Origin: an uncultured Clostridia bacterium
GTDB taxonomy: Bacteria; Bacillota; Clostridia; Oscillospirales; Oscillospiraceae
Length of the DNA: 64,000 nt
Direction: 5' to 3'
Assembly (NCBI GenBank): GCA_947165595.1
Contig: CAMVAV010000002.1
Coordinates: 1-64,000, forward strand
Part shown: positions 1 to 64,000 of the stretch, piece by piece
Layout: every line of letters begins with the position of its first letter
Position numbering within the stretch: position 1 is the first letter of the stretch
Made by a program: the position numbers and the translations under genes
Notes under the pieces: generated by a model
Databases searched by the model: none
What the model saw: only the letters and a program-made list of their open reading frames with translations
What the model was told of the DNA's origin: nothing

Positions 1-586
1 AGTGCCGCACGATGGCGGCGTTGCTCTCGAACTGCGCCATGCGCACGTCCTTCACGCCGGAGCCGACGGGCGGGATGCCCTTCGACGCGACGAACACCAG
101 CACGTCGCAGTCGAACAGCCGCGCCGCGTCCACAACCTCCACCTCGGGAAACGCGCCGTAGTCCCACGGGAGCGAAACCTGTCCCATCTCGAACTCCCAG
201 CGGGCGGTGATCTGCTCCGACAGGTCGCAGATGCCGATGCGCCCGATCACGTCGCCGCCGAGAAGCTTGAGTCCCGTCAGCAGCGTCGAGCCGACGTCCC
301 CGATGGCGAGGATATTGACGCGCTTCTTTCCCTTTTTCGGCGGCTCCAGCATCCGCTCCCAGCCGGGGCGGCTGCGGTTGACGACGGTGAGCCGCCCCTC
401 CTCCAGCGCCCGAAGCGCCGCTTCCTCCGGTTCAAAGCGCGGCAGGCGCGAGGCGTCCAGCACGGAAAGGCCGTGCGGCTCCTTCAGCTGGCCGGGATGG
501 TTCGCCCGGAAGCTGCCGCGCCCGAGGACCGGGTCGCCCTCGATGAGGTAAAAGAGGCGTCCGTTCCGTTCGATGATCTCATGCAT
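1..586 (-). CDS. Lactate/malate dehydrogenase-like NAD-binding protein (3' part outside window)
   Basis: Minus-strand translation from ATG at 586: MHEIIERNGRLFYLIEGDPVLGRG...KRVNILAIGDVGSTLLTGLKLLGGDVIGRIGICDLSE...; Rossmann-type GDVGSTLL motif. Start overlaps the stop of the next gene upstream. Confidence 0.7.
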   Translation of the reverse strand, partial: MHEIIERNGRLFYLIEGDPVLGRGSFRANHPGQLKEPHGLSVLDASRLPRFEPEEAALRALEEGRLTVVNRSRPGWERMLEPPKKGKKRVNILAIGDVGSTLLTGLKLLGGDVIGRIGICDLSEQITARWEFEMGQVSLPWDYGAFPEVEVVDAARLFDCDVLVFVASKGIPPVGSGVKDVRMAQFESNAAIVRH

Positions 587-3500
587 AGTCCTGCCCCCTC
601 ATGAGCTGTTCCAGATCGTTTTCCAGATACACCGACGCCGCGAGGCTCGGGTCATAGCGCAGGCACGCCCCCTTGTCGGGGCACAGCGGCAGGATGACCG
701 CCTCGCTGAGCCGGCTGAGCGTCAGGTTGCGCGCGTACTGCTCCCGATACGCCCGCTCCAGCGCCAGCATGACCTCCCGCGCGGACTCGAGGCAGCAGCG
801 GGAGAGCGCGTATACCGCCCGGCCGGAGCACTCGCTTTCAAACGTGGGCGCGGCGTAGGGCAGGATGTGGTTGATCCCCGGCAGCAGCCCCGGCACCGGC
901 GCTTCGGCGCGGCGGACGGTGTTGCCCCCGATGAAGGGGTAGAGCGTGGACTCGATGAACCACTGCCGCAGCGTCGGCACAAAATAGGCGCCGTCCACGG
1001 GGTAGCCCTGCTCGCGCATCAGGTCGCGCCCGTGACCGGAGAGCAGGCCGACGAACACCATGCGGATGTCGATGCCCTCCCGCCGCAGCAGCGGGTCCAG
1101 CGCGCGGATTCGTATGCCGGGGTGCATCACGTCGTCCACGAGGATGACCGGGCGGTCGAAGGACTTGATGATGCGGATCTGGCGCGGAATGGTCGGATAG
1201 TTCGGGAACGCCTCGATCCGGCTCGAGCGGAGGTCCGGCTCGAACACCTTGTCGGTGTGGATGGTCTTGGTGACGGTATTGGGGATCATGCGCCCGCGCA
1301 GCATCTTGCCGAAGGGCACGCACATGCACTCTCCCAGCCTCCGCGGCACGACGGGCGTGTCGGGCACGCGGTTGAACGCCGTGATGCGCTCCAGCAGCCG
1401 CCGATGGATCACGTCGGACGAGAGCGTCAGCACCAGCGAGCCGGGATAGAGCCCCGTCAGCGCGCGCTGCAGGCGGCGGTGCCCGTTTTCAATGGCGGAG
1501 AGCACGCGTTCGTCATGCGCGAGCGGCTCCTGGATCGTGGTCTCCAGATTGCGGATCAGGACCGAGGGCGAGCGCATATCCACCTCCAGCAGCGGCGCGT
1601 CCCCCTCCCGGCGGGAAAAACCCTGGCGCAGCAGCAGCTCCTCCAGCTCCGCGGTCACGCCGCCGCGCGGGCGGCAGAGCGCGTAGACGCAGTCCTCCTG
1701 CAGTGAGCGCGCCAGCACCTCGCTCAAAAGGAGCTGCGCGTCGTCCCCCCGCGCTCGCACGCCGGTGACGAGCAGCGACTTTCCCGCCGCGCGCAGGCGC
1801 ACGCGGTCGCTCAGGGAGGAATCGCCCAGCGCCCCGAACAGCTCCGTCGCGCCGAGGTAGCGCCACGTCAGGAAGCCGGCGCGCCGCCCGCCGCGGCGCA
1901 GGGCGAGCATCTCGTCGCCCTCCCGCGCCGCCTCGGCAAGCTCCGGGCCGTCCGGCTCGCCATAGGGCGCCGTCAGCCACTCGAAGCAGATATCGGCGGC
2001 GGTCAGCAGCGGCTTTTCGTGGCTGTCGCGCAGATAGAGGCCGTTCTGATAGATGAAGTCCTGGATGATGGGGTCGATGAAATGGGAGATGTCGCGGTTC
2101 TGGTCCACGTTCTCCCGGATACGGGTCGAACTGATGTCCTCCAGCTCGGGCGGCAGGCGCAGCTCCATCAGGTCGCCCGTGATGCGGAGCGCCTCCCGGT
2201 CCGGCAGTCCGGTCTGATCGGGGCGGCGGAACACGATGTGGTTGAGCGAGTGGACGGACCACGGCTCCGGCTCCCTGCGGTACGCCGACGCGCCCGCGAT
2301 GACGTCCGCGCCGACGACCAGGTACAACCGCCGCCCGCCGAAGATCGTCCGCAGCCGCCTGAGGTCCGCGGGATTCGCGATGTTGACGGGGATGTCGCTC
2401 GGGAAGAGATAGACGTGGAAATCCCCCGCCACCGACATGTTGATGATCTGGCGGCGCAGCAGGTGCGGCTGCGGCTTCTTCGACCATGAGAACTCGTCCA
2501 CGGCGAGATAGACCTCAAAGCCCATCTCGCGTATTTCCCGCACGATGCCCTTGTGCGAAAGCGTGAAGGGGTCGAAGGTGCCGGGGAAGAACGCGATCTT
2601 GCGCGGGCGCTCGAACCGAAACGCGCCGCGCTCGAGCTTGTGCAGCGTGAGGAAGCGATCTATGTGCGCCAGCGCGGAGGCGCGGTAGAAAAACGTCAGC
2701 GCGTCGGCGTCCGGCGCGGTGTCGACCAAAAACAGCAGCTTGCGGCAGCAGAGCGTGAAAAGCCGCTCCTCCTGCTCCAGCGCGCCGGTGTCGAACAGTT
2801 GCCCGAACACCAGCAGCGCCTCCTGCCGCACCGCCTCGCGGTAGTGGGCGAGCCCCTGCAGCAGCAGCCCGATCAGCTCGTGCCAGCGCTCCGTGTAGCG
2901 CGCCGCCGGCTCGACGAAGCGCCCGCGGTACTCCTCATAGTGCCGCAGCATGACCCCGATCGTGCGCAGCGCGCCCGCGACGGCGCTGTCCGTCGGGGAG
3001 CCCAGCAGGGTCTTGAGCCAGAGCACCTGCTCGTCCAGCTCGCTCGGGTACAGCAGCAGCGCGGTCTGCCCCAGATAGTCGGGGATGTACTTGGAGATGG
3101 CGTACTGTCCCAGCTCGATGCCCTTGCCCAGCTCGACCACGACCTCGTTGCGCTGCTCGCGCCGCAGCAGCGGCAGCACGTCCAGCAGCGCCTGCCCCGC
3201 CGCGTGGCGCACGACCACGCGCTCGGAGACCTTGATGAGGTTGGAAAAGTGCGTGCAGATGTGCAGGATGTTGTCCTTCCCGCTCCGCTCCGCCTGGTCG
3301 CGCAGGATACCGACGCCCACGACCTTGTTGACCCACGGCGTCGCGGTCTTGAGGTTGTCGAGGAAGATCTCCGCGGTGACGTCCTGCTCGAACACCTCGC
3401 GGTAGGCGGACACGTCCTCCCCCGCGCGGCGCAGGATGCGGTAGCGCAGGAACTGCAGCGTCAGGCCCTCTCTCGCGCTCCCCCGCGCGGCGAGCTCCGC

Positions 3501-5303
3501 GATGCGTTTCATCTGCGGATGGTCCTGCGCCAGCGGGCGCTGCGCCTCCTGCAAAAACAGCAGCGCCGCCGTTTGCAGCCGCGTGTCGCCGCAGAGGGCA
3601 AAGTACGCGGCAAACTCGATCAGCTTCGCGCGCGTCTGGTCGCCGTAGTGGTGGGGCGGCAGGCTCTGGATCGCGTCGAGCAGGGTGAACGCCGTGTCCG
3701 GCTCCTTCTCCTCCGGCTTGTCGTAATAGGTCAACAGCACGCCGACGAAGCGCGGCAGCGTCTCCCGCCGTCCGTAGCGCAGCATGGCCGCCACGACGAG
3801 CTTTAGCGTGTAGCCGATGTGCGAGCGCTGCTGGGCGGTGGTCTTGTGGTCGGGGTTGATGATCTTGTCGAGGTACTCCGCCCAGAGGGTGAAGGGCACC
3901 TCCTCCGCGGGGTCGGAGGACGCGTCCTCCGGCAGGCGCTTGCGGTAGACGAGGTGGAACTTCGCGATGATCTGCCCGATCAGCCCCGCCGCCTGACGGC
4001 GGATATCGCCCTCGCGGTGGGTCAGCAGCTCGTAGAGGAAGGCGAGCGCCTGCGTCTTCTGCCGCGCGGACAGATAGGTGCAGTACGCCTCGAAGATGTT
4101 GAGGTAGACGCGCAGCTGCTTCCAGTCGCGGCTGGCGCGCGCCGCCTCGATGATGTTGCCGAAGCGCTGCTCGCCGGAGAGCTGATGCATCAGGCGCAGA
4201 TGGTGCTCCATGGAGAGCAGCATCAGCCGCTCGACGGACTCCTCCGGCGTCATCAGGGCGGGGTCCTTCGCCTCCGCGCTCACGCGCGGCGCGCCGGTCA
4301 GGCCGATGTCCGCGCCGAGCGAGCGGAGGTAGCGCTCAAAGTCCTGCAGCCGGCTGTAGACCAGCTCATAGCGGCGGCGCTTTACCGCGTCGACGTTTTC
4401 GAGCTTCCCGAGGATCACGTCAAAGGCGTCGGCAAGGGAGAAGATCTCCGTCACCTCCCGCCCCTGCGCGTCGCGGCTCTGCTTGCAGCGGACGTCGGCG
4501 TAGATGAGGCACAGCGACTCGGCGGAGAGCGCGTCCAGCTCCAGGTCCCAGGTCGAATGGTTCGAGGCGATGTGGCTGACGGCGTACATCCCGCGCTTTT
4601 CCAGCCAGTACCCCGTGTAGTAGTAGTGCAGGTGCGGCACCGCCTCGCCGGGACGGCAGCCGTATTTGCCGAGGTCGTGCGCCGCGGCGGCGGCGGATAT
4701 GAGTGCGAGGTCGATCTCCTCCCCCGCCTCGCGGACGCCGCGCGCGACGGTCAGCGCGATGTGGTGCACGCCCGCGATATGGCTCAGCGTGCGGTAGGGC
4801 GTCACCTCGTCGCCGAGGCGCATCAGCTCGTAGATGAACTCCCCTCGGAAGGCGGCGAGGAAGCGCTTGTACTCCTCCGCGTGGTCGCAGTCCTCATACT
4901 CCTCCGGTGCGAGAAAGGCGAAGTCGTGCATCGGGTCGAAGGGCAGCGTCCGGCGCTCCCGCTCCAGCAGGAGCTGCAAAACCGTCAAAAACGTCAGCGC
5001 CCCGCGCTCGAAGCCGTAGGCGTCCGGCGCAAAGCGTCCCTGCGGATACATCCGGGCGCGGATAAAATCGTAGCAGAACGCGCACCAGCCCCGCTCCGGC
5101 GCTTTTCCGAGCAGCGGGGCGCAGAGCTCGGCGACGGCGGCGCAGGACAGCCGCTCCCGGATCGGAAGCAGGGCCTCCAGCCGCACGTCGAGCCCCGCCT
5201 CGCGCAGGCTGCGCAGCGCCGCGCGGCGGTCCCGCTCCAGCCCTCTGTCACAAAGCGCGCCCGAAAGCGCGTCCAGCAGCTCGCGCACCGCCTTTTTGCT
5301 CAT
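579..5303 (-). CDS. Giant multidomain protein: HD-type domain, helical repeat region, NadD-like nucleotidyltransferase, GNAT-like region, phosphoribosyltransferase-like domain
   Basis: 1574-aa ORF; SAAAAAHDLGKYG (HD), KIAFFPGTFDPFTLSHKG (nucleotidyltransferase GTFDPxxxxH motif), PVILVDDVMHPG (PRTase-like) in one frame. Confidence 0.85.
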   Translation of the reverse strand: MSKKAVRELLDALSGALCDRGLERDRRAALRSLREAGLDVRLEALLPIRERLSCAAVAELCAPLLGKAPERGWCAFCYDFIRARMYPQGRFAPDAYGFERGALTFLTVLQLLLERERRTLPFDPMHDFAFLAPEEYEDCDHAEEYKRFLAAFRGEFIYELMRLGDEVTPYRTLSHIAGVHHIALTVARGVREAGEEIDLALISAAAAAHDLGKYGCRPGEAVPHLHYYYTGYWLEKRGMYAVSHIASNHSTWDLELDALSAESLCLIYADVRCKQSRDAQGREVTEIFSLADAFDVILGKLENVDAVKRRRYELVYSRLQDFERYLRSLGADIGLTGAPRVSAEAKDPALMTPEESVERLMLLSMEHHLRLMHQLSGEQRFGNIIEAARASRDWKQLRVYLNIFEAYCTYLSARQKTQALAFLYELLTHREGDIRRQAAGLIGQIIAKFHLVYRKRLPEDASSDPAEEVPFTLWAEYLDKIINPDHKTTAQQRSHIGYTLKLVVAAMLRYGRRETLPRFVGVLLTYYDKPEEKEPDTAFTLLDAIQSLPPHHYGDQTRAKLIEFAAYFALCGDTRLQTAALLFLQEAQRPLAQDHPQMKRIAELAARGSAREGLTLQFLRYRILRRAGEDVSAYREVFEQDVTAEIFLDNLKTATPWVNKVVGVGILRDQAERSGKDNILHICTHFSNLIKVSERVVVRHAAGQALLDVLPLLRREQRNEVVVELGKGIELGQYAISKYIPDYLGQTALLLYPSELDEQVLWLKTLLGSPTDSAVAGALRTIGVMLRHYEEYRGRFVEPAARYTERWHELIGLLLQGLAHYREAVRQEALLVFGQLFDTGALEQEERLFTLCCRKLLFLVDTAPDADALTFFYRASALAHIDRFLTLHKLERGAFRFERPRKIAFFPGTFDPFTLSHKGIVREIREMGFEVYLAVDEFSWSKKPQPHLLRRQIINMSVAGDFHVYLFPSDIPVNIANPADLRRLRTIFGGRRLYLVVGADVIAGASAYRREPEPWSVHSLNHIVFRRPDQTGLPDREALRITGDLMELRLPPELEDISSTRIRENVDQNRDISHFIDPIIQDFIYQNGLYLRDSHEKPLLTAADICFEWLTAPYGEPDGPELAEAAREGDEMLALRRGGRRAGFLTWRYLGATELFGALGDSSLSDRVRLRAAGKSLLVTGVRARGDDAQLLLSEVLARSLQEDCVYALCRPRGGVTAELEELLLRQGFSRREGDAPLLEVDMRSPSVLIRNLETTIQEPLAHDERVLSAIENGHRRLQRALTGLYPGSLVLTLSSDVIHRRLLERITAFNRVPDTPVVPRRLGECMCVPFGKMLRGRMIPNTVTKTIHTDKVFEPDLRSSRIEAFPNYPTIPRQIRIIKSFDRPVILVDDVMHPGIRIRALDPLLRREGIDIRMVFVGLLSGHGRDLMREQGYPVDGAYFVPTLRQWFIESTLYPFIGGNTVRRAEAPVPGLLPGINHILPYAAPTFESECSGRAVYALSRCCLESAREVMLALERAYREQYARNLTLSRLSEAVILPLCPDKGACLRYDPSLAASVYLENDLEQLMRGQDYA

Positions 5304-5514
5304 CGTACCGTCCCCGTTTCAAAAAAATAATATTGTATTTTACCATCTTTGGCCGCCGCCGTCAACGAAATCGCGCCGCCGCGGTCCGTTTTTTCCTGCC
5401 GCTCCTCACCCCGGCAAAAAGAAAGCGTGAAAAATCGAAAAATCTTCTTCCCTTTCCGGCGGATCGGTTGTATGATAATGGCGACGACAAACTGACAGAA
5501 ACGGAGAGAACGAC

Positions 5515-6636
5515 ATGGAAAAGGCAAAGGTTTATTTTACCGATTTTCGCACCCAGGTCGGCGTGAACCAGGGCGAGAAGCTGCAAAAGCTCTGCCGTGC
5601 CGCCGGCATCGAAAGCATCGGCTTTGAGGGCAAATTCGCGGCGATCAAGATGCACTTCGGTGAGCTGGGCAACTTCTCCTACCTGCGCCCGAACTACGTC
5701 AGGGCGGTGGCGGACCTGATCCGGGCGCTCGGCGGCAAGCCGTTTTTGACGGACTGCAACACGCTCTACCCCGGCAGCCGCAAGAACGCGGTCGACCATC
5801 TCTACAACGCGGAGGTCAACGGCTTCAACAGCGTCACGACGGGCTGCTACGTCATCATCGCGGACGGCCTCAAGGGCACGGACGAGGCGACGGTCCCCGT
5901 GCCGAACGGCGAGTACTGCAAGGAGGCGTACATCGGCCGCGCGCTCTATGACGCGGACGTGATCGTCTCGCTGACGCACTTCAAGGGACACGAGATGACC
6001 GGCTTCGGCGGCGCGATCAAGAATATCGGCATGGGCGGCGGCAGCCGCGCGGGCAAGATGCAGCAGCACTGCGACGGCAAGCCCACGGTCGACCCGTCGC
6101 TCTGCCGCACATGCAAACGGTGCGCGCGGGAGTGCGGCTCGGACGCGATCTCCTATGACAGCGGCAAGGCGGTGATCGACCAGTCGCTCTGCAAGGGCTG
6201 CGGCCGGTGCATCGGCGCCTGCGCGTTTGACGCGATCTCCTCCGAGCAGGACACGGCGCTCGAGGCGTTGTGCTGCAAGATGGCGGAGTATACGGCGGCG
6301 GTTTTGAGCGGCAAGCCGGCGTTTCACATCAGCCTCATCATGGACGTGTCGCCCAACTGCGACTGCCACGGGGAAAACGACGCGCCGATCCTGCCGAACC
6401 TCGGCATGCTCGCGTCCTTCGACCCGGTCGCGCTCGACCAGGCGTGCGCCGACCTCTGCCTCGCGGCGGAGCCGATCCGCAACAGCCAGCTCGGCGACAA
6501 CCTTGCAAGGCCTGACTGGCACCATCACCACGACTGCTTCCTCGACAGCAACCCGAACGTCCGCTGGAAGGAGACGCTCGCGCACGGCGAAAAGATCGGC
6601 CTCGGCACAAGAGAATACGAGCTGATCCGTATTTAA
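5515..6636 (+). CDS. DUF362 domain-containing iron-sulfur protein
   Basis: CRTCKRCARECGSDAI and CKGCGRCIGACAFDAI 4Fe-4S motifs, THFKGHEMTGFGGAIKNIGMG; DUF362-type architecture. Confidence 0.9.
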   Translation: MEKAKVYFTDFRTQVGVNQGEKLQKLCRAAGIESIGFEGKFAAIKMHFGELGNFSYLRPNYVRAVADLIRALGGKPFLTDCNTLYPGSRKNAVDHLYNAEVNGFNSVTTGCYVIIADGLKGTDEATVPVPNGEYCKEAYIGRALYDADVIVSLTHFKGHEMTGFGGAIKNIGMGGGSRAGKMQQHCDGKPTVDPSLCRTCKRCARECGSDAISYDSGKAVIDQSLCKGCGRCIGACAFDAISSEQDTALEALCCKMAEYTAAVLSGKPAFHISLIMDVSPNCDCHGENDAPILPNLGMLASFDPVALDQACADLCLAAEPIRNSQLGDNLARPDWHHHHDCFLDSNPNVRWKETLAHGEKIGLGTREYELIRI

Positions 6637-6659
6637 GCTTGTTTCGGACAACAGAAAAC

Positions 6660-6716
6660 GGGGCTGCGAAGGATGAGAATGAACGCTCTCACGCTTCGCA
6701 GCCCCTCGGTTTTTTG
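6660..6716 (+). terminator. Terminator hairpin between convergent genes
   Basis: GGGGCTGCGAAG...CTTCGCAGCCCC followed by TCGGTTTTTTG. Confidence 0.8.
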
Positions 6717-6731
6717 TTTCGCCCGTCCGCC

Positions 6732-8135
6732 CTACGCCTCCCGCTTCGCCTTCAGCCACGCCTCGTATCCCGCCGGGATGGACGTGTAGCGCAGCAGGCA
6801 GCCGTCCTCCGTGCGCTTGACCACCTTGGCGAACAGCTCGCCGCCCGCCTCGAGCTTGACGTTGTCATAGACGGCGAGCTCCGTGCCCGTGTCCAGCACC
6901 GCCCCGTCGTGCGCTACGGCGACGATGCCGCCGTAATAGGACTTCGCGCCGCCGTGTTTTCCGTCGAGCCGGCGGAAGCACACGGGGATGGGACGCTCCA
7001 GCGCGCGCGGCACCGTGTCCCTTGTCCTGACCGTCACGTTGTACGGCGCGCCTATGCCCGTCACCTGCGAAAGCACCAGCTCGCCCTGCACGCCCTTGGG
7101 ATAGACGGTCATCTCCTGCGCGATCTCCAGCTCCGCCGCGCAGAGCCTCCGCGTCATCGGGGAGAGCAGCACCTGTCCGCCCACCGTATAGCTTTCGATC
7201 CTGCCGCAGAGGTTGACGTGGCTGCCGACCACGCCGTACTTGGTGCGCTTTTCCGAGCCGATGTTGCCGACGACGACCTCGCCGGTGTTGACGCCGATGC
7301 CCATTTCCAGCTCCGGGTAGCCCTGTCGGGCGTTCCAGACGTTTACCGCCTCCATCTGCGCCTCCATCTCCAGCGCCGCCGCGACGGCGTCCTCCGCGTG
7401 CGTCTCCGAAGGGACGGGCGCGCCGAAGATCGCCAGGATCCCGTCGCCGATGAATTCGATAATCGTGCCGCCGCGCGCCTCGATCACCTCGGTCATCTCG
7501 CCGAGGTAATGGTTGAGCATCGTGATGAGCTCGTTCGCGTCCATGCGCTCGCTCATGGCGGCGAAGCCGCGCAGATCGCTCATAAGGATGGAGAGCGTCC
7601 GCTTTTTCCCGCCGAGGGCAAGCCCGTCCGGCGTCTCGAGCAGCTGCCGCACGATCTCGTCGGAGAGAAAGCGGCCGAAGGTCTCGCTCAGGAGCTTGTT
7701 GCGCAGCTCCAGCTGCCCGTTCAGGGCGCGGATGCGCTCCATCGCACGCACGGCGTCGCGCAGGCCGGCCAGCTCCGTCATGTCGCTGAGCACGACGATG
7801 ACGCCGACGCTCCTGCCCTCGTCCGTCAGAAAGGAGGTCACCATGCGCAGCTGCCTGGTCTCCGTCCCTGTGAAGTAGGGCACGATCGCCTCGTGCGGCC
7901 GCTCCCGGTCGTAGACCGCGTCGAGCACCGTCTGCGCGAAGGCGTCGTTCTCCTCACAGTCGAAAAAGCACTCGCCGAAGCTCCTGTGCAGAAGCTCCGC
8001 TTCCTCCCGGGACAGAATCCGCAGAGCGGAGGGATTCAGGCAGATGATCTTACCGTCGAAGCCGACGACCATCACTCCCTCCGACATATCCCGCATGATG
8101 CTGTTTCGGATCAGCTCGCTCTTGTCCGCCATCAA
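6732..8135 (-). CDS. PAS + class III adenylate/guanylate cyclase domain protein
   Basis: LSILMSDLRGFAAMSERM, IEFIGDGILAIFGAP, GIGVNTGEVVVGNIGS: class III cyclase motifs with N-terminal PAS-like region. Confidence 0.9.
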   Translation of the reverse strand: MMADKSELIRNSIMRDMSEGVMVVGFDGKIICLNPSALRILSREEAELLHRSFGECFFDCEENDAFAQTVLDAVYDRERPHEAIVPYFTGTETRQLRMVTSFLTDEGRSVGVIVVLSDMTELAGLRDAVRAMERIRALNGQLELRNKLLSETFGRFLSDEIVRQLLETPDGLALGGKKRTLSILMSDLRGFAAMSERMDANELITMLNHYLGEMTEVIEARGGTIIEFIGDGILAIFGAPVPSETHAEDAVAAALEMEAQMEAVNVWNARQGYPELEMGIGVNTGEVVVGNIGSEKRTKYGVVGSHVNLCGRIESYTVGGQVLLSPMTRRLCAAELEIAQEMTVYPKGVQGELVLSQVTGIGAPYNVTVRTRDTVPRALERPIPVCFRRLDGKHGGAKSYYGGIVAVAHDGAVLDTGTELAVYDNVKLEAGGELFAKVVKRTEDGCLLRYTSIPAGYEAWLKAKREA

Positions 8136-8171
8136 CGTCTCCCCCTGTCCCCGCCGCGACGCGGGAGCCGC

Positions 8172-11100
8172 TCACACCTTCGCCTGCGCTTCCTCGTCCT
8201 GCTTGCTGCGGATGTTCTCGATGTTCTCCATGCTGCCGCCGCCGTGGTCGTCCTTGGCGCGCAGCTCGCCCTTGTCCACCAGACGCAAAAACGCGTCCAC
8301 CACGTCCGGCTCCAGCTGCGTGCCGGAGACCTCGCGGATGATGGAGACGACCTTGTCGAAGTTCATACGGTTGCGGTAGGGGCGGTTGGAGTACATCGCG
8401 TCGAAGCAGTCCGCCACCGCGATGATCTGCGCCACGCGCGGGATCTCGTCGCCCTTGAGATGATTGGGATAGCCCCGCCCGTCCGGGCGCTCGTGGTGCG
8501 ACTGCGCGCCGACGGACAGCTCCGGCATGATGCTGATGTCCTTGAGTACCTCATAGCCCTGGGAGGTGTGGGACTTGATCTTTTCAAATTCCTCGTCCGT
8601 CAGCTTTCCGTTCTTGTTGAGCACCTCCGGCGGTACGCCGATCTTGCCGATGTCGTGCAGCAGGGCGATGCGGTAGTATTTCTCCACCGTCTCCTTGTCG
8701 TACCCCAGCTCCTCCGCGAGCCGCGCCGTGTATTGGGCGACGCGCGTGGAGTGGCCGTTGGTGTACTTGTCCTTCATATCGATCACCTTCGCGAACGCCT
8801 CGGTGATCTCGCGGATAAAGGTCATGCTCTCCTGCTGCTTCTTTTCCAGCTTCTGCGTCTTTCCGTGGACATAGAGCTGCACGCACGCCGCCAAAAGCAG
8901 CAGCGCCAGCAGACCCGAGACGATAAAAAACCACGTCTGCTCGTAAAACGCCTTCTCCTTGACGATCCGGACGGACACCTCCTTGTTTCCGCGTCCCATG
9001 GAATCGCGAAGCTGGATCACAAAGTCGTAGGTCCCGCCGCGCAGATTCGTGTAGTCCACCGGCACCAGCTCGCTGCGGCTGACGGTGGTGCGGTTTTGCT
9101 CGAAGCCCTCCAGCCGGTAGCTTACCTGCGGGTTGCTCAGGGAATAGCTGAAGACATAACTGTAGACCGTCAGCTTCCGCACGTCGGAGGGAATCGTGAA
9201 CGAGCCGTCCGCGTCGGGATAGACCCGCTCCCCGTCCGTATCGAGGAAGGGAACGGAGACCTTGAGGTCGTTGACGTTTTCAAAGGTGGCTTCGATATTG
9301 ACCTTGCAGACGCCGGTGCCTCCCGCGATATACAGGTCGCCGTCCGCGCTCAGATCGCTGTAGGAGTTCGCCGTCGCGATGCAGGGCAGGCCGTTGGCAA
9401 TGCTGTAATAGACCGGGTCGATCTCGCCGTTGGCGACCAGCTCCTCCGTCGGGACGACGTAGATGCCGTTGCTCGAGAGCACCCACATGTCGCCCTTGCT
9501 GTTCTCGTAGAGGTCGAAGTTGTTCGTGTAGGGGAACTTCCGCACCGTCGTCACCTCATAGTCGGGGGTCATGTAGGCGATGCCGCTGCTGGCGACGATC
9601 CAGATGATGTCCCGCTTCGGATCGTGCTTGAGACGCATCACGATGTCCGAGGGCAGCCCGTCCTCCACGTTGATGTTCCGGGCGCCTCTCCCGTCGATGA
9701 TGTAGATGCCGCCGCCGTTGCTGCCGAGGACAATGTCGCCGTTCAGCCCCTCCTCGACGCAAAGGCTCTCCGTGTCGGCGATGCCGTTTTCCTCGCCGTA
9801 GGAGGCGGTGACGCGGTCCCCCCGGATCACGTTCACGCCACCGGTCAGCGCGACGAGGATGCTCCCGTCCTCCCTTTCGCAGACGGAGCGCAGGCTGTTG
9901 GACAGCAGGCCGTCGTCCTGCGTGAAGGCGGTCAGCTCGCCGCGGTCATAGCGCAGCAGCCCGTATTTGCGCCAGGTGGATATCCACAGACGCCCGCGGC
10001 TGTCGCGGATGACGGAGCGGATGCGGCAGCCGTCGAGCAGCGCGATCAGGTCGTCCGCACCCAGGTCCGCGCCGGAGGCGGTCTCCGCCTTCGTCAGCGG
10101 GAGCTCGGACACCGGGCCGTTCCCGTCCAGCACGATCAGTCCCCCGTCCGTGCCGACGAACAGCTTCCCGTCGGACACACAGGTGGAATTTGCCACCGTC
10201 TCGGGCAGATCGTAACGCGCGAACAGGTCGGAAAACCGGTTCGGCACCACCTTCATCACGCCCTGCCGCGTGGAGGTAAACCAGAGATTGCCCTGATAGT
10301 CCGTCATCACGTGGCCGACGTTGCTGCTCATCGGCAGGTTCTCCAGCACGCGGAACTTTCCGTTCTCCAGCACGCCGATGCCGTTCGAGGCGCAAATCCA
10401 GAGCTTGCCGTCGATGTACTCCATCTGCTGGATATAGCTCAGCGGCTGAATGTCGATCGGCTTCAGGTCCGTGAGCGTGTCCCCGAGGGAGGCGCGGTAA
10501 AAGCAGAAATCCCCGGCCTCAAAATAGACCTTTCCCGGATGCTCCGGATCGGGCAGGATGGAGCCCGCGCCCTTGACCGGGCTGTCCTCCACGCTGAAGA
10601 AGCTCAGCAGCGCGCCGTCCTTTATCCTCAGCATATCGCCCAGGTCCGTCGTCCCGTAGAGGACCCCGTCGTTTCCCGCCCGAAGGTTTCGCATGTTCGC
10701 CTCGGCGAGGGCCTCGTCCTCCATCATGGCGAGCTTCCCCTCCGGGTCGATCGTCGCAATGCCGCAGGTGGTGGCGACGTAGATCGTCCCGTTTGGATCC
10801 TCCGCGATGGCGCGGGTGTGGGCGGAGCGCATGCCGTCCAGCTTGCCCCACATGCGCAGCTCTCCGCGCTCCATGACCGCGACGCCGTTGTCGTTCGTCC
10901 CGATCCACAGGCGGTCGCGGCTGTCCACATAGAGGCACTTCACGCTGCTCAGCCCCGTGGTGGAATCCATGCGCACGAAGGTGTTGCCGTCGTAGCGGAT
11001 CAAGCCGCCGTAGCTGCCGATCCACAGAAAGCCGTCGCCCGTCTCGGCGATGGCGTTCGCCTCCGAGGTCGGCAGGCCGTTTGTGTTGTTGTACAGCACC

Positions 11101-11288
11101 GCCGAAAAGCCCTCCGTGCGTCCCGTCGGATCGACGGAGACGGGGCGGTTTTCGGTGCCCGCGGCATTGAGCGCCTGCGGTCCCGCGCCGAAGCACGGCG
11201 TCTGCAGCGCGAAAAGCAGGCACAGCAGCGCGCAGAGCACAAAGCGGCGCAGGCCGTCCGTTTGAAGCTTTTCTTTCCGTCTGTTCAT
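8172..11288 (-). CDS. Two-component-regulator-propeller / Y_Y_Y sensor with C-terminal HD-GYP phosphodiesterase domain
   Basis: Repeated propeller motifs (DGFLWIGSYGGLIRYDG, DRLWIGTNDNGV), TM segment, then HSTRVAQYTARLAEELG..LLHDIGKIGVPPEVL..HHERPDGRGYP (HD-GYP). Confidence 0.92.
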   Translation of the reverse strand: MNRRKEKLQTDGLRRFVLCALLCLLFALQTPCFGAGPQALNAAGTENRPVSVDPTGRTEGFSAVLYNNTNGLPTSEANAIAETGDGFLWIGSYGGLIRYDGNTFVRMDSTTGLSSVKCLYVDSRDRLWIGTNDNGVAVMERGELRMWGKLDGMRSAHTRAIAEDPNGTIYVATTCGIATIDPEGKLAMMEDEALAEANMRNLRAGNDGVLYGTTDLGDMLRIKDGALLSFFSVEDSPVKGAGSILPDPEHPGKVYFEAGDFCFYRASLGDTLTDLKPIDIQPLSYIQQMEYIDGKLWICASNGIGVLENGKFRVLENLPMSSNVGHVMTDYQGNLWFTSTRQGVMKVVPNRFSDLFARYDLPETVANSTCVSDGKLFVGTDGGLIVLDGNGPVSELPLTKAETASGADLGADDLIALLDGCRIRSVIRDSRGRLWISTWRKYGLLRYDRGELTAFTQDDGLLSNSLRSVCEREDGSILVALTGGVNVIRGDRVTASYGEENGIADTESLCVEEGLNGDIVLGSNGGGIYIIDGRGARNINVEDGLPSDIVMRLKHDPKRDIIWIVASSGIAYMTPDYEVTTVRKFPYTNNFDLYENSKGDMWVLSSNGIYVVPTEELVANGEIDPVYYSIANGLPCIATANSYSDLSADGDLYIAGGTGVCKVNIEATFENVNDLKVSVPFLDTDGERVYPDADGSFTIPSDVRKLTVYSYVFSYSLSNPQVSYRLEGFEQNRTTVSRSELVPVDYTNLRGGTYDFVIQLRDSMGRGNKEVSVRIVKEKAFYEQTWFFIVSGLLALLLLAACVQLYVHGKTQKLEKKQQESMTFIREITEAFAKVIDMKDKYTNGHSTRVAQYTARLAEELGYDKETVEKYYRIALLHDIGKIGVPPEVLNKNGKLTDEEFEKIKSHTSQGYEVLKDISIMPELSVGAQSHHERPDGRGYPNHLKGDEIPRVAQIIAVADCFDAMYSNRPYRNRMNFDKVVSIIREVSGTQLEPDVVDAFLRLVDKGELRAKDDHGGGSMENIENIRSKQDEEAQAKV

Positions 11289-11427
11289 CGCTTTCCGCCG
11301 CCCCTCTTTTTTCTTTCATGCTTTTACGATCATAATATTATATCCGACGCCGCTCCGGATTGCAAGAAAAAGCTGCCCGCCGCGCCGTCCCGCCTTTTTG
11401 GGAAGCGGCTGTCTGTCCGGCGGCGGA

Positions 11428-11456
11428 TTGACAAGCGCGGCGCGCGCCGCTATAAT
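11428..11456 (+). promoter_or_regulatory. Sigma-A type promoter TTGACA-N17-TATAAT
   Basis: TTGACA AGCGCGGCGCGCGCCGC TATAAT upstream of the aminotransferase gene. Confidence 0.85.
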
Positions 11457-11518
11457 TTTGAAAAGCCGCCGGACAGCCGGCGGCTTACAACACGGACGAA
11501 AGCCGGAGGAAAAAGGAC

Positions 11519-12742
11519 ATGACGGAGAACCGATTTGATTTTACCACCGTCGTCGACCGGCGTGGGAAGGACGCGCTGGCGGTGGACTGCCTCGGCACGG
11601 GCGGCTCCGCGCCGGACAGGCCGCGCGAGGGCTTCCGCGCGATCCCGATGTGGGTCGCGGATATGAGCTTCGCCACCGCGCCGAGCGTGCAGGCGGCGCT
11701 GCGCGAGCGGCTGGAGCATCCGCTCTACGGCTATTTCCCGCCGCGGCGGGAGTACTACGACGCGATCATCGGCTGGCAGCGGGACCGGAACGGCGCCGAG
11801 GGGCTGACAAAGGAGCACATCGGGCATGAAAACGGCGTGCTGGGGGGCCTCATCAGCGCGGTGGGCGCGCTCTGCTCGCGCGGGGACAACCTTCTCATCC
11901 ATTCGCCCACCTACGTCGGGTTCACGAGCGCCCTGGAGAACTGCGGCTACCATCTGATCCACAGCCCGCTCCGGCGGGACGCGGACGGCGTGTACCGCAT
12001 GGACCTCGAGGACATGGAGCGCCGGATCGCGGAAAAGCACATCCACACGGCGGTGTTCTGCTCGCCGCACAACCCCTGCGGCAGGGTGTGGACGCGCGCG
12101 GAGCTGGAGGATATGCTGGCGCTGTTCGAGCGCCGCCGCGTCACCGTGATCTCGGACGAAATCTGGTCGGACCTCATCATGCCCGGGCATCGCCACATCC
12201 CCACGCAGTCCGTCTCCGCCTACGCGCGCGCGAACACCGTCGCGCTCTACGCGCCGTCGAAGAGCTTCAATCTGGCGGGGCTGGTCGGGAGCTATCACAT
12301 CATCTACGACCCCGTGCTGCGCGACCGGGTGCGGAAGGAGGCGTCGCTGAGTCACTACAACAACGCCAACGTCCTGTCCATGCACGCGCTGATCGGCGCG
12401 TACAGCGAGGAGGGGGGCGCGTGGCTCGACGCGCTCAACCGCGTGCTGGACGGCAACCACGAGCGCGCCGTGCGGCGGATTCGCGAGCGCTTTGCCGGCG
12501 TCTCCGCCGCGAAGCCGGAGGGGACGTACATGCTCTTCGCCGACTGCGGCGGCTGGTGCGAGGCGCACGGAAAAACGATGGACGAGCTGGAGCACGCGCT
12601 CTGGGACGTCGGCGTCGCCGTACAGGACGGGCGGATGTTCCACGGGCCGACGCATCTGCGCCTGAACCTCGCGCTGCCGCCCGCCCTGCTGGACGAGGCG
12701 CTCGACCGGATGGACCGCCTTGTTTTCAACGCAGCCCGGTAA
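11519..12742 (+). CDS. MalY/PatB-type PLP-dependent C-S beta-lyase / aminotransferase
   Basis: IPMWVADMSFATAPSVQAAL, PHNPCGRVW, SDEIWSDL, APSKSFNLAGL: class I/II fold MalY/PatB family. Confidence 0.9.
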   Translation: MTENRFDFTTVVDRRGKDALAVDCLGTGGSAPDRPREGFRAIPMWVADMSFATAPSVQAALRERLEHPLYGYFPPRREYYDAIIGWQRDRNGAEGLTKEHIGHENGVLGGLISAVGALCSRGDNLLIHSPTYVGFTSALENCGYHLIHSPLRRDADGVYRMDLEDMERRIAEKHIHTAVFCSPHNPCGRVWTRAELEDMLALFERRRVTVISDEIWSDLIMPGHRHIPTQSVSAYARANTVALYAPSKSFNLAGLVGSYHIIYDPVLRDRVRKEASLSHYNNANVLSMHALIGAYSEEGGAWLDALNRVLDGNHERAVRRIRERFAGVSAAKPEGTYMLFADCGGWCEAHGKTMDELEHALWDVGVAVQDGRMFHGPTHLRLNLALPPALLDEALDRMDRLVFNAAR

Positions 12743-12765
12743 GCGCCCGCGCAAGGGCCGCGCCG

Positions 12766-13335
12766 CTACCGCCTGACCTCGTGGCCGATGAGCGCCTCGT
12801 CGTACTGCGCGCGGGAGCCTCCGATAAACTTGGGTCTGGTCCTCGCGCAGACGAGGTTCGCCTCTCCGATCCGTTTGACCGAAATTCGGACGGGGACCGC
12901 CACATGCCGGAGGTGCATCCCGATGAGCGTGTCCCCGATGTCCATTCCGGCAGCCGCCTTGATCTCCTCCACCGCGACGGGGTGCGCCGCGTTCTGATAA
13001 ACGGTCATGGCGAAGGCTCCGCCGGCGTGCAGCTGCGGCACCACGTTGCAGATCTCCGTTCCCGGCAGCAGCGCGGCGCGCTCGACGATGACCGCGCGGT
13101 TCAAATGCTCGCAGCACTGCGCGGCAAGATAGACGCCCCGCTCGCGCAGCGCCGGAAGGACGCCGTCGTACACGGCCTTCGCCGCCTCCGGGCTGGAGCC
13201 CTTTCCGATGCGCTCTCCCATAATCTCGCTCGTCGAGCAGCCGACGATGAAGATATCCCCTTTTTCGATCTGCGCCGCCGCCAGCAGCTCGCGCACGGCG
13301 CGGTCCGCCTGCGCGCGGATTTCTTCATAATCCAT
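12766..13335 (-). CDS. TIGR01440/YwlG (DUF436) family protein
   Basis: IFIVGCSTSEIMGERIGKGSS...GVYLAAQCCEHLNRA..MDIGDTLIGMHLRHVAVPVR. Confidence 0.88.
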   Translation of the reverse strand: MDYEEIRAQADRAVRELLAAAQIEKGDIFIVGCSTSEIMGERIGKGSSPEAAKAVYDGVLPALRERGVYLAAQCCEHLNRAVIVERAALLPGTEICNVVPQLHAGGAFAMTVYQNAAHPVAVEEIKAAAGMDIGDTLIGMHLRHVAVPVRISVKRIGEANLVCARTRPKFIGGSRAQYDEALIGHEVRR

Positions 13336-13356
13336 ACCGATCCTCCTTCGCTTCCC

Positions 13357-15219
13357 TCAGTCCGTCGCGATCACAATAAACGCGTCCTGCCCGGTGAAGG
13401 TCACCTTCTGCGCCTTGGGCGGGTTCGTCACGATCCTCACGCCGCCGTTTTCGTCCTTCGTGCGATAGCCGATGAACACCTCCCGGCGCCGTGCCGCCGC
13501 CTCGCAGGCGGTGTAAATGTCCGTTTCGCGCGAAAGCCTGACATAGCTTCCCGCGGGGCGGACATAGATTTCGGAGCCCTCCTCGCGCAGCAGCTCGTTG
13601 AAGATCGCGCGCAGCTCGCGGATCTGGGAGATCTGCGTGAGAATGAGGCTGGTGATGTTGCTGCTGATGACAAAATCGTTGACCTCCGCGATCTGCGCGA
13701 GCTCCTGATTCTCCACGCGCAGCATCTCGCTCGTGACGGTGAACTTATAGCCCTTCGTCCTGGCGAGATAGCGGAGCTGGAGCAGGATCATCAATATCTT
13801 CGCGTCGCGCCGCTCGATCTCCGCGTCGTCCATGCCGTCGGGCGTGTCGGCAAGCACGAGCACCGTGTCCTCGCCGGGCAGCAGCGATTCCAGCCCCGAG
13901 CGGCTGTAGATGTCGCACTCCACGACCTTGAGCCGGATGTTTCTGAGCCGGATATCCTCCAGCTCCGCCTTGTGCTCCATCTGTTCCGCGCTCAGCGCGA
14001 CCGTCATCTGCGAGCCGTCGCCGACGTAGTTGTCCTCCTCCTCCAACACCTGGCGCAGCTTGGAGCTGTATCCGACAAGGAGCATATCGGTGCGCTGCGC
14101 CGGCTCCTTCACATACTCCCCGAGGATGTCGTCCTCCCGCACGGGCGCGGGCGAGGCGTCCATGCGGCTCTCGCCGTCGTCCTCGGCAAAGAGGATGAGC
14201 CGGTCGCCCGCCTCCGCCCTGCGGTCCGATTCGGGATTGATGAGGATCCCGCCGTCCTTCGTCACGAAGCCGACGGCGACGGAAACGGGGAAGAAACGGT
14301 TGAGCTCTCCGAGCGTCTTGCCTACCGCCTCGGGGTGCTCCTCGATGTAGAACTCGCTGCCGTCGCAGTCGAACAGCTCCGTATAGACCTGCGAGAGCCC
14401 GGCGCTGCGCCCGGTGTGGGCGATGATGCGGGACATCATGTTCTGGAAGCTCAAAACCTCGGCGCGGCCCTCGCCGGCGACCTCGGCGGCTTCGAGGTTT
14501 TCCTCGTCGCGGATGACCGCGGCGATGTACGCCCTGTCGTTGCCGGACTGCTTCAAAAGCCGCGTCACGGCGAGGATCGACTTGATGGTGGTAAAGTCGT
14601 CGTCCGCGTTGATGATGACGCTGCGGCAGGTGTCGAACGAGCAGACCTCGAGGTCGGAGACGTCCGTGATGTTTCCGCAGCGGCAGATCACGCGCGTGGT
14701 TTTGGTGTCCGGGAAGCGCTGGCGGATGTTCTCGTCCATGACGTCCTTGGTATCCTTGTCGTCCAGGATGACGAGCGCCTCGTGCCTGTGGTTGGAATTG
14801 GCCTCGATCAGCTCCGAAACGATGGTGTAGAGGCCGCCCGCGGTGCCGAGGACGACGACGTGGTTCTCCTCGACGACGGCGGACTTGCCGCGCCGGAGGT
14901 CCGCGACCTTCTCGTCGATGGAGTTGCAGATGATACCCGTCAGCGTGCTCGTGACAAATACGCCGATGAACGTGATGACGAGCATGCCGAGGATGTAGCC
15001 GAGGCTCGCGCCCTCATCGTTCGCGATCGTACCGGCGTCCATCATGTGCGTCAGGCTGATCCAAAGGCCGCCGCCGATGCCGCTCGCGCCGAACGCCGCG
15101 ACCGCGAGGCCGAGAACGACCACAGCGGTGACGGTGACGATGACGAGCAGCTTGATGAGCGCCGCCGTGCCCCGCGACATCTGATTGTCGAACCAATAGC
15201 TGAATTTGTTTTTCTTCAT
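13357..15219 (-). CDS. CASTOR/POLLUX-like ion channel with TrkA-N-type nucleotide-binding regions
   Basis: Starts MKKNKFSYWFDNQMSRGTAALIKLLVIVTVTAVVVLGLAVAAF; NHVVVLGTAGGLYTIVSELIEAN and DMLLVGYSSKLRQVLEE; pore-like segment GIGGGLWISLTHMMDAG. Confidence 0.8.
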   Translation of the reverse strand: MKKNKFSYWFDNQMSRGTAALIKLLVIVTVTAVVVLGLAVAAFGASGIGGGLWISLTHMMDAGTIANDEGASLGYILGMLVITFIGVFVTSTLTGIICNSIDEKVADLRRGKSAVVEENHVVVLGTAGGLYTIVSELIEANSNHRHEALVILDDKDTKDVMDENIRQRFPDTKTTRVICRCGNITDVSDLEVCSFDTCRSVIINADDDFTTIKSILAVTRLLKQSGNDRAYIAAVIRDEENLEAAEVAGEGRAEVLSFQNMMSRIIAHTGRSAGLSQVYTELFDCDGSEFYIEEHPEAVGKTLGELNRFFPVSVAVGFVTKDGGILINPESDRRAEAGDRLILFAEDDGESRMDASPAPVREDDILGEYVKEPAQRTDMLLVGYSSKLRQVLEEEDNYVGDGSQMTVALSAEQMEHKAELEDIRLRNIRLKVVECDIYSRSGLESLLPGEDTVLVLADTPDGMDDAEIERRDAKILMILLQLRYLARTKGYKFTVTSEMLRVENQELAQIAEVNDFVISSNITSLILTQISQIRELRAIFNELLREEGSEIYVRPAGSYVRLSRETDIYTACEAAARRREVFIGYRTKDENGGVRIVTNPPKAQKVTFTGQDAFIVIATD

Positions 15220-15294
15220 ACCGATAATTCTCCCGTTTCCGTTTTGCCGCCGGTGCGGGCGCGCACCCCGCACGGTCCGCAAAGCCGACGCCCG

Positions 15295-17187
15295 CTACGC
15301 CCGCGCCGCGCCGTATTTGCGCACGAACTCCTCCACGGGCAGCGGCTTTGAGAAGTAATAGCCCTGCAGATAGTCGCAGCCGATGGCGGTCAGGGAATCC
15401 GCCATTTCCTCCGACTCGATTCCCTCCGCGGTCACGCTGTAATCCATCTCCTTGAACGCCTTCACGATGCTGGGCAGCAGCTGGTCCTGATCGTGGTAGT
15501 AGTCCCAGACCACCTCCATGTCCAGCTTGATGTTGACGAACGGATAGTGCTTGACGCGGCTGAGGTTGGAGTAGCCGCTGCCGTAATCGTCCAGCGCGAA
15601 GTGGAACCCGCTCAGGCGCAGCGTTTCGATGTGCCGCTCCAGCAGCGGGATATCGGCGACCGCCTGCTCGGTGATCTCCAGCCGGATCATGTCCGGCGAG
15701 ACGCGGTTCTCGGCAAGGATGGTGAGGAAGCGCTCGCTCAGGTCCTTTTTCATGCACTGGATGGGGGACAGGTTGACGTTGACCCAGTGGATTCCCATGG
15801 CTTCCAGGTCGTTCCCGCTGATGAAGCGGCACGCCTTTTCCAGCACCTGCTCGCCCAGGTTGTTGATCTTGCCGCTCCGCTCCGCGATGGGAACGAAATT
15901 GCCGGGGGAAATGAGCTTGCCGTCCGTCCCGCGGATGCGTGAGAGCACCTCCACCCCGGCGAGCCTCCGCGTCCGGCTGTCGATGAGCGGCTGCAGGAAG
16001 ATCTCCACCCGGTCCTGCTCCAGCGACAGGTCCAGCGCGCGCTTGACCTCCGTATCGCGGTCGAGCTCCTTCGTATTGTTCAGCTCGATCACGCTGTCCA
16101 CCGCCTGAGAGGCGCGGTGGAGGGCGCTGACGAGATTGGTGACCGTCTTGTCGGCGCTGTCCGCGCAGGAATCCGAGTCGATCATCACAAAGGCGGCCGC
16201 CAGATGCAGCTCCGCGTTGTCCGCCGCCCAGGGGTCCTGAAACCGCTCGACGATCTTTCTGTGGATCAGGTCCCAGGGCATCTTCTGCGGCCCGAGCATG
16301 GTGAAGCAGCCGTTGCGCAGGTAGAACACGCGGCAGCTCGGATAGTTCAGCGTCAGATAGTGCGCGATCATGTCGACGCCGCGGTCCATCTGCGTTCCGC
16401 CGTAGATCCCGCGCATTTCGACAAAGTCCTGGATCGCGAAGGCGAGAATGTGGAACGGGTGCCCCCTTGCGACGATATCCGACAGCTCCTCCCGCAAAGC
16501 GGCCATGTTGAACGCGATGCGCCGGGTGGAAAGGTAGAGGTCCGGATTCTCGAACGCGAGATAGACGGAAAGCAGCGACAGCGTGCAGAAGGTGTTCATG
16601 ATGAGATAGCGCGGCAGCAGGATGCGCGCCACGTTTCCCGCGATCAGGATCAGATTGAAGCCCAGCGCGCTGAAGAACTCATATCTGCTGAGGCTCTTCG
16701 CGTTGCGCAGCAGCAGCGCGACGGCCAGCGCCAGGTAGAAAAACCAGCAGACATAGAGGATATCGTACAGCGGTCCGCGCACGTAGCCCTCCTCGCCGAT
16801 GCGGAACACCGCGCCGGTGAAAAAGCTCGAAAGTGTGACGAGCTCGGTAATCAAAAACACTGCGCTGATGAGCAGGCTTTTGCGCCTGTCGCTTTCCGGC
16901 CGGATGTGCAGGATGTCGCAGGTAATGCGGAAAAACCAGAAGCCGCGGGCGTGATACAGCACAAAATAGCCCATATTCAGAAGGTACAGCCAGTAACCGG
17001 GAAGGATGGCGTAATTCTCGTCCGCCAGGCTGGCGAGCAGGTCCAGAACCAGCGTGCCGAGCTGCAGGCAGATCAGCTGGACGTAGGTCCTGTTGATCTG
17101 GATGTTCGCCCGCGGCATGGCAAGGTAATGGCACAGCAGGATGGCCATAACGAGCACGCCGGTCAGAATGTAGTCATAGTTCCACAT
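15295..17187 (-). CDS. Membrane protein with C-terminal EAL domain (c-di-GMP phosphodiesterase)
   Basis: N-terminal multi-TM region; AGVEVLSRI, RLEITEQAV, DDYGSGYSNLSRVKHYPFVNIKLD, TAEGIES, QGYYFSKPLP. Confidence 0.9.
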   Translation of the reverse strand: MWNYDYILTGVLVMAILLCHYLAMPRANIQINRTYVQLICLQLGTLVLDLLASLADENYAILPGYWLYLLNMGYFVLYHARGFWFFRITCDILHIRPESDRRKSLLISAVFLITELVTLSSFFTGAVFRIGEEGYVRGPLYDILYVCWFFYLALAVALLLRNAKSLSRYEFFSALGFNLILIAGNVARILLPRYLIMNTFCTLSLLSVYLAFENPDLYLSTRRIAFNMAALREELSDIVARGHPFHILAFAIQDFVEMRGIYGGTQMDRGVDMIAHYLTLNYPSCRVFYLRNGCFTMLGPQKMPWDLIHRKIVERFQDPWAADNAELHLAAAFVMIDSDSCADSADKTVTNLVSALHRASQAVDSVIELNNTKELDRDTEVKRALDLSLEQDRVEIFLQPLIDSRTRRLAGVEVLSRIRGTDGKLISPGNFVPIAERSGKINNLGEQVLEKACRFISGNDLEAMGIHWVNVNLSPIQCMKKDLSERFLTILAENRVSPDMIRLEITEQAVADIPLLERHIETLRLSGFHFALDDYGSGYSNLSRVKHYPFVNIKLDMEVVWDYYHDQDQLLPSIVKAFKEMDYSVTAEGIESEEMADSLTAIGCDYLQGYYFSKPLPVEEFVRKYGAARA

Positions 17188-17234
17188 GCGATACCTCCCC
17201 CCCCCTTTTTCCGCTTGCCGGTCTCACGCCGCGA

Positions 17235-18161
17235 TCATTCCGCCTTTTGCCGCTGCTCCAGGATCGTGCAGAACGCGACGGAGAGGAACGTCTCGTGCTC
17301 GCTGGCGGAGCGGCTGGTCAGCGCAATGGGGATCTTCGCGCCGATCACCGCGCCGCAGACGTGGCAGTTCGCGTGGATCAGCCAGCTCTTGAGCAGCGTG
17401 TTCGCCGTGGTAAGCTCCGGCGCGATGATGCCGTCGAAGCCGCCGCCGCACCATTCGCACTCGTAATTCTTCAGGCGCGCGGCGTCCTTGCTCATGATGA
17501 GGTCGTAGGAGATCGGCCCCCACAGCTCGCACGCCGCGATGGGGCGGCGGCGCTGCTCGAACACAAGACTCTGCGCCTCGACCGTGTCCTGCATGTGGAA
17601 GGTGCCCTTTTCGATGAGCGCGAGCATGGCGAGCTTCGGGTTCTCATAGCCCAGCGCGTTCAGCGCCTCGACCGTGTTGCGGATGATGGCGCGCTTTTTA
17701 CTGATGTCGGGACGGATGATGACCGCCATGTCCGCCAGCGCCAGCAGCTTCGGGTAGCCCGGCATGGAGGCGATCGACACATGGCTCACGACGCGGTTGT
17801 CCCTGCGCAGCCCCGTGTCCCTTGCGAGCACCGGCAGCAGGAAGTCGCGCGTGAGCATGTTGCCGCGCATCAGGATGTCGCCCTCGCCGTAGCGTATGAC
17901 GTCGATGGCGGCGGAGGCGACGTTCTGCCCCGGCATCGTGTCCACCATGGTGTACGGCTCCCGCTCCAGCCCAAGCTCCTCCAGCTTTGTCATCGTGCGG
18001 GCGCGGTCGCCGACGAGCACGGGCTGGGCAAAGCCCGCCTCCTGCGCCGCGAACAGCCCCTTGAGCATATTCTCCCCGTCGGAGCCGGCCAGCACCACGC
18101 GGCGCGGGCCGTTCTTCTTCGGCACCAGGGCCAGCATCTCGTCAAAGTTTTTCAGTTCCAT
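17235..18161 (-). CDS. Phosphate acyltransferase (phosphate butyryltransferase-like)
   Basis: RRVVLAGSDGENMLKGLFAAQEAGFAQPVLVGD..., GEGDILMRGNMLTRDFLLPVL; PTA/PTB family. Confidence 0.85.
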   Translation of the reverse strand: MELKNFDEMLALVPKKNGPRRVVLAGSDGENMLKGLFAAQEAGFAQPVLVGDRARTMTKLEELGLEREPYTMVDTMPGQNVASAAIDVIRYGEGDILMRGNMLTRDFLLPVLARDTGLRRDNRVVSHVSIASMPGYPKLLALADMAVIIRPDISKKRAIIRNTVEALNALGYENPKLAMLALIEKGTFHMQDTVEAQSLVFEQRRRPIAACELWGPISYDLIMSKDAARLKNYECEWCGGGFDGIIAPELTTANTLLKSWLIHANCHVCGAVIGAKIPIALTSRSASEHETFLSVAFCTILEQRQKAE

Positions 18162-18180
18162 TTCGTTTTCTTCCTCCCAA

Positions 18181-20301
18181 TCACAGCAGTGAGATCAGAT
18201 TCCACGACAGCACCAGCCCCGAGAACACGATGGAGACCGTGGAGCAGAGCTTGATGAGGATGTTGAGCGAGGGGCCGGAGGTGTCCTTGAACGGGTCGCC
18301 CACCGTGTCGCCCACGACCGCCGCCTTGTGCTGATACGAGCCCTTGCCGCCGTGGTGGCCGGACTCGATGTATTTCTTGGCGTTGTCCCACGCGCCGCCC
18401 GCGTTGGACATGAACACCGCCATGGCAAAGCCCGTGACGCTCACGCCGCCGAGCAGGCCCACCACGCCGGTCGGGCCGAGGACCAGCCCCGTGAGGAGCG
18501 GGACGACAATGGCGATGAGCGCGGGCATGACCATCTCGTGCAGCGCGCCCTTGGTGCACAGCGCGACGCAGGAGGCGTAGTCGGGGTCCGTTTTGAACTC
18601 CATGATACCCTCGATCTCGCGGAACTGGCGGCGCACCTCGACGACGATGGACTGCGCCGCCGTCTGCACCGCCTCCATGGTCAGCGCGGAGAACACGAAG
18701 GTGAGCATCGCGCCGATGAACAGGCCCACCAGCACGGTCGGGGAGGTCAGCGTGAAGTTCAGCACCTCGTCCGTGCGCTCCTGCACGATGTTGACGTAGC
18801 TCACCAGCAGCGCCAGCGCGGTGAGCGAGGCGGAGCCGATGGCAAAGCCCTTGCCGGTCGCCGCGGTGGTGTTGCCGAGCGAGTCCAGCGCGTCCGTGCG
18901 CTCGCGCACCTCGTCGGGCATGAGGCTCATCTCCGCGATGCCGCCCGCGTTGTCCGCCACGGGTCCGTAGGCGTCCGTCGCCAGCGTGATGCCGAGCGTT
19001 GAGAGCATCCCGACGCCCGCGATGCCGATGCCGTACAAGCCCCGGTTGAACGCCGCCGTGAACGCGCCGGAGGCGTCCACGATCGTCACCGAGCCGCCCG
19101 CCGCGAAGTAGGAGACCAGCACCGCGACGGCGACGATCAGGATCGAGGTCATCGTCGAGCGCAGGCCGAGCCCGATGCCGCCGATGATGATGGTCGCCGC
19201 GCCGGTCTCGGAGGCGTCCGCCAGCTTCTGCGTGGGCTTGTAGGTGTCGGAGGTGTAATACTCCGTAAAGTAGCCGATGGCGCAGCCGCCGACCAGGCCG
19301 CAGAGGATCGCGACGTATACGCCCCATGAACCGACGATCAGGTACGTCAGCGGCGCGGCAAGCACGGCGGAGAGCGCCGCCGCGGTGTAGGTGCCGGTGC
19401 GCAGGCTCTTGAGCAGGGATTCCTGCGTCGCGTCCTCCTTCGTCTTGACGAGGAAGGAGCCGAGAATGGAGCACAGTATGCCGCACACGGCGAGCGCCAC
19501 GGGCAGCAGCATGCCGGAAAAGCCGTAGCCGCCCGCCGCGCCGAGGGCAAAGGTGGCGAGAATGGAGCCGACGTAGCTCTCATAGAGGTCGGCGCCCATG
19601 CCCGCGACGTCGCCCACGTTGTCGCCGACGTTGTCCGCGATGGTGGCGGGGTTGCGCGGGTCGTCCTCCGGGATGCCCGCCTCGACCTTGCCGACGAGGT
19701 CGGCGCCGACGTCCGCCGCCTTGGTGTAGATGCCGCCGCCCACGCGGGCGAACAGCGCCATAAAGCTCGCGCCCATGCCGTTCATGACCATGATGTTGCC
19801 GAGCGTCGAGGGATCGTCGATGCCGAAGGCGAAGCGCAGCGCGAAAAACCACATCGTGATGTCCAGCAGCCCCAGCCCCACGACGGTGAAGCCCATGACC
19901 GAGCCGGAGGAAAACGCCACGCGCAGCCCGCGGTTCAGGCTCTCGCTGGCGGCCTGCGCCGTGCGGGCGTTGGAATTGGTGGCGATGCGCATCCCGATGA
20001 AGCCCGCGAGCATCGAGAACACGCCGCCGGTGAGAAACGCGAAGGGCGTGAATTGCGAAAGGATGCGTCCGCCCGAGGCAAAGGCCATCACCACCAGAAG
20101 CACGAACACGACGGCAAAGACCTTGAATACCGTCGTGTACTGGTGCTTGAGATAGGCGTTGGCGCCCGCGCGGATCGAGGCCGCGATCTTCCGCATCACG
20201 TCGCTCCCCTCCGAATAGGAGAGGACCTTTTTGCGCTGCAGCGCCGCAAACAGCAGCGCGACCGCCGCGCCGAGGAAACCGATGGCAAGATACTGTTCCA
20301 T
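18181..20301 (-). CDS. hppA: Membrane-bound ion-translocating pyrophosphatase
   Basis: 706 aa; GGGIYTKAADVGADLVGKVEAGIPEDDPRNPATIADNVGDNVGDVAGMGADLYESY, ALDSLGNTTAATGKGFAIGSA, DTVGDPFKDTSGPSLNILIKL. Confidence 0.97.
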   Translation of the reverse strand: MEQYLAIGFLGAAVALLFAALQRKKVLSYSEGSDVMRKIAASIRAGANAYLKHQYTTVFKVFAVVFVLLVVMAFASGGRILSQFTPFAFLTGGVFSMLAGFIGMRIATNSNARTAQAASESLNRGLRVAFSSGSVMGFTVVGLGLLDITMWFFALRFAFGIDDPSTLGNIMVMNGMGASFMALFARVGGGIYTKAADVGADLVGKVEAGIPEDDPRNPATIADNVGDNVGDVAGMGADLYESYVGSILATFALGAAGGYGFSGMLLPVALAVCGILCSILGSFLVKTKEDATQESLLKSLRTGTYTAAALSAVLAAPLTYLIVGSWGVYVAILCGLVGGCAIGYFTEYYTSDTYKPTQKLADASETGAATIIIGGIGLGLRSTMTSILIVAVAVLVSYFAAGGSVTIVDASGAFTAAFNRGLYGIGIAGVGMLSTLGITLATDAYGPVADNAGGIAEMSLMPDEVRERTDALDSLGNTTAATGKGFAIGSASLTALALLVSYVNIVQERTDEVLNFTLTSPTVLVGLFIGAMLTFVFSALTMEAVQTAAQSIVVEVRRQFREIEGIMEFKTDPDYASCVALCTKGALHEMVMPALIAIVVPLLTGLVLGPTGVVGLLGGVSVTGFAMAVFMSNAGGAWDNAKKYIESGHHGGKGSYQHKAAVVGDTVGDPFKDTSGPSLNILIKLCSTVSIVFSGLVLSWNLISLL

Positions 20302-20622
20302 GTCTGCTGCCTCCTTCTCTTTTGGAAGGGCCGTCTCCCGCCCCTCCCGTTTTTCCTTCGTTGATTGCCTATTGCAATTATAAGCTTTTTCCCGCGCTCA
20401 AGTCAAGGGCGGCGCGCCGGGCTCCAGCAGCCAGCCGGCGTCCAGCGGCAGCGCCGCGAGCGCGACGCCGCGCCGAAATGCGGCTCCGGATCGATATGCG
20501 TATTGTACAACTTTGAAAATGCAATGGCAAGCCCTTTTCTTTTTTGCAAGCTTCATTGAAATCACGAAAATGCTGATATAGTTACGATAATACGGTGCGC
20601 TGGCACGGAACGGAGGCACGCC

Positions 20623-21070
20623 ATGAAAAGCATACGGACGCACCCCGGCGTGCCCGCGCCGGGCGATCGCCTCCTATCATCTGCTGATGCTGTTCAGCCT
20701 GCTCGAGGGGTTGAACCTTCTCGCGTTCGGCGGACAGAACCGTGGCATTCTGTTCTCGATGGGCGTGATCTGCTACGCCCTCGGCATGGCGGTCGAGCAG
20801 GCGCTCTCGCAGCGCAGGCTGGTCACGGACTTCCGTCAGGCGCAGATGGAAAGCCGCACCAAGAGCGATTTTCTCGCCAGCGTGTCCCATGAGATCCGCA
20901 CGCCCATCAACGCGGTCCTCGGCATGGATGAGATGATCCTGCGCGCGGCGTCCATGATCGAGTCTCTGGGCGGCTTCCGGCTGCCGGACGGCGAGCGCGA
21001 GCGCTTCGTGCGGCTCCGCAAGGCCGTTGAGTGCTTTGACTGGGACAAGCTGGACGGGCTGCTGCCCTGA
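20623..21070 (+). pseudogene. Remnant of a hybrid histidine kinase (frameshift plus internal deletion)
   Basis: [15 protein letters not shown] in one frame, then ..[18 protein letters not shown].. in another; H-box [27 protein letters not shown] is followed directly by a C-terminal-like tail (..[15 protein letters not shown]), with no ATPase domain. Confidence 0.65.
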
Positions 21071-21170
21071 CCCGGGCGACAGACAATAAGGCGGCGGAGA
21101 TCGGAGCGATTCATCCACGCTCCGGCCTCCGCCGCGTTCTTTTCTGTATTTCGGTCTCCCTCTCCCCGTC

Positions 21171-24100
21171 TCAAAGCTGGAAGCCGGAGGTGTCGATGTT
21201 CGCCTCGTCCCCGATGAGCGTCTCGAATTCGGACACGGGCATGGGCTTGTAGAAGTGGTAGCCCTGCACGTAGCGGCAGCCGAGGCTCTTGATGAACTCC
21301 GTCTCCTCCGCGGTCTCCACGCCCTCGACGATGATGGGGGACTCCATGCTCTTCGCCATGCCGACGATGGACTCGAGTATCTGCACGCCCCTTTTGTCGT
21401 CGCTGCTCATGCGCAGGAACTTCGCGTCCAGCTTGATGATGTCGACATTGAGGCTGCGGAGCATGTTGAGCGAGGAATAGCCGCTTCCGAAGTCATCCAT
21501 CAGTACCAGAAAGCCTGTCTCGCGCAGCCGCTTCACGGCGTCCGCCACCTTGCCGTCGCCCACATAGGCTGACTCGGTGATCTCGATCTTGATCGTGTCC
21601 ACCGGCAGCTTGTATTTCCACAGCAGCAGCCGGAAAAACGAGGGCACGTCGATGGTGAAGATGTCGATCTGCGAAACGTTGACCGAGATCGGCAGCGGCG
21701 TATGCCCGCCGTCGATCCATTTTTTCTGCCACGCGCAGACCTCCTCCCAGACGAACTGGTCCAGGTCGGTGACGAAGCCGTACTGCTCCAGCACGGGCAC
21801 GAAAACGCCCGGAGAGACCATCGACCCGTCCGCCTTCCTCCAGCGCACGAGCGACTCCGCGCCGACGATCCTGCCGCTCTCGATCAGGCACTGCGGCTGA
21901 AGCTGGATGAACAGCTCCTGGTTTTGCAGCGCCTGCTGGAAATCGGAGAGAATCTGGTAGTCGCGCTCCGTCTTCCGGTACATGGACTCCTCGAAGACGC
22001 GGATGCGGTGGTGGTAGTCCTCCTTCGCGTGCTGCGACGCCTGCAGCGCGCGGTCGAACAGCTCCTCGACGGAGTGCTTTCCCTCCGCCCGGCACACGCC
22101 GACGGCGGGCATGAAGCCAACGGACGAGCCTTGCTCCATGACCAGCTCGTGCACGTCCTCGAACAGCCGCCGGCTGCGCTCCTCGTCAAAGGGGATCAGC
22201 AGCGCGAAATCGTCCTGCCCCAGATAGCAGCAAAGCCCGTCGGTCTCCTCCTCCTCGCGCGTCAGGCGCTCGCCGATCTGCGCGAGCAGCTGGTCGCCGG
22301 CGTCCCTGCCGTACCACTCGTTGAACAGCCGGAAGTGCTCCAGATCGAGCGCGATCAGGCACCAGCCGTCCGGGTGCGCGCGCAGCAGCTCCTTGCCGCG
22401 GACCAGGAGCGCCGATTTCATGCGCAGGCCGGTCAGCCCGCTGCGCTCGTCGATGTCGGTGTCGAAGCCGAAGCCGACGAGCAGGTGGCTGTCGTCGCCC
22501 TGCATGGGGGAAATGTGCATCTTGCAGTAGAGCGTCTCGCCGTCCTTTAAAATGCGGCAGCTCAGGTTCATCTCGCCGTGCTCCCGTATGTTGCGCAGCA
22601 CGTTTTCAAGCTCCAGCTCCCGGTCAAAGAACCCGCGGTCCTCCTCGACGATCATCGGCTCGAACTTCTTTTTGCTGCTGCCGAAGAAGTCGGTCCCGCT
22701 CTCGTCCCCCAGCATGTCCTCCTGATACGAGATGTAATTCCCCGTTTCGGTCTCGACGTAGTAGAGGGCGAAGTAATTCGCGGAAAGGGACAGCGCAATG
22801 CTGGAGTAAAGGTCGCTGGCGCTCTTCGCCCGCTCGTAGGCCTCCCGCGCCTCCGCCGTCTCCTGCCGGACGCGCACCAGCTCCGTAAAGTCCTGGCTCA
22901 GGCCCAGAAGGCAGCTCCGTCCCGTCGCGTCGGTGAATTTGAGCTTGGTCGTCTGGTGCTGATACGTCCGTCCCGCGGCGTCCGTCGATTCCTCGTAGTA
23001 GCTGTACGGCCCGTCCATGGAGAGCGCCGTTTTGTCCTTTTCGGTGAAGCGGTCCGCGGTTTCCCGGTCGAAGAGGTCGTAATCCGTCGCGCCGATGACC
23101 TCCTCGACGCTCCTGCGCGCCGCGAAATCCGCGAACGCCTGGTTGCACGCGAGATATTCGCCGGTCTCGACGTCCTTGGAGAACATCAGGCCGGGCATGT
23201 TGTCCAAAAGCGCGGTCACGCTCCGCGTCAGCTCCGCGATCCGGAGCGCGGCGGACGCCTTTTCCTCCAGCCGCTGGTTCTCCTCCTCCACCTCCGTGGC
23301 GTAGTCGCGGATGATCGCCTCGTGATAGCGCCGCAGGGAAATGCTGACCATCACGACGATCAGCCCGGCGATGCCGAGGATGGCGACGATGACGGAAATG
23401 ACAAGGTTGCGCGTGATGCGGCTGACGACCTCGTCGTACTCCAGCCCCGAAAAGACGTACCAGTCGTCCAGCTTTCCGCAGTTGTAGATGATCAGCTTGC
23501 CCTCGTCCTCGATCTGGAAGACGGTCCGGTTGTAGAGCATGATCTGCTGCGCGGTCTCCCGCTCGACGGGATCGCCGGAGAGTATGTAGTTCTTCAGCAG
23601 CTCCGACTCGTCGGAATGCGCGAGGATCACGCCGTTGATGTCCATGACAAAGATTCTCGCGTATTCATACGGCAGGCCGCCCCCCTCCGAGGAGGCGCCG
23701 TCCGCGTTCATGAGGCCGGTGACGATCCGCTGCAGCTTCTCCGTCGGAAAGTCCATCGCGACCACGCTCGTCCCGTCGGAGAGGAGCCGGCAGATCGTGA
23801 TCGTCGTGGAGCCGCTCTGGAGATTGGCGAAGGGCGAAACGTGGGCGATCCTGCCGCCCGCGCGTTTGGCGCCGACGTACCAGGGGCGGCTCGTCGGCTC
23901 GTATCCCGGATCGGGCGTCCAGCCGGTGCCGTCCAGATATTCGTCCCCGATGTAGCCGTACACACCGGCGGCCTCCGCGCTCCGCTCGCGAAAGCTCTCG
24001 GTCTCGCGCTGCATGTAGGCGAGGATCTCCGCGTTCGTCGCGCCGCCCGCGCGCATCTCCTCGATCCTTCGGGAGGCGGACTCCACCGCGTCGTCCGCCG

Positions 24101-24308
24101 AGCGCAGATAGTCGTCGATCTCGCGGGACGCCAGCAGATAACCGTTCTGGCAGTTCCGGTATGCGTTCTCCTGGCCCAGCTGCATCAGCTCCCGCAGGTT
24201 GAGAAGGAGCATTCCCAAAAACAGAAGGCAGCATGCCGCGCACAGGAGGATATGCTTCCACCCCATGATCTTCAGAATGCCGACCTGCTTTGCCATGATC
24301 TTTTTCAC
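21171..24308 (-). CDS. Cache-like sensor + PAS + degenerate GGDEF + EAL protein
   Basis: TM/extracellular region, PAS-like MPGLMFSKDVETGEYLACNQAF, YLGQDDFALL (degenerate GGDEF), GAESLVRW..KIEITESAY..DDFGSGYSS..EGVE. Start chosen at GTG 24308 (or ATG 24296). Confidence 0.9.
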   Translation of the reverse strand: MKKIMAKQVGILKIMGWKHILLCAACCLLFLGMLLLNLRELMQLGQENAYRNCQNGYLLASREIDDYLRSADDAVESASRRIEEMRAGGATNAEILAYMQRETESFRERSAEAAGVYGYIGDEYLDGTGWTPDPGYEPTSRPWYVGAKRAGGRIAHVSPFANLQSGSTTITICRLLSDGTSVVAMDFPTEKLQRIVTGLMNADGASSEGGGLPYEYARIFVMDINGVILAHSDESELLKNYILSGDPVERETAQQIMLYNRTVFQIEDEGKLIIYNCGKLDDWYVFSGLEYDEVVSRITRNLVISVIVAILGIAGLIVVMVSISLRRYHEAIIRDYATEVEEENQRLEEKASAALRIAELTRSVTALLDNMPGLMFSKDVETGEYLACNQAFADFAARRSVEEVIGATDYDLFDRETADRFTEKDKTALSMDGPYSYYEESTDAAGRTYQHQTTKLKFTDATGRSCLLGLSQDFTELVRVRQETAEAREAYERAKSASDLYSSIALSLSANYFALYYVETETGNYISYQEDMLGDESGTDFFGSSKKKFEPMIVEEDRGFFDRELELENVLRNIREHGEMNLSCRILKDGETLYCKMHISPMQGDDSHLLVGFGFDTDIDERSGLTGLRMKSALLVRGKELLRAHPDGWCLIALDLEHFRLFNEWYGRDAGDQLLAQIGERLTREEEETDGLCCYLGQDDFALLIPFDEERSRRLFEDVHELVMEQGSSVGFMPAVGVCRAEGKHSVEELFDRALQASQHAKEDYHHRIRVFEESMYRKTERDYQILSDFQQALQNQELFIQLQPQCLIESGRIVGAESLVRWRKADGSMVSPGVFVPVLEQYGFVTDLDQFVWEEVCAWQKKWIDGGHTPLPISVNVSQIDIFTIDVPSFFRLLLWKYKLPVDTIKIEITESAYVGDGKVADAVKRLRETGFLVLMDDFGSGYSSLNMLRSLNVDIIKLDAKFLRMSSDDKRGVQILESIVGMAKSMESPIIVEGVETAEETEFIKSLGCRYVQGYHFYKPMPVSEFETLIGDEANIDTSGFQL

Positions 24309-24464
24309 AGCGCAGCCCCCCCGCTGGATCGCCGCGCGGGACCGCAAACGCGATCGCCCCGCGCCGGCAAATTCTCTTTCGATTTTATTATAGCGCATAA
24401 ACGCGCGGCTTGCAATGATTTCTTTCAGGCAAATTCGCGCAATTACCACGCGCGGATCGCCCGG

Positions 24465-25394
24465 TCAGGCGGTCCCGTCTCCCGTGTTCACTTTTTCCAG
24501 GAATTGCTCCACATACGCCCGATACTCGTCCGGCGCCGTCAATACCGATTCCGCGTGTCCGGCCTTCGGGATCAGGCGGACCTCGCTGTATCCCTTCGTT
24601 CTCGCCGCCATCTTCTCCGAATTCTCCGGAAGGATGAAGCGGTCCTCCGCGCCGTGGATAAAGAGGATCGGCACTGTGTTGCCGTCCAGCGAATCGATCG
24701 GCCGCATTTCCTTCAGCGAATAGTGATAGCGCAGCCTGCCCGTGAAATCCGCGACGTCGACCAGAAATACCGGCGCGTGGGCGTTCCGGTATCCCTCCCT
24801 CAGAACGTTCTCGATATCGGCAAACCCGCAGTCCGCCACGGCAAAATCCACCTCCGGACGGTACTTCAGGGCTGTGATCGTCGTGGCGGCGCCCAGCGAT
24901 TCCCCGTGAAGGCCCAGCACGGAAAGCTCCGGATACCTTGCCCTTGTGTCCTCCGTAAGACACTTCAGGTCCAGACCCTCTCTCACCCCGTAGGTGGTAA
25001 ACGTCGGCGCGTTCTCCCCGTGGCCCCGCAGATCATATATGACGCAGTTGAAGCCGAGCTCCAAATACATCGGAACGTATTTCAGCGAGCCCATGCGATT
25101 GTCCGTATATCCGTGGGACAGGATAAGATACCGGTCCGTTGGGAGCGGATTTTTGAGCAGTTCCACATGAAGCTCGTAATCCTCAAAGCCCCTGACCGTA
25201 TAATCCGTCTTTTCAAGCGTCTCATAAAACGACGTATCATAGCGCTCGCTCTGCCAGGCGAAGGCCTCCTCCAGCGTCTGCCGCTTCCCCGTCATTACAA
25301 AGGACGGCAGCCAGAATGAAAACGCCGCAAAAAGGAGCGTCAAGGCGCAAATCGCGGCAAGCAGGCCCTTTTTCCGTCTGTTTCGTCCCTTCAC
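24465..25394 (-). CDS. Alpha/beta hydrolase (extracellular or membrane anchored)
   Basis: YLILSHGYTDNRMGSLKYVPMY, LGLHGESLGAATTITAL (GxSxG), ILFIHGAEDRFI; N-terminal TM. Confidence 0.88.
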   Translation of the reverse strand: MKGRNRRKKGLLAAICALTLLFAAFSFWLPSFVMTGKRQTLEEAFAWQSERYDTSFYETLEKTDYTVRGFEDYELHVELLKNPLPTDRYLILSHGYTDNRMGSLKYVPMYLELGFNCVIYDLRGHGENAPTFTTYGVREGLDLKCLTEDTRARYPELSVLGLHGESLGAATTITALKYRPEVDFAVADCGFADIENVLREGYRNAHAPVFLVDVADFTGRLRYHYSLKEMRPIDSLDGNTVPILFIHGAEDRFILPENSEKMAARTKGYSEVRLIPKAGHAESVLTAPDEYRAYVEQFLEKVNTGDGTA

Positions 25395-25504
25395 CCATCT
25401 TCCCTCCCGTTTCTCTCCGCGTGCTTTTGCCTGCAGTATAGCACGGTTTCGCCCCCGTGTCGAGACCGTGCCGCCCGTTCGCGCGCCGGCTCCGTTTTCC
25501 GCTC

Positions 25505-25533
25505 TTGACAGCGACGCCGCAAGCCGCTATAGT
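25505..25533 (+). promoter_or_regulatory. Sigma-A type promoter TTGACA-N17-TATAGT
   Basis: TTGACA GCGACGCCGCAAGCCGC TATAGT upstream of the alcohol dehydrogenase gene. Confidence 0.75.
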
Positions 25534-25668
25534 ATAAAATCGCGTCTGCCCCGGACCGGCCATCCTGCCGCGCCCCGCGGCGGAGCCTCCGGGCCGGGAT
25601 GCCCCTCGCCCGCGGCAGCTTGCCGAAAACATGGGGCAAATATCCGTACGGCAGGAATGAAAGCATCA

Positions 25669-26895
25669 ATGAATCCGTTTCAAATGGCATATTGCCGCGC
25701 CTTTCAGCAGGGCTTTCGCATCATGTACCCGCATTTCCCCTACCGCGAGCCCGAGGAGCTGCGTTCCGACGCGGACATCCCCGCGAAGCTGAACGAGCTG
25801 GGCGTCCGCTCGGCGCTGCTGGTCACAAACAAAAGCCTGCGCGGGCTGGGCGTCACCGCGTCGCTGGAGCAGGCCATGGAGGACGCGGGCGTCCGCTGCG
25901 CCGTCTATGACGCCACGCCGCCCAACCCGTCGATCGACGACGTGGAGGAGGCGTTCGCGCTCTATCAAAGGGAGGGCTGCGGCGCCGTGATCGGCTTCGG
26001 CGGCGGCTCGTGCATCGACTGCGCCAAGACGGCGGCGGCGCGCGCGGCGTACCCGAAGCGAAGCGTCCGGCAGCTCGCCGGCAACCTGAAGTTCTGGGGC
26101 AGGCTCCCGCCCGTCTTCGCGGTGCCCACCACGGCGGGGACCGGGAGCGAGGCGACGCTCGCCGCGGTGCTGGTGGACGGGCAGACAAAGCACAAATTCA
26201 CGATCAACGCCTTTCCGCTCATCCCCCGCTACGCGGTGCTGGACGCGCAGAACACCGTCGGCCTCCCGCCGTTCTATACGGCGACGACGGGCATCGACGC
26301 GCTGACGCACGCGGTGGAGGCGTACATCGGGCAGTCCACCACGCGCGAAACGCGCGCCTGGTCGGTCGAGGCGGTCAAGCTCATCTTCGAGTATCTGCCG
26401 CGCGCCTACCGGAACGGGAACGACCGGGAGGCGCGGCAGGCCATGCTGCACGCCTCGTATCTCGCGGGGATGTCCTTCACGCGCTCCTACGTGGGCTATT
26501 GCCACGCGGTGGCGCACTCGCTCGGCGGGCGCTACGACACGCCTCACGGTCTGGCGAACTCGGTGCTGCTGCCCTACGTGCTGCGCGCCTACGGCAAGAG
26601 CGTCTACCGCCCGCTCCGGGAGCTCGCCGTGGCGGTTGGGATCGCGGGGAAGGAGCTGCCGGAGGCGTTCGCCTCGGAGCGCTTCATCCGCGCCGTCGAA
26701 GCGATGAACCGCGAGATGGGGATCCCCGACAAGCTCGGCGGCATCCGCCCCGAGGACGTCGAATCGCTCTCCCGCTACGCCGACCGCGAGGGAAACCCGC
26801 TCTACCCCGTTCCGCGCCTTATGGACCGGCGGGAGCTGCAGCGTTTTTACGCGATGGTCTCCGATGAGCCGGAGCCCCCGAAAACCGAAGCCTGA
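25669..26895 (+). CDS. Iron-containing alcohol dehydrogenase
   Basis: VIGFGGGSCIDCAKTAAA, VPTTAGTGSEATLAAVL, GIDALTHAVEAYIGQ, GYCHAVAHSLGGRYDTPHGLANSVLLPYVL. Confidence 0.93.
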   Translation: MNPFQMAYCRAFQQGFRIMYPHFPYREPEELRSDADIPAKLNELGVRSALLVTNKSLRGLGVTASLEQAMEDAGVRCAVYDATPPNPSIDDVEEAFALYQREGCGAVIGFGGGSCIDCAKTAAARAAYPKRSVRQLAGNLKFWGRLPPVFAVPTTAGTGSEATLAAVLVDGQTKHKFTINAFPLIPRYAVLDAQNTVGLPPFYTATTGIDALTHAVEAYIGQSTTRETRAWSVEAVKLIFEYLPRAYRNGNDREARQAMLHASYLAGMSFTRSYVGYCHAVAHSLGGRYDTPHGLANSVLLPYVLRAYGKSVYRPLRELAVAVGIAGKELPEAFASERFIRAVEAMNREMGIPDKLGGIRPEDVESLSRYADREGNPLYPVPRLMDRRELQRFYAMVSDEPEPPKTEA

Positions 26896-26900
26896 CTCAA

Positions 26901-26931
26901 AAAGCCTCCGCACGCGGGCGGAGGCTTTTTT
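26901..26931 (+). terminator. Rho-independent terminator
   Basis: AAAGCCTCCGC-acgcg-GGCGGAGGCTTTTTT. Confidence 0.85.
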
Positions 26932-27133
26932 GACCGGCCCGCCTGCCGGACATTTCGCGCCGCTGCAAAAGAATCGTTTCTTTTTCGGCGCGGGTCTTGC
27001 AAAAACGCACGATTCGGTTTATCATAATATAAATATAATCTCATCCCATTAAAGGGAGAACGAAGCGCCGTCCCGAAAAGGCGGGCGGGCGTTTCCGGCA
27101 AAACGCGGCGGCAAAACCACAGGAGGACACATT

Positions 27134-27619
27134 ATGGTGGAAATCAGGCATCCCACGGCAGAGGACGCGGTATCGGTCGCGGAGGCGGAAAAGCAGTGCT
27201 TCCCCGCGGCGGAGAGCGCGTCCGAGGAAAAGATCCGCGGCAGGATCGCCGCCTACGGCGACCAGTGCTGGCTGCTGCTGGAGGATGGGGCGCTCGCCGC
27301 GTACATCTTCGCCATGGCGTCCGACGAGGCGGATTTTCTCGACGGGATGTACGTCGATCCGTCGCTCCACAACCCGCGCGGCGCGTGGCATATGTTCGTC
27401 ACATTCGGCGTCTCCCCGCGCTTCCGCGGAAAGGATTACGGCACGGTCCTGCTGCGGCACGCGCTCGACGACGCGAAGGCGCAGGGGCGCAAGGGCTGCG
27501 TGGGCTGCTGCAAGGAGCACATGCTGAAATACTACGCGCCGTTCGGCTTCCGGGACGAGGGCGTCTGCGGGTCTGAGCTTGGCGGTGCCGAGTGGCATCA
27601 GGTCCGTCTGGTTTTCTGA
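27134..27619 (+). CDS. GNAT family N-acetyltransferase
   Basis: MVEIRHPTAEDAVSVAEAEKQCFP.., GVSPRFRGKDYGTVLLRHALDDAKAQGRKGCV. Confidence 0.88.
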   Translation: MVEIRHPTAEDAVSVAEAEKQCFPAAESASEEKIRGRIAAYGDQCWLLLEDGALAAYIFAMASDEADFLDGMYVDPSLHNPRGAWHMFVTFGVSPRFRGKDYGTVLLRHALDDAKAQGRKGCVGCCKEHMLKYYAPFGFRDEGVCGSELGGAEWHQVRLVF

Positions 27620-27624
27620 CGGCG

Positions 27625-29205
27625 ATGCGCGGTATCACAAAAGCCTTTCCGCTCGACGAGCAGGGCGTCGACGCCGTCGCGGAGGAGCTTGACGCCTTTT
27701 TCACGGCGCGCGGGCTCGATAAGAGCATTATACTGCGCGCGCGCTTTGCCGCGGAGGAGCTGCTGCTGTGCGTCATGGAGCACGCCGACGCGCCGAAGTC
27801 CTGCACGCTCACGATGGGGACGCGGTTCGGGAGGGCCAGCGCGGACATACAGTATGAAGGTGCCGCCATCGACCCCACCACCGTGGAGGACGAGTGGAGC
27901 ACGCGGCTGCTTTCCAATCTGGGGCTGACGCCGATCTGGAGCTATCGCAGGGGCGTCAACACGCTGCGGCTCCGCGTTCTGCGGGCGTCCGGGCGCAAGG
28001 ACCTGCTGTATCTCCTGCTCGCGGTCGCGGCGGCGGCAGCGCTCGGTCTGCTGGGCGGCATACTGCCTGAGGCGTTCACAGGCGGCGTCACCGAACTGCT
28101 GCTCGCGCCCCTGTTCAACGCCTTTGTCGGGCTTCTTGCCACATTCGCCGGTCTGCTGATCCTGCTCACGGTGGCGTCCGGCGTGTTCGGCGTCGGGGAC
28201 ACGCGCCTGCTCCAAAGGGTGGGCTGCGTCATGTTCTCCCGCTATGTCCTCACCTCGTTCGCATGCTCCCTCTGCGCGACGCTCCTTGCCGCCCGGCTGT
28301 TTCCGCTGACGGCGGCGCCCTCCGGCGGGGAATCGCAGCTTTCCGCCGTCTCGCAGCTGTTCTTTGACATCCTGCCCAAAAATCTCATCACGCCCTTTCT
28401 GGAGGGCAACATGATGCAGATCATCGTGCTCGCGCTCTTTCTGGGCGTCGTGCTGCTGCTGCTCGGCGAGCGCGCCGCGACCGTGGCCCGTTTCGTCGAG
28501 GAGGGAAGCTGGGTGCTTCAGGCGATGATGGGACAGGTTTGCCGTCTGATCCCCCTGTTTGTATTCGCATCGCTGCTGCGGATGTTCTGGTCCGGCGGCG
28601 GCGCGCAGTTCCTCGGCCTGTGGAAGCCGATCCTTTTGTACCTCGTGCTTCTCGCCGGCGCGGTCACGGTCGAGCTCGTCACCGTCGCCCTTCGGACGAA
28701 GGCGCCGGTCGGGCTTCTGCTGCGCAAGGTGCTCCCGCAGATCGTGATCGCGTTCACGACCGCCTCGTCGATGGCCGCGTATGAAACCAGCGTCGGCTCC
28801 TGTGAGTACAAGCTCGGCGTCGACAGGCACTTTGTCGCCGTCGGCGCTTCGGTCGGCTCCGTTGTTTTCATGCCCTCGTCGGCAATCGCCCTCGCGCTGT
28901 TTTCCGTCTATCTGGCGCAGTTCTACGGCGTTGCCGCCGATTTGAGCTGGTATATGCAGGTCTGTCTGCTCGCGGCGGTCCTCTCGATCGCGGCGCCGCC
29001 GACGCCGGGTGCCGCGCTCACCGTCAACACGGTCATGCTCGCGCAGCTCGGCATCCCGTCGGAGGGTCTTCTGATCATCGCTGCCGTCGGCGCCGTTCTG
29101 GACTTCTTCGACACGGCAGGCAACGTCGCCATGCGCGATCTCGAGCTGGTCAAGCAGGCGGATATTCTGAATCTGCTCGACCGGGAAACGCTTCTCCAAA
29201 AATGA
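27625..29205 (+). CDS. Dicarboxylate/cation symporter (SDF family) with N-terminal anti-sigma/HATPase-like domain
   Basis: N-terminus SIILRARFAAEELLLCVMEHADAPKSCTLTMG resembles RsbW-type N-box; C-terminal SDF features: EGNMMQIIVLALFLGVVLLL, TTASSMAAYETSVGSCEYKLGVDRH, APPTPGAALTVNTVMLAQLGIP. Confidence 0.8.
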   Translation: MRGITKAFPLDEQGVDAVAEELDAFFTARGLDKSIILRARFAAEELLLCVMEHADAPKSCTLTMGTRFGRASADIQYEGAAIDPTTVEDEWSTRLLSNLGLTPIWSYRRGVNTLRLRVLRASGRKDLLYLLLAVAAAAALGLLGGILPEAFTGGVTELLLAPLFNAFVGLLATFAGLLILLTVASGVFGVGDTRLLQRVGCVMFSRYVLTSFACSLCATLLAARLFPLTAAPSGGESQLSAVSQLFFDILPKNLITPFLEGNMMQIIVLALFLGVVLLLLGERAATVARFVEEGSWVLQAMMGQVCRLIPLFVFASLLRMFWSGGGAQFLGLWKPILLYLVLLAGAVTVELVTVALRTKAPVGLLLRKVLPQIVIAFTTASSMAAYETSVGSCEYKLGVDRHFVAVGASVGSVVFMPSSAIALALFSVYLAQFYGVAADLSWYMQVCLLAAVLSIAAPPTPGAALTVNTVMLAQLGIPSEGLLIIAAVGAVLDFFDTAGNVAMRDLELVKQADILNLLDRETLLQK

Positions 29206-29308
29206 TGGTCCCGCCCGTTCCGCCCGCGGAAACCGCATTCCGCGGCGCGGACGGCAGGCCCGTGTGAATATAACTCTGTATTTTATTTTGAAAGGAGACC
29301 CATACAAC

Positions 29309-32300
29309 ATGAAGCAAACCGCAAAGCGAATCCTCTCCGCCTTTCTCTCCCTGGCGCTGATGTTCAGCCTGTGCGCCGTCGCCTCGGCGGCCGGCTCCAT
29401 CACCTTGGAGGTCGGCGGGTCCGAGCCGGTCAGCACCTTTCTGTCCGGCGACAGCTATGAGTGGAGCAGCGACGACCCGTCCGTTGCCTCGGTATCCGGC
29501 AGAGGCGACTCCGCCACGATCTGCGGCGTCGGCGCCGGTCGTGCCACGGTCACTGTGACCGTCACGAAGGAGGTCACGACCACCACAACAGAGACTGTCG
29601 AAACCGGTGAAACGGACGAAACCGGCGCTCCCATCACGGAGGAGCGCGAGGTGTCCGAGACCACCACCGAAGAAGTCGGCACCGAGTCCTGGAGCGTCAC
29701 GGTCACCGAGCCCGCGCCCCCGGCCCGTGAAGATCTGGATGTCTCCATCCGCCCGTCGTCGCTTTCCCTGACCGTGGGTGAGGGTGACGTCTCCCTGTCG
29801 GCGAGCACCAGAGGCGAGGTCGGCACCGTGAGCTACGATTGGAGAAGCTCGAACACGCGCGTCGCCGATATCTCCGGCTCAGGGCCGGACATCATGGTCA
29901 CGCCTCTCAGCGCCGGCACGGCAACGATCTCGCTGAAGGTGACCGACGATTCCCAGTCCGCCAGCGACAGCATTACCGTCACGGTCAGCGCGCCCGAGCT
30001 TGAGGAGCTGGACGTTACGATCAGCCCCTCGTCGGGTCTGGACCTGACCGCGGGCGGAAAGGATGGTTCTTTGTCCGCGTCCGTGACCGGCGCGGCGGGC
30101 GGCATCTCCTACAGCTGGGTCAGCACGAATACCAACGTCGCCACCGTCTCCGGCAGCAGCCAGAGCACGACGGTTGAACCCCTGAGCGCGGGCTCCTCCG
30201 TGATCCGCGTGACTGTGACCGACAGAAACGGCCGCTCCGCTTCCGACGAGGTCACCGTCTCGGTCGCCAAGGCGCAGACCACGCGCGTCATGGCCTCCGC
30301 CGGCGCCTCCACCACCCTGACCATGAACGCCGGCGACACGCAGAGCCTCATCGCCAGCGTCAGCGGCGGCAGCGGCAGCTATGCGTTTGTCTGGAACGCC
30401 AGCGGCGCCATCGACATTGTCGACCAGATGCGCACCAACGCGACGATCCGGGGCGACGACGCCGGCACCGGCACAGTCACGCTCTATGTGTACGACGCGG
30501 AGGACAACAGCAATTACGACACGGTGACCTGGAACGTCACGGTCAACGGCAAGTCGACGCCGATGAGCGTCTCGCTCAGTCCCGCGACGCTGAGCCTCAA
30601 TGTCGCCGGCAGCGGCACGCTGTCCGCCAGCGCCTCCGGCGGCAGCGGCAACAGCGGCAGCTATAACTACTCCTGGAGCACCAACAACGGCATCGTAACC
30701 GTCACGGGCAACGGCAGCGCCGCGACGGTCATCGCCGGCAGCGCCGGCACCGCGGTCGTCACCGTCACCGTCACGGACCGCTCCACCAACACAAGCGGCA
30801 AGGCGGCCTGCACGGTGACGGTTCAGAGCAAGGACGCCAGCTACAACGCCAGCGGCACGGTGACCGTCGGGGAAAATACCAGCATCACCGGCGCAGCCAG
30901 TTCGATCGCGTCCGGCTTCCAGAAGGCGTTCGGCGTCGCGCTGAGCGCCAGCGCCAGCGTGCGTCTGACCACGCCGAGCGCCGCGATCGGCCAGCTCCGC
31001 CTGTCGAACGGCGCCCAGGTCGCCGCGAACACCAGCTACACCTACAGCCAGTTCTCCGCGATGAAATGCTACGCGACCCAGGCCGGCTCCTTCTCGACCG
31101 CCTACACGATCAACGACAACGGCAACGTGCTCTCCGGCACGCTGACGATCACGGCGTCGGGCGGCGCGGCGGTCTCGTCGGTCTCGATCAACCGCAGCTC
31201 CGTCACGCTCGACACCTACAGCAGCTACTTCCTGAGCCTCGGCATCCTGCCGAGCAACGCCGCCTATACGGTGACCTGGCGTTCGAGCAATTCGAACATC
31301 GCGTACGTCGAAGGCAACGGCACCTCCGTGACGGTCTATTCAAAGGGCAGAAGCGGCATCGCGGAGATCACGGCGACCGTCCAGAGCGCCGGCACGGGCA
31401 AGAAATTCGAGCGCACCTGCGAGGTTGAGGTCACGGACGCGAGCAACAGCACCTACAACCCCAGCCTGACGCTGACGGTCGGCTCCGACTACTACGGAAC
31501 CAACCTCGCGGACAACTTCCGCGACCGTTACCGCGCCGTGTACGGCTACGCGCTGGGCGACAACGCAACGATCCGCTTCAGCAGTCTCGGCACCACGAAC
31601 GTCGCGATCACGCGCCTGTCGGACGGCACAGCGGTGCGGACGAACACAAACTACAGCTTCGCACAGTATGCGGCGATGTCCGTGACGCCCGTCTCGGCGG
31701 GAACGATCACGGCGAGCTATTCGCTGACCTATAACAACAACACCCTCAGCGGCACGATCACGATGTACGTCCGCGCGGCAAACATCAGCGTCTCGATCTC
31801 CCCCTCCTCCATGACGCTCGCGCCGAACAGCAATCAGGGCGCCAGCGTCACCGTCACGCCCGCGAACTCGTACTACACGGTGACGTGGAGCTCCAGCAAC
31901 ACCAACGTCGCCAAGGTGTATGGCAACGGCATCACCGCGACGGTAAGCTCCGGGAGCCAGGCGGGTACGGCGACGATTGCCGCGACCGTCACGGACCGGA
32001 GCGGCGTCAAGGTCGTCCGGAGCTTCGTCGTCACGGTCAGAAATCAGCCCGGCAGCGTCTACAACCCGAGCCTTTCGATGACGCTGGGCGTGAACTACAC
32101 GGGCACCTCGCTTTCCAGCGCGCTCGCCGCGCAGTTCCAGAGCGTGTATAACACCGCGCTGAGGAACGACAGTGCGAAGATCCGCTTCTCCTCCCTTGGC
32201 AACTCCGCCATCGCGGTCACGCACCTCTCCGACGGCAGGCTGATCTCCGCGAACACGGACTACACCTTCTCGCAGTACATCGCCATGTACGTCGAGCCGC

Positions 32301-33256
32301 TCTCCGCGGGCAGCTTCAACGTGCCCTATACGCTGACCTACAACGGCAACTCGCTGTCCGGCACGGTCATGGTTACAGTCGCGCAGGGCTCCATCAGCAG
32401 CTCGCTGAACCTCATCGGCACGAACCCCTACGCGTTCCGTGACGCGACCGCGGACAACAACGCCGCGCACAAGCTGCTCAGCAGCGCGATCACGAACGCG
32501 GTCGGCTCGTCGTGGAGCTTTATCCGCTTCAGCAGCTTCTCCGACTCCGTCGGCACGCTCTACAAGGACGCCTTCCGCGCGTCGCTCAACAATGAGAACA
32601 TCACCGCCTCCGCGCTCGAAAACCTGTACTTCGTTCCCGCGCAGACCGGAAAGTTCAGCGCAAGCTTCTCCGTCTACAATCACGGCGGCGGCTGCCTCGC
32701 CTCCGGCACGCTGTACATCTCGGTCTCGGGCAGCACCAACGGCAATGTCTCGTTCAACGACGTTGCCGCGAGCGACTGGTTCAGCACCCCGGTGATCTGG
32801 GCGATCAACCGCGGCATCACCAACGGCACGAGCGCCAACACCTTCTCCCCCTATGACGTGTGCACCACGGCGCACATCCTGACCTTCCTGTGGCGCTCCA
32901 AGGGAAGCCCCGCGCCGACGATCAGCAATCCGTTCTCCGATGTCAAGGCGAGCGACTACTACTATCAGGCGGCTCTCTGGGCGTATGAGAAGGGTCTCGT
33001 CAGCGGCTCGCAGTTCAACGGCAGTCAGGCCTGCACCCGCGCCTCGACCGTGATCTTCCTGTGGAAGCTCGCCGGCCGTCCCGAGGCGATGTCCTCCGGC
33101 TTCACCGACGTGCCCGCAAACACGGAGACCGCCTCCGCGGTCAACTGGGCGGTCGCCAAGGGCATCACCAACGGCATGTCCGCGCAGTCCTTCTCTCCCG
33201 CGACCACCTGCAACCGCGGCCAGATCGTCACGTTCCTGTACCGCGCCTACGCGTAA
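29309..33256 (+). CDS. Secreted Ig-like (BIG2-type) repeat surface protein with C-terminal SLH domains
   Basis: Signal peptide MKQTAKRILSAFLSLALMFSLCAVASAAG; repeated Ig-like motifs (VTWSSSNTNVAKVYGNG etc.); SLH-like VSFNDVAASDWFSTPVIWAINRGITNGTSANTFSPYDVCTTAHILTFLWRSKG. Confidence 0.93.
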   Translation: MKQTAKRILSAFLSLALMFSLCAVASAAGSITLEVGGSEPVSTFLSGDSYEWSSDDPSVASVSGRGDSATICGVGAGRATVTVTVTKEVTTTTTETVETGETDETGAPITEEREVSETTTEEVGTESWSVTVTEPAPPAREDLDVSIRPSSLSLTVGEGDVSLSASTRGEVGTVSYDWRSSNTRVADISGSGPDIMVTPLSAGTATISLKVTDDSQSASDSITVTVSAPELEELDVTISPSSGLDLTAGGKDGSLSASVTGAAGGISYSWVSTNTNVATVSGSSQSTTVEPLSAGSSVIRVTVTDRNGRSASDEVTVSVAKAQTTRVMASAGASTTLTMNAGDTQSLIASVSGGSGSYAFVWNASGAIDIVDQMRTNATIRGDDAGTGTVTLYVYDAEDNSNYDTVTWNVTVNGKSTPMSVSLSPATLSLNVAGSGTLSASASGGSGNSGSYNYSWSTNNGIVTVTGNGSAATVIAGSAGTAVVTVTVTDRSTNTSGKAACTVTVQSKDASYNASGTVTVGENTSITGAASSIASGFQKAFGVALSASASVRLTTPSAAIGQLRLSNGAQVAANTSYTYSQFSAMKCYATQAGSFSTAYTINDNGNVLSGTLTITASGGAAVSSVSINRSSVTLDTYSSYFLSLGILPSNAAYTVTWRSSNSNIAYVEGNGTSVTVYSKGRSGIAEITATVQSAGTGKKFERTCEVEVTDASNSTYNPSLTLTVGSDYYGTNLADNFRDRYRAVYGYALGDNATIRFSSLGTTNVAITRLSDGTAVRTNTNYSFAQYAAMSVTPVSAGTITASYSLTYNNNTLSGTITMYVRAANISVSISPSSMTLAPNSNQGASVTVTPANSYYTVTWSSSNTNVAKVYGNGITATVSSGSQAGTATIAATVTDRSGVKVVRSFVVTVRNQPGSVYNPSLSMTLGVNYTGTSLSSALAAQFQSVYNTALRNDSAKIRFSSLGNSAIAVTHLSDGRLISANTDYTFSQYIAMYVEPLSAGSFNVPYTLTYNGNSLSGTVMVTVAQGSISSSLNLIGTNPYAFRDATADNNAAHKLLSSAITNAVGSSWSFIRFSSFSDSVGTLYKDAFRASLNNENITASALENLYFVPAQTGKFSASFSVYNHGGGCLASGTLYISVSGSTNGNVSFNDVAASDWFSTPVIWAINRGITNGTSANTFSPYDVCTTAHILTFLWRSKGSPAPTISNPFSDVKASDYYYQAALWAYEKGLVSGSQFNGSQACTRASTVIFLWKLAGRPEAMSSGFTDVPANTETASAVNWAVAKGITNGMSAQSFSPATTCNRGQIVTFLYRAYA
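30842..32737 (+). repeat. Four diverged copies of an approximately 105-aa module alternating with Ig-like domains
   Basis: YNASGTVTVGENTSI..., YNPSLTLTVGSDYYGTNLADNF..., YNPSLSMTLGVNYTGTSLSSAL..., SSSLNLIGTNPYAFRDATADNN..., each with IRFSSxG-like and xxLSGTxxxxV-like ends. Confidence 0.8.
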
Positions 33257-33372
33257 GGCCCCGGAGCCAAAGCCTCCGAAAGCGCAAAAATCCATAGACA
33301 ATGCCCGCAGGCCGATTTCGGTCTGCGGGCATTGTGTTGACTTGTGATCGGTCCGGGAAAACGACAAGCGCG

Positions 33373-34788
33373 TCAAAAAATGCTTTCCGTCTGTTTCTCT
33401 TCCTTCATTTCCTTCTTGGCGCTGATCATCTCGGCGACCGCGCGCGTGTAAACGCACTTTGTATTTGGGTCGCTGCCCGGCTGATAGGCGGACATGCCGA
33501 TCGCGGCGGAATAGCACTGCCACGGCTGCTTGGTCATCGAGCGCCTGGCGGACTGCTCGAAGTCCTTGCGCAGCGACTCCACCAGCGCCTCTCTGTCCCG
33601 ATAGTCCCGGCCCTGCAGCACGACCGCGAAATCGTCCCCGCCCACGCGGTAGACCGGCGAGTGCTTGAACACGCTGGAGATCAGCATACAGGCTCCCACG
33701 ATATACTCGTCGCCCATGCTTTGCCCGTATTTCCGGTTGATCGCGCCCGTGCCGTTCACATCCACGATCACGATCGCGAACTCGGCGTTGTTGTCCGCGA
33801 TCTTGCGGTCCAGCTTCTGCGACATTTTGACGTACGCCGCCTCCAGATTCACTCTGGTCAGGCTGTCCTTAAAGACGGAGTCCTGAAGCTCCCGCATCGT
33901 CTCCTCCGCCTCCGCCAGACCCTGCGCATAGTCCCGCATGTCGGCGGTCATTTTGGTCACGGCGCGGCTCAGCGCCTCAACCTCGTTGTCGGTATGGATG
34001 TCCGGCGGCTGGAACAGCAGCTCGTCCGGGTCGCGCTGTCCGTGCGACGAGGCGGCAAATTTCGTCACGCTGTTCTCCAGCAGCCGGATCGGCTTGCTGA
34101 CGTACGTGCGCATCCAAAGGACGAGGAGGACGGTAAACAGGAGGCCGAGCCCCATGATGAGCGCGATGCAGATGTAAATATTCCGATAGATCGTGTTTTG
34201 GATCTCATTGATGGAAATATCCACGCAGAGCACGCCGTAGTGGACGCCCTCCGCGTTGATCAGCGGCCTTGCCAGCGTGTAGTCCACGCCCCACTCCGTC
34301 GGGTCCTCGAAAAAGACATCCTCGGTCCCGCTTTGGATGTCCCGGAGCATCTGGGCGACCGTATCCGAGTACCAGCTCTCCGCCCCGTCGCCGAGGCGCA
34401 GGAGCTTGTCCGGCGTTTGGGTCTTCTCATAGGTCGTGTTCGCCGAGCACACGCTGCGTATCCTGAACTCGTCCCCCGGCTCTGTCGCCTTCAGAATATA
34501 GAGGTAGTGCAGGTCCTTGTAGTAATCGACGAACCGGTCAAACGCCGCATGCGTCTCCTGGTATTTTTCCGATTCCGCATAGGTTTCAGCACAACGGGCC
34601 ATATCCTCGTCGTCGATGAAGCTCTGCGCGTAGTCCAGAACGCTTGTCATCTGCTCCTGATACCTTCGGTACATCGCAGACGTGAAGACCCGATACGTCA
34701 CCACGGACAGCAGCACGCTCAACAACACGAAAATCACGGTGCATGCAATCGTGATGCTTCGGTTCATCGGTTTGATTTTCTTTTCCAT
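33373..34788 (-). CDS. Membrane-anchored diguanylate cyclase (HAMP-like + GGDEF)
   Basis: FAIVIVDVNGTGAINRKYGQSMGDEYI, VYRVGGDDFAVVLQG (GGDDF active site); N-terminal TM and extracellular sensor. Confidence 0.92.
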   Translation of the reverse strand: MEKKIKPMNRSITIACTVIFVLLSVLLSVVTYRVFTSAMYRRYQEQMTSVLDYAQSFIDDEDMARCAETYAESEKYQETHAAFDRFVDYYKDLHYLYILKATEPGDEFRIRSVCSANTTYEKTQTPDKLLRLGDGAESWYSDTVAQMLRDIQSGTEDVFFEDPTEWGVDYTLARPLINAEGVHYGVLCVDISINEIQNTIYRNIYICIALIMGLGLLFTVLLVLWMRTYVSKPIRLLENSVTKFAASSHGQRDPDELLFQPPDIHTDNEVEALSRAVTKMTADMRDYAQGLAEAEETMRELQDSVFKDSLTRVNLEAAYVKMSQKLDRKIADNNAEFAIVIVDVNGTGAINRKYGQSMGDEYIVGACMLISSVFKHSPVYRVGGDDFAVVLQGRDYRDREALVESLRKDFEQSARRSMTKQPWQCYSAAIGMSAYQPGSDPNTKCVYTRAVAEMISAKKEMKEEKQTESIF

Positions 34789-34836
34789 ACGGCTCGCCCC
34801 TCTTCCGTCGTTCCGCGCAACGGCACGGCGTCTTCC

Positions 34837-35256
34837 TCAGCCGGCCGCGATCCTCTTCCTGATTGTCAGGATATTGCGGCCGTCCTTGCGCTCATAGGTC
34901 ATTTCGTCCATCTTTTTCTTGACCATAAAGATACCGAGCCCCCCGATCGGGCGCTCCTCCGCGGGCACCGTCATGTCCGGGTCCGGCTTTGCGAGCGGAT
35001 CAAAGGGGATACCGCCGTCAATCAGCGTGACGGCAACAATGCCGCCCTCCACGCCCGCGCGGATCTCTGCCCAGCCGTTTCCCTCCGGATAGGCGTAATG
35101 CGCGATGTTGACGAACAGCTCCTCCAGCGAGACCTCGATCAGCATCTGCGTCGCCGGAGGGCAGTCGTTTTCCTCCAGCAGCGCGCTCACAAAGCCGAGC
35201 ACCTCGTAGAGCTTGTCGGTCTCCGCGGCGACCTTCAGCACTCTTTCCTCACTCAT
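34837..35256 (-). CDS. RsbW-like anti-sigma factor / serine-protein kinase ATPase
   Basis: MLIEVSLEELFVNIAHYAYPEGNG (N-box), GGIPFDP, GGLGIFMVKKKMDEMTYER (G-box). Confidence 0.9.
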   Translation of the reverse strand: MSEERVLKVAAETDKLYEVLGFVSALLEENDCPPATQMLIEVSLEELFVNIAHYAYPEGNGWAEIRAGVEGGIVAVTLIDGGIPFDPLAKPDPDMTVPAEERPIGGLGIFMVKKKMDEMTYERKDGRNILTIRKRIAAG

Positions 35257-36866
35257 ACGCTCTCCTCCGGTCCCGCATAGTGCAGGCACAGCATCGTGAT
35301 GTCATCGAACTGCACCGCGTCGCCGACGAACTCGTCGATGGCCTGCTTGACCGATTGCAGCAGTTCTTTGGGCTTCGCGGCGGGATCGCGGTTCAGCGCC
35401 TCCGTCAATTTTTCCTCGCCGAAGAGCTTTTTATCCGCGTTCGTCGCCTCCGTCACGCCGTCCGTATAGACGAACAGGCAGTCGCCGGGGGCAAGCGTAA
35501 ACTCATGCTCGCGGAATTTCATGCCTCCCATCGTGGCAAGCGCGGGCGAATGACGGTACTTCACCAGCTCGAACGTCCCGTCTCCGCGGCGCACGGCGGG
35601 ATGCTCGTGTCCGGCGTTCGCCGCCATGCCCTTGCCGGTGCTGAGCTCCAAAATCGCGAGCCAGACCGTCACGAACAGCTCCGCCTCGTTGCCCTCGCTA
35701 AGCTGCTCGTTCACGTCGTGCAAAATCCCGGCGGGCGTGCCGCCCATCTGCGCGCGGTTCTTGATGAGCGTCTTGGCAATGACCATAAAGAGCGCCGCCG
35801 GCACGCCCTTGCCGGACACGTCCGCGATCACCATGGCAAGGTGGTCGTCGTCAATGAGGAAGAAGTCGTAAAAGTCGCCGCCGACCTCCTTCGCCGGCGT
35901 CATGCTGGCGTAGAGGTCCAACTCTTTGCGGTCGGGGAACGGCGGGAAAATGCGCGGCAGCATGTCCGCCTGGATCTTCGTGGCGACGTTCAGCTCCGCG
36001 CCGATACGCTCCTTCTCCGCCGTGACGCGCTCGACCTCCGCGGTGTACGCGTCGATGCGCCGCGTCATCTCCGCGAACGACCCCGCCAGCCATTGCAGCT
36101 CGTCGTCGTACCGCAGCTTCGGCTCCGCGATCGCCTGATTCGCATAGGAATTCACCAGCGACGTCAACTGTCCCACTGGCTCCGAAACGTTCCGCCGGAG
36201 GATCAGGATATCGAGCGCCAATACGGCGAAAATGCACAGCAGCAGCACGCCCACGATCCGCAGCGCGTGCGCGCGCACCACCGCGTTCAGATTGGAAAGC
36301 GAGCAGTCCGCCTCGACTATGCCGACCACGCGGCCCGACGAGTCAAAGACCGGCGCCCACGCGCTCACCGACGCGCCGTACCCGACGTCCTGGCCCAGGA
36401 TCAGCTCCGTCGAGGCGCGCCCTGCCTCGATATCCGGCAAAAGGTGCTCGTACTCCGTCGCTTCGTACTCATAGACATCGCCGAGGCTGCAGATCTGGCT
36501 CATGTCATCGCCCTCCGCGAAGCCCTCCACGACGTAGATGAAGCGGTCCTGCTCCGGATACGCGAGATACACATATTGTATCCCCGTAAACTTTGACTTC
36601 ACCCGGTCAAATTCACTCTTGAGCCAATCGTAGTACTCGTCCGTTTCGCCTGTTATTACATAATTCTCCACCTTGTCGCCGTCAACCTCGGCGGCAAGGC
36701 TGCGGGCAAGGTCCTGCGCCTTCTCGCTGTAAAGGTTCAGATAGGTGGCGCGCAGCGCAAGATAGCTGATACTCGTCACCAGCACCGCCATGAGCGCCAT
36801 CAGCACCGCCAGCTGCACCGTAATGCGCTGGCTCAGCGATTTCCGCGTTTTTTTCTGCTCCTCCAT
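35253..36866 (-). CDS. RsbU/SpoIIE-type PP2C serine phosphatase with sensor and HAMP
   Basis: QADMLPRIFPPFPDRKELDLYASMTPAKEVGGDFYDFFLIDDDHLAMVIADVSGKGVPAALFM, LFVYTDGVTEATNADKKLFGEE. Confidence 0.93.
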   Translation of the reverse strand: MEEQKKTRKSLSQRITVQLAVLMALMAVLVTSISYLALRATYLNLYSEKAQDLARSLAAEVDGDKVENYVITGETDEYYDWLKSEFDRVKSKFTGIQYVYLAYPEQDRFIYVVEGFAEGDDMSQICSLGDVYEYEATEYEHLLPDIEAGRASTELILGQDVGYGASVSAWAPVFDSSGRVVGIVEADCSLSNLNAVVRAHALRIVGVLLLCIFAVLALDILILRRNVSEPVGQLTSLVNSYANQAIAEPKLRYDDELQWLAGSFAEMTRRIDAYTAEVERVTAEKERIGAELNVATKIQADMLPRIFPPFPDRKELDLYASMTPAKEVGGDFYDFFLIDDDHLAMVIADVSGKGVPAALFMVIAKTLIKNRAQMGGTPAGILHDVNEQLSEGNEAELFVTVWLAILELSTGKGMAANAGHEHPAVRRGDGTFELVKYRHSPALATMGGMKFREHEFTLAPGDCLFVYTDGVTEATNADKKLFGEEKLTEALNRDPAAKPKELLQSVKQAIDEFVGDAVQFDDITMLCLHYAGPEESV

Positions 36867-36870
36867 GCGC

Positions 36871-37167
36871 TCACTCGATCGTCAGGATATCCGAAAAGCC
36901 GGTCACCTCGAAAATATCCATCAAACTGCTGTCGGCGTTGCGGATAACCATGCTCCCCTGCTTGCTCATCACCTTATGCGCCGAAAGCAGCACGCGAAGT
37001 CCCGCGGAGGAGATGTACTCCAGCTTCGCGAGGTCAAAGATGAGCTCCGTCACGCCGTCCAGCGCGGTGTGCAGCTCGCCCTCCAGCTGCGGCGCGGTGG
37101 TGGTGTCGAGCCGTCCCTCCAGCGCCACGGTCAGCTTGCTTCCGTCCTTGTTCTGCTTGATCGTCAT
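36871..37167 (-). CDS. STAS anti-anti-sigma factor (RsbV/SpoIIAA-like)
   Basis: LTVALEGRLDTTTAPQLEGELHTALDGVTELIFDLAKLEYISSAGLRVLLSAHKVM. Confidence 0.93.
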   Translation of the reverse strand: MTIKQNKDGSKLTVALEGRLDTTTAPQLEGELHTALDGVTELIFDLAKLEYISSAGLRVLLSAHKVMSKQGSMVIRNADSSLMDIFEVTGFSDILTIE

Positions 37168-37201
37168 TGTCTGTACCTCCCATATGTTTTTATTGGTTCC
37201 T

Positions 37202-37372
37202 GTTTACACCTGGTTCGCCCGCTTGCAGCCCGGCGCGATCGCGCGCTCCGGGCAGGCCGGCATACACAGGTGACAGCCCACGCATTTGCTCGCGGCGGAA
37301 TTCGGGGCCGGCGGCCGTGTCGCGCTTCGGCACGTCCGTCGTCTTGCCGGCGGAGGAGAGCGCGAGCCCTCT
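37202..37372 (-). pseudogene. 3' remnant of a 4Fe-4S ferredoxin-type gene, frameshifted
   Basis: Minus frames: AGKTTDVPKRDTAAGPEFRRE, then in a different frame ASKCVGCHLCMPACPERAIAPGCKRANQV*. Confidence 0.6.
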
Positions 37373-38031
37373 CACCTCCGCAAATAGCTCGCAGACACCG
37401 GGAAATTAAAATAGGTATTGGGGTACGGCTCGTTTTCGAGCGCAAAGTGCCACCACTCACAGTCGATCGGCACAAAGCCGTTGCGTGTCATAACGCGCTG
37501 CAGGAGCATGCGGTTGTTGTACTGCTCCTCCGTGACCTCCCGGCAGTCCGGGTGGGACACCTCGCCGAAGAAGTCGAAGGGGCTGCCCATGTCCAGTTCC
37601 TTCCCGGTCTTCATGTCCAGCAGCGTCAGATCGACCGCGCTGCCGCGGCTGTGGCTGGACTGCCTGGCAATATAGCCTCTGGCGAACAGCTCCTGCTTCG
37701 GGAGCTCCGGATAGAAGTACGGCTTCATGCGCACGTCCTGATCCTCAATGCCCCAGAGCACGAAGTGCCTGACCGCGCAGGCGGGGCGATAGGCGTCGAA
37801 CACCTTGAGCCGGTACCCCTGCACGATCATCTCGCTGCCGGCGCTCTTGAGCGCTCTTGCCGCCTCGACCGTCAGCAGCGCGCAGGGCTCCTCATAGCCG
37901 TCGATCCGCTCGCCGACGAAGTTATAGGTGGAGTAATATCGGATCTCCTGCACGATGTGCGGCACATAGTCCGATAAAAGCACGAAGCCAGACGGGTCCA
38001 TCGTCACATCGTTCTTATTCTCGCTTCGCAT
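37372..38031 (-). CDS. M15D D-Ala-D-Ala dipeptidase (VanX/DdpX family)
   Basis: FVLLSDYVPHIVQEIRYYSTYNFVGERIDGYEEP, LKVFDAYRP, SSHSRGSAVDLTL, DCEWWHFAL. Confidence 0.92.
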   Translation of the reverse strand: MRSENKNDVTMDPSGFVLLSDYVPHIVQEIRYYSTYNFVGERIDGYEEPCALLTVEAARALKSAGSEMIVQGYRLKVFDAYRPACAVRHFVLWGIEDQDVRMKPYFYPELPKQELFARGYIARQSSHSRGSAVDLTLLDMKTGKELDMGSPFDFFGEVSHPDCREVTEEQYNNRMLLQRVMTRNGFVPIDCEWWHFALENEPYPNTYFNFPVSASYLRR

Positions 38032-38067
38032 CGCACCGTCCTCCTGTTTTCTCCGCGCGGCGGCGCT

Positions 38068-39552
38068 TTACTTCCTGGTCACGCCCTCGCCGTAGATGGT
38101 CGTCCAGTCGTTCTTCATGGAGACGGGGATCCAGCCGTACTTCTCGCAGGACTGGCGCATGCTCTCCGCCTTATCCAGATTGCCGTTCTCGCGGACGAGG
38201 TCGTCGCAGCAGAGCATGAACGCCGCGCTGCGGTGGGGGTTGTTGTAAAGGACGTAGTTCGCCATGCTGGCGTCGCCGCCGCTGTTGCCGAAGGAGAGGA
38301 CGGGCTGCTGGCCGATCTCCTGCACGATGACGCCGACCTTGTTCATTTTCAGGTTCTTGATGATGAACTCGCCGCCGAGCACCGTCTCGTCCTCACGGCT
38401 GAAGACATAGCTCAGGTTGTCCGTATCGCCCTGGTGGGAGGCCACCACCGTCTCGTCGGAGCCGATGACCTGCGCCGGGGGAATGTCCAGCACACCCTCG
38501 ACGATCACGCGCGCAATGAAGCGGTCCGTGCCGCTGACGATATACACGGTAAAGTCGTTCGCCTGCAGGAACTCGACGACCTGCAGCATGGGCTTGTAGA
38601 ACCCCTCCGCGCGCGTCATGTTGGTATAGCCGGGCATGGGCTGCTTCTTGAATTCCCGGATATAGTCGCTGAATTCCCCGACGCTCATGCCGGCAAACGC
38701 GGAGGCGACCGCCTTGCCGTGGTCAATATCCAGTCCCTTTGCCGCCACGCCGGTCTCGTTCATGGTCTGGATTTTCTCCGCGACCTCCCGCTCAAACGCG
38801 GACGCCTTATCCTTGTAGTCGGGGTCCTCCGTCACGCGGTATTTGAGCAGCGTATAGTCGTAATAATTGGGGTCGGTCTCGTTGAGCAGCGTACCGTCCA
38901 TATCAAACACGGCGATGCGGTCCTCCACGGGGATGTAGTCCGTGCCGCTCCGGTCGGTGATCGCGGCCATGTACTCCACCAGCGCGGTCTTCGGCTGCGC
39001 GTTTTCCGTCCACGCGCTCAGGAGGTCGGCGTGAATCCGCAGCACGCCGAAGCGCTCCAGCGCCGCGGCAAGCTCCTGCTGCGTGACGGTGCCCCACGCG
39101 TCCGGGCTCCCGTCGTCCGCCTCGCGCAAAACGCCGTTGCTGACCGCCCAATGCAGCGCGCTCACCGCCCAGCCGGGCATGTCGCTGCGGACAAGGATGC
39201 CGGTGTTTTCGCCCATCGAGACATCCATGCCGAGGTGCTGCGCCCAGCGGTAGAGCATGCAGGCAAGCTCCGCGCGCGTGACGGCCTGCGCGCCGTTGAA
39301 GCATCCGTTCTCGTCGCCGTTCGCGATCCCCGCGCCCTTCGCCCAGACGGCGGCGTTCGCATACTCCGTACCCGCCGCGTCCGGGAACGCGACCGGCTGG
39401 ATCACCGCGGGCTCCCCCTCGCGCTCATAGAGCGTCCGGATCACGGTCCCGCGGTCCACGGGAGCGGCGGAGCCGCTTTCCGCCCGTGTGGGCACCGCAA
39501 CAAGGCTCAGGAACAGAGCCAGCGTCAGAAGCAGGCTGCCAATTCTTTTCAT
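38068..39552 (-). CDS. HAD-family phosphatase with N-terminal SLH-like region
   Basis: Signal peptide MKRIGSLLLTLALFLSLVAVPTRA; SLH-like EYANAAVWAKGAGIANGDENGCFNGAQAVTRAELACMLYRWAQ; HAD motif IAVFDMDGTLLNETDP, VYIVSGTDRFIARVI. Confidence 0.88.
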   Translation of the reverse strand: MKRIGSLLLTLALFLSLVAVPTRAESGSAAPVDRGTVIRTLYEREGEPAVIQPVAFPDAAGTEYANAAVWAKGAGIANGDENGCFNGAQAVTRAELACMLYRWAQHLGMDVSMGENTGILVRSDMPGWAVSALHWAVSNGVLREADDGSPDAWGTVTQQELAAALERFGVLRIHADLLSAWTENAQPKTALVEYMAAITDRSGTDYIPVEDRIAVFDMDGTLLNETDPNYYDYTLLKYRVTEDPDYKDKASAFEREVAEKIQTMNETGVAAKGLDIDHGKAVASAFAGMSVGEFSDYIREFKKQPMPGYTNMTRAEGFYKPMLQVVEFLQANDFTVYIVSGTDRFIARVIVEGVLDIPPAQVIGSDETVVASHQGDTDNLSYVFSREDETVLGGEFIIKNLKMNKVGVIVQEIGQQPVLSFGNSGGDASMANYVLYNNPHRSAAFMLCCDDLVRENGNLDKAESMRQSCEKYGWIPVSMKNDWTTIYGEGVTRK

Positions 39553-39720
39553 CTCTCGGTCCTCCCCGGTTCTTTGATACGCTTCGCTTCCGGTCGGACG
39601 CCGCGCCGTCCGCCGGCCTACGGCATCCTGTTGGCATTATACATCATTTGTACCGACAAAATCCAGACATATTTTCACATTTTTTTGAGACGCCGCGCCG
39701 TCCGTACGCGGCGCTTCCCG

Positions 39721-42321
39721 TCAATCGTAGTGCTTCCTCCGAAGACGCTTTTCGAAATCCTCCGTCGGCAGCGGCTTGTCGAACAGATAGCCCTGCACCA
39801 TGTTGATGTTGACGCTCTTGAGGAACTCGACCTGTTCGCGGCTTTCCACGCCCTCCGTGATAATGCTCATGTCCAGCTCCTTCGCCATTTTCGCGATGTT
39901 CGACACGACCACGCTGTCGCGCCTGGTGTCCGTATGTCCGTCGATGAAGGACTTGTCCAGCTTGAGGACGTCGGCAGGATAATCCCGCAGGAGGTTCAAA
40001 GAGGAATAGCCCGTTCCGAAGTCGTCGATCGCCATGGCGATATCCGCCGCGTGCATCTCGGTGATGAACCGGCTGAGCCGGTCGTTTTCCTGCTCGCTCG
40101 TGGTCTCCGTCAGCTCCACCTCGATGTACCGCTTCGGGATATCGTACTTCTCGAGGATTCTCTTGATGTGCTCGGAAAACCCGGGATCGAACAGATTCAT
40201 GCGGGAGAAGTTGGTGGAGATGCGCACCGGCTCGATCCCCTCGTCGAGCCATCTGCGGATATCCCGGCAGACCTGCTCAAAGATGCAGAAATCGAGCGTG
40301 CAGATGCTCTCGTCGGTCTCCAGCACGGGGATGAACTCGCCCGGCGTGATCATTTTGCCGTCCCGTATCCATCGCACCAGCGCCTCCGCGCCGGCGAGCA
40401 TATTCGCGTCGGTATTGACCTTGGGCTGATAGTACGGTCTGAATTCGCCCTTCTCGACCGCGTTGGAAAACATGGAGAGGATCTGCTTGCGATGGATCGC
40501 CTTGCTGTGCATCTCCGGCGTGACGAACACATACGGCAGGTGCTTTTCGTTCCTTGCGACATTCAGCGCCGTGGCGCACCGGCCCAGAATCCCCTCGCTG
40601 TCCATCTCCGTGTCGTCGATGTCGAGGCAGCCCGCCACCGCCTTGAGGGACACCATTTCCTCCTGCCCCTCGAACACGGCGGGGATCTTCACGCCCTCCG
40701 TCAGCATCAGCACGGCCTCCGTCTTTTCCTTGCGGACCATCAGGAGGAAATTGTCCGCGGACAGGCGGCCCGCGCACTCGTCGTCGTCGACATAGGACAG
40801 CAGATGCTCCGCATAGCGAATGATGATGTGATCCGCCTCCTGCTTGCCATACCTTTTGTTGACAAGGCCGAAGTTCTTCAGGTTCAGATAGAAGGCGTTG
40901 TACTTTGTAAGCGTATCCGCCGTTCTGAGCCCGTTGATATAAGTCCGGAAGCCCGCCGCGTTCGGCAGTCCGGTCATCACGTCCGTCTCCGCCGCCTTCA
41001 GCACGACCATGTCCTTGAGATAGTGGATGCAGTTGTCCTTGTGGTTGAAGCCGTTGTGTATGGCGACCGCCATTTCCTCGCAGGAATCGTACCCGCAGCA
41101 GGAGCAGTTGATGCGGCGGGACGCCTCGTCGAGCTTGTTCATCTCGAGGAAGATCATGTCCAGCTCCTCGGCGTCAGGGATGCGCAGGACGCACTGCTTC
41201 GACAGGTCCGTATACGCGCGCAGATAATCCTCCGGCTTCAAATGCGAGAACTGCTCGTTCAGGCAGCTCAGCCTCTCCTCCGGCGTCGCGAATCTGGACC
41301 ACGCGCTGCCCTCGGTGTTCTTTTTGACTTTCTCCTGAATGTCGTGAAGGCTGTACAGCGCGTCGTCGGTGGCGGAGAGCGCCTCCTCCGTGCCGGTCCC
41401 GCAGATGCAGCCCTTTTCGCAGTTGAGCGCGTCCACGAACAAAAACGGCGTCTTTCCGTCACGCAGGCGGTCCTTGTTGTGCTGCAGATAGTGATAGAGC
41501 CTCTTCTCTCCCTCCACCTGACGGACAAACGCGTCGCTGCCGAGAAGCCACAGGACGTTATCCCGCAGGCCGCCCGGCATGGGATAGATCGAGCCCAGGC
41601 CGTATTCGATCTCGTCCGTGCAGGGCTCGCCGTACACATGGTGCGCCTCGACATACTCCATCAGATGCGCGAAGGTCACGTTGTACTGGACGAGGCCGCG
41701 GTTGTTGGGATCGTCGATCTCCAGCTTTTTGGCGATGCAGGGGCTGATAAAGGCAAATTTATCGGTGATGCCGAGCTCCCGCCTCGCGTAGATCGCCGCG
41801 CACATCAGCGGGCTCTGGACGGGGAAAAGCTTCGGGAGCAGCTCGGGGAGGTATCGCTCGATGTAGCCGACGACGGCCGGGCAGGGCTGCGAGATGCCGC
41901 CCGTAAAATCATGCTGCCGGATGTAGTTGATATATCCCCACGTGGTGATATCCGCCCCGAAGGACACGCTGATCATCCGGTTGGCGCCGAGCGCCTTCAG
42001 ACCGCCCAGGACCCTCGCGTAGGTATCCGGATAGTTCGCGGGAAAGGCCGGCGCGATCAGAAGCGATATCCTCTCCCCGTTTTTCAGGTCGTTGAAAAAG
42101 CGCTCCGTATCGTCCCGAAAATCGCGCGCGCCGTGCTCGCAGACGTCGAAGCAGGCGCCGCAGGCAACGCAGAGGCTCCCGTCCACCTCGATCCTCGATA
42201 CGCCGTTCTCATCGGGCTGCGTCGACACGCAGGCGCCGATGCAGCTGCAAGCGCGGATGCACTTGTTGCAGCCGATACACTTGTCATTGGTATAGACAAG
42301 CCCCTCTTTCATCTCTCTCAT
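39721..42321 (-). CDS. Ferredoxin/[FeFe]-hydrogenase-like sensor fused to a Fe-S domain, degenerate GGDEF and EAL
   Basis: CIGCNKCIRACSCIGAC, CVACGACFDVCEHGA; H-domain-like SQPCPAVVGYIERYLPEL, FISPCIAKKLE, NCEKGCICGTGTE; CSCCGYDSCEEMAVAIHNG; RLSADNFLL (degenerate GGDEF); GAEALVRW...ELTETTSE...DDFGTGYSSL (EAL). AGGAG upstream of ATG 42321. Confidence 0.9.
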   Translation of the reverse strand: MREMKEGLVYTNDKCIGCNKCIRACSCIGACVSTQPDENGVSRIEVDGSLCVACGACFDVCEHGARDFRDDTERFFNDLKNGERISLLIAPAFPANYPDTYARVLGGLKALGANRMISVSFGADITTWGYINYIRQHDFTGGISQPCPAVVGYIERYLPELLPKLFPVQSPLMCAAIYARRELGITDKFAFISPCIAKKLEIDDPNNRGLVQYNVTFAHLMEYVEAHHVYGEPCTDEIEYGLGSIYPMPGGLRDNVLWLLGSDAFVRQVEGEKRLYHYLQHNKDRLRDGKTPFLFVDALNCEKGCICGTGTEEALSATDDALYSLHDIQEKVKKNTEGSAWSRFATPEERLSCLNEQFSHLKPEDYLRAYTDLSKQCVLRIPDAEELDMIFLEMNKLDEASRRINCSCCGYDSCEEMAVAIHNGFNHKDNCIHYLKDMVVLKAAETDVMTGLPNAAGFRTYINGLRTADTLTKYNAFYLNLKNFGLVNKRYGKQEADHIIIRYAEHLLSYVDDDECAGRLSADNFLLMVRKEKTEAVLMLTEGVKIPAVFEGQEEMVSLKAVAGCLDIDDTEMDSEGILGRCATALNVARNEKHLPYVFVTPEMHSKAIHRKQILSMFSNAVEKGEFRPYYQPKVNTDANMLAGAEALVRWIRDGKMITPGEFIPVLETDESICTLDFCIFEQVCRDIRRWLDEGIEPVRISTNFSRMNLFDPGFSEHIKRILEKYDIPKRYIEVELTETTSEQENDRLSRFITEMHAADIAMAIDDFGTGYSSLNLLRDYPADVLKLDKSFIDGHTDTRRDSVVVSNIAKMAKELDMSIITEGVESREQVEFLKSVNINMVQGYLFDKPLPTEDFEKRLRRKHYD

Positions 42322-43045
42322 ACGAATCTCCTTCTGTCCGCCCACCGCGCGCCTTCGCCGGAGGCGCGGTCCGAAAGGAAAAGACCGCCAGCCGGACATC
42401 AGCGGCTTCAGCGGTCGTTCCTGTCCTGATCGTGTTCCTTCTCTGTCCGATTTGTCCCGCACGGGTCCGGCTCCGCCGCTTTCCGTAAAGCCGCGGAGCT
42501 TTTTCCGCCTGTCGGGCAGCGAGTCGGGCTGTCGTTCGGATCGTGCCTTATGATAACACGCCGGGTCCCCGTCTGTCAATGATGCCGCGCCGCCGCGGCA
42601 TTTTTCTTTTCCCGCCGAAGCGCGCGGCCGCCGCGGCGCGCATCAGTTTGTTCCGCATCATCCGTGCATCTCCTTCGGTTTTGATACGCTTATTGTAACC
42701 CGCCGCCCCATGTGTTGCAACAATGGTTCGGCATTTTTCATTGCACGTTTTTTATCGTAACCCGCCGCGCGCCGGCGTCCCTCATGGTCGGGCGTGGCCG
42801 CAGTCCGCCTTTCCCGTCGCGCCTGTGAGGCAAGACGCAGGGAAATACCGCGGGTCCTTGCAATAAGACCGGTATTTTCATTGCCGCCCGCCCTTGCGCT
42901 TTGGGCGATCCTCCGCTATAATCAGTATGTTGGGAGAGGCCGGAGACAGAGTGGACGCGCGGAGCGAAAAAAGCCGCCCTGCGGGACGGCGGAAGCTCCG
43001 GCGGGAAGGAAACGGCAGCATGGACTGCGAAACGGAGGCGGAATG

Positions 43046-44929
43046 ATGAAACGTGGAAACGGAAAGCGGCTGCTGTGCCTGCTGCTGTGCCTGGCGGCGG
43101 CGCTCGCCGTTCTCGGCGGCTGCGGCGCGAAGGACGAGGCCGAGGACAAGCCGCGGGAGAGGGAGAGAAGCGACAGCGCGCGCACGGAATCCCTCGGCGG
43201 CAGGAGCGAGGCCAAGCCCGAGAAGCCGGGGAACGAGCCGAAGGAGGACGCGCCGAAGGGGGCGGCGGCCTATCAGGACGTGCTGCAGGCGTATTACGAC
43301 GCGCTGTACGCCGACTGGTACGAGCCGCTGACCGCGGAGAAGCTCGCGGAGATGGGGCTTTGCCCGCTGCTCGCGGAGTTCGACGACGCGGACAGGGGGC
43401 AGTTCGGATACTACCTGACCGACCTCAACGGTGACGGCGCGGACGAGCTGCTGCTGGGCTACAACAACGACGCGTACGCCGACACGATCTACGCCCTTTA
43501 CACAACGGCGGGCGGCACGGTGACGCCGGTGTTCACCGCAAGCGACTTCGATTCGCTCTATCTGCGCGAGGACGGGACGCTGGTGCGCGAGGGCATGGAC
43601 GACACCTATGACTACTACTGCGCGCTGTACCGGCTGGACGAGACCGGCTATGCCGTGATGACGGAGGCGCTGCTCAACGACGACGACGCCGGCGCGCCGT
43701 ATCTGCACGCGACGGAGTCGGGAAACGAGCCGATGGAGGAGGACGCCTTCTGGGACGCGACGGTCCGCATGGAGCTCGGACAGGAGTATGTGACCTACAC
43801 GCCGCTTGCCGGATACTTCGAGGGCGGCCAGGCGGACGGCGGCTCGACGGGCGGCGGACTTTCGGGCCTCGGCAATCTCTTTTCAAGCCGCCCGGCGGAC
43901 GTGACGCAGCTCGACACGAGCGGCGCGCGCGGCAGCTATTTCACGCATGAGACCTTCTACGACAGCGCCACCGGCGCGCCCGCCGCGCAGGTGCTCGTGC
44001 CCTACGGCTGGACGGGCTCGCTCTCGGTCAACTGGAACTTTGTCAGCACCGACAGCCCCGGCGTCGGCGAGGTGACGCTGCAAAGCCCCGACGGACAGGC
44101 GAGCATTACCATCACGAGCAACCAGGCGTTTGTGGATATCACCGCGAACGGGATACACTTCGGCGAGGGGCCGGACAGTGGCCTGTATGTGACGCAGCTT
44201 TACTACCGCAACGCCCAGCAGGTGCAGGAGCTGTACCTGACGCACCAGGGCTTCGGCAGCACGACGCCCGTACAGAGCCTCCCCGTCTCCGATTCTCTGC
44301 GGCAGATGATCGAGGAGGCGGCGCGCGTCAAGCTGCAGGCCTCGTCGAACGCCTCCGGCATCACGGCGGTGGGCTGCGAGGGAACGGTGGCGCACAATCT
44401 CTACCAAAGCGGCGGCGCGTATCTGGAATACGTCACCTTCGTCACCGCCGCGCATACCCGCGTGGTTTCGTCCCACGTCACGCAGGACATGATCTCGTGG
44501 AACGTCCCCGCGTCCTTTATCCTGCGGGCGAGCTCGCGCGAGGCGTATGAGCGCTGGGCGGACACGTTTGCCGCCGTCGTGGGCAACTCCAGCTTCACCG
44601 CGGAGTTCCTCTATCTCAACATCCGCTGCGGCGCGGCGATCAGCGACGCGATCCACGAGGGCCTGATGGCGCAGTCGGAGGCACGGCTGCGGTCCGACTC
44701 CGCGAGCTGGCGCAGCGACTATGAGAGTTCCTCGTCCTACACCTCCGACGACTGGGCGAACCAGTGGAGCGACGTGATCTATGAGCGCAACGAGTACGCC
44801 ACGACGGACGGCGGCACGGTCAAGGTCGATACGAAGTACGACACCGTGTACCAGGACGGCGACCTGCTCTACATGGGGCCGAGCGCCTACGCCCCGGACG
44901 GCTGGACGGAGCTGAGCCAAACCTACTGA
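43046..44929 (+). CDS. Lipoprotein of unknown function
   Basis: MKRGNGKRLLCLLLCLAAALAVLGGCGAKDEAEDKP (lipobox LGGC), long secreted body, plus RBS upstream. Confidence 0.8.
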   Translation: MKRGNGKRLLCLLLCLAAALAVLGGCGAKDEAEDKPRERERSDSARTESLGGRSEAKPEKPGNEPKEDAPKGAAAYQDVLQAYYDALYADWYEPLTAEKLAEMGLCPLLAEFDDADRGQFGYYLTDLNGDGADELLLGYNNDAYADTIYALYTTAGGTVTPVFTASDFDSLYLREDGTLVREGMDDTYDYYCALYRLDETGYAVMTEALLNDDDAGAPYLHATESGNEPMEEDAFWDATVRMELGQEYVTYTPLAGYFEGGQADGGSTGGGLSGLGNLFSSRPADVTQLDTSGARGSYFTHETFYDSATGAPAAQVLVPYGWTGSLSVNWNFVSTDSPGVGEVTLQSPDGQASITITSNQAFVDITANGIHFGEGPDSGLYVTQLYYRNAQQVQELYLTHQGFGSTTPVQSLPVSDSLRQMIEEAARVKLQASSNASGITAVGCEGTVAHNLYQSGGAYLEYVTFVTAAHTRVVSSHVTQDMISWNVPASFILRASSREAYERWADTFAAVVGNSSFTAEFLYLNIRCGAAISDAIHEGLMAQSEARLRSDSASWRSDYESSSSYTSDDWANQWSDVIYERNEYATTDGGTVKVDTKYDTVYQDGDLLYMGPSAYAPDGWTELSQTY

Positions 44930-45011
44930 GCGCCGCCTGCGTCCCCTTTTGCCTCACGCGTTCAGCGGGGCGCCTTCGTGTAGAATGGGAAAAGCCGAAG
45001 GAGGAGCGAAT

Positions 45012-45623
45012 ATGGCATACGACTATCAGGGCAAGCTGGTCTCCGCGGAGGAGGCGGTTCGCGCCGTCCGGGACGGCGACTGGGTGGATTACGGCTTCGG
45101 CGCGGGGCGCTCTGTCTGGAACCTCGCCATGGGCTCACAGGAGCTCTACGACTGGCTGGACGCGGAGCCGGAGCTGTTCCGCCCCGGCGATCTGGACTAT
45201 GTCCACGACCCGTACCGCATCGCCGCGATGAAGAACGTCATCAGCATCAACGGCGGCGTGCAGCTGGACCTGATGGGACAGGAGAACGGCGAGAGCGCGG
45301 GGACGCGGCAGCTCTCCGGCATCGGCGGGCAGATGGATTTCCTCGAGGGCGCGTATCGCTCCGAGGGAGGCAAGGGCTTTATCTGCCTGAATTCCTCGCG
45401 CGTGACGAAGGACGGCGAGCGCAAGTCCAACATTCTTCCCTTTATCCCCGGCGGCTCGACGGTTTCCGCGCCGCGCACGATGACCCAGTACGTGGCGACG
45501 GAGTACGGCGTCGTCAAGCTCTCCGGCCTTTCGCTGCGCGAGCGGGCGGAGGCGATGATCTCCGTCGCCCATCCCGATTTCCGCTCGGAGCTGACGGCAT
45601 ACGCGCGGGAGAATTTCAAATAA
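45012..45623 (+). pseudogene. Internally deleted butyryl-CoA/4-hydroxybutyrate CoA-transferase-like gene
   Basis: N-terminal YQGKLVSAEEAVRAVRDGDWVDYGFGAGR joins C-terminal-domain sequence LAMGSQELYDWLDAEPELFRPGDLDYVHDPYRIA..GTGGQ-like GIGGQMDFLEGAYRSEGGKGFI; the central part of the family is absent. Confidence 0.75.
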
Positions 45624-46365
45624 TGCTGCTCGCTCCCGGATACTCCGCATCCCGCGTGTCGATAACGTTCCTGTCCAGATAAGCCGGACAGCGGAAGATG
45701 TTTCCGCGCGCCGCGTACTCCTCCCGCCAGTCGAGCGCGATCCTGTTCTCCTCTTTGTCGAGGACGATCCCGATGTCCGTGACGACAAGGCGCTTCATGA
45801 ACCTTTCCGCGCCGGCCGCCAGCATCCCGTTCTTCACAAAGCCGATCGCAACGGTCAGGTCGGAGCGCACCGCAAGCTCAGCCTCGCCGGTATCCCCATT
45901 CATGCCGCTGTTGATGTCCACGCTGACGACGTATGCTCCGGCTGCGTTGATCTCGCGGACCGCCGTTGCGTAGGGCTCGCGCACCGCGCCGCGGAAGCCC
46001 GTGCCCAGCAGGCAATCCACGATGATGGCGCTTCCCTCGAAAGCGCCGGTAGAATACGGCGCAACAGGTACGCCGGCGGCCTTCGCCTTTGCCGCGAAGT
46101 GCGCGCTGTCCGGGGTGAGCCTCTCGCCGAGCGCGACCACCCTGCTGTCGATGCCGTTCGTCTTGAGGATATACGCCAGCGCATAGCCGTCTCCGCCGTT
46201 GTTGCCCGAGCCGGCGGCAATGACAATATTGCCGTGCCAGTCGGCGGCGCGACAGACGCCCATGGCCGCGCGATACATCAGCGTGAGGCCCGGCACATGC
46301 TTTTCGATGGTCTTGCGGTCGCTCTCACGCATGTTTTCAACAGATACGCAGTTCAGAAAGCCCAT
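45616..46365 (-). CDS. nnrE: NAD(P)H-hydrate epimerase
   Basis: IVIAAGSGNNGGDGYALAYILKTNG, AIIVDCLLGTGFRGAVREPYATAVREINAAGAYVVSVDINSGMNGDTG. Confidence 0.92.
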   Translation of the reverse strand: MGFLNCVSVENMRESDRKTIEKHVPGLTLMYRAAMGVCRAADWHGNIVIAAGSGNNGGDGYALAYILKTNGIDSRVVALGERLTPDSAHFAAKAKAAGVPVAPYSTGAFEGSAIIVDCLLGTGFRGAVREPYATAVREINAAGAYVVSVDINSGMNGDTGEAELAVRSDLTVAIGFVKNGMLAAGAERFMKRLVVTDIGIVLDKEENRIALDWREEYAARGNIFRCPAYLDRNVIDTRDAEYPGASSII

Positions 46366-46593
46366 GGCATCATTTCTCCCTTTCACGTCCCATGCGCAAA
46401 AAGCCGATCCGCAATCCCGCCGCGGCGCGGACACGGCAAGCGCAGGGTCCGAAATAACCGCATCCCCGCGGAGAAGCAAAACCGCGTTTTTGTCCCGTCG
46501 CGGCTCAGTATACCGCAAAAGCGCCGAAAAAGCAATGAAGGCTCCGTCTGCCCGGAGCCGTACGGCATTCTCACGGATATGACTGAAACGTAG

Positions 46594-46692
46594 AGCGGCA
46601 GGGCCGCCGCCGAGCTGCAAGGCATGGGCTGTACGGGTCTCCAGAACCCCGGCGGGATCAACCAACGGAGCGGGAACAAAGAATCGAGGTGA
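46594..46692 (+). pseudogene. C-terminal remnant of a rhodanese-like gene
   Basis: SGRAAAELQGMGCTGLQNPGGINQRSGNKESR*; resembles the C-terminus of the intact rhodanese at 57236-57556 (SRAVAELQGMGYTNLRNLGGISKWNGEIEK). Confidence 0.6.
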
Positions 46693-46696
46693 GCCG

Positions 46697-46963
46697 ATGA
46701 CCGATACGACGATCGAGGCGGCGATCGCATTCATTCAGGACCTGTTCCGCGGCAACGCGGGCGGGCACGACGCCGGCCACAGTCTGCGCGTATACAGAAA
46801 CGCGCTGCGCATCGCGGAGAGCGAACCCGGCTGCGACGGGGTTCAAGCCCCCGGTGTCCTGCCGGACTCCGGCAGCACAACGGCCTGCGTACACTTTCGG
46901 TACGGTGTCGGCGGCTTGCAATGCTCCGGGTCCGCTCCCGAACGGATAATATTCACAGACTGA
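46697..46963 (+). pseudogene. Truncated HD-domain phosphohydrolase
   Basis: MTDTTIEAAIAFIQDLFRGNAGGHDAGHSLRVYRNALRIAESEPGCD then unrelated sequence; lacks the HD dyad region. Confidence 0.55.
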
Positions 46964-47032
46964 TCTGCGGCAGGCTCCGGAAAATCAGCGGCTCCGCGCA
47001 GCGCGAAAGCGCCGGCGCAAGGTCCGGCGGTA

Positions 47033-47059
47033 TTAGCACTCGAATCGGTCGAGTGCTAA
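47033..47059. promoter_or_regulatory. CIRCE operator (HrcA binding site)
   Basis: TTAGCACTC-GAATCGGTC-GAGTGCTAA: perfect 9-bp arms with N9 spacer. Confidence 0.97.
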
Positions 47060-47199
47060 GCTTTACAATTCGTTCATAAAAAGACGTATCTTTGTTCACA
47101 GACCGTGACTATACTCATAATTGTCCGAAGGGGGAAAGCCCCGGAGGATAAATATCAAGCGACTACCGCGCGAGCGGCATGCCAAAGGAGGTTTTCAAA

Positions 47200-47640
47200 A
47201 TGTTTGAACTCGTACCTTTTGTGCATGGAAATCATCTCCGCACATACGACCCCTTCCGTGAGATGGAGGATCTGGAGAACCGCTTCTTCGGCGGGACTGC
47301 CGGTGACTGGGGCGGCATCCGGACCGACATCCAGGACAAGGGCGACCACTATCTGATGGAGGCCGATCTGCCGGGCTTTCAGAAGAATGACATCCACATC
47401 GACGTTTCGAACGGCGTGATGACGATCACGGCGGAACGGCACAGCGAGCACGAGGAGAAGGACAAGAAAGACTCTTACGTGCGCTGTGAACGCAGCTATG
47501 GCAGCTATCAGCGTTCGTTCGACCTCAGCGGGATCGACGAGAGCGGTGTGCAGGCGGCCTATGTCGACGGCGTCCTGAAGCTGACGCTGCCCAAGTCGAA
47601 GGAGCAGAAGCCCGAGACGCATCAGGTGAAGATTGCCTGA
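47200..47640 (+). CDS. Hsp20/alpha-crystallin small heat shock protein
   Basis: YDPFREMEDLENRFF, GDHYLMEADLPGFQKNDIHIDVSNGVMTITAER, GVQAAYVDGVLKLTLPK; AAAGGAGG RBS. Confidence 0.95.
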   Translation: MFELVPFVHGNHLRTYDPFREMEDLENRFFGGTAGDWGGIRTDIQDKGDHYLMEADLPGFQKNDIHIDVSNGVMTITAERHSEHEEKDKKDSYVRCERSYGSYQRSFDLSGIDESGVQAAYVDGVLKLTLPKSKEQKPETHQVKIA

Positions 47641-47746
47641 GTTCCGAAGAGAGCTCCTAAAAGCGGCAAAATGAAGCAAAGCGCGCAGAGAATGTCCGGG
47701 CAGACCGCACTCCCTGCGCGCTTTCCCAACAAACGGGAAGGAGACG

Positions 47747-48205
47747 ATGATGATGCTGACTCTGACTCTGATTCTGATGGCGGTTCTTGGCTCCGCGCTG
47801 GCGCTGGGCGCGCTCTATATCGGCGCGATGCTGTTCGGGTATCTGCTGCTTGCCATCGGTCGGTGGCAGATGTTCGAGAAGATGGGCCAGCCCGGCTGGA
47901 AGGGCTTCATCCCCATTTACTCCGACTATATTCTGTATGGCTCGTGCTGGGAAACCGCTTTTTTCTGGGCCGCGCTTGCCGCCTCCGCCGTCTGCGCGAC
48001 GGGAGGCGCGGACTCGCGCAGTCTCCTGGTTTCGCTCGCCGGCATCGTCGCCGCCGTGATGGAAGCGGGTCTTGCGCTTCGTATTTCCCGCTCCTTCGGG
48101 CACGGCGTCCCGTTCGCCCTCGGCCTTATGCTCCTGAATCCGCTCTTTGTCCTCTATCTGGGCTTCGGCCCGGATCGGTACAGGGGGCTCAGCTGGGGCT
48201 GCTGA
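47747..48205 (+). CDS. Small integral membrane protein (DUF5684-like)
   Basis: Multiple TM segments; MGQPGWKGFIPIYSDYILYGSCW motif. Confidence 0.7.
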   Translation: MMMLTLTLILMAVLGSALALGALYIGAMLFGYLLLAIGRWQMFEKMGQPGWKGFIPIYSDYILYGSCWETAFFWAALAASAVCATGGADSRSLLVSLAGIVAAVMEAGLALRISRSFGHGVPFALGLMLLNPLFVLYLGFGPDRYRGLSWGC

Positions 48206-48307
48206 CAAACAGCATACAGCATAAATGGGTCGCGCCAACCGGCTGCGGCCCATTTTTCATGCGGCATAAGATGCGCATTTTTCTTTGCGGGCTGCGATTT
48301 TCTGTGA

Positions 48308-48511
48308 TATACTTGATTGATAAGGGCGAGATCCCGGCGAAGCGGGACTTCTCCGAAGTAATACTACTTTCAAATTAAAAGATTTAATTTGAAAGGCGCG
48401 TGCTGCGCACGCTGGTTTTGCGCCAAAGGCGCAAAACACGTCTCATGCGAAATTTAACGCCGCTGCGCGGCTATAAAACGATTTTCAATCGTTTTAATAA
48501 ATTTCAGTATA
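48308..48511. repeat. Multi-hairpin intergenic element (six hairpins, nested three-way junction)
   Basis: TTTCAAATTAAA-AGA-TTTAATTTGAAA; GCGTGC-TGC-GCACGC; GTTTTGCGCC-AAA-GGCGCAAAAC; GCCGC-TGC-GCGGC; AAAACGATT-TTC-AATCGTTTT; outer GAAATTTA...TAAATTTC; TCCCG-gcgaag-CGGGA. Confidence 0.85.
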
Positions 48512-48530
48512 AGACAAGCGAGGATGGGAA

Positions 48531-49283
48531 ATGAGCGTTGAAAACGGCGAATGGATCATGCGCGGGCTGGACTGGAACGATCCCTTCCGCATCCGATCCC
48601 GGCGCGAGCTGGTCAGCTGGATCAATGAAGTCGGGTTTCTGCCGCTGTTCGGCAATGAGATCAAGGGCTTTTCCGTCGAGGAGCATGTGTCTCCGAGCTT
48701 CTGGTGGACGGGCGACACGGAGCAGGACCCGTGGGAATGGCGGGAGATCATCGCGCGCAGCCGCGAGGCCGCCTACGGCAAGTTCTTCGGCGGGAAGGCA
48801 GGCTTCATCAGCCTTGCGTGGCTGCCGTACTTTGCCAACTGCCGCAGGGATGGGTACGACTTCGATTCGCTCTACGACGAGGGGCTTGCGAACGCGCGCA
48901 GCAAACGCATCATGGACGTCTTCGCCGATCCGGAGCATGACGGCGCGTGGAAGAGCGACCCGATCTTCTCCACGGAGCTCAAAAAGCTCGCGGGCTTCGG
49001 CAAGGAAGGCGCAAAGAATTTCCCGGGCATTCTGACCGAACTCCAGATGTGGCTCTACCTCGTGGTCGTGGACTTCAGGCGCCGGCAGAACAAGCGCGGC
49101 GGCGAGTACGGCATGCCGGTTTCGATCCTGCTCCCGCCCGAAGCCGTGTGGGGCTATGACGCCGTGACCGCCGCTTACGGAGAAGCGCCGGAGGTATCGG
49201 CGGAGCGGATCGCCGAGCAGATTCGGAAGCACTGGCCCGCCGCGGAGGAAAAGGCCGTCCGGAGAATGGTCGGAAAGCGGTGA
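48531..49283 (+). CDS. AlkZ-related (YcaQ-like) protein
   Basis: WINEVGFLPLFGNEIKGFSVEEHVSPSFWWTGDTEQDPWEWREIIARSREAAYGKFFGGKAGFISLAWLPYFANCRRDGYDFDSLYDEG. Confidence 0.7.
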   Translation: MSVENGEWIMRGLDWNDPFRIRSRRELVSWINEVGFLPLFGNEIKGFSVEEHVSPSFWWTGDTEQDPWEWREIIARSREAAYGKFFGGKAGFISLAWLPYFANCRRDGYDFDSLYDEGLANARSKRIMDVFADPEHDGAWKSDPIFSTELKKLAGFGKEGAKNFPGILTELQMWLYLVVVDFRRRQNKRGGEYGMPVSILLPPEAVWGYDAVTAAYGEAPEVSAERIAEQIRKHWPAAEEKAVRRMVGKR

Positions 49284-49326
49284 ACAAGGTCAGTTCGACA
49301 AAAATCCTTTCTGTTGAGGTGAGAAA

Positions 49327-49668
49327 ATGAAAGTCATCAATGTTTATGACCAGTATTTCGCCGCGCGCTGCACTTTTCATGAGGTGGAGCGGCGCGGCGT
49401 GCGCGTGCTTCTGACTGCCGCGTCCGAGGACGGCAGGATCCGCTATGAGGAGAGCGTTTCCTTCTTCCCTCACGTCGATGACGAGGACTATGCCGTCAGC
49501 TCCGACGCCTATGCGGCTCGCGAGCTGTATTCCGCAAAGGGCCGGCGCTCCAAAAAGCGCGAAGCGGAGCTGATGTCCGGGTTCCGCGTGTGCGCGGATG
49601 AGCTTGCGGCCTCTCTCGGCGGGAGCATTGACTGGAAAAAGCCGCTTCGGGACGCCAGATACGGCTGA
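49327..49668 (+). CDS. Hypothetical protein
   Basis: 113-aa ORF with RBS (TTGAGGTGAG) co-directional with the AlkZ-related gene. Confidence 0.6.
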   Translation: MKVINVYDQYFAARCTFHEVERRGVRVLLTAASEDGRIRYEESVSFFPHVDDEDYAVSSDAYAARELYSAKGRRSKKREAELMSGFRVCADELAASLGGSIDWKKPLRDARYG

Positions 49669-49741
49669 AGAGGAACGAAGCAAAAAGCGCCGCGCAGGGG
49701 CCTTCCCCGCGCGGCGTCGATAATTATGAGAAAGAATGCGC

Positions 49742-50230
49742 TTACCAGTATTCGCCGGGGACCTCCAATACCGCGTCGGACAGCGGGAAGGCGGCGCAGG
49801 GATGAATATAGCCGTATTGCTTGTCCGCCCAGCGCCTGCCGTCATTCTCCTCCGGCATGAAATACTCGCCGGAGACGAGCCGGCTGCGGCACCAGCCGCA
49901 CTCGCCGCTTCGGCAGCGCGACGGCGCCTTGATCCCCGCGCGCTCCAGCGCGACGAGGATCGGCTCGTTCGCGGCGGCGTCGATCACATACTCCCGCGGT
50001 CCCTGCCGGACCGTGAGCTTATACACCGCGTCCCTGGAGGCGGCGGGATAGCCGGGCTGCTCCCAGACCTTCTTCGTCACGCCGAGCATCTCCCGGCGCA
50101 CGAGGCGGCGCGGAAGCCCGAGCTTCGCGACCTCCTTCTCCGCGAAGCGGTACATCGCCTCGGGGCCGCAGATAAAGATGCTGTACCGCTCCGGCGCGTA
50201 CCTCCGGATCAGCTCCGCCGTGCCCGCTCG
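49742..50230 (-). pseudogene. 5'-truncated 2Fe-2S ferredoxin/flavin oxidoreductase
   Basis: RYSIFICGPEAMYRFAEKEVAKLGLP...VALERAGIKAPSRCRSGECGWCRSRLVSGEYFMPEE...; N-terminal FAD/NAD-binding part missing, abuts the stop of the zinc-ribbon gene. Confidence 0.65.
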
Positions 50231-51432
50231 CGCTTCAAAAAGCGTTCCGCGCGGCGCTTGACGTTGACCTTGCCGCCCATATACGCCGCGGCGTCCCATG
50301 CCGTATGGACGTTTTTGACCTGCATCACCCAAAAGCTCTGTGCCCAGGCCGCAAGCGCCGTGAAGATGCCGAGAGCTGCGCCGAGAGTCCACAAATCGGT
50401 CTTTACAAATGAGAGCAGCACGACGGGCAGAGCGTAGGCAAGCGCCATCAGCGCAAGCGTTTTGGGGACGCTCATGGGCAGCTCGCCGGTGACTCTCCCC
50501 GTCTGCCCGTTCATGGCAAAGGTGCGCTTGCCGCCTTTCCACCGCGCTGTCAGCAGCCACACGGGAAGCAGCGCGTACTGCGCGCGGTCCGTGCGGAGCT
50601 TGACCTGCACATTCCGCGTCTCGCCGAGGTTTTCGTGCCGAATGACTTTTGCAATACGCGCCGCCGCAGTCTTTTTCACGCGCTCTGCGGCGCGCCGCTC
50701 GTCTTCCTTCGTGAGCACGTCGTACCGCTCCGCGAGCAGTCCCGGCAGATACGAGAGTGAAAACGGCTTCAGCGCGGCGAAATCGTACGGCTCGATGCTG
50801 TCCATCAGGTCATCGTCCATGCGGCGCGATGCGTCGGCGGGAACCTTTTCAAAGCGGATCGCACCGCATATTTCCTCGCGGTAAACGGCGCGCATCTCGC
50901 GCAGCAGCCCGCGCCGCTCCACGTCGTAGGTGTCGTAAACCGCGTCCACGGTCGCCGCGCCGTCGTAGAGACGGAACGGAACATAGACGCCTTGCAGATC
51001 CTCTACCTCGTTGCAGCGGCGGAACGCACGCGGCTGCATGAAGCGTTGGAAGAGGCTGCCGCGGTAATATGCGCGGTAGGATTCCAGTGCCTGCTCCCGC
51101 GTCGTTTGGAACGGGATGATCCAATCGGGACACAGCTCGCCGGAGAACTGCGCGGGGACGACGGTATTGCTGCCGCACCACGGGCAATGCAGCGCTGCCG
51201 TGACGCCGCTCGTGACCATCTGCGCGCCGCAGGATGAGCACTCGAACGCTCTAAGACCGTCCGTACTGCCCTTTGCCGCCGCGTTTTCGAGCGCCGAGCG
51301 CCCATCCAGCGTTTCGGGGTCGAGCGCTGCGCCGCAATGCTCGCAGCACAGCGTTCCCGTTTCGGCGTCAAAGCGCAGCGGCGCACCGCAGTTCGGGCAT
51401 CGGACGGCACGCGCCGTCAGGGGCTGATCCAT
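50209..51432 (-). CDS. Zinc-ribbon membrane protein
   Basis: MDQPLTARAVRCPNCGAPLRFDAETGTLCCEHCGAALDP..CSSCGAQMV..CPWCGSNTVVPAQFSGELCPDWIIPFQ; two C-terminal TMs. Confidence 0.85.
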   Translation of the reverse strand: MDQPLTARAVRCPNCGAPLRFDAETGTLCCEHCGAALDPETLDGRSALENAAAKGSTDGLRAFECSSCGAQMVTSGVTAALHCPWCGSNTVVPAQFSGELCPDWIIPFQTTREQALESYRAYYRGSLFQRFMQPRAFRRCNEVEDLQGVYVPFRLYDGAATVDAVYDTYDVERRGLLREMRAVYREEICGAIRFEKVPADASRRMDDDLMDSIEPYDFAALKPFSLSYLPGLLAERYDVLTKEDERRAAERVKKTAAARIAKVIRHENLGETRNVQVKLRTDRAQYALLPVWLLTARWKGGKRTFAMNGQTGRVTGELPMSVPKTLALMALAYALPVVLLSFVKTDLWTLGAALGIFTALAAWAQSFWVMQVKNVHTAWDAAAYMGGKVNVKRRAERFLKRERARRS

Positions 51433-51472
51433 ACGTTTCCTTCCTCCCGCGCCATATGGCGCGGGGCTTCCT

Positions 51473-52328
51473 TTAATCGTAATCTCTGCGATTGCTCTGC
51501 TGCTCCTGATACGCCGCCTGAATGAGCACGGCGCACAGCGCTGCGATCGAAACGACTTCGTCGGCCATCTTCGCGTCGTAGACCTCGATGGCGTAACCGG
51601 TGGCCACGCCGCCGCCACCGAATTTCCGGCTCGTCTCGCACGAGCCGACGCTGCCGATGCGCGTGCCGCCAAGCGCTATGGTGAAATCCATGCCGGACAG
51701 GCTTGCCTCGATCCTCAGTTCCCGATCGTGGAGCGTTCTGCTGAACACCAAGTCAAAGAGGGAAATTTTTTTCTTGAAGCGTCCGATCTCCGCGTCGTCC
51801 TCCAGCAGCAGGTATTCAGGCACGATGCCCATCGTGGTTTTCACGCCGCAAAGCCTGTCACCCCGGAACAGGAACCGCTCCGCGCGGCAGTTGAACCACG
51901 CTTCGCCTCCGAGAGAGCGGAACCGCTCCAGCATCGCGCAGGAGATCTCATGCGAGGTATGCAGCGGGATATACGCGCCGATGCGCACATAGCGCTGCAT
52001 CATGGAGGCATAGTGGAAGAACGACAGGTGCCCCATATCCACGCCGAGGTAGCCCCAGTAGGTCGAAAGGATATCCTGGCACTTCTGCGGCAGCTTCATC
52101 GCGCGGAACACCTTCGCGACGGGATACGCGCCCGTGCGGAGCATATTGGGGAAATGCTCCTTCATGTACTTGGGGTCCGCCTTCCCCGCGCTCGCCGCCG
52201 TGTAGATCGCACCGAGGCGGATCTCCTCATAGAGGTCGAACAGCTCGCGCATCTTGGGCGTGCTGCCGGATCGCCGCGGACAGTCCGGCGTTGCCGGCGC
52301 CCACGACGACCGCATCGTATTTTGCCAT
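51473..52328 (-). pseudogene. Chimeric remnant: phytoene-dehydrogenase-like FAD oxidoreductase pieces joined to a LURP-one/scramblase-like C-terminal fragment
   Basis: ATG at 52328: MAKYDAVVVGAGNAGLSAAIRQ, then frame change to KMRELFDLYEEIRLG...STYWGYLGVDMGHLSFF...GVKTTMG, then IVPEYLLLEDDAEIGRFKKKISLFDLVFSRTLHDRELRIEASLSGMDF. Confidence 0.6.
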
Positions 52329-52439
52329 GGATCCATCTCCTCTCCCAGCGTAGTAAATATGGTTCAAACAACCAAATCAATTATATATTTCGCTGCGAGA
52401 TTTGTCAACATGGCATGAAGGGCATCGCGGACGCCCGTT

Positions 52440-52698
52440 TTACCGGCCGGAAGCCCCCGCCGCGTGCTGACGCCCCTCGTGGTCGAGCGTGTACTCCCCC
52501 TTGAGCAAGAGCTCCGACACCGGCACGACCTCATAGCCCTCCTGCGTGAGATACCGCAAAATATCCGGCAGCGCCTCGGGCGTGTGCTCCCCCGCGTTGT
52601 GGAACAGGACGATGGAGCCGCAGCCCACCTTCCCCGTCACGCGCTTCGTGATCTCGGCGGCGGAGATGCCCTTCCAATCGAGGCTGTCCCCGTCCCAA
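52440..52698 (-). pseudogene. C-terminal half of polysaccharide deacetylase (host side of insertion)
   Basis: DSLDWKGISAAEITKRVTGKVGCGSIVLFHNAGEHTPEALPDILRYLTQEGYEVVPVSELLLKGEYTLDHEGRQ. Confidence 0.85.
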
Positions 52699-52802
52699 AC
52701 AAAGGAAAGCGCGCCTGTGACGCGGCTTTGAAGCAGAACCGGCTCCCTGCGGCGCAATGCCTCAGAGAGCTATACAGAGGTCCATATTTCGATGGTTTTT
52801 CG

Positions 52803-52850
52803 TGGTGCACCCAACCGGGATCGAACCAGCGGCCTTTGCAAAATGCCGTA
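52803..52850 (-). other. Degenerate tRNA-like 3' fragment (tRNA-Arg-like T-arm and acceptor end)
   Basis: Minus strand CGCTGGTTCGATCCCGGTTGGGTGCACCA; no matching 5' half upstream. Confidence 0.5.
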
Positions 52851-52895
52851 TTTGTTCGCCTTTCGAGGCGCGCTCAACGGTATCCCGAACCCTTC

Positions 52896-52934
52896 AAAAA
52901 CGCCGCCAGCCCGCGTATTCAACGGGCCGGCGGC
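52896..52934 (-). terminator. Rho-independent terminator for the C39-like peptidase gene
   Basis: Minus: GCCGCCGGCCCGTTGAATACGCGGGCTGGCGGCGTTTTTG. Confidence 0.85.
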
Positions 52935-53002
52935 ATTCTCGCAAAACAGCAGTCTGGCAGCAGTCAGGCGTCTGTCGTAAATCCTCCGTGCGCCGGATCG
53001 TG

Positions 53003-53624
53003 TTATATGAAGTATTCAATGGTTTTTTCCGGCGTCAATTTTGTTTCCTCGTTGAAGATCAGTACCGCCTCGCGATCTTCGACCTTGCCGAGCGCGTAGA
53101 GCGTATCGCTCTCACGCTCCAAAACCGCCTTGGGAACGATCCGATTGTGCGAAAACGGGCAGTCCGCGACGGTTTGGACGCCGGCCTCCGCAAAGCCGCT
53201 TTCGGAAAAGTAGGGATCGAACATCAGAAAATTCCCATCCCTGAGCCCTGTCAGCGTGACATAGTGCTCCTCGTCGAGCATCAGCCGGACAACGGCGGCG
53301 CCTCCGCGGCGCAGGGCGTCGGCCAGCTCGCTTGCGGCTCCGAGGCGCACGGCGCTGCCGGACAAATATCGGCTCGTCACCGGCAGGCGTCCGACGCTGC
53401 CGAAGCCGTTGAGCCAATGGCTCAGAAACAGCATCGCCGTGCGCGACGTTCCGCTCTTCCCGCTCACGCCGTCCGTTCCGTAGCTGTCAAGACTGTAGAG
53501 CATGACGTTGCGGATCAGCTCCGGCGGGATCTGCTCGCGTTCAAAGAGAAAGCTGACCGCGTTGAGGAACGCGGTCGGACCGCAGTCATATTCACTGATC
53601 TGATAGCGAAGAGGCGTTTTCATC
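53003..53624 (-). CDS. C39-like/papain-like cysteine peptidase family protein
   Basis: MKTPLRYQISEYDCGPTAFLNAVSFLFERE...EEHYVTLTGLRDGNFLMFDPYF: Cys-Gly-Pro-Thr and His motifs. Confidence 0.75.
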
Positions 53625-54059
53625 TGAATCACTCCCAACTGTCATCTCGTCGCCCACGGTGATCGTGCCGCCCTTCAGAACGCGCGCGAACACGCCCTCT
53701 CGCGGCATGATGCAATCGCCCATTTTTTGGCGGATCGCGCAGTGGCTGTGGCACTCCTTGCCGATCTGCGTCATTTCCAGCAGCACGTCGCCGCAGCGCA
53801 GCAGCGTACCCACCGGCAGCGTCCGAAAATCGATGCCCGAAACGATCAGGTTTTCTCCAAACGCGCCGGGGCCGACGTCCGCGCCTCTTGCGCGGAACTC
53901 CTCGACACGCTCGGCGCTGATCAGGCTCACCTGCCGATGCCATGCTCCCGCGTGCGCGTCGCCCTCAATGCCGTGTTCCGCGACAAAGCGCGCGCGTTCG
54001 CCCGGCGTTTTTTGGACGCCCCTGCGGTCGCTCGTGCATACCGCCGTTACTTTGCCCAT
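53592..54059 (-). CDS. MOSC domain-containing protein
   Basis: EHGIEGDAHAGAWHRQVSLISAERVEEFRARGADVGPGAFGENLIVSGIDFRTLPVGTLLRCGDVLLEMTQIGKECHSHCAIRQKMGDCIMPREGVFARVLKGG. Confidence 0.92.
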   Translation of the reverse strand: MGKVTAVCTSDRRGVQKTPGERARFVAEHGIEGDAHAGAWHRQVSLISAERVEEFRARGADVGPGAFGENLIVSGIDFRTLPVGTLLRCGDVLLEMTQIGKECHSHCAIRQKMGDCIMPREGVFARVLKGGTITVGDEMTVGSDSDENASSLSDQ

Positions 54060-54262
54060 TGCATTGTCCCTTCCTTCCGATGCTGCCGGGAGCAGCATGC
54101 TTCTCAACGCAAAAGCGTCAGAATAATTGCTTTCGGTCTGCCCGGCATTGTTACCGGGCGTTTCGCTGTCAGGTCCGTCTCCTGTGTTCAACGCCCGCGC
54201 GGCAAATGAGACCGCGCGGGCGTTGAACTCTGGAGATACTATGGCAAAAGTGAGGTGTCGTA

Positions 54263-55543
54263 TCAGACCGCCGCGAAGCCCTTTTCCAGGTCGGCGATGA
54301 TATCGTCGATGTGCTCCGTGCCGATGGAGAGGCGGATCGTGTTCGGGTGGATGCCCGCCGATTCCAGCTCCGCCGTCGTGAGCTGGGAGTGCGTCGTTGT
54401 CGCGGGATGGATGACGAGGCTCTTCACGTCCGCGACGTTCGCCAGCAGCGAGAATATCTCCAGCGCGTCGATGAACGCGAACGCCTCCTTCTGTCCGCCC
54501 TTGATGTCGAAGGTGAAGATCGACGCGCCGCCGTTCGGGAAATACTTCTCATAGAGCGCGTGGTCGGGGTGGTCGGGCAGCGAAGGGTGATAGACCTTTT
54601 CGACCTTCGGGTGGTTCTTGAGGTACTCGACCACCTTCTTTGTGTTCTCCGCGTGGCGCTCGAGGCGGAGCGACAGCGTCTCCGTCCCTTGCAGCAGCAG
54701 GAACGCAGCGAACGGCGAGATGCTGGAGCCGGTGTCGCGCAGCAATATCGCGCGGATGTAGACCGCGAACGCCGCCTTGCCCGCCGCGTCGGTGAATTTG
54801 ACGCCGTGATAGCTGGGATTCGGCTCGCTGATCCACGGATAGCGGCCGCTTGCCGCCCAGTCGAAGTTGCCGCTGTCCACGATCACGCCGCCGAGGGTCG
54901 TGCCGTGTCCGCCGATGAACTTGGTCGCGCTGTGGACCACGATGTCCGCGCCGTGCTCGATGGGGCGGATGAGGAAGGGCGTTCCGAACGTGTTGTCGAT
55001 GACGAGCGGCAGGCCGTGCTCATGCGCGATCTGCGAGAGCGCGTCGATGTCGGGGATGTCGCTGTTCGGATTGCCGAGCGTCTCGATGTAGATCGCCTTG
55101 GTGTTGGGTCGGATCGCCGCCGTGACCTCGTTTAAGTCGTGGATGTTGACCAGCGTGCTCTCGATGCCGTAGAGCGGGAGCGTGTGCTCGAGCAGGTTCG
55201 CGCTGCCGCCGTAGATGGTCTTTTGCGCGACGATGTGCTCGCCCGCCTTGGCGAGCGCCTGGATGGTGTAGGTGATCGCCGCCGCGCCGGACGCGACCGC
55301 GAGGCCGGCAACGCCGCCTTCGAGCGCCGCGATGCGGTCCTCAAACACGCCCTGCGTGGAGTTGGTGAGGCGGCCGTAGATGTTGCCGGGATCGGCGAGA
55401 CCGAAGCGCGCGGCGGCGTGCTCGGAGTTGCGGAAGACGTAGCTGGTGGTCGCGTAGATGGGCACCGCGCGGGCGTCGCTGGCGGGATCGGGCTTTTCCT
55501 GTCCGACGTGGAGCTGAAGCGTTTCAAATTTATAGTTCGACAT
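54263..55543 (-). CDS. metY: O-acetylhomoserine sulfhydrylase (Cys/Met metabolism PLP enzyme)
   Basis: FETLQLHVGQEKPDPASDARAVPIYATTSYVFRNSEHAAARFGL, YIETLGNPNSDIPDI, VVHSATKFIGGHGTTLGGVIVDSGNFDW. Confidence 0.95.
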   Translation of the reverse strand: MSNYKFETLQLHVGQEKPDPASDARAVPIYATTSYVFRNSEHAAARFGLADPGNIYGRLTNSTQGVFEDRIAALEGGVAGLAVASGAAAITYTIQALAKAGEHIVAQKTIYGGSANLLEHTLPLYGIESTLVNIHDLNEVTAAIRPNTKAIYIETLGNPNSDIPDIDALSQIAHEHGLPLVIDNTFGTPFLIRPIEHGADIVVHSATKFIGGHGTTLGGVIVDSGNFDWAASGRYPWISEPNPSYHGVKFTDAAGKAAFAVYIRAILLRDTGSSISPFAAFLLLQGTETLSLRLERHAENTKKVVEYLKNHPKVEKVYHPSLPDHPDHALYEKYFPNGGASIFTFDIKGGQKEAFAFIDALEIFSLLANVADVKSLVIHPATTTHSQLTTAELESAGIHPNTIRLSIGTEHIDDIIADLEKGFAAV

Positions 55544-55622
55544 GATAAATACCTCTTTCTTGTTATTTGGGAAGTCTTGCTTCCATCTGATTTTTGATCG
55601 GTTTGCGGGGCCGGTCTTCCCG

Positions 55623-55694
55623 TCAGCAAGCAGAGGTACACATTCGGCCGTTTCGGAAGTTGGCGCGCAGCAGGCGCCAAAAGATGTTATTCAT
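55623..55694 (-). CDS. Putative Cys-ending leader peptide upstream of metY
   Basis: Minus strand ATG at 55694: MNNIFWRLLRANFRNGRMCTSAC*; lies in the metY 5' leader between promoter and start. Confidence 0.55.
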   Translation of the reverse strand: MNNIFWRLLRANFRNGRMCTSAC

Positions 55695-55730
55695 GTCGCT
55701 GTCCGCCGTCCTTTCCTTTAGGTTGTGGCA

Positions 55731-55759
55731 AGTATAACCTACTAAGTTTATTTTGTCAA
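55731..55759 (-). promoter_or_regulatory. metY promoter TTGACA-N17-TATACT with overlapping Rrf2/CymR-like operator
   Basis: Minus: TTGACA AAATAAACTTAGTAGGT TATACT; flanked by AACCTA/TAGGTT half-sites. Confidence 0.8.
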
Positions 55760-55857
55760 TAGGTTTAGTGAATATTTTTTTGATTCCATTGACTTTGCGC
55801 AATCGGTCATCTGTAATCTGCGTCTTGCGGTAGCAAAACGCAGATGCAAATTGAGAC

Positions 55858-56187
55858 TCAGAAGCTTGTGCGCCAGAGCGGGATCGCGTTGATGACCGGT
55901 TCCTCGTAGGGGTGGATACGCTTGATCGCGGCGACGGTCTCGTCCACGCGCTCGGCGCGGACGGTCACCTCCACCTTCAGCTCCGGCTCGCGGCTGATCT
56001 CGCCGACGCTGCCGAGGCAGGGACTCGTCCCCTCCAGCGGCCGCCAGCAGCCCGTGACGGGGCTGTACGAAAGACAGCAGTCATAGTTCCCGATGTGTCC
56101 GGCGTCCGCCTCCCGCAGCGCGCGCTGCAGCGGCTCCAGATGCGTTTCGGGGATGAAGATTTCCAGCTTGCAGTATGAAAAGTCCAT
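55858..56187 (-). CDS. YqfO/NIF3-insert (CutA-like fold) family protein
   Basis: YCKLEIFIPETHLEPLQRALREADAGHIGNYDCCLSYSPVTGCWRPLEGTSPCLGSVGEISREPELKVEVTVRAERVDETVAAIKRIHPYEEPVINAIPL. Confidence 0.9.
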   Translation of the reverse strand: MDFSYCKLEIFIPETHLEPLQRALREADAGHIGNYDCCLSYSPVTGCWRPLEGTSPCLGSVGEISREPELKVEVTVRAERVDETVAAIKRIHPYEEPVINAIPLWRTSF

Positions 56188-56199
56188 AGGTCGCTCCCG

Positions 56200-56697
56200 T
56201 CACTCGTTGTTTCCAAGCTCCGTGTAGATCATGCCGTTCTTCCCACGCTCCGAGCGCATCAGCGACACGCGCTCCGCCGTCATCGACGCCGCGGGAACGA
56301 TAACGCCGGGCATCCGGTCGGTCGACGCCTTGCGCAGCAGCGTGATATGCGGCGAGAATCGCTTGCGGTCGAACGGGATATCCGCCTCCGCGAGCGCGCG
56401 CCGCAGGCGCCTGACATATGCCGTCAGCTCCTCCGCACGAGCCAGTCCGCACCAGTACAGGTCTCCGAAGCTGCCGAAGCCCTGCAGCTGTATGGGGACC
56501 GGCTCAAACGGCACGCTGCGGATAACCTCCAGCACACGGTCGGGATCACCGTACTCGCCGATGAACGCGAGCGTGAGGTGCAGGTTCTCGATCTTCGTAT
56601 AGTTCCCGCCGACGCGACCGGCGCGCAGCGTCTTCTGCACCGCGGTCAAGGCGTCTTTGATGTTGTTATCCAACCGGATGGCAATAAACAGTCTCAT
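56200..56697 (-). CDS. thpR: RNA 2',3'-cyclic phosphodiesterase / 2'-5' RNA ligase
   Basis: MRLFIAIRLDNNIKDALTAVQ, NLHLTLAFIGE (HxT), RFSPHITLLRKA (HxT). Confidence 0.94.
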   Translation of the reverse strand: MRLFIAIRLDNNIKDALTAVQKTLRAGRVGGNYTKIENLHLTLAFIGEYGDPDRVLEVIRSVPFEPVPIQLQGFGSFGDLYWCGLARAEELTAYVRRLRRALAEADIPFDRKRFSPHITLLRKASTDRMPGVIVPAASMTAERVSLMRSERGKNGMIYTELGNNE

Positions 56698-56699
56698 AC

Positions 56700-57236
56700 T
56701 CAAAAGTCGTAGCGCACGATCGCGCAGTTTTTCACTCCAAAGGCGGAGAACTCCTCGTTCGTCATTTCGCGGAAATAGGACTCGACAATGCGCGCAATGC
56801 CGTTGTGCGCCACAAGAATGCGGACCTTGTCCGGCTCCTTCTTCAAATCGTCGAGCAGGTTGTAGATGCGCTGCGCGACCTGAAGCATCGACTCTCCTGT
56901 GCCGTAGCGGCTGGCAATGGCCTTTTTCGCCTCGTGGAACTCCTTCCCGTCGCGCGGCGTGGACTCGTAGCGCCCGAAGTTCTGCTCCGTGAGGCGCGGC
57001 TCCGGATGCGCCGGGATGCCGGTGATCTCGGAGATGTGCTTCGCCGTGTCCGCCGCCCGGCAGAGCGGGGAGTAGAGTATCTCGTCCGCCGTCAGGCCCT
57101 GCTCCACGAATTTTCTGCCGGTTTCGACTGCCTGCTGATGCCCCAGCTCCGTCAGCGCGATATCGGTCGCGCCGCAAATCTTGTTCTCCACGTTCCACAC
57201 GGTCTGCCCGTGCCGTACAAAGTAGAAATGACCCAT
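56700..57236 (-). CDS. Histidine phosphatase family protein
   Basis: MGHFYFVRHGQTVWNVENKICGATDIALTELGHQQA..LYSPLCRAADTAKHI..VRILVAHNGIARIV. Confidence 0.95.
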   Translation of the reverse strand: MGHFYFVRHGQTVWNVENKICGATDIALTELGHQQAVETGRKFVEQGLTADEILYSPLCRAADTAKHISEITGIPAHPEPRLTEQNFGRYESTPRDGKEFHEAKKAIASRYGTGESMLQVAQRIYNLLDDLKKEPDKVRILVAHNGIARIVESYFREMTNEEFSAFGVKNCAIVRYDF

Positions 57237-57556
57237 TATTTCTCGATTTCTCCGTTCCATTTGCTGATCCCGCCGAGGTTGCGGAGATTTGTGTATCCCA
57301 TGCCTTGCAGCTCCGCAACCGCGCGGCTGCTGCGCGCGCCGGAAAGGCAGTACACAAACAGCGGCGTGTCCAATTCGGGAATCCGATCCTCCGCCGCTCG
57401 AATCTCGGAAAGCGGCAGATTGACACTGCCGGGAATATGGCCCATGGCGTACTCGTCCGGGTTGCGCACGTCCAGCAGCATCGCGCCCGGCGTGGCGGCG
57501 CAGTTTCTGACGCCCTCGTTGATGTCGGGCTTGCGGGTGAAATCAAACAGTCCCAT
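57236..57556 (-). CDS. Rhodanese-like domain protein
   Basis: AMLLDVRNPDEYAMGHIPGSVNLPLSEI..LFVYCLSGARSSRAVAELQGMGYTNLRNLGGISKW. Confidence 0.95.
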   Translation of the reverse strand: MGLFDFTRKPDINEGVRNCAATPGAMLLDVRNPDEYAMGHIPGSVNLPLSEIRAAEDRIPELDTPLFVYCLSGARSSRAVAELQGMGYTNLRNLGGISKWNGEIEK

Positions 57557-57659
57557 CTTTTGTGCTCTCTTTCTTCCGGTATTCTTCCTCGGTCATGCAG
57601 TCATCTCGTCAAGCCGGAATGGTCGAGCTCCCGTAAAACCGGAGCCCGTTCCCGATCCG

Positions 57660-58373
57660 TCACCGCTTTTCCTTCCGCTTCTCCTGCTTTCGGACCGCCG
57701 CTTGCATCGCTTCGTTGGCCTCTTCATCCCAGACCGTCCTCTCAGGCCCGAGCGTACCGTACATCGTGTTCTCAAACGAATACGTTCTCTTCGCGGTCCG
57801 GATCAGCCTTTCGTTGTCCGTGTCGTCGGCGAACGTGCCCAGCCGGCTGTAAATATCCTGCGTGATCTCGTAGTCGTACTGCTCGCGCCCCTCGCGGCTG
57901 GTGTACATGATCTCGGCGAAGTACCGCCCCGTTTCGGGATCATAGTACGCCGTCCAGTTGTTGCCCTTCTTTTTTGTTTTCATGCTGCGCTCCTCCTCTT
58001 CCGCCGTCGTCAGTCCGTCGCCGACGCCCCGCTCCGCCGCCGATATGCCGCGCTGCTTCAGCGTGTCGCTGACAATGGCGTCGACCAGTGCCTCCCTGCT
58101 TTTACACTCCTCCGGGATCGCCACAATGGTGTACCATTTCCCCGGATAGTCCCAATGCTCCTGAAAATAAGCCTCCACCGGCCATCGGTCGACGACGGAC
58201 TCGATCTCGGGATGCAGCTTTTGTATCCGCTCAAGCGCCTCAGCGTAGACGCCCTCCCGGAACTCCGCGGCGTATTGCAGATCCTGCTCGCTGTGCTGCT
58301 CCATATTGCCGTCCTCCACGCAGGCGACGACCTGTTTGAGATCGTCGTTCCTGATCGCCTCAAGGATGTTCAT
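57660..58373 (-). CDS. Hypothetical protein
   Basis: ATG 58373: MNILEAIRNDDLKQVVACVEDGNMEQHSEQDLQYAAEFREGVYAEALERIQKLHPEIESVVDRWPVEAYFQEHWDYPGKW...; stop-overlap style with next gene. Confidence 0.7.
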   Translation of the reverse strand: MNILEAIRNDDLKQVVACVEDGNMEQHSEQDLQYAAEFREGVYAEALERIQKLHPEIESVVDRWPVEAYFQEHWDYPGKWYTIVAIPEECKSREALVDAIVSDTLKQRGISAAERGVGDGLTTAEEEERSMKTKKKGNNWTAYYDPETGRYFAEIMYTSREGREQYDYEITQDIYSRLGTFADDTDNERLIRTAKRTYSFENTMYGTLGPERTVWDEEANEAMQAAVRKQEKRKEKR

Positions 58374-59089
58374 GCTTCCATCGGCTCCAAAATCTTCACA
58401 TAGGGATACTCCCCAAGCTCCGCGGCGATGGCCCGTCTGGCCAGGTTGAACCATGACCTGCATTGGTCGAGGATGATCGCGTCGCCCGTCACAACCTGAT
58501 CCTTCGTGTAAAGCGCGCGGTCCACGTCGTTGATAACGGAGAAATCCGCCTGCACGGGCGAAGCCTCCATGATCTCCGCGATCCGCGCCTTGAGGCGGCC
58601 GGAGTTCGATACAGGGGCGTCCAGATAGAAATGCGCCACGCCCGCCTTCTCCCGCTCCAGCACGCTTCTGACCGCGCGGATCGCCATATCGGTCTTGTCG
58701 ATCAGGCGGTAGTTTCCGCGCAGTCCCGCCAGATCCCGAACCGTTCCGTCCATGCACAAAAGAAGCGTGGAGCCGGCGAACGCGATCTCAAGCGAGATGA
58801 TGGTATTGAACCCGTCGATATGTACGGTCGAGCCCTCCGGCAGGGCAGGCAGTTCCTTCGCTTTTCGCGCCAGAATGCTTTCCTCCGGGGAAACGCTGCG
58901 CGTCAGCGCCAGCCGCTGGCGCTCGGAGAGCAGGTAGTGGTTCCCGACGAACTCGGACGCCGACTTGATCGGATAACCGCGGTTGATCAGATAGAAGAGG
59001 TCGTTTCCGGCACGCCTCAATGCATCGAGATGCCTGCTGAAATCCCGCTCGTCCGTCGGGCAATATCCTCTCGCCACTACTTCGGGCAT
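58370..59089 (-). CDS. DUF434-like protein
   Basis: GYCPTDERDFSRHLDALRRAGNDLFYLINRGYPIKSASEFVGNHYLLSERQRLALTRS..VHIDGFNTIISLEIAFAG. Confidence 0.75.
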   Translation of the reverse strand: MPEVVARGYCPTDERDFSRHLDALRRAGNDLFYLINRGYPIKSASEFVGNHYLLSERQRLALTRSVSPEESILARKAKELPALPEGSTVHIDGFNTIISLEIAFAGSTLLLCMDGTVRDLAGLRGNYRLIDKTDMAIRAVRSVLEREKAGVAHFYLDAPVSNSGRLKARIAEIMEASPVQADFSVINDVDRALYTKDQVVTGDAIILDQCRSWFNLARRAIAAELGEYPYVKILEPMEA

Positions 59090-59106
59090 GAACCTTCGCC
59101 CTCCGG

Positions 59107-59331
59107 TCAATAGATTTGCTTGATGTCCTTCGGCTCGATCCCGACACGGGCGCAAAACGCATCCACGTCGCTCCGGCTGCGCGTCAGCTCGTATTCGCGG
59201 AACCTGCCTGTCTTGCGGTCAAGAAAGCCTACGACCGTCTCGCCGGTGCAGATGCTGGACCGGACCGCAGGCTCCTGCGTCGCGGGATCGTAGGGGATCC
59301 GCGGCTGTTCGCGTTTCCGAAACAGGCTCAT
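59107..59331 (-). CDS. Small hypothetical protein
   Basis: MSLFRKREQPRIPYDPATQEPAVRSSICTGETVVGFLDRKTGRFREYELTRSRSDVDAFCARVGIEPKDIKQIY; start overlaps stop of next gene upstream. Confidence 0.7.
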   Translation of the reverse strand: MSLFRKREQPRIPYDPATQEPAVRSSICTGETVVGFLDRKTGRFREYELTRSRSDVDAFCARVGIEPKDIKQIY

Positions 59332-59681
59332 TTCAGGACCCGCGCTTTCCACTCGTCTTCCTTGAACCCCACCAGCACAAAGCCGTCGCCCACGAGGAGC
59401 GGGCGCTTGACGAGCATACCGTCGGGCGCGAGCAGCTCGAACTGCTCCGCCTCGCTCATGGTCGGGAGCTTGTCCTTGAGGTGCAGCTCCTTGTATGGAA
59501 GCCCGCTGGTGTTGAAGAGCTTTTTCAGCGGCAGACCGCTCTGCTTGTGCCATGCCTTCAGCTCGGCAAGCGTGGGCCTCTCGTCCCTGATGTGGCGCTC
59601 GTCGCAGGCGACGCCGTTTGCGTCCAGCCACTTCTTCGCCTTCTGGCAGGTCGTGCATTTTGGATAGCAGATGAATTGCAT
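59328..59681 (-). CDS. ArsC/Spx family protein
   Basis: MQFICYPKCTTCQKAKKWLDANGVACDERHIRDERPTLAELKAWHKQSGLPLKKLFNTSG. Confidence 0.93.
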   Translation of the reverse strand: MQFICYPKCTTCQKAKKWLDANGVACDERHIRDERPTLAELKAWHKQSGLPLKKLFNTSGLPYKELHLKDKLPTMSEAEQFELLAPDGMLVKRPLLVGDGFVLVGFKEDEWKARVLK

Positions 59682-60015
59682 AGGGCAAATCCTCCTTCAA
59701 TCCTGATGATCCGTTACCTCATTCCAAGACGATATATATGCTTGATTATAGCATATTTTTATATTTTGTCGAGCAAATACTGCATTCGTTGTAAATGTGC
59801 TTGTCCATTTTCAAATTCTTCGTTATAATGTATTCGCTCGACGGCCAGGTTTTTGACGGCTTTAAATCCACATTTCTGCAAATCGGGGTTCATCGCATAT
59901 CGTCTAAGCAGCGAATCGGTTGACATAATGTGCATCATGTTATTTGGACGGCAGAGCATATCCGCCGCCCTGTTTTGCTTTACAAAAGGAACGACAAAAT
60001 GAGGAGGATCGGCGT

Positions 60016-61053
60016 ATGCGTTTTTCGGTATGCAATCTGAAGGGGTATTGCCAAGAGCTCATGGAGAAGCACGGCGTTGACGGCGAATGCGCCGCGACGG
60101 TCGCCGACATGCTCCTTGACGCGGAGCTGACCGGCGTCGCCACGCACGGCGTCAGCCGGCTCGCGATCTATCTGGAGCGCGTGGACAAGGGGCTGGTGTC
60201 AAAGCGCAACGACACGCGGATCGTTCGCGAAAGCCCCTCCGCCGCAGCCATCGACGCGGGCAACAGTCTCGGCGCGGTGGGCGCGAAATTCGCGATGGAA
60301 ACCTGCGTCCGCAAGGCAAGGGAAACCGGCTGCTGCTTTGCGACGGTCAGGAACTCCAATCACTTCGGCGCGGCGGCTTACTACACGCGCATGGCGGCGG
60401 ATGCGGACATGATCGGCTTCTGCTGCACGAACCTGACGGCAAAAATCGCGCCGCACGGCGCGGCGGAGCCGTTCATGGGCACCGACCCGATCTCCGTCGC
60501 CGTACCGTCGAAGAGCTTTCCCGTTGTGCTGGACATGACGCCGTCGGTTGTGGCGCTGGGCAAGCTGATCCTCGCGCAGAAGCTGGGCAAGGATATCCCG
60601 CTCGGCTGGGCGCTGGACCGGGACGGCAATCCCACGACCGACCCCGCGGCGGGGCGCGCCGGCTCGCTGATCCCCATCGGCGGGCCGAAGGGCAGCGGCC
60701 TCGCGCTGATGGTGGAGGCGCTGGCCGGCATTCTGAGCGGCGCGGGCACGGCGACGCACCTGCACGACCTCTATGCGTTCGACGCGCCGCAGGGCGTGGG
60801 GCATTTCCTCGGCGCGATCGACGTTTCGCACTTTCTGGACGCGGACGTGTTCCGTGCGGGCGTGGGCGCCATGATCCGCGAGGTCAAGGCGCTCAAACGC
60901 GCCGAGGGCGTCGGCGAGGTGCTTCTCCCCGGCGAGCGCGCGGCGCGCAGCGCGGCAAAGAAAGCCGCTGAGGGTATTGACGTGCCGGAGGCGGTCTGCG
61001 CGGAGCTCAACGCGCTGGGCGAGCCGTTCGGCATGAAGCTGGAGGAAGGATAG
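60016..61053 (+). CDS. Ldh-family malate/lactate/ureidoglycolate dehydrogenase
   Basis: MLLDAELTGVATHGVSRLAIYLERVDKG..NSNHFGAAAYYTRMA..PISVAVPSKSFPVVLDMTPSVVALGKL..IPIGGPKGSGLALMVEALAGILSGA. Confidence 0.92.
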   Translation: MRFSVCNLKGYCQELMEKHGVDGECAATVADMLLDAELTGVATHGVSRLAIYLERVDKGLVSKRNDTRIVRESPSAAAIDAGNSLGAVGAKFAMETCVRKARETGCCFATVRNSNHFGAAAYYTRMAADADMIGFCCTNLTAKIAPHGAAEPFMGTDPISVAVPSKSFPVVLDMTPSVVALGKLILAQKLGKDIPLGWALDRDGNPTTDPAAGRAGSLIPIGGPKGSGLALMVEALAGILSGAGTATHLHDLYAFDAPQGVGHFLGAIDVSHFLDADVFRAGVGAMIREVKALKRAEGVGEVLLPGERAARSAAKKAAEGIDVPEAVCAELNALGEPFGMKLEEG

Positions 61054-61056
61054 AAT

Positions 61057-61610
61057 ATGGCTAAAATTGTTGTGACCGAACAGATCGACCCCGTGGGGAT
61101 CGCGCTGCTCAAGGCGGCGGGACACGAGGTCGCGGAGCTGGACATGAGGGGCGGCGTCGCCGTCGAGCCAGCGCGCGTGCGGGACGCCGACGCGCTGCTG
61201 GTACGCATCGCAGAGGTGGGGCGTGGGCTGATCGAAGCTTGTCCCCGGCTGCGGCTGATCTCCAAGCACGGCGTCGGCGTGGACAACATCGACGTGGAGG
61301 CGGCAAAGGCGCGCGGGAATTCGCGCTGATGAAGCCCGGCGCGATCTTTATCAACTGCGGACGCGGCGCGCTGGTGGACGAGCAGGCGCTGATCGGCGCG
61401 CTGCAAAGCGGACACCTCGGCGGCGCGGGCCTCGACGTGACGGCGCGGGAGCCATGCCCGCCGGACAGTCCGCTGTTCGCCATGTCCAACGTGCTGCTGA
61501 CGCCGCATTACGCCCCAAACACGACGGAGGCGGCGGCTGCCGTGTCTCGCGTCGCCGCGCAGAACGTCATCGACTTTTTTGAAAATCGCCCCATCGAGGG
61601 GCTTTTGTGA
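61057..61610 (+). pseudogene. D-3-phosphoglycerate dehydrogenase-like gene with internal deletion and frameshift
   Basis: MAKIVVTEQIDPVGIALLKAAGHEV...LISKHGVGVDNIDVEAAKARG, then in another frame EFALMKPGAIFINCGRGALVDEQALIGALQSG..GLDVTAREP; the NAD-binding core between them is missing. Confidence 0.85.
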
Positions 61611-61658
61611 GGACGCGATGATGCTTTTTTCGGCGTTCCGTTTCTTTCTGCCATAGCG

Positions 61659-63125
61659 TCAAACAGTCCACTTGACCTCGACGCTGTTTTCCGCGACCTC
61701 GATCCGTTCGATAAACTGTGCGGCAACCAGTTTCTTTTCTTCAAAGCCGAGCGTTCGGAATTCCATCCTGTCCGGAAGCTTTGGCCCTGCGGTCTCGCGC
61801 TTGCGCGCCTCCAGCAGCTCTGCGCGCTGCTTCTCCAATTTGATAATGGCGCGTTGGAGGTATGCGCCCGTCATGTCGTCGCTTTCCGCGAAAGCTTCCA
61901 CAAGTCTGTCCGCGCGGCGATCCAGCTCCTCCAGCTTTGCCGACCAGATATCCCGCTCGATGACAGGGGTATCCTGCGGACACTCCAGCAGAAGCCGCTC
62001 AATTTCTCCGGCAATCGTTTTCTCCAGTTCGTCGAGACCGGCTCCGATCTTCGCATCGCAGCGCTTCAGATGATACCGTCCGCTGCATGTCATCCGGCGA
62101 TACCGCTTTTCCGTCTGCACCTTGACGCTGTAACCGCATTTGGCGCACTTGAGAAGGCCGCTGAGCCATGTATGCGTTCCCTTGCCGCTGTTTCCGATCT
62201 GCGTGTTGCGCGCCAGCTTTTCCTGGCACGCCAGCCACAGCCCGGCGGGTACGACGCCCGGACTGTTCAGCACCGCGACATTCTGCTCCCGGACGGTTCT
62301 GTACTTTCGCTCGTTGGCTTCACGCTTACCGTAGAGCAGCAGGCCGTGCACGCCGTCAAACGCGTCCTCGGGCGAAATGACGCTGGCGCCCAACGCCTTG
62401 TAGTACAGCCGCACCTGCTCGTCCGCCATCGCATAGACCGGGTTGTGCAAAAGCCGTGAAACGCTGACATTGTCCCAGAGTTCCCGCCTCGCACATGGGA
62501 TCCCGCTCTCATTCAAGCCCCTCGCAACACTGCCGAGGGACGCGTCCGCTTCCGCGTACTCTTCAAAAATGCGCCGGACGACCGCGGCCTGCTCCGCGTT
62601 CTGCGTAAGCGTCGGGATCATTCGCCCATCCGCTCCCCGCGCGCGCCCGATGAGGAAGCCGTAGGGCGCCGGTCCGCCCGGCCACGCCCCGAGCGCCGTG
62701 CGAGCTGCATAGTTGTCCTTAACGCGCTCCGCCGTCGTCTCCCGCTCCAGCTGCGCAAACACCATGATGATGTGCAGCATGGCTCGTCCCATCGGCGAGG
62801 AGGTGTCGAAGTTTTCCGTTACGGAAACGAACTCCACATCGTTTTCCCGCAGGACGTTCCATAGCTGGCCGAAGTCAGCTATGGAACGGGAGAACCTGTC
62901 CAGCCGGTACACGTAGAGCTTGCTGACCCTGCCCGCCCGAATGTCCCTGAGCAGCCGGCGAAAGTCCGGGCGCTCCGTGTTCTTGCCGGAATAGCCCCTG
63001 TCCTGATAGGTCCTGATGTGCTCGTTCGCGGAAGCCTTGCGGCAGAGGTCGAGCTGCGCGGCGACGGAAAGGCTGTCCTTCTTTTCAACGGACTGGCGCG
63101 CATAAGCCGCTTCATACCGCTCCAC
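61659..63125 (-). CDS. Large serine recombinase
   Basis: YEAAYARQSVEKKDSLSVAAQLDLC..YQDRGYSGKNTERPDFRRLLRDI..YRLDRFSRS; recombinase region; zinc ribbon CAKCGYSVKV..C..C; coiled-coil C-terminus. Confidence 0.97.
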   Translation of the reverse strand: MERYEAAYARQSVEKKDSLSVAAQLDLCRKASANEHIRTYQDRGYSGKNTERPDFRRLLRDIRAGRVSKLYVYRLDRFSRSIADFGQLWNVLRENDVEFVSVTENFDTSSPMGRAMLHIIMVFAQLERETTAERVKDNYAARTALGAWPGGPAPYGFLIGRARGADGRMIPTLTQNAEQAAVVRRIFEEYAEADASLGSVARGLNESGIPCARRELWDNVSVSRLLHNPVYAMADEQVRLYYKALGASVISPEDAFDGVHGLLLYGKREANERKYRTVREQNVAVLNSPGVVPAGLWLACQEKLARNTQIGNSGKGTHTWLSGLLKCAKCGYSVKVQTEKRYRRMTCSGRYHLKRCDAKIGAGLDELEKTIAGEIERLLLECPQDTPVIERDIWSAKLEELDRRADRLVEAFAESDDMTGAYLQRAIIKLEKQRAELLEARKRETAGPKLPDRMEFRTLGFEEKKLVAAQFIERIEVAENSVEVKWTV

Positions 63126-63128
63126 GTC

Positions 63129-63269
63129 TTACGCTCCCTTTCCCTGCCGAAGCGCTTCCTTCCGGCGCTGCGTACGGATCAGCGCCGCGCAGGTTTGGCG
63201 CACACTCGCCAGCCGTTCCATGCGCTCCTCCTCCGTTGCATGCTCCGGATGGGTCTGCCTGATCTCCAT
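63129..63269 (-). CDS. Small protein preceding the serine recombinase
   Basis: MEIRQTHPEHATEEERMERLASVRQTCAALIRTQRRKEALRQGKGA with GGGAGG upstream; 3 bp before the recombinase start. Confidence 0.7.
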   Translation of the reverse strand: MEIRQTHPEHATEEERMERLASVRQTCAALIRTQRRKEALRQGKGA

Positions 63270-63273
63270 AGCG

Positions 63274-63292
63274 TTGACACCTCCCGTGTCAA
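63274..63292 (-). promoter_or_regulatory. Perfect inverted repeat TTGACAC-GGGAG-GTGTCAA overlapping the RBS of the recombinase operon
   Basis: Minus: TTGACACGGGAGGTGTCAACGCTATG. Confidence 0.6.
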
Positions 63293-63420
63293 GCCTATGA
63301 GGCATGGGGTTCGGAAAGACTACGACCGCGCCGGATTTCTTCTCCGCGGACGCCGGGCTTGTTGATACGGCGCGGCACGCCTCCCGCTCCGTGAAAGGAC
63401 CTTCCCCTGTTTGGGATCGC

Positions 63421-63785
63421 TCCACATCCCATTGGATCGGCTCCATGCCGATGGAGCGGATGGCGGAGATCACATGGTTGTCATACTCGCCGAAGGGACA
63501 GCGGATCAGCGTCGGCGTCACGCCGGTGAGCGCCTCGATCGTCCGGTTGCACCCCTCGACGTCCGCGACGATCTGATCGGCGGTCAGAGAATTGTAATGA
63601 TCGTGCTTGCCGGAGTGGTTCATCAGCTCGTGCCCGTGCGCGACGATCGCGCGGGCGGTGTCCGGGTACTGCTCCGCCCACGCGCCGACGACGAAAAACG
63701 TCGCCTTGATGCCGTACTCGTCCAGCACGTCCAGGATCTTCTGCGTATTGTCCGCGCCCCAGGGTGACGGCAGAATGCGGCAAGC
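63421..63785 (-). pseudogene. N-terminal/central part of polysaccharide deacetylase (host side of insertion)
   Basis: PWGADNTQKILDVLDEYGIKATFFVVGAWAEQYPDTARAIVAHGHELMNHSGKHDHYNSLTADQIVADVEGCNRTIEALTGVTPTLIRCPFGEYDNHVISAIRSIGMEPIQWDV. Confidence 0.85.
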
Positions 63786-63820
63786 CCCAAAATCAAGGGC
63801 TTGCCGCACTTTTGTTTTCG
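63776..63820 (+). terminator. Rho-independent terminator-like hairpin at the truncated 5' edge of the deacetylase
   Basis: TGCGGCAAGCCCcaaaatcaaGGGCTTGCCGCACTTTTGTTTT. Confidence 0.75.
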
Positions 63821-64000
63821 TCACTATTCTACAGCACGCAGGCTAATTTTGCAAGGATTTATTAGGAGGGCCGCAAAATAAGCATACTTTTTTGCAGGAG
63901 TGGCATCGGTACTATCCGGTTCAATCGCCGCGCCGCCTGCCAAGTCCGCGGGCAGCGTCGGGGATTGCTTCACCTGCCGCAATCCAAGGGCAGGAGGCGT

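Follow-up and report, generated by a model that had tools for sequence, protein, structure and literature searches.

A three-gene module encoding a 1574-residue HD-HEAT-nucleotidyltransferase-PRTase-like protein and two redox-type partners suggests a still undescribed nucleotide or cofactor pathway in Clostridia of the gut and rumen

Results and Discussion

Organization of the locus

The window analysed in this study is a 64-kb stretch (64,000 nucleotides) from an uncultured Clostridia bacterium. Near its start lies a very long open reading frame on the minus strand, hereafter called BIG, which runs into a lactate/malate dehydrogenase (LDH/MDH)-like gene. The features assigned at this locus, with the evidence used for each, are as follows:

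579..5303, minus strand: BIG, an HD-HEAT-NMNAT-(GNAT-like)-PRTase protein of 1574 aa and gene 1 of the module (ORF, full-length homologs, dN/dS)
5337..5365, minus strand: sigma-70-like promoter TTGACG-N17-TAAAAT, directly upstream of the BIG ATG (10 of 12 consensus matches; mean of 0.0 in shuffles)
4299..4907, minus strand: HD domain, residues 133-335 (Pfam HD near its cut-off; ligand residues)
2628..4298, minus strand: HEAT-repeat solenoid, residues 336-892 (structure model; Foldseek and VIA; Pfam HEAT)
2028..2606, minus strand: NadD/NMNAT-type nucleotidyltransferase, residues 900-1092 (CTP_transf_like above its cut-off; NadD fold match; catalytic residues)
1539..2027, minus strand: GNAT-like region, residues 1093-1255 (topology only, from the secondary structure of the model)
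864..1538, minus strand: type I PRTase-like domain whose PRPP loop is modified, residues 1256-1480 (Foldseek; Pribosyltran; acidic pair)
2..586, minus strand: first 195 aa of the LDH/MDH-like second gene, cut by the contig start (conserved operon and co-occurrence)

BIG starts with an ATG, and its 1574-aa translation contains GTFDPFTLSHKG as well as VILVDDVMHPG. The stop codon occupies positions 581-579 and the ATG of the LDH/MDH-like gene lies at 586, such that the two genes overlap by 8 bp; the coordinates and the overlap agree with the initial annotation. Homologs from the same genus were full-length and 82-85% identical, and phylum-wide homologs (32-65% identity) had an equal architecture; across Clostridia, homologs at 32-85% identity were single ORFs of 1550-1670 aa. 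Moreover, dN/dS was about 0.16-0.24 when BIG was compared with four same-genus homologs by the Nei-Gojobori method. The full-length homologs and purifying selection rule out a chance ORF or a frameshift-fusion artefact, and these data, combined with the promoter-like site upstream, indicate that BIG is a real gene. In an alignment of 88 sequences, the most conserved regions of BIG were the cores of its HD, NMNAT and PRTase domains.

The N-terminal half combines a di-metal-type HD domain with a HEAT solenoid

The HD domain of BIG scored 17.6-19.2 bits with Pfam HD, below the cut-off of 22. The ligand residues H175, H209, D210, H226, H249 and D270 were invariant in 88 of 88 sequences, and constitute the di-metal ligand set H...HD...H...H...D, in agreement with the dinuclear HD motif (PMC8177086). 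By inspection, the order of these ligands is also that of the host YqeK. A profile comparison of the BIG HD domain with host YqeK (hhalign) gave E 0.048 over 39 columns, which is not significant, and YqeK models were absent from the profile matches of BIG. Among NCBIfam models, the HD domain was best matched in 33 of 33 members (E 2e-7) by the HD part of NF045665, the DVU_1551-family NTP transferase. Like BIG, proteins of that family carry a nucleotidyltransferase together with an HD domain; however, BIG reached 30 bits where the cut-off is 315, the HD part alone aligned, and the nucleotidyltransferase fold of NF045665 differs from that of BIG. The HEAT solenoid was modelled with confidence (pLDDT 88.8) and resembled HEAT/ARM proteins in both Foldseek and VIA searches; Pfam HEAT was detected in 21 of 33 BIG members.

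The nucleotidyltransferase domain is of the NadD type but is not the housekeeping NadD

In structure comparison, the NMNAT-type domain matched NadD (4ymi_B) with a Z of 15.3 and an rmsd of 3.1 over 187 aligned residues, whereas the match to CoaD was lower (Z about 10.9). VIA structure matches of the C-terminal half covered the NadD part alone and barely tested the PRTase and GNAT folds. The NadD-type fold is well supported. H917, S1058, S1059, I1062 and R1063 were present in 88 of 88 sequences, consistent with the (H/T)xGH and ISSTxIR motifs; the former appears in BIG within GTFDPF(T/S)xSH, the G of xGH being Ser in 84 of 88. The top PDB profile match of this domain (E 2e-9) was the uncharacterised NadD-like protein of the PRK08887/VPA0413 type (PDB 3h05), which, unlike BIG, is a stand-alone, unfused protein of 177 aa. 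Neither the NCBIfam NadD equivalog (34.4 bits, cut-off 150) nor TIGR00482 (30.9 bits, cut-off 112.45) reached its cut-off on BIG. The host NadD has a Trp, the residue that stacks on the base, at a position where BIG has a Tyr in 86 of 88 sequences.

Contig C123 of the host genome (locus L015, about 1486-2700) also carries a canonical NadD-YqeK fusion, downstream of RdgB/HAM1-like and YhbY-like genes. BIG as the housekeeping NadD is therefore ruled out, and the module is not the housekeeping NAD supply. A role in nucleotide or NAD-related metabolism, as proposed initially, remains the best guess, but with the canonical enzyme present there is no obvious need for BIG in ordinary synthesis or salvage of NAD.

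The NadD-YqeK fusion of JCVI-Syn3A (JCVISYN3A_0380), in which the YqeK domain hydrolyses the wrong products of the fused NadD, provides the best mechanistic precedent for an enzyme of this kind (PMC9426524). Like BIG, NadD-YqeK unites an NadD-type nucleotidyltransferase and a di-metal-type HD hydrolase in one polypeptide, with an HD ligand order that is alike by inspection. In BIG, however, the HD domain is N-terminal and lies beyond a HEAT solenoid, a PRTase-like domain is present, the chain is 1574 aa long, and there are two strict redox partner genes.

The pairing of a nucleotidyltransferase with an HD site, next to a solenoid of a protein-docking fold and with constant redox partners, would also be in keeping with modification of a macromolecule, for example by adding AMP to, and removing it from, a protein or an RNA that docks on the solenoid, to regulate those partners. 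We consider this improbable: the NadD-type fold normally takes small mononucleotides, Tyr at the position of the stacking Trp is nearly constant, and a PRTase-like domain would be superfluous.

The C-terminal part contains a PRTase-like domain with an altered PRPP loop

The PRTase-like domain matched B. subtilis xanthine phosphoribosyltransferase (PDB 1y0b, 6w1i) in Foldseek with prob 1.00, E 5e-3 and TMt 0.45-0.47; the two share the DD of the PRPP motif and appear to share a type I PRTase-like fold. Pfam Pribosyltran was detected in 4 of 34 BIG members. D1390 (87/88), D1391 (86/88) and R1398 (87/88) were strongly conserved. In contrast to the canonical DDxxxTGxT, the PRPP loop of BIG reads DDxxHxGxR: the TGxT that canonically follows the acidic pair was replaced by xGxR in 87 of 88 sequences and by xGRT in one divergent member (L041). 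Compared with xanthine phosphoribosyltransferase, TGxT has become (P/S)GxR, and a family-level sequence match was not obtained (E 1.3). Because canonical TGxT is missing, the PRTase-like domain may be a binding domain only, and activity on PRPP is not assured. With this modified loop, the PRTase assignment rests on weaker fold evidence than does the NadD-type fold.

Between these two domains, residues 1093-1255 showed a GNAT-like order of strands and helices in the model. No GNAT family or PDB sequence match was found for this region, and a structure search gave no clean match; nor did the alignment of BIG homologs contain a conserved acetyl-CoA loop of the form (Q/R)xxGx(G/A). This was also the fastest-evolving and least conserved folded domain of BIG. 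Thus, of the domains named in the initial annotation, the HD domain, helical (HEAT) repeats, NadD-type nucleotidyltransferase and PRTase-like domain were borne out, while the GNAT label is reduced to a resemblance in fold topology.

BIG forms a three-gene operon with two redox-type partners

The LDH/MDH-like gene is cut by the start of contig C2, which coincides with the start of the window; another contig of this genome, C29, carries its remainder and a third gene at one end. The LDH/MDH-like protein gave a weak Ldh_1_N match (17-22 bits, cut-off 27). Its D121, R182, R256 and H280 were invariant; by analogy with known LDH, they would be the Asp of the Rossmann region, a pair of substrate-type Arg and the catalytic His. 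Met253 was invariant where the Asp of the catalytic dyad aligns, in a part of the alignment that is approximate. The protein thus resembles lactate/malate dehydrogenase in its Rossmann region, its substrate-position His and Arg and its NAD-ribose Asp, but differs in having Met for the dyad Asp, an N-terminal extension of ~80-120 aa, and scores far below the family cut-offs. The third gene encodes a flavoprotein of the NADPH-dependent FMN reductase type (FMN_red, 59.1 bits, Pfam cut-off 24) with four invariant cysteines in the pattern CxxCx4Cx8C.

The order of the operon is BIG, the LDH/MDH-like gene and the four-cysteine FMN reductase gene; the gaps have medians of 7 and 14 bp. The LDH-like gene followed BIG on the same strand at 67 of 72 loci, and the flavoprotein gene did so at 63 of 72; these 72 loci are those with at least 2 kb downstream among the best-scoring matches, and many are close relatives. 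The initial annotation had proposed a two-gene pair; the link to the LDH/MDH-like gene is indeed conserved, but the unit is a three-gene module. Clustering of neighbours revealed two partners only and no conserved fourth gene; neighbour cluster 3 looks like an antisense reading of the dehydrogenase gene. At six loci (L046, L049, L057, L058, L060 and L086), unrelated genes, including an MFS-like transporter and a DNA-binding regulator, lay between operon members. Such intervening genes vary by genome, and the three genes stay together. Riboswitch control was discounted, as Rfam matches were absent from the 64-kb window and from beside the operon at the six loci searched for them.

Because the 72 loci are top matches and many are closely related, co-occurrence tests carry more weight than the order count. 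Among 398 genomes drawn across the phylum and called with strict thresholds, all three genes were present in the same 8, belonging to 8 genera, and none of them was present in the other 390. In one of the 8 carriers (G747), BIG was on a different contig from the other two genes. Of 18 genomes of the genus, 9 carried all three, and these were the same 9 for each gene. The operon structure and co-occurrence show that BIG is partnered with the LDH/MDH-like protein and the flavoprotein.

The nature of the partners bears on two other explanations. One is that BIG is a bifunctional signalling enzyme like RelA/SpoT or GlnD: a nucleotide messenger would be made by the NMNAT-type domain and destroyed by the HD domain, with the PRTase-like domain as a sensor of PRPP or of a nucleotide and the redox proteins as effectors or co-sensors. 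The presence on one chain of a synthetase-type and a hydrolase-type site that are fully conserved, a modified PRPP loop that suits a sensor, and a large HEAT scaffold would all fit. Both strict partners, however, are metabolic proteins of a redox type and not receptors or transcription factors, and no messenger-binding partner recurred among the neighbours of BIG; we regard this explanation as unlikely, though the strongest of the alternatives to a biosynthetic role. The other is repair or recycling of nicotinamide (or flavin) dinucleotides that are damaged or wrong, whereby the HD and NMNAT-type domains would break and remake the dinucleotide, the mononucleotide would be handled by the PRTase domain, and redox repair would fall to the LDH-like and flavin proteins. 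This draws on the proofreading precedent of NadD-YqeK (PMC9426524), on the NAD-type Rossmann residues of the LDH-like partner and on FMN_red in the third protein. Yet presence in half of the species of one genus is unusually patchy for core repair, and the genome already has NadD-YqeK, which makes a repair role rather unlikely.

The module is patchily distributed and appears to have been transferred between phyla

A scan of 84,980 species genomes yielded at least 565 BIG-related stretches, 80 of which were retrieved. Carriers include Pseudoflavonifractor, Oscillibacter, Lawsonibacter and Faecalispora; Acetoanaerobium noterae, a cultured representative, has an identical compact operon at 34% identity. 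The module was also found at 68-70% identity in five rumen Chloroflexi/Anaerolineaceae bins (L046, L048, L049, L051 and L078), with the gene order kept. In the 88-sequence tree, these five formed one fully supported clade deep inside Clostridia; in this FastTree tree the root and long branches are unsure, and the Chloroflexi nesting falls in a well-sampled part. The genomes are metagenome bins, in which mis-binning of single contigs is possible, yet five separate bins contributed to the one clade. Given the nesting and the retained gene order, the simplest reading is that rumen Chloroflexi acquired the whole module from Clostridia by horizontal transfer.

The patchiness within one genus and the nested Chloroflexi copies could also suggest an anti-phage or other conflict system. 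This is very unlikely: PADLOC returned 0 matches for all three proteins (its library being limited to described systems), viral contigs and phages were without match, a toxin-like effector is absent, and the module is highly conserved and constant in composition. The same searches of viral contigs and phages rule out BIG as a phage gene. A plasmid gene is likewise rejected, as the single match in a plasmid collection was a 2.63-Mb record resembling a chromosome. This record (NZ_CP154629.1, L144), circular and assigned to Acetoanaerobium noterae as plasmid pTPELB2, seems to be a mislabelled chromosome.

A proposed function for the module

Taken together, these data suggest that Clostridia of the gut and rumen have a nucleotide or cofactor pathway that is still undescribed. 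We tentatively favor a scaffolded enzyme: BIG would make a mononucleotide, adenylylate it, edit the product and feed two dedicated redox partners. The PRTase-like domain would make or bind a base-ribose-5-phosphate. The NadD/NMNAT-type domain would then join this mononucleotide to a nucleotidyl group, in all likelihood the AMP of ATP, giving a dinucleotide. The N-terminal HD domain may hydrolyse surplus or wrong product, as YqeK does for NadD; this editing step is proposed because NadD-YqeK likewise has a nucleotidyltransferase and an editing HD domain on one chain. The HEAT solenoid might dock the partners or keep the active sites together, and the LDH/MDH-like protein and the four-cysteine flavoprotein would use, reduce or modify the product. 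Several points count against the scaffolded enzyme: the altered PRPP loop, Met in place of the dyad Asp in the partner, the host's own NadD-YqeK, and a YqeK profile match that is not significant.

A more specific and less probable version is that the product is an orthogonal NAD-like dinucleotide (or a dinucleotide messenger), which BIG would build from base, PRPP and ATP with editing, which the two partners would be dedicated to, and whose module would spread horizontally among gut and rumen anaerobes. If a non-canonical dinucleotide is made, the module would give common gut anaerobes a natural and orthogonal route for a cofactor or for signalling.

A search of the open literature returned no description of the BIG architecture or of the three-gene set, and the suggestion of an undescribed multifunctional enzyme stands, a characterised ortholog not having been found. 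Ter-system and jumbo-phage gene sets also group PRTase (and NMNAT) genes, and there a nucleotide derivative or NAD is made; neither an HD-HEAT-NMNAT-PRTase fusion nor LDH-like and FMN_red partners were found in that account (PMC7824862). Each domain of BIG comes from a known superfamily, and the three-gene system appears undescribed. A strictly co-inherited set of three genes in which a single 1574-aa chain has two or more nucleotide active sites that seem intact is a rare and directly testable arrangement.

Other genes in the window

Upstream of BIG and divergent from it, a plus-strand gene (5515-6636) encodes a DUF362 protein with two 4Fe-4S motifs. Farther along, a minus-strand gene (6732-8135) encodes a PAS and adenylate/guanylate cyclase protein. 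It directly follows a gene on the same strand (8172-11288) for a sensor that has a beta-propeller (Reg_prop/Y_Y_Y) and a phosphodiesterase domain of the HD-GYP type; the two genes possibly constitute a cyclic-nucleotide signalling pair.

What the first reader, a model, noticed from the sequence alone, without database searches (positions are those of the whole stretch)
48308..48511. Dense multi-hairpin intergenic element with triloops and a three-way junction
Six hairpins occur in about 200 bp. Five have perfect stems with 3-nt loops: TTTCAAATTAAA/TTTAATTTGAAA, GCGTGC/GCACGC, GTTTTGCGCC/GGCGCAAAAC, GCCGC/GCGGC and AAAACGATT/AATCGTTTT. The last two are enclosed by GAAATTTA/TAAATTTC, and TATACT/AGTATA may close the whole. 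AT-rich and GC-rich hairpins alternate. This is too elaborate for one terminator and could be a REP/MITE-like element, a structured RNA or a recombination substrate upstream of an AlkZ-related gene.
Basis: seen in the sequence. Interest (0 to 1): 0.7.

Follow-up and report, generated by a model that had tools for sequence, protein, structure and literature searches.

The report
Multi-hairpin mini transposon in gut Clostridia
The hairpin cluster is a 148-base mobile DNA element without genes of its own, present in about 40 almost identical copies in this bacterium and in many diverged versions in its relatives; each copy sits between duplicated TNA target triplets, and its DNA hairpins are kept perfect while their letters change, moved by an enzyme that was not found.

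Summary
The hairpins are real and far beyond chance, but the unit is window 48362-48509 (148 bp), not 48308-48511. It is a dispersed, non-autonomous mobile element: about 40 copies in its own genome, nearly all 100% identical, each flanked by a 3-bp target duplication TNA (32 of 33 full copies match on both sides). An insertion inside a gene aligns without gaps to intact homologues once the element and one triplet are left out. Diverged relatives fill many Oscillospiraceae/Clostridia MAGs from rumen and gut (over 75 copies in one), all with the same plan: TAC(T) end, hairpin, internal hairpins, invariant linker CGTCTCATRCG, three-way junction, AGTA end. Stems covary massively (50 of 56 pairs change on both sides) but almost without G·T or A·C intermediates, so they are perfect DNA palindromes, not a structured RNA. 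Three-base loops are mostly TNC, that is GNA on the bottom strand. Each end is a palindromic copy of an imperfect ~19-bp terminal repeat. No autonomous copy, Y1 transposase or IS5-type transposase was found in the richest genomes. Best reading: a MITE-like family moved in trans by a DDE transposase with IS1031/IS5-like target choice, elaborated into folded DNA. New variant of a known kind.

The parts
48362..48509 (+). The whole 148-bp element (TACTACT...TTCAGTA)
   Evidence: Borders from about 40 aligned copies with unrelated flanks; CM match 1-150
48359..48361 (.). Left copy of the 3-bp target duplication, TAA
   Evidence: TNA matches on both sides in 32 of 33 full copies of this genome
48510..48512 (.). 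Right copy of the 3-bp target duplication, TAA
   Evidence: as above
48362..48380 (+). Left imperfect terminal repeat TACTACTTTCAAATTAAAA
   Evidence: one pattern TNATACTN{7,8}ATNAAAA finds both ends of the copies with 0-1 control hits per genome
48491..48509 (-). Right imperfect terminal repeat, bottom strand TACTGAAATTTATTAAAAC
48367..48395 (+). H1: left terminal repeat folded on its own inverted copy (13 bp, loop AGA)
   Evidence: fold; all 13 pairs change on both sides in relatives
48398..48412 (+). H2: GCGTGC-TGC-GCACGC
   Evidence: loop TNC (bottom strand GNA) with free N
48415..48437 (+). H3: GTTTTGCGCC-AAA-GGCGCAAAAC
   Evidence: replaced by other hairpins in relatives
48439..48449 (+). 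Linker CGTCTCATGCG, the most conserved stretch of the family
   Evidence: hosts an extra hairpin in L150/L151
48449..48505 (+). P4 (48449-48456 with 48498-48505), the outer stem of the three-way junction; with H6 it is the right terminal repeat folded on itself
   Evidence: relatives L077 and L078 lack H5 and form one plain hairpin
48459..48471 (+). H5: GCCGC-TGC-GCGGC, set into the right-end hairpin
   Evidence: 99.7% of cells paired
48474..48496 (+). H6: TAAAACGATT-TTC-AATCGTTTTA
   Evidence: 98.4% of cells paired

Best explanation
A MITE-like, non-autonomous DNA transposon family. SHOWN: it moves as a defined unit, makes a 3-bp TNA target duplication, has amplified recently in this genome, and has spread and diverged in one bacterial family. 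SHOWN: each end is an imperfect ~19-bp terminal repeat followed by its own inverted copy, so each end is a palindrome; GC-rich hairpins and the linker CGTCTCATRCG lie between, and one hairpin (H5) is set into the right-end palindrome to make the three-way junction. INFERRED: a DDE transposase supplied in trans, most likely with IS1031/IS5-type target choice, cuts at the terminal repeats and joins them to staggered TNA targets. INFERRED: the palindromes are kept perfect at the DNA level, by template-switch correction between arms plus selection for hairpins or cruciforms, probably with a bias to bottom-strand folding (GNA loops), which may help synapsis or replication of the element.
For: About 40 copies, nearly all 100% identical, with unrelated flanks. 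TSDs: 32/33 in this genome (14 TAA, 7 TCA, 6 TGA, 5 TTA) and 57 of 68 elements elsewhere with TNA on both sides. Joined flanks of the copy in G000:C54 align without gaps across the junction to homologues in relatives (five of six homologous loci gap-free, the sixth with one gap far from it). An element nested in the H1 of another, duplicating TGA (L123). Single-hairpin elements of about 40-50 bp, several with matching duplications. Both ends answer to one pattern. Covariation 0.360 against 0.026-0.048 for slid partners; G.T 7, A.C 13, Watson-Crick 1992. IS1031-group elements are reported to choose TNA and make 3-bp repeats (PMC12016507).
Against: No autonomous copy was found. The element-rich genomes G000, G006 and G008 have no DDE_Tnp_1 match, and DDE_Tnp_4 was seen only weakly in G003; MAGs often lose multi-copy transposases, so this is weak evidence. 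Terminal repeats differ much between subfamilies, which is odd for a transposase reading duplex sequence. A plain MITE needs neither the linker nor a conserved interior, yet the linker is the best conserved part.
Confidence: 0.72

Rival explanations
1. A transposon whose enzyme recognises the folded single strand (bottom strand), as Y1 transposases or integron integrases do, but which leaves a 3-bp duplication: a transposition route not described before.
For: Sequence of the ends diverges while the fold is kept; 36 of 65 distinct 3-nt loops are TNC, i.e. GNA on the bottom strand with free N, against 3 of the mirror type; invariant internal linker.
Against: No Y1_Tnp in any element-rich genome; no link between orientation and GC skew (23/40; 8/19 where skew exceeds 0.03), though skew is weak here; a clean 3-bp duplication points to a staggered double-strand cut. 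DNA folding energy is equal on the two strands, but the model may not score GNA loops.
Confidence: 0.15
2. A structured RNA (sRNA, UTR element, ribozyme or guide-like RNA) spread by transposition and selected for its RNA fold.
For: Strong conserved fold and covariation; RNA z -6.6; the linker can be read as CGU-CUCAU-RCG with R = A or G, which in RNA keeps a pair.
Against: G.T pairs almost absent and no commoner than A.C; one-sided changes are few; no Rfam match; no clear orientation relative to genes (11:7); hairpins are freely swapped between subfamilies.
Confidence: 0.06
3. The fold carries no function: template switching between inverted arms keeps any palindrome perfect, and the elements are plain MITEs whose hairpins are a by-product of replication.
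For: Paired changes far above independence within one genome (5 double changes against about 0.1 expected from 17 single) and almost no intermediates, as template switching predicts (PMC8794818).
Against: Template switching does not explain the conserved order of hairpins, the invariant linker, or the one-sided TNC loops, since loop inversion should balance TNC and GNA (36:3; not corrected for shared descent).
Confidence: 0.25

Closest known systems
Bacterial MITEs (RUP, NEMIS, ERIC, Nezha, EFAR and others; PMC3733652)
   Same: Short, gene-less, multi-copy, mostly intergenic, terminal repeats, target duplication, presumed trans mobilisation
   Different: Ends are palindromes of the terminal repeat; several further hairpins, a three-way junction and an invariant 11-nt linker; terminal sequence diverges while the fold is kept
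IS1031 subgroup of the IS5 family (e.g. ISLrh; PMC12016507)
   Same: Target TNA, exactly 3-bp duplication
   Different: ISLrh ends (GAACCTGTCTAGTATCT) are not these ends; no transposase of this kind found in G000, G006 or G008
REP elements, GTAG and CGTC types, with RAYT transposases (PMC3733652)
   Same: Perfect short-loop palindromes in many intergenic copies; CGTC REPs also lack a known dedicated transposase; our linker begins with CGTC
   Different: REPs are 20-40 bp single hairpins; these are composite with a 3-bp duplication; no Y1 transposase in the element-rich genomes
Integron attC sites and IS200/IS605 ends
   Same: DNA hairpins with conserved fold and little conserved sequence, one strand favoured (general knowledge)
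   Different: Precise 3-bp duplication, no Y1 transposase; integrase not tested

Membership tests
MITE | 70-300 bp, no coding capacity | tested here: met
   148 bp; full relatives mostly about 120-184 bp, lengths not kept in multiples of three; single-hairpin forms are shorter
MITE | Terminal inverted repeats of 15-30 bp | tested here: met
   Imperfect ~19 bp; one pattern hits both ends; weak in the window copy, clear in e.g. L217
MITE | Target site duplication | tested here: met
   TNA, 32/33 and 57/68; interrupted gene aligned to homologues
MITE | Autonomous partner with the same ends | tested here: not met
   None found in G000, G003, G006, G009 nor among the listed ends of G008/G010 (list cut, not exhaustive). 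Not every accepted MITE has a known partner.
IS1031/IS5-derived | 3-bp TNA duplication | tested here: met
   rule from PMC12016507
IS1031/IS5-derived | IS5-type DDE transposase in the same genome | tested here: not met
   PF01609 and PF13586 absent from G000; PF01609 also from G006 and G008; PF13359 absent there; genomes are incomplete MAGs
REP/RAYT and IS200/IS605 | Y1 (HUH) transposase | tested here: not met
   PF01797 absent from G000, G003, G006, G008, G009, G010
REP/RAYT and IS200/IS605 | No target duplication | tested here: not met
   3-bp duplication present; that these families lack one is from general knowledge
Structured RNA family | Match to a known family | tested here: not met
Structured RNA family | Covariation with G.U intermediates on one strand | tested here: not met
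   Covariation yes, G.T no commoner than A.C
Structured RNA family | Transcript | not testable with these tools
   no RNA-seq available
Integron attC | Tyrosine integrase IntI acting on the folded bottom strand | not tested
   no search made

The most novel reading that the evidence does not exclude
A transposon family recognised by the shape of its folded single strand rather than by end sequence, yet integrating with a 3-bp TNA duplication: a new transposition mechanism, with the linker CGTCTCATRCG as the enzyme's anchor.
Probability: 0.15. Interest if true: 0.85.

Novelty: new variant of a known kind. Interest (0 to 1): 0.58.

Why it matters
It is a large element family, apparently undescribed in the library searched, that litters genomes of uncultured rumen and gut Clostridia and often sits at contig ends, so it bears on how well these genomes assemble. 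It shows RNA-like covariation at a rate that would pass for a textbook structured RNA yet arises at the DNA level: a caution for RNA discovery by covariation, and a natural system to separate template-switch correction from selection on hairpins. Its transposase is unknown.

Tried and rejected
Structured RNA: rejected on the pair census and Rfam. RAYT/IS200-type mobilisation: no Y1_Tnp in element-rich genomes. Lagging-strand insertion: no orientation bias, low power. Phage or plasmid carriage: no match in phages, plasmids or viral contigs; the two viral pattern hits (L282, L283) lie in sequence without the linker or ends and look like chance. Autonomous element from unpaired ends: candidates turned out to be contig ends, fragments, nested copies or single hairpins. 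PF01609 loci of the genus carry no such ends. The L053 DNA match in G032 shows no element architecture and was discarded. Literature searches for a prior description of such a family found none; the library lacks most subscription journals.

Full report
What is there. The five triloop hairpins and the three-way junction are in the sequence as described. Folded by itself the 148-nt unit has z = -9.1 and -9.5 with DNA parameters on the two strands, and -6.6 with RNA parameters. The unit is 48362-48509. It lies between a DUF5684 gene (47747-48205) and an AlkZ-related gene (48531-49283). The outer pair is TACT/AGTA at its very ends; the TATACT at 48308 is outside it.

Copies and borders. The genome holding the window (2.83 Mb, 165 contigs, 78% complete) gives 40 BLAST stretches, of which 33 are full-length, nearly all 100% identical over 150 bp, with unrelated flanks; the partial ones lie at contig ends, and the end pattern adds a few more ends. 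In every full copy the flanks read T-N-A on both sides, and in 32 of 33 the N is the same: 14 TAA, 7 TCA, 6 TGA, 5 TTA, one TGA/TAA. That is a 3-bp target duplication. Elsewhere 57 of 68 elements with TNA on both sides match (10 more could not be scored at one end); mismatches are frequent in G010, where recombination between copies or misassembly is likely (inference).

Empty site. In G000:C54 the element interrupts a gene. With the flanks joined at one TCA, the reading frame aligns across the junction to homologous loci in the same genus, five of six without any gap and the sixth with one gap near the start, at 56-64% identity. In G010:C257 an element sits inside H1 of another, duplicating TGA.

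Relatives. A covariance model from seven members finds many more: 39 matches in G000, 39 in G008, 77 in G010, 22 in G006, few in G003, G009, G002 and G014, none in ten other species of the genus. In 396 genomes of the order only three genera of the same family have matches (strict filters). None in viral contigs, phages or plasmids.

Architecture. All share a TAC(T) end, H1, variable internal hairpins, the linker CGTCTCATRCG, usually the P4/H5/H6 junction, and an AGTA end. Both ends answer to one pattern, TNATACTN{7,8}ATNAAAA, with almost no control hits. Each terminal repeat is followed by its own inverted copy: H1 is the left one; P4 plus H6 is the right one with H5 set into it. Relatives without H5 (L077, L078) are plain hairpins there. 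Single-hairpin elements of about 40-50 bp, made of just two terminal repeats, exist with matching duplications (L307, L314). Internal hairpins are exchanged between subfamilies, and L150/L151 have an additional hairpin in the linker.

DNA, not RNA. On the 71 distinct rows of A4, 91.3% of cells pair; 50 of 56 pairs have a change on both sides; 606 cells change on both sides against 157 in shuffles; the covariation score is 0.360 against 0.026-0.048 for slid partners. The alignment was fitted to the model and the rows are related, which inflates these numbers. In a symmetric census over 53 distinct elements there are 1992 Watson-Crick pairs, 7 G.T, 13 A.C and 40 other mismatches. RNA-selected stems normally hold clearly more G.U than A.C (general knowledge); these do not, so the palindromes are kept at the DNA level. 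Within G010 paired positions change less than unpaired ones, and double changes exceed the product of single rates (5 against about 0.1). Template switching predicts one-step paired changes (PMC8794818). It does not predict the loop bias: 36 of 65 distinct 3-nt loops are TNC, which is GNA on the bottom strand, against 3 of the reverse type. GNA triloops are known from general knowledge to be very stable in DNA. This bias is not corrected for shared ancestry.

Place in the genome. 26 of 33 full copies are intergenic although about 86% of the flanking DNA is called coding by a simple codon-usage gene caller; none lies between divergent genes. Orientation relative to tandem genes is 11:7 and to GC skew 23 of 40. 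This fits tolerated insertions rather than a gene-regulatory role.

Enzyme. A 3-bp TNA duplication is the stated rule of the IS1031 group of IS5 (PMC12016507). No PF01609 or PF13586 match is found in G000, no PF01609 in G006 or G008, and PF13359 only weakly in G003. No Y1_Tnp in element-rich genomes. The enzyme is therefore unknown; absence from fragmented MAGs is weak evidence. An IS1031-like DDE enzyme is the most likely, by target choice alone.

Verdict. A new, elaborate MITE-like family with palindromic ends. Mobility and target duplication are shown; the enzyme and the purpose of the fold are inferred.

Noticed in passing
L123 (G010:C257:500-2800), 1138-1286: An element inserted in the H1 stem of another, duplicating TGA; further nested copies in L306 and L317.
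   Followed up: partly
L265 around 3157; L307 near 1160; L309 near 486; L314 near 470; L272 near 3945: Single-hairpin elements of about 40-50 bp made of two terminal repeats only, several with matching duplications; possibly the minimal mobile unit.
   Followed up: partly
L150 1049-1231, L151 979-1162, L271 near 120: Elements with an additional ~50-nt hairpin domain inserted in the linker CGTC/TCATACG.
   Followed up: no
L024 (G000:C54), element at 3916-4065: Insertion interrupts a membrane-protein-like gene that is intact in relatives.
   Followed up: yes
G000:C2:66484-66631, about 2.5 kb beyond the window end: A second identical copy close to the window on the same contig.
   Followed up: no
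L152 1004-1149 and L153 993-1141 (G000:C23, C7): Two copies of other subfamilies in the same genome, so more than one subfamily has invaded it.
   Followed up: partly
L116, L118, L120, L127, L129 (G010): Copies with unequal TNA triplets, suggesting recombination between copies or misassembly.
   Followed up: no
many contig ends in G000, G006, G010: Contigs often begin or end inside an element, so the family probably breaks MAG assembly and true copy numbers are higher.
   Followed up: partly
window 48333-48346: Small CCCG/CGGG hairpin just upstream of the element, in flanking DNA and not in other copies.
   Followed up: no
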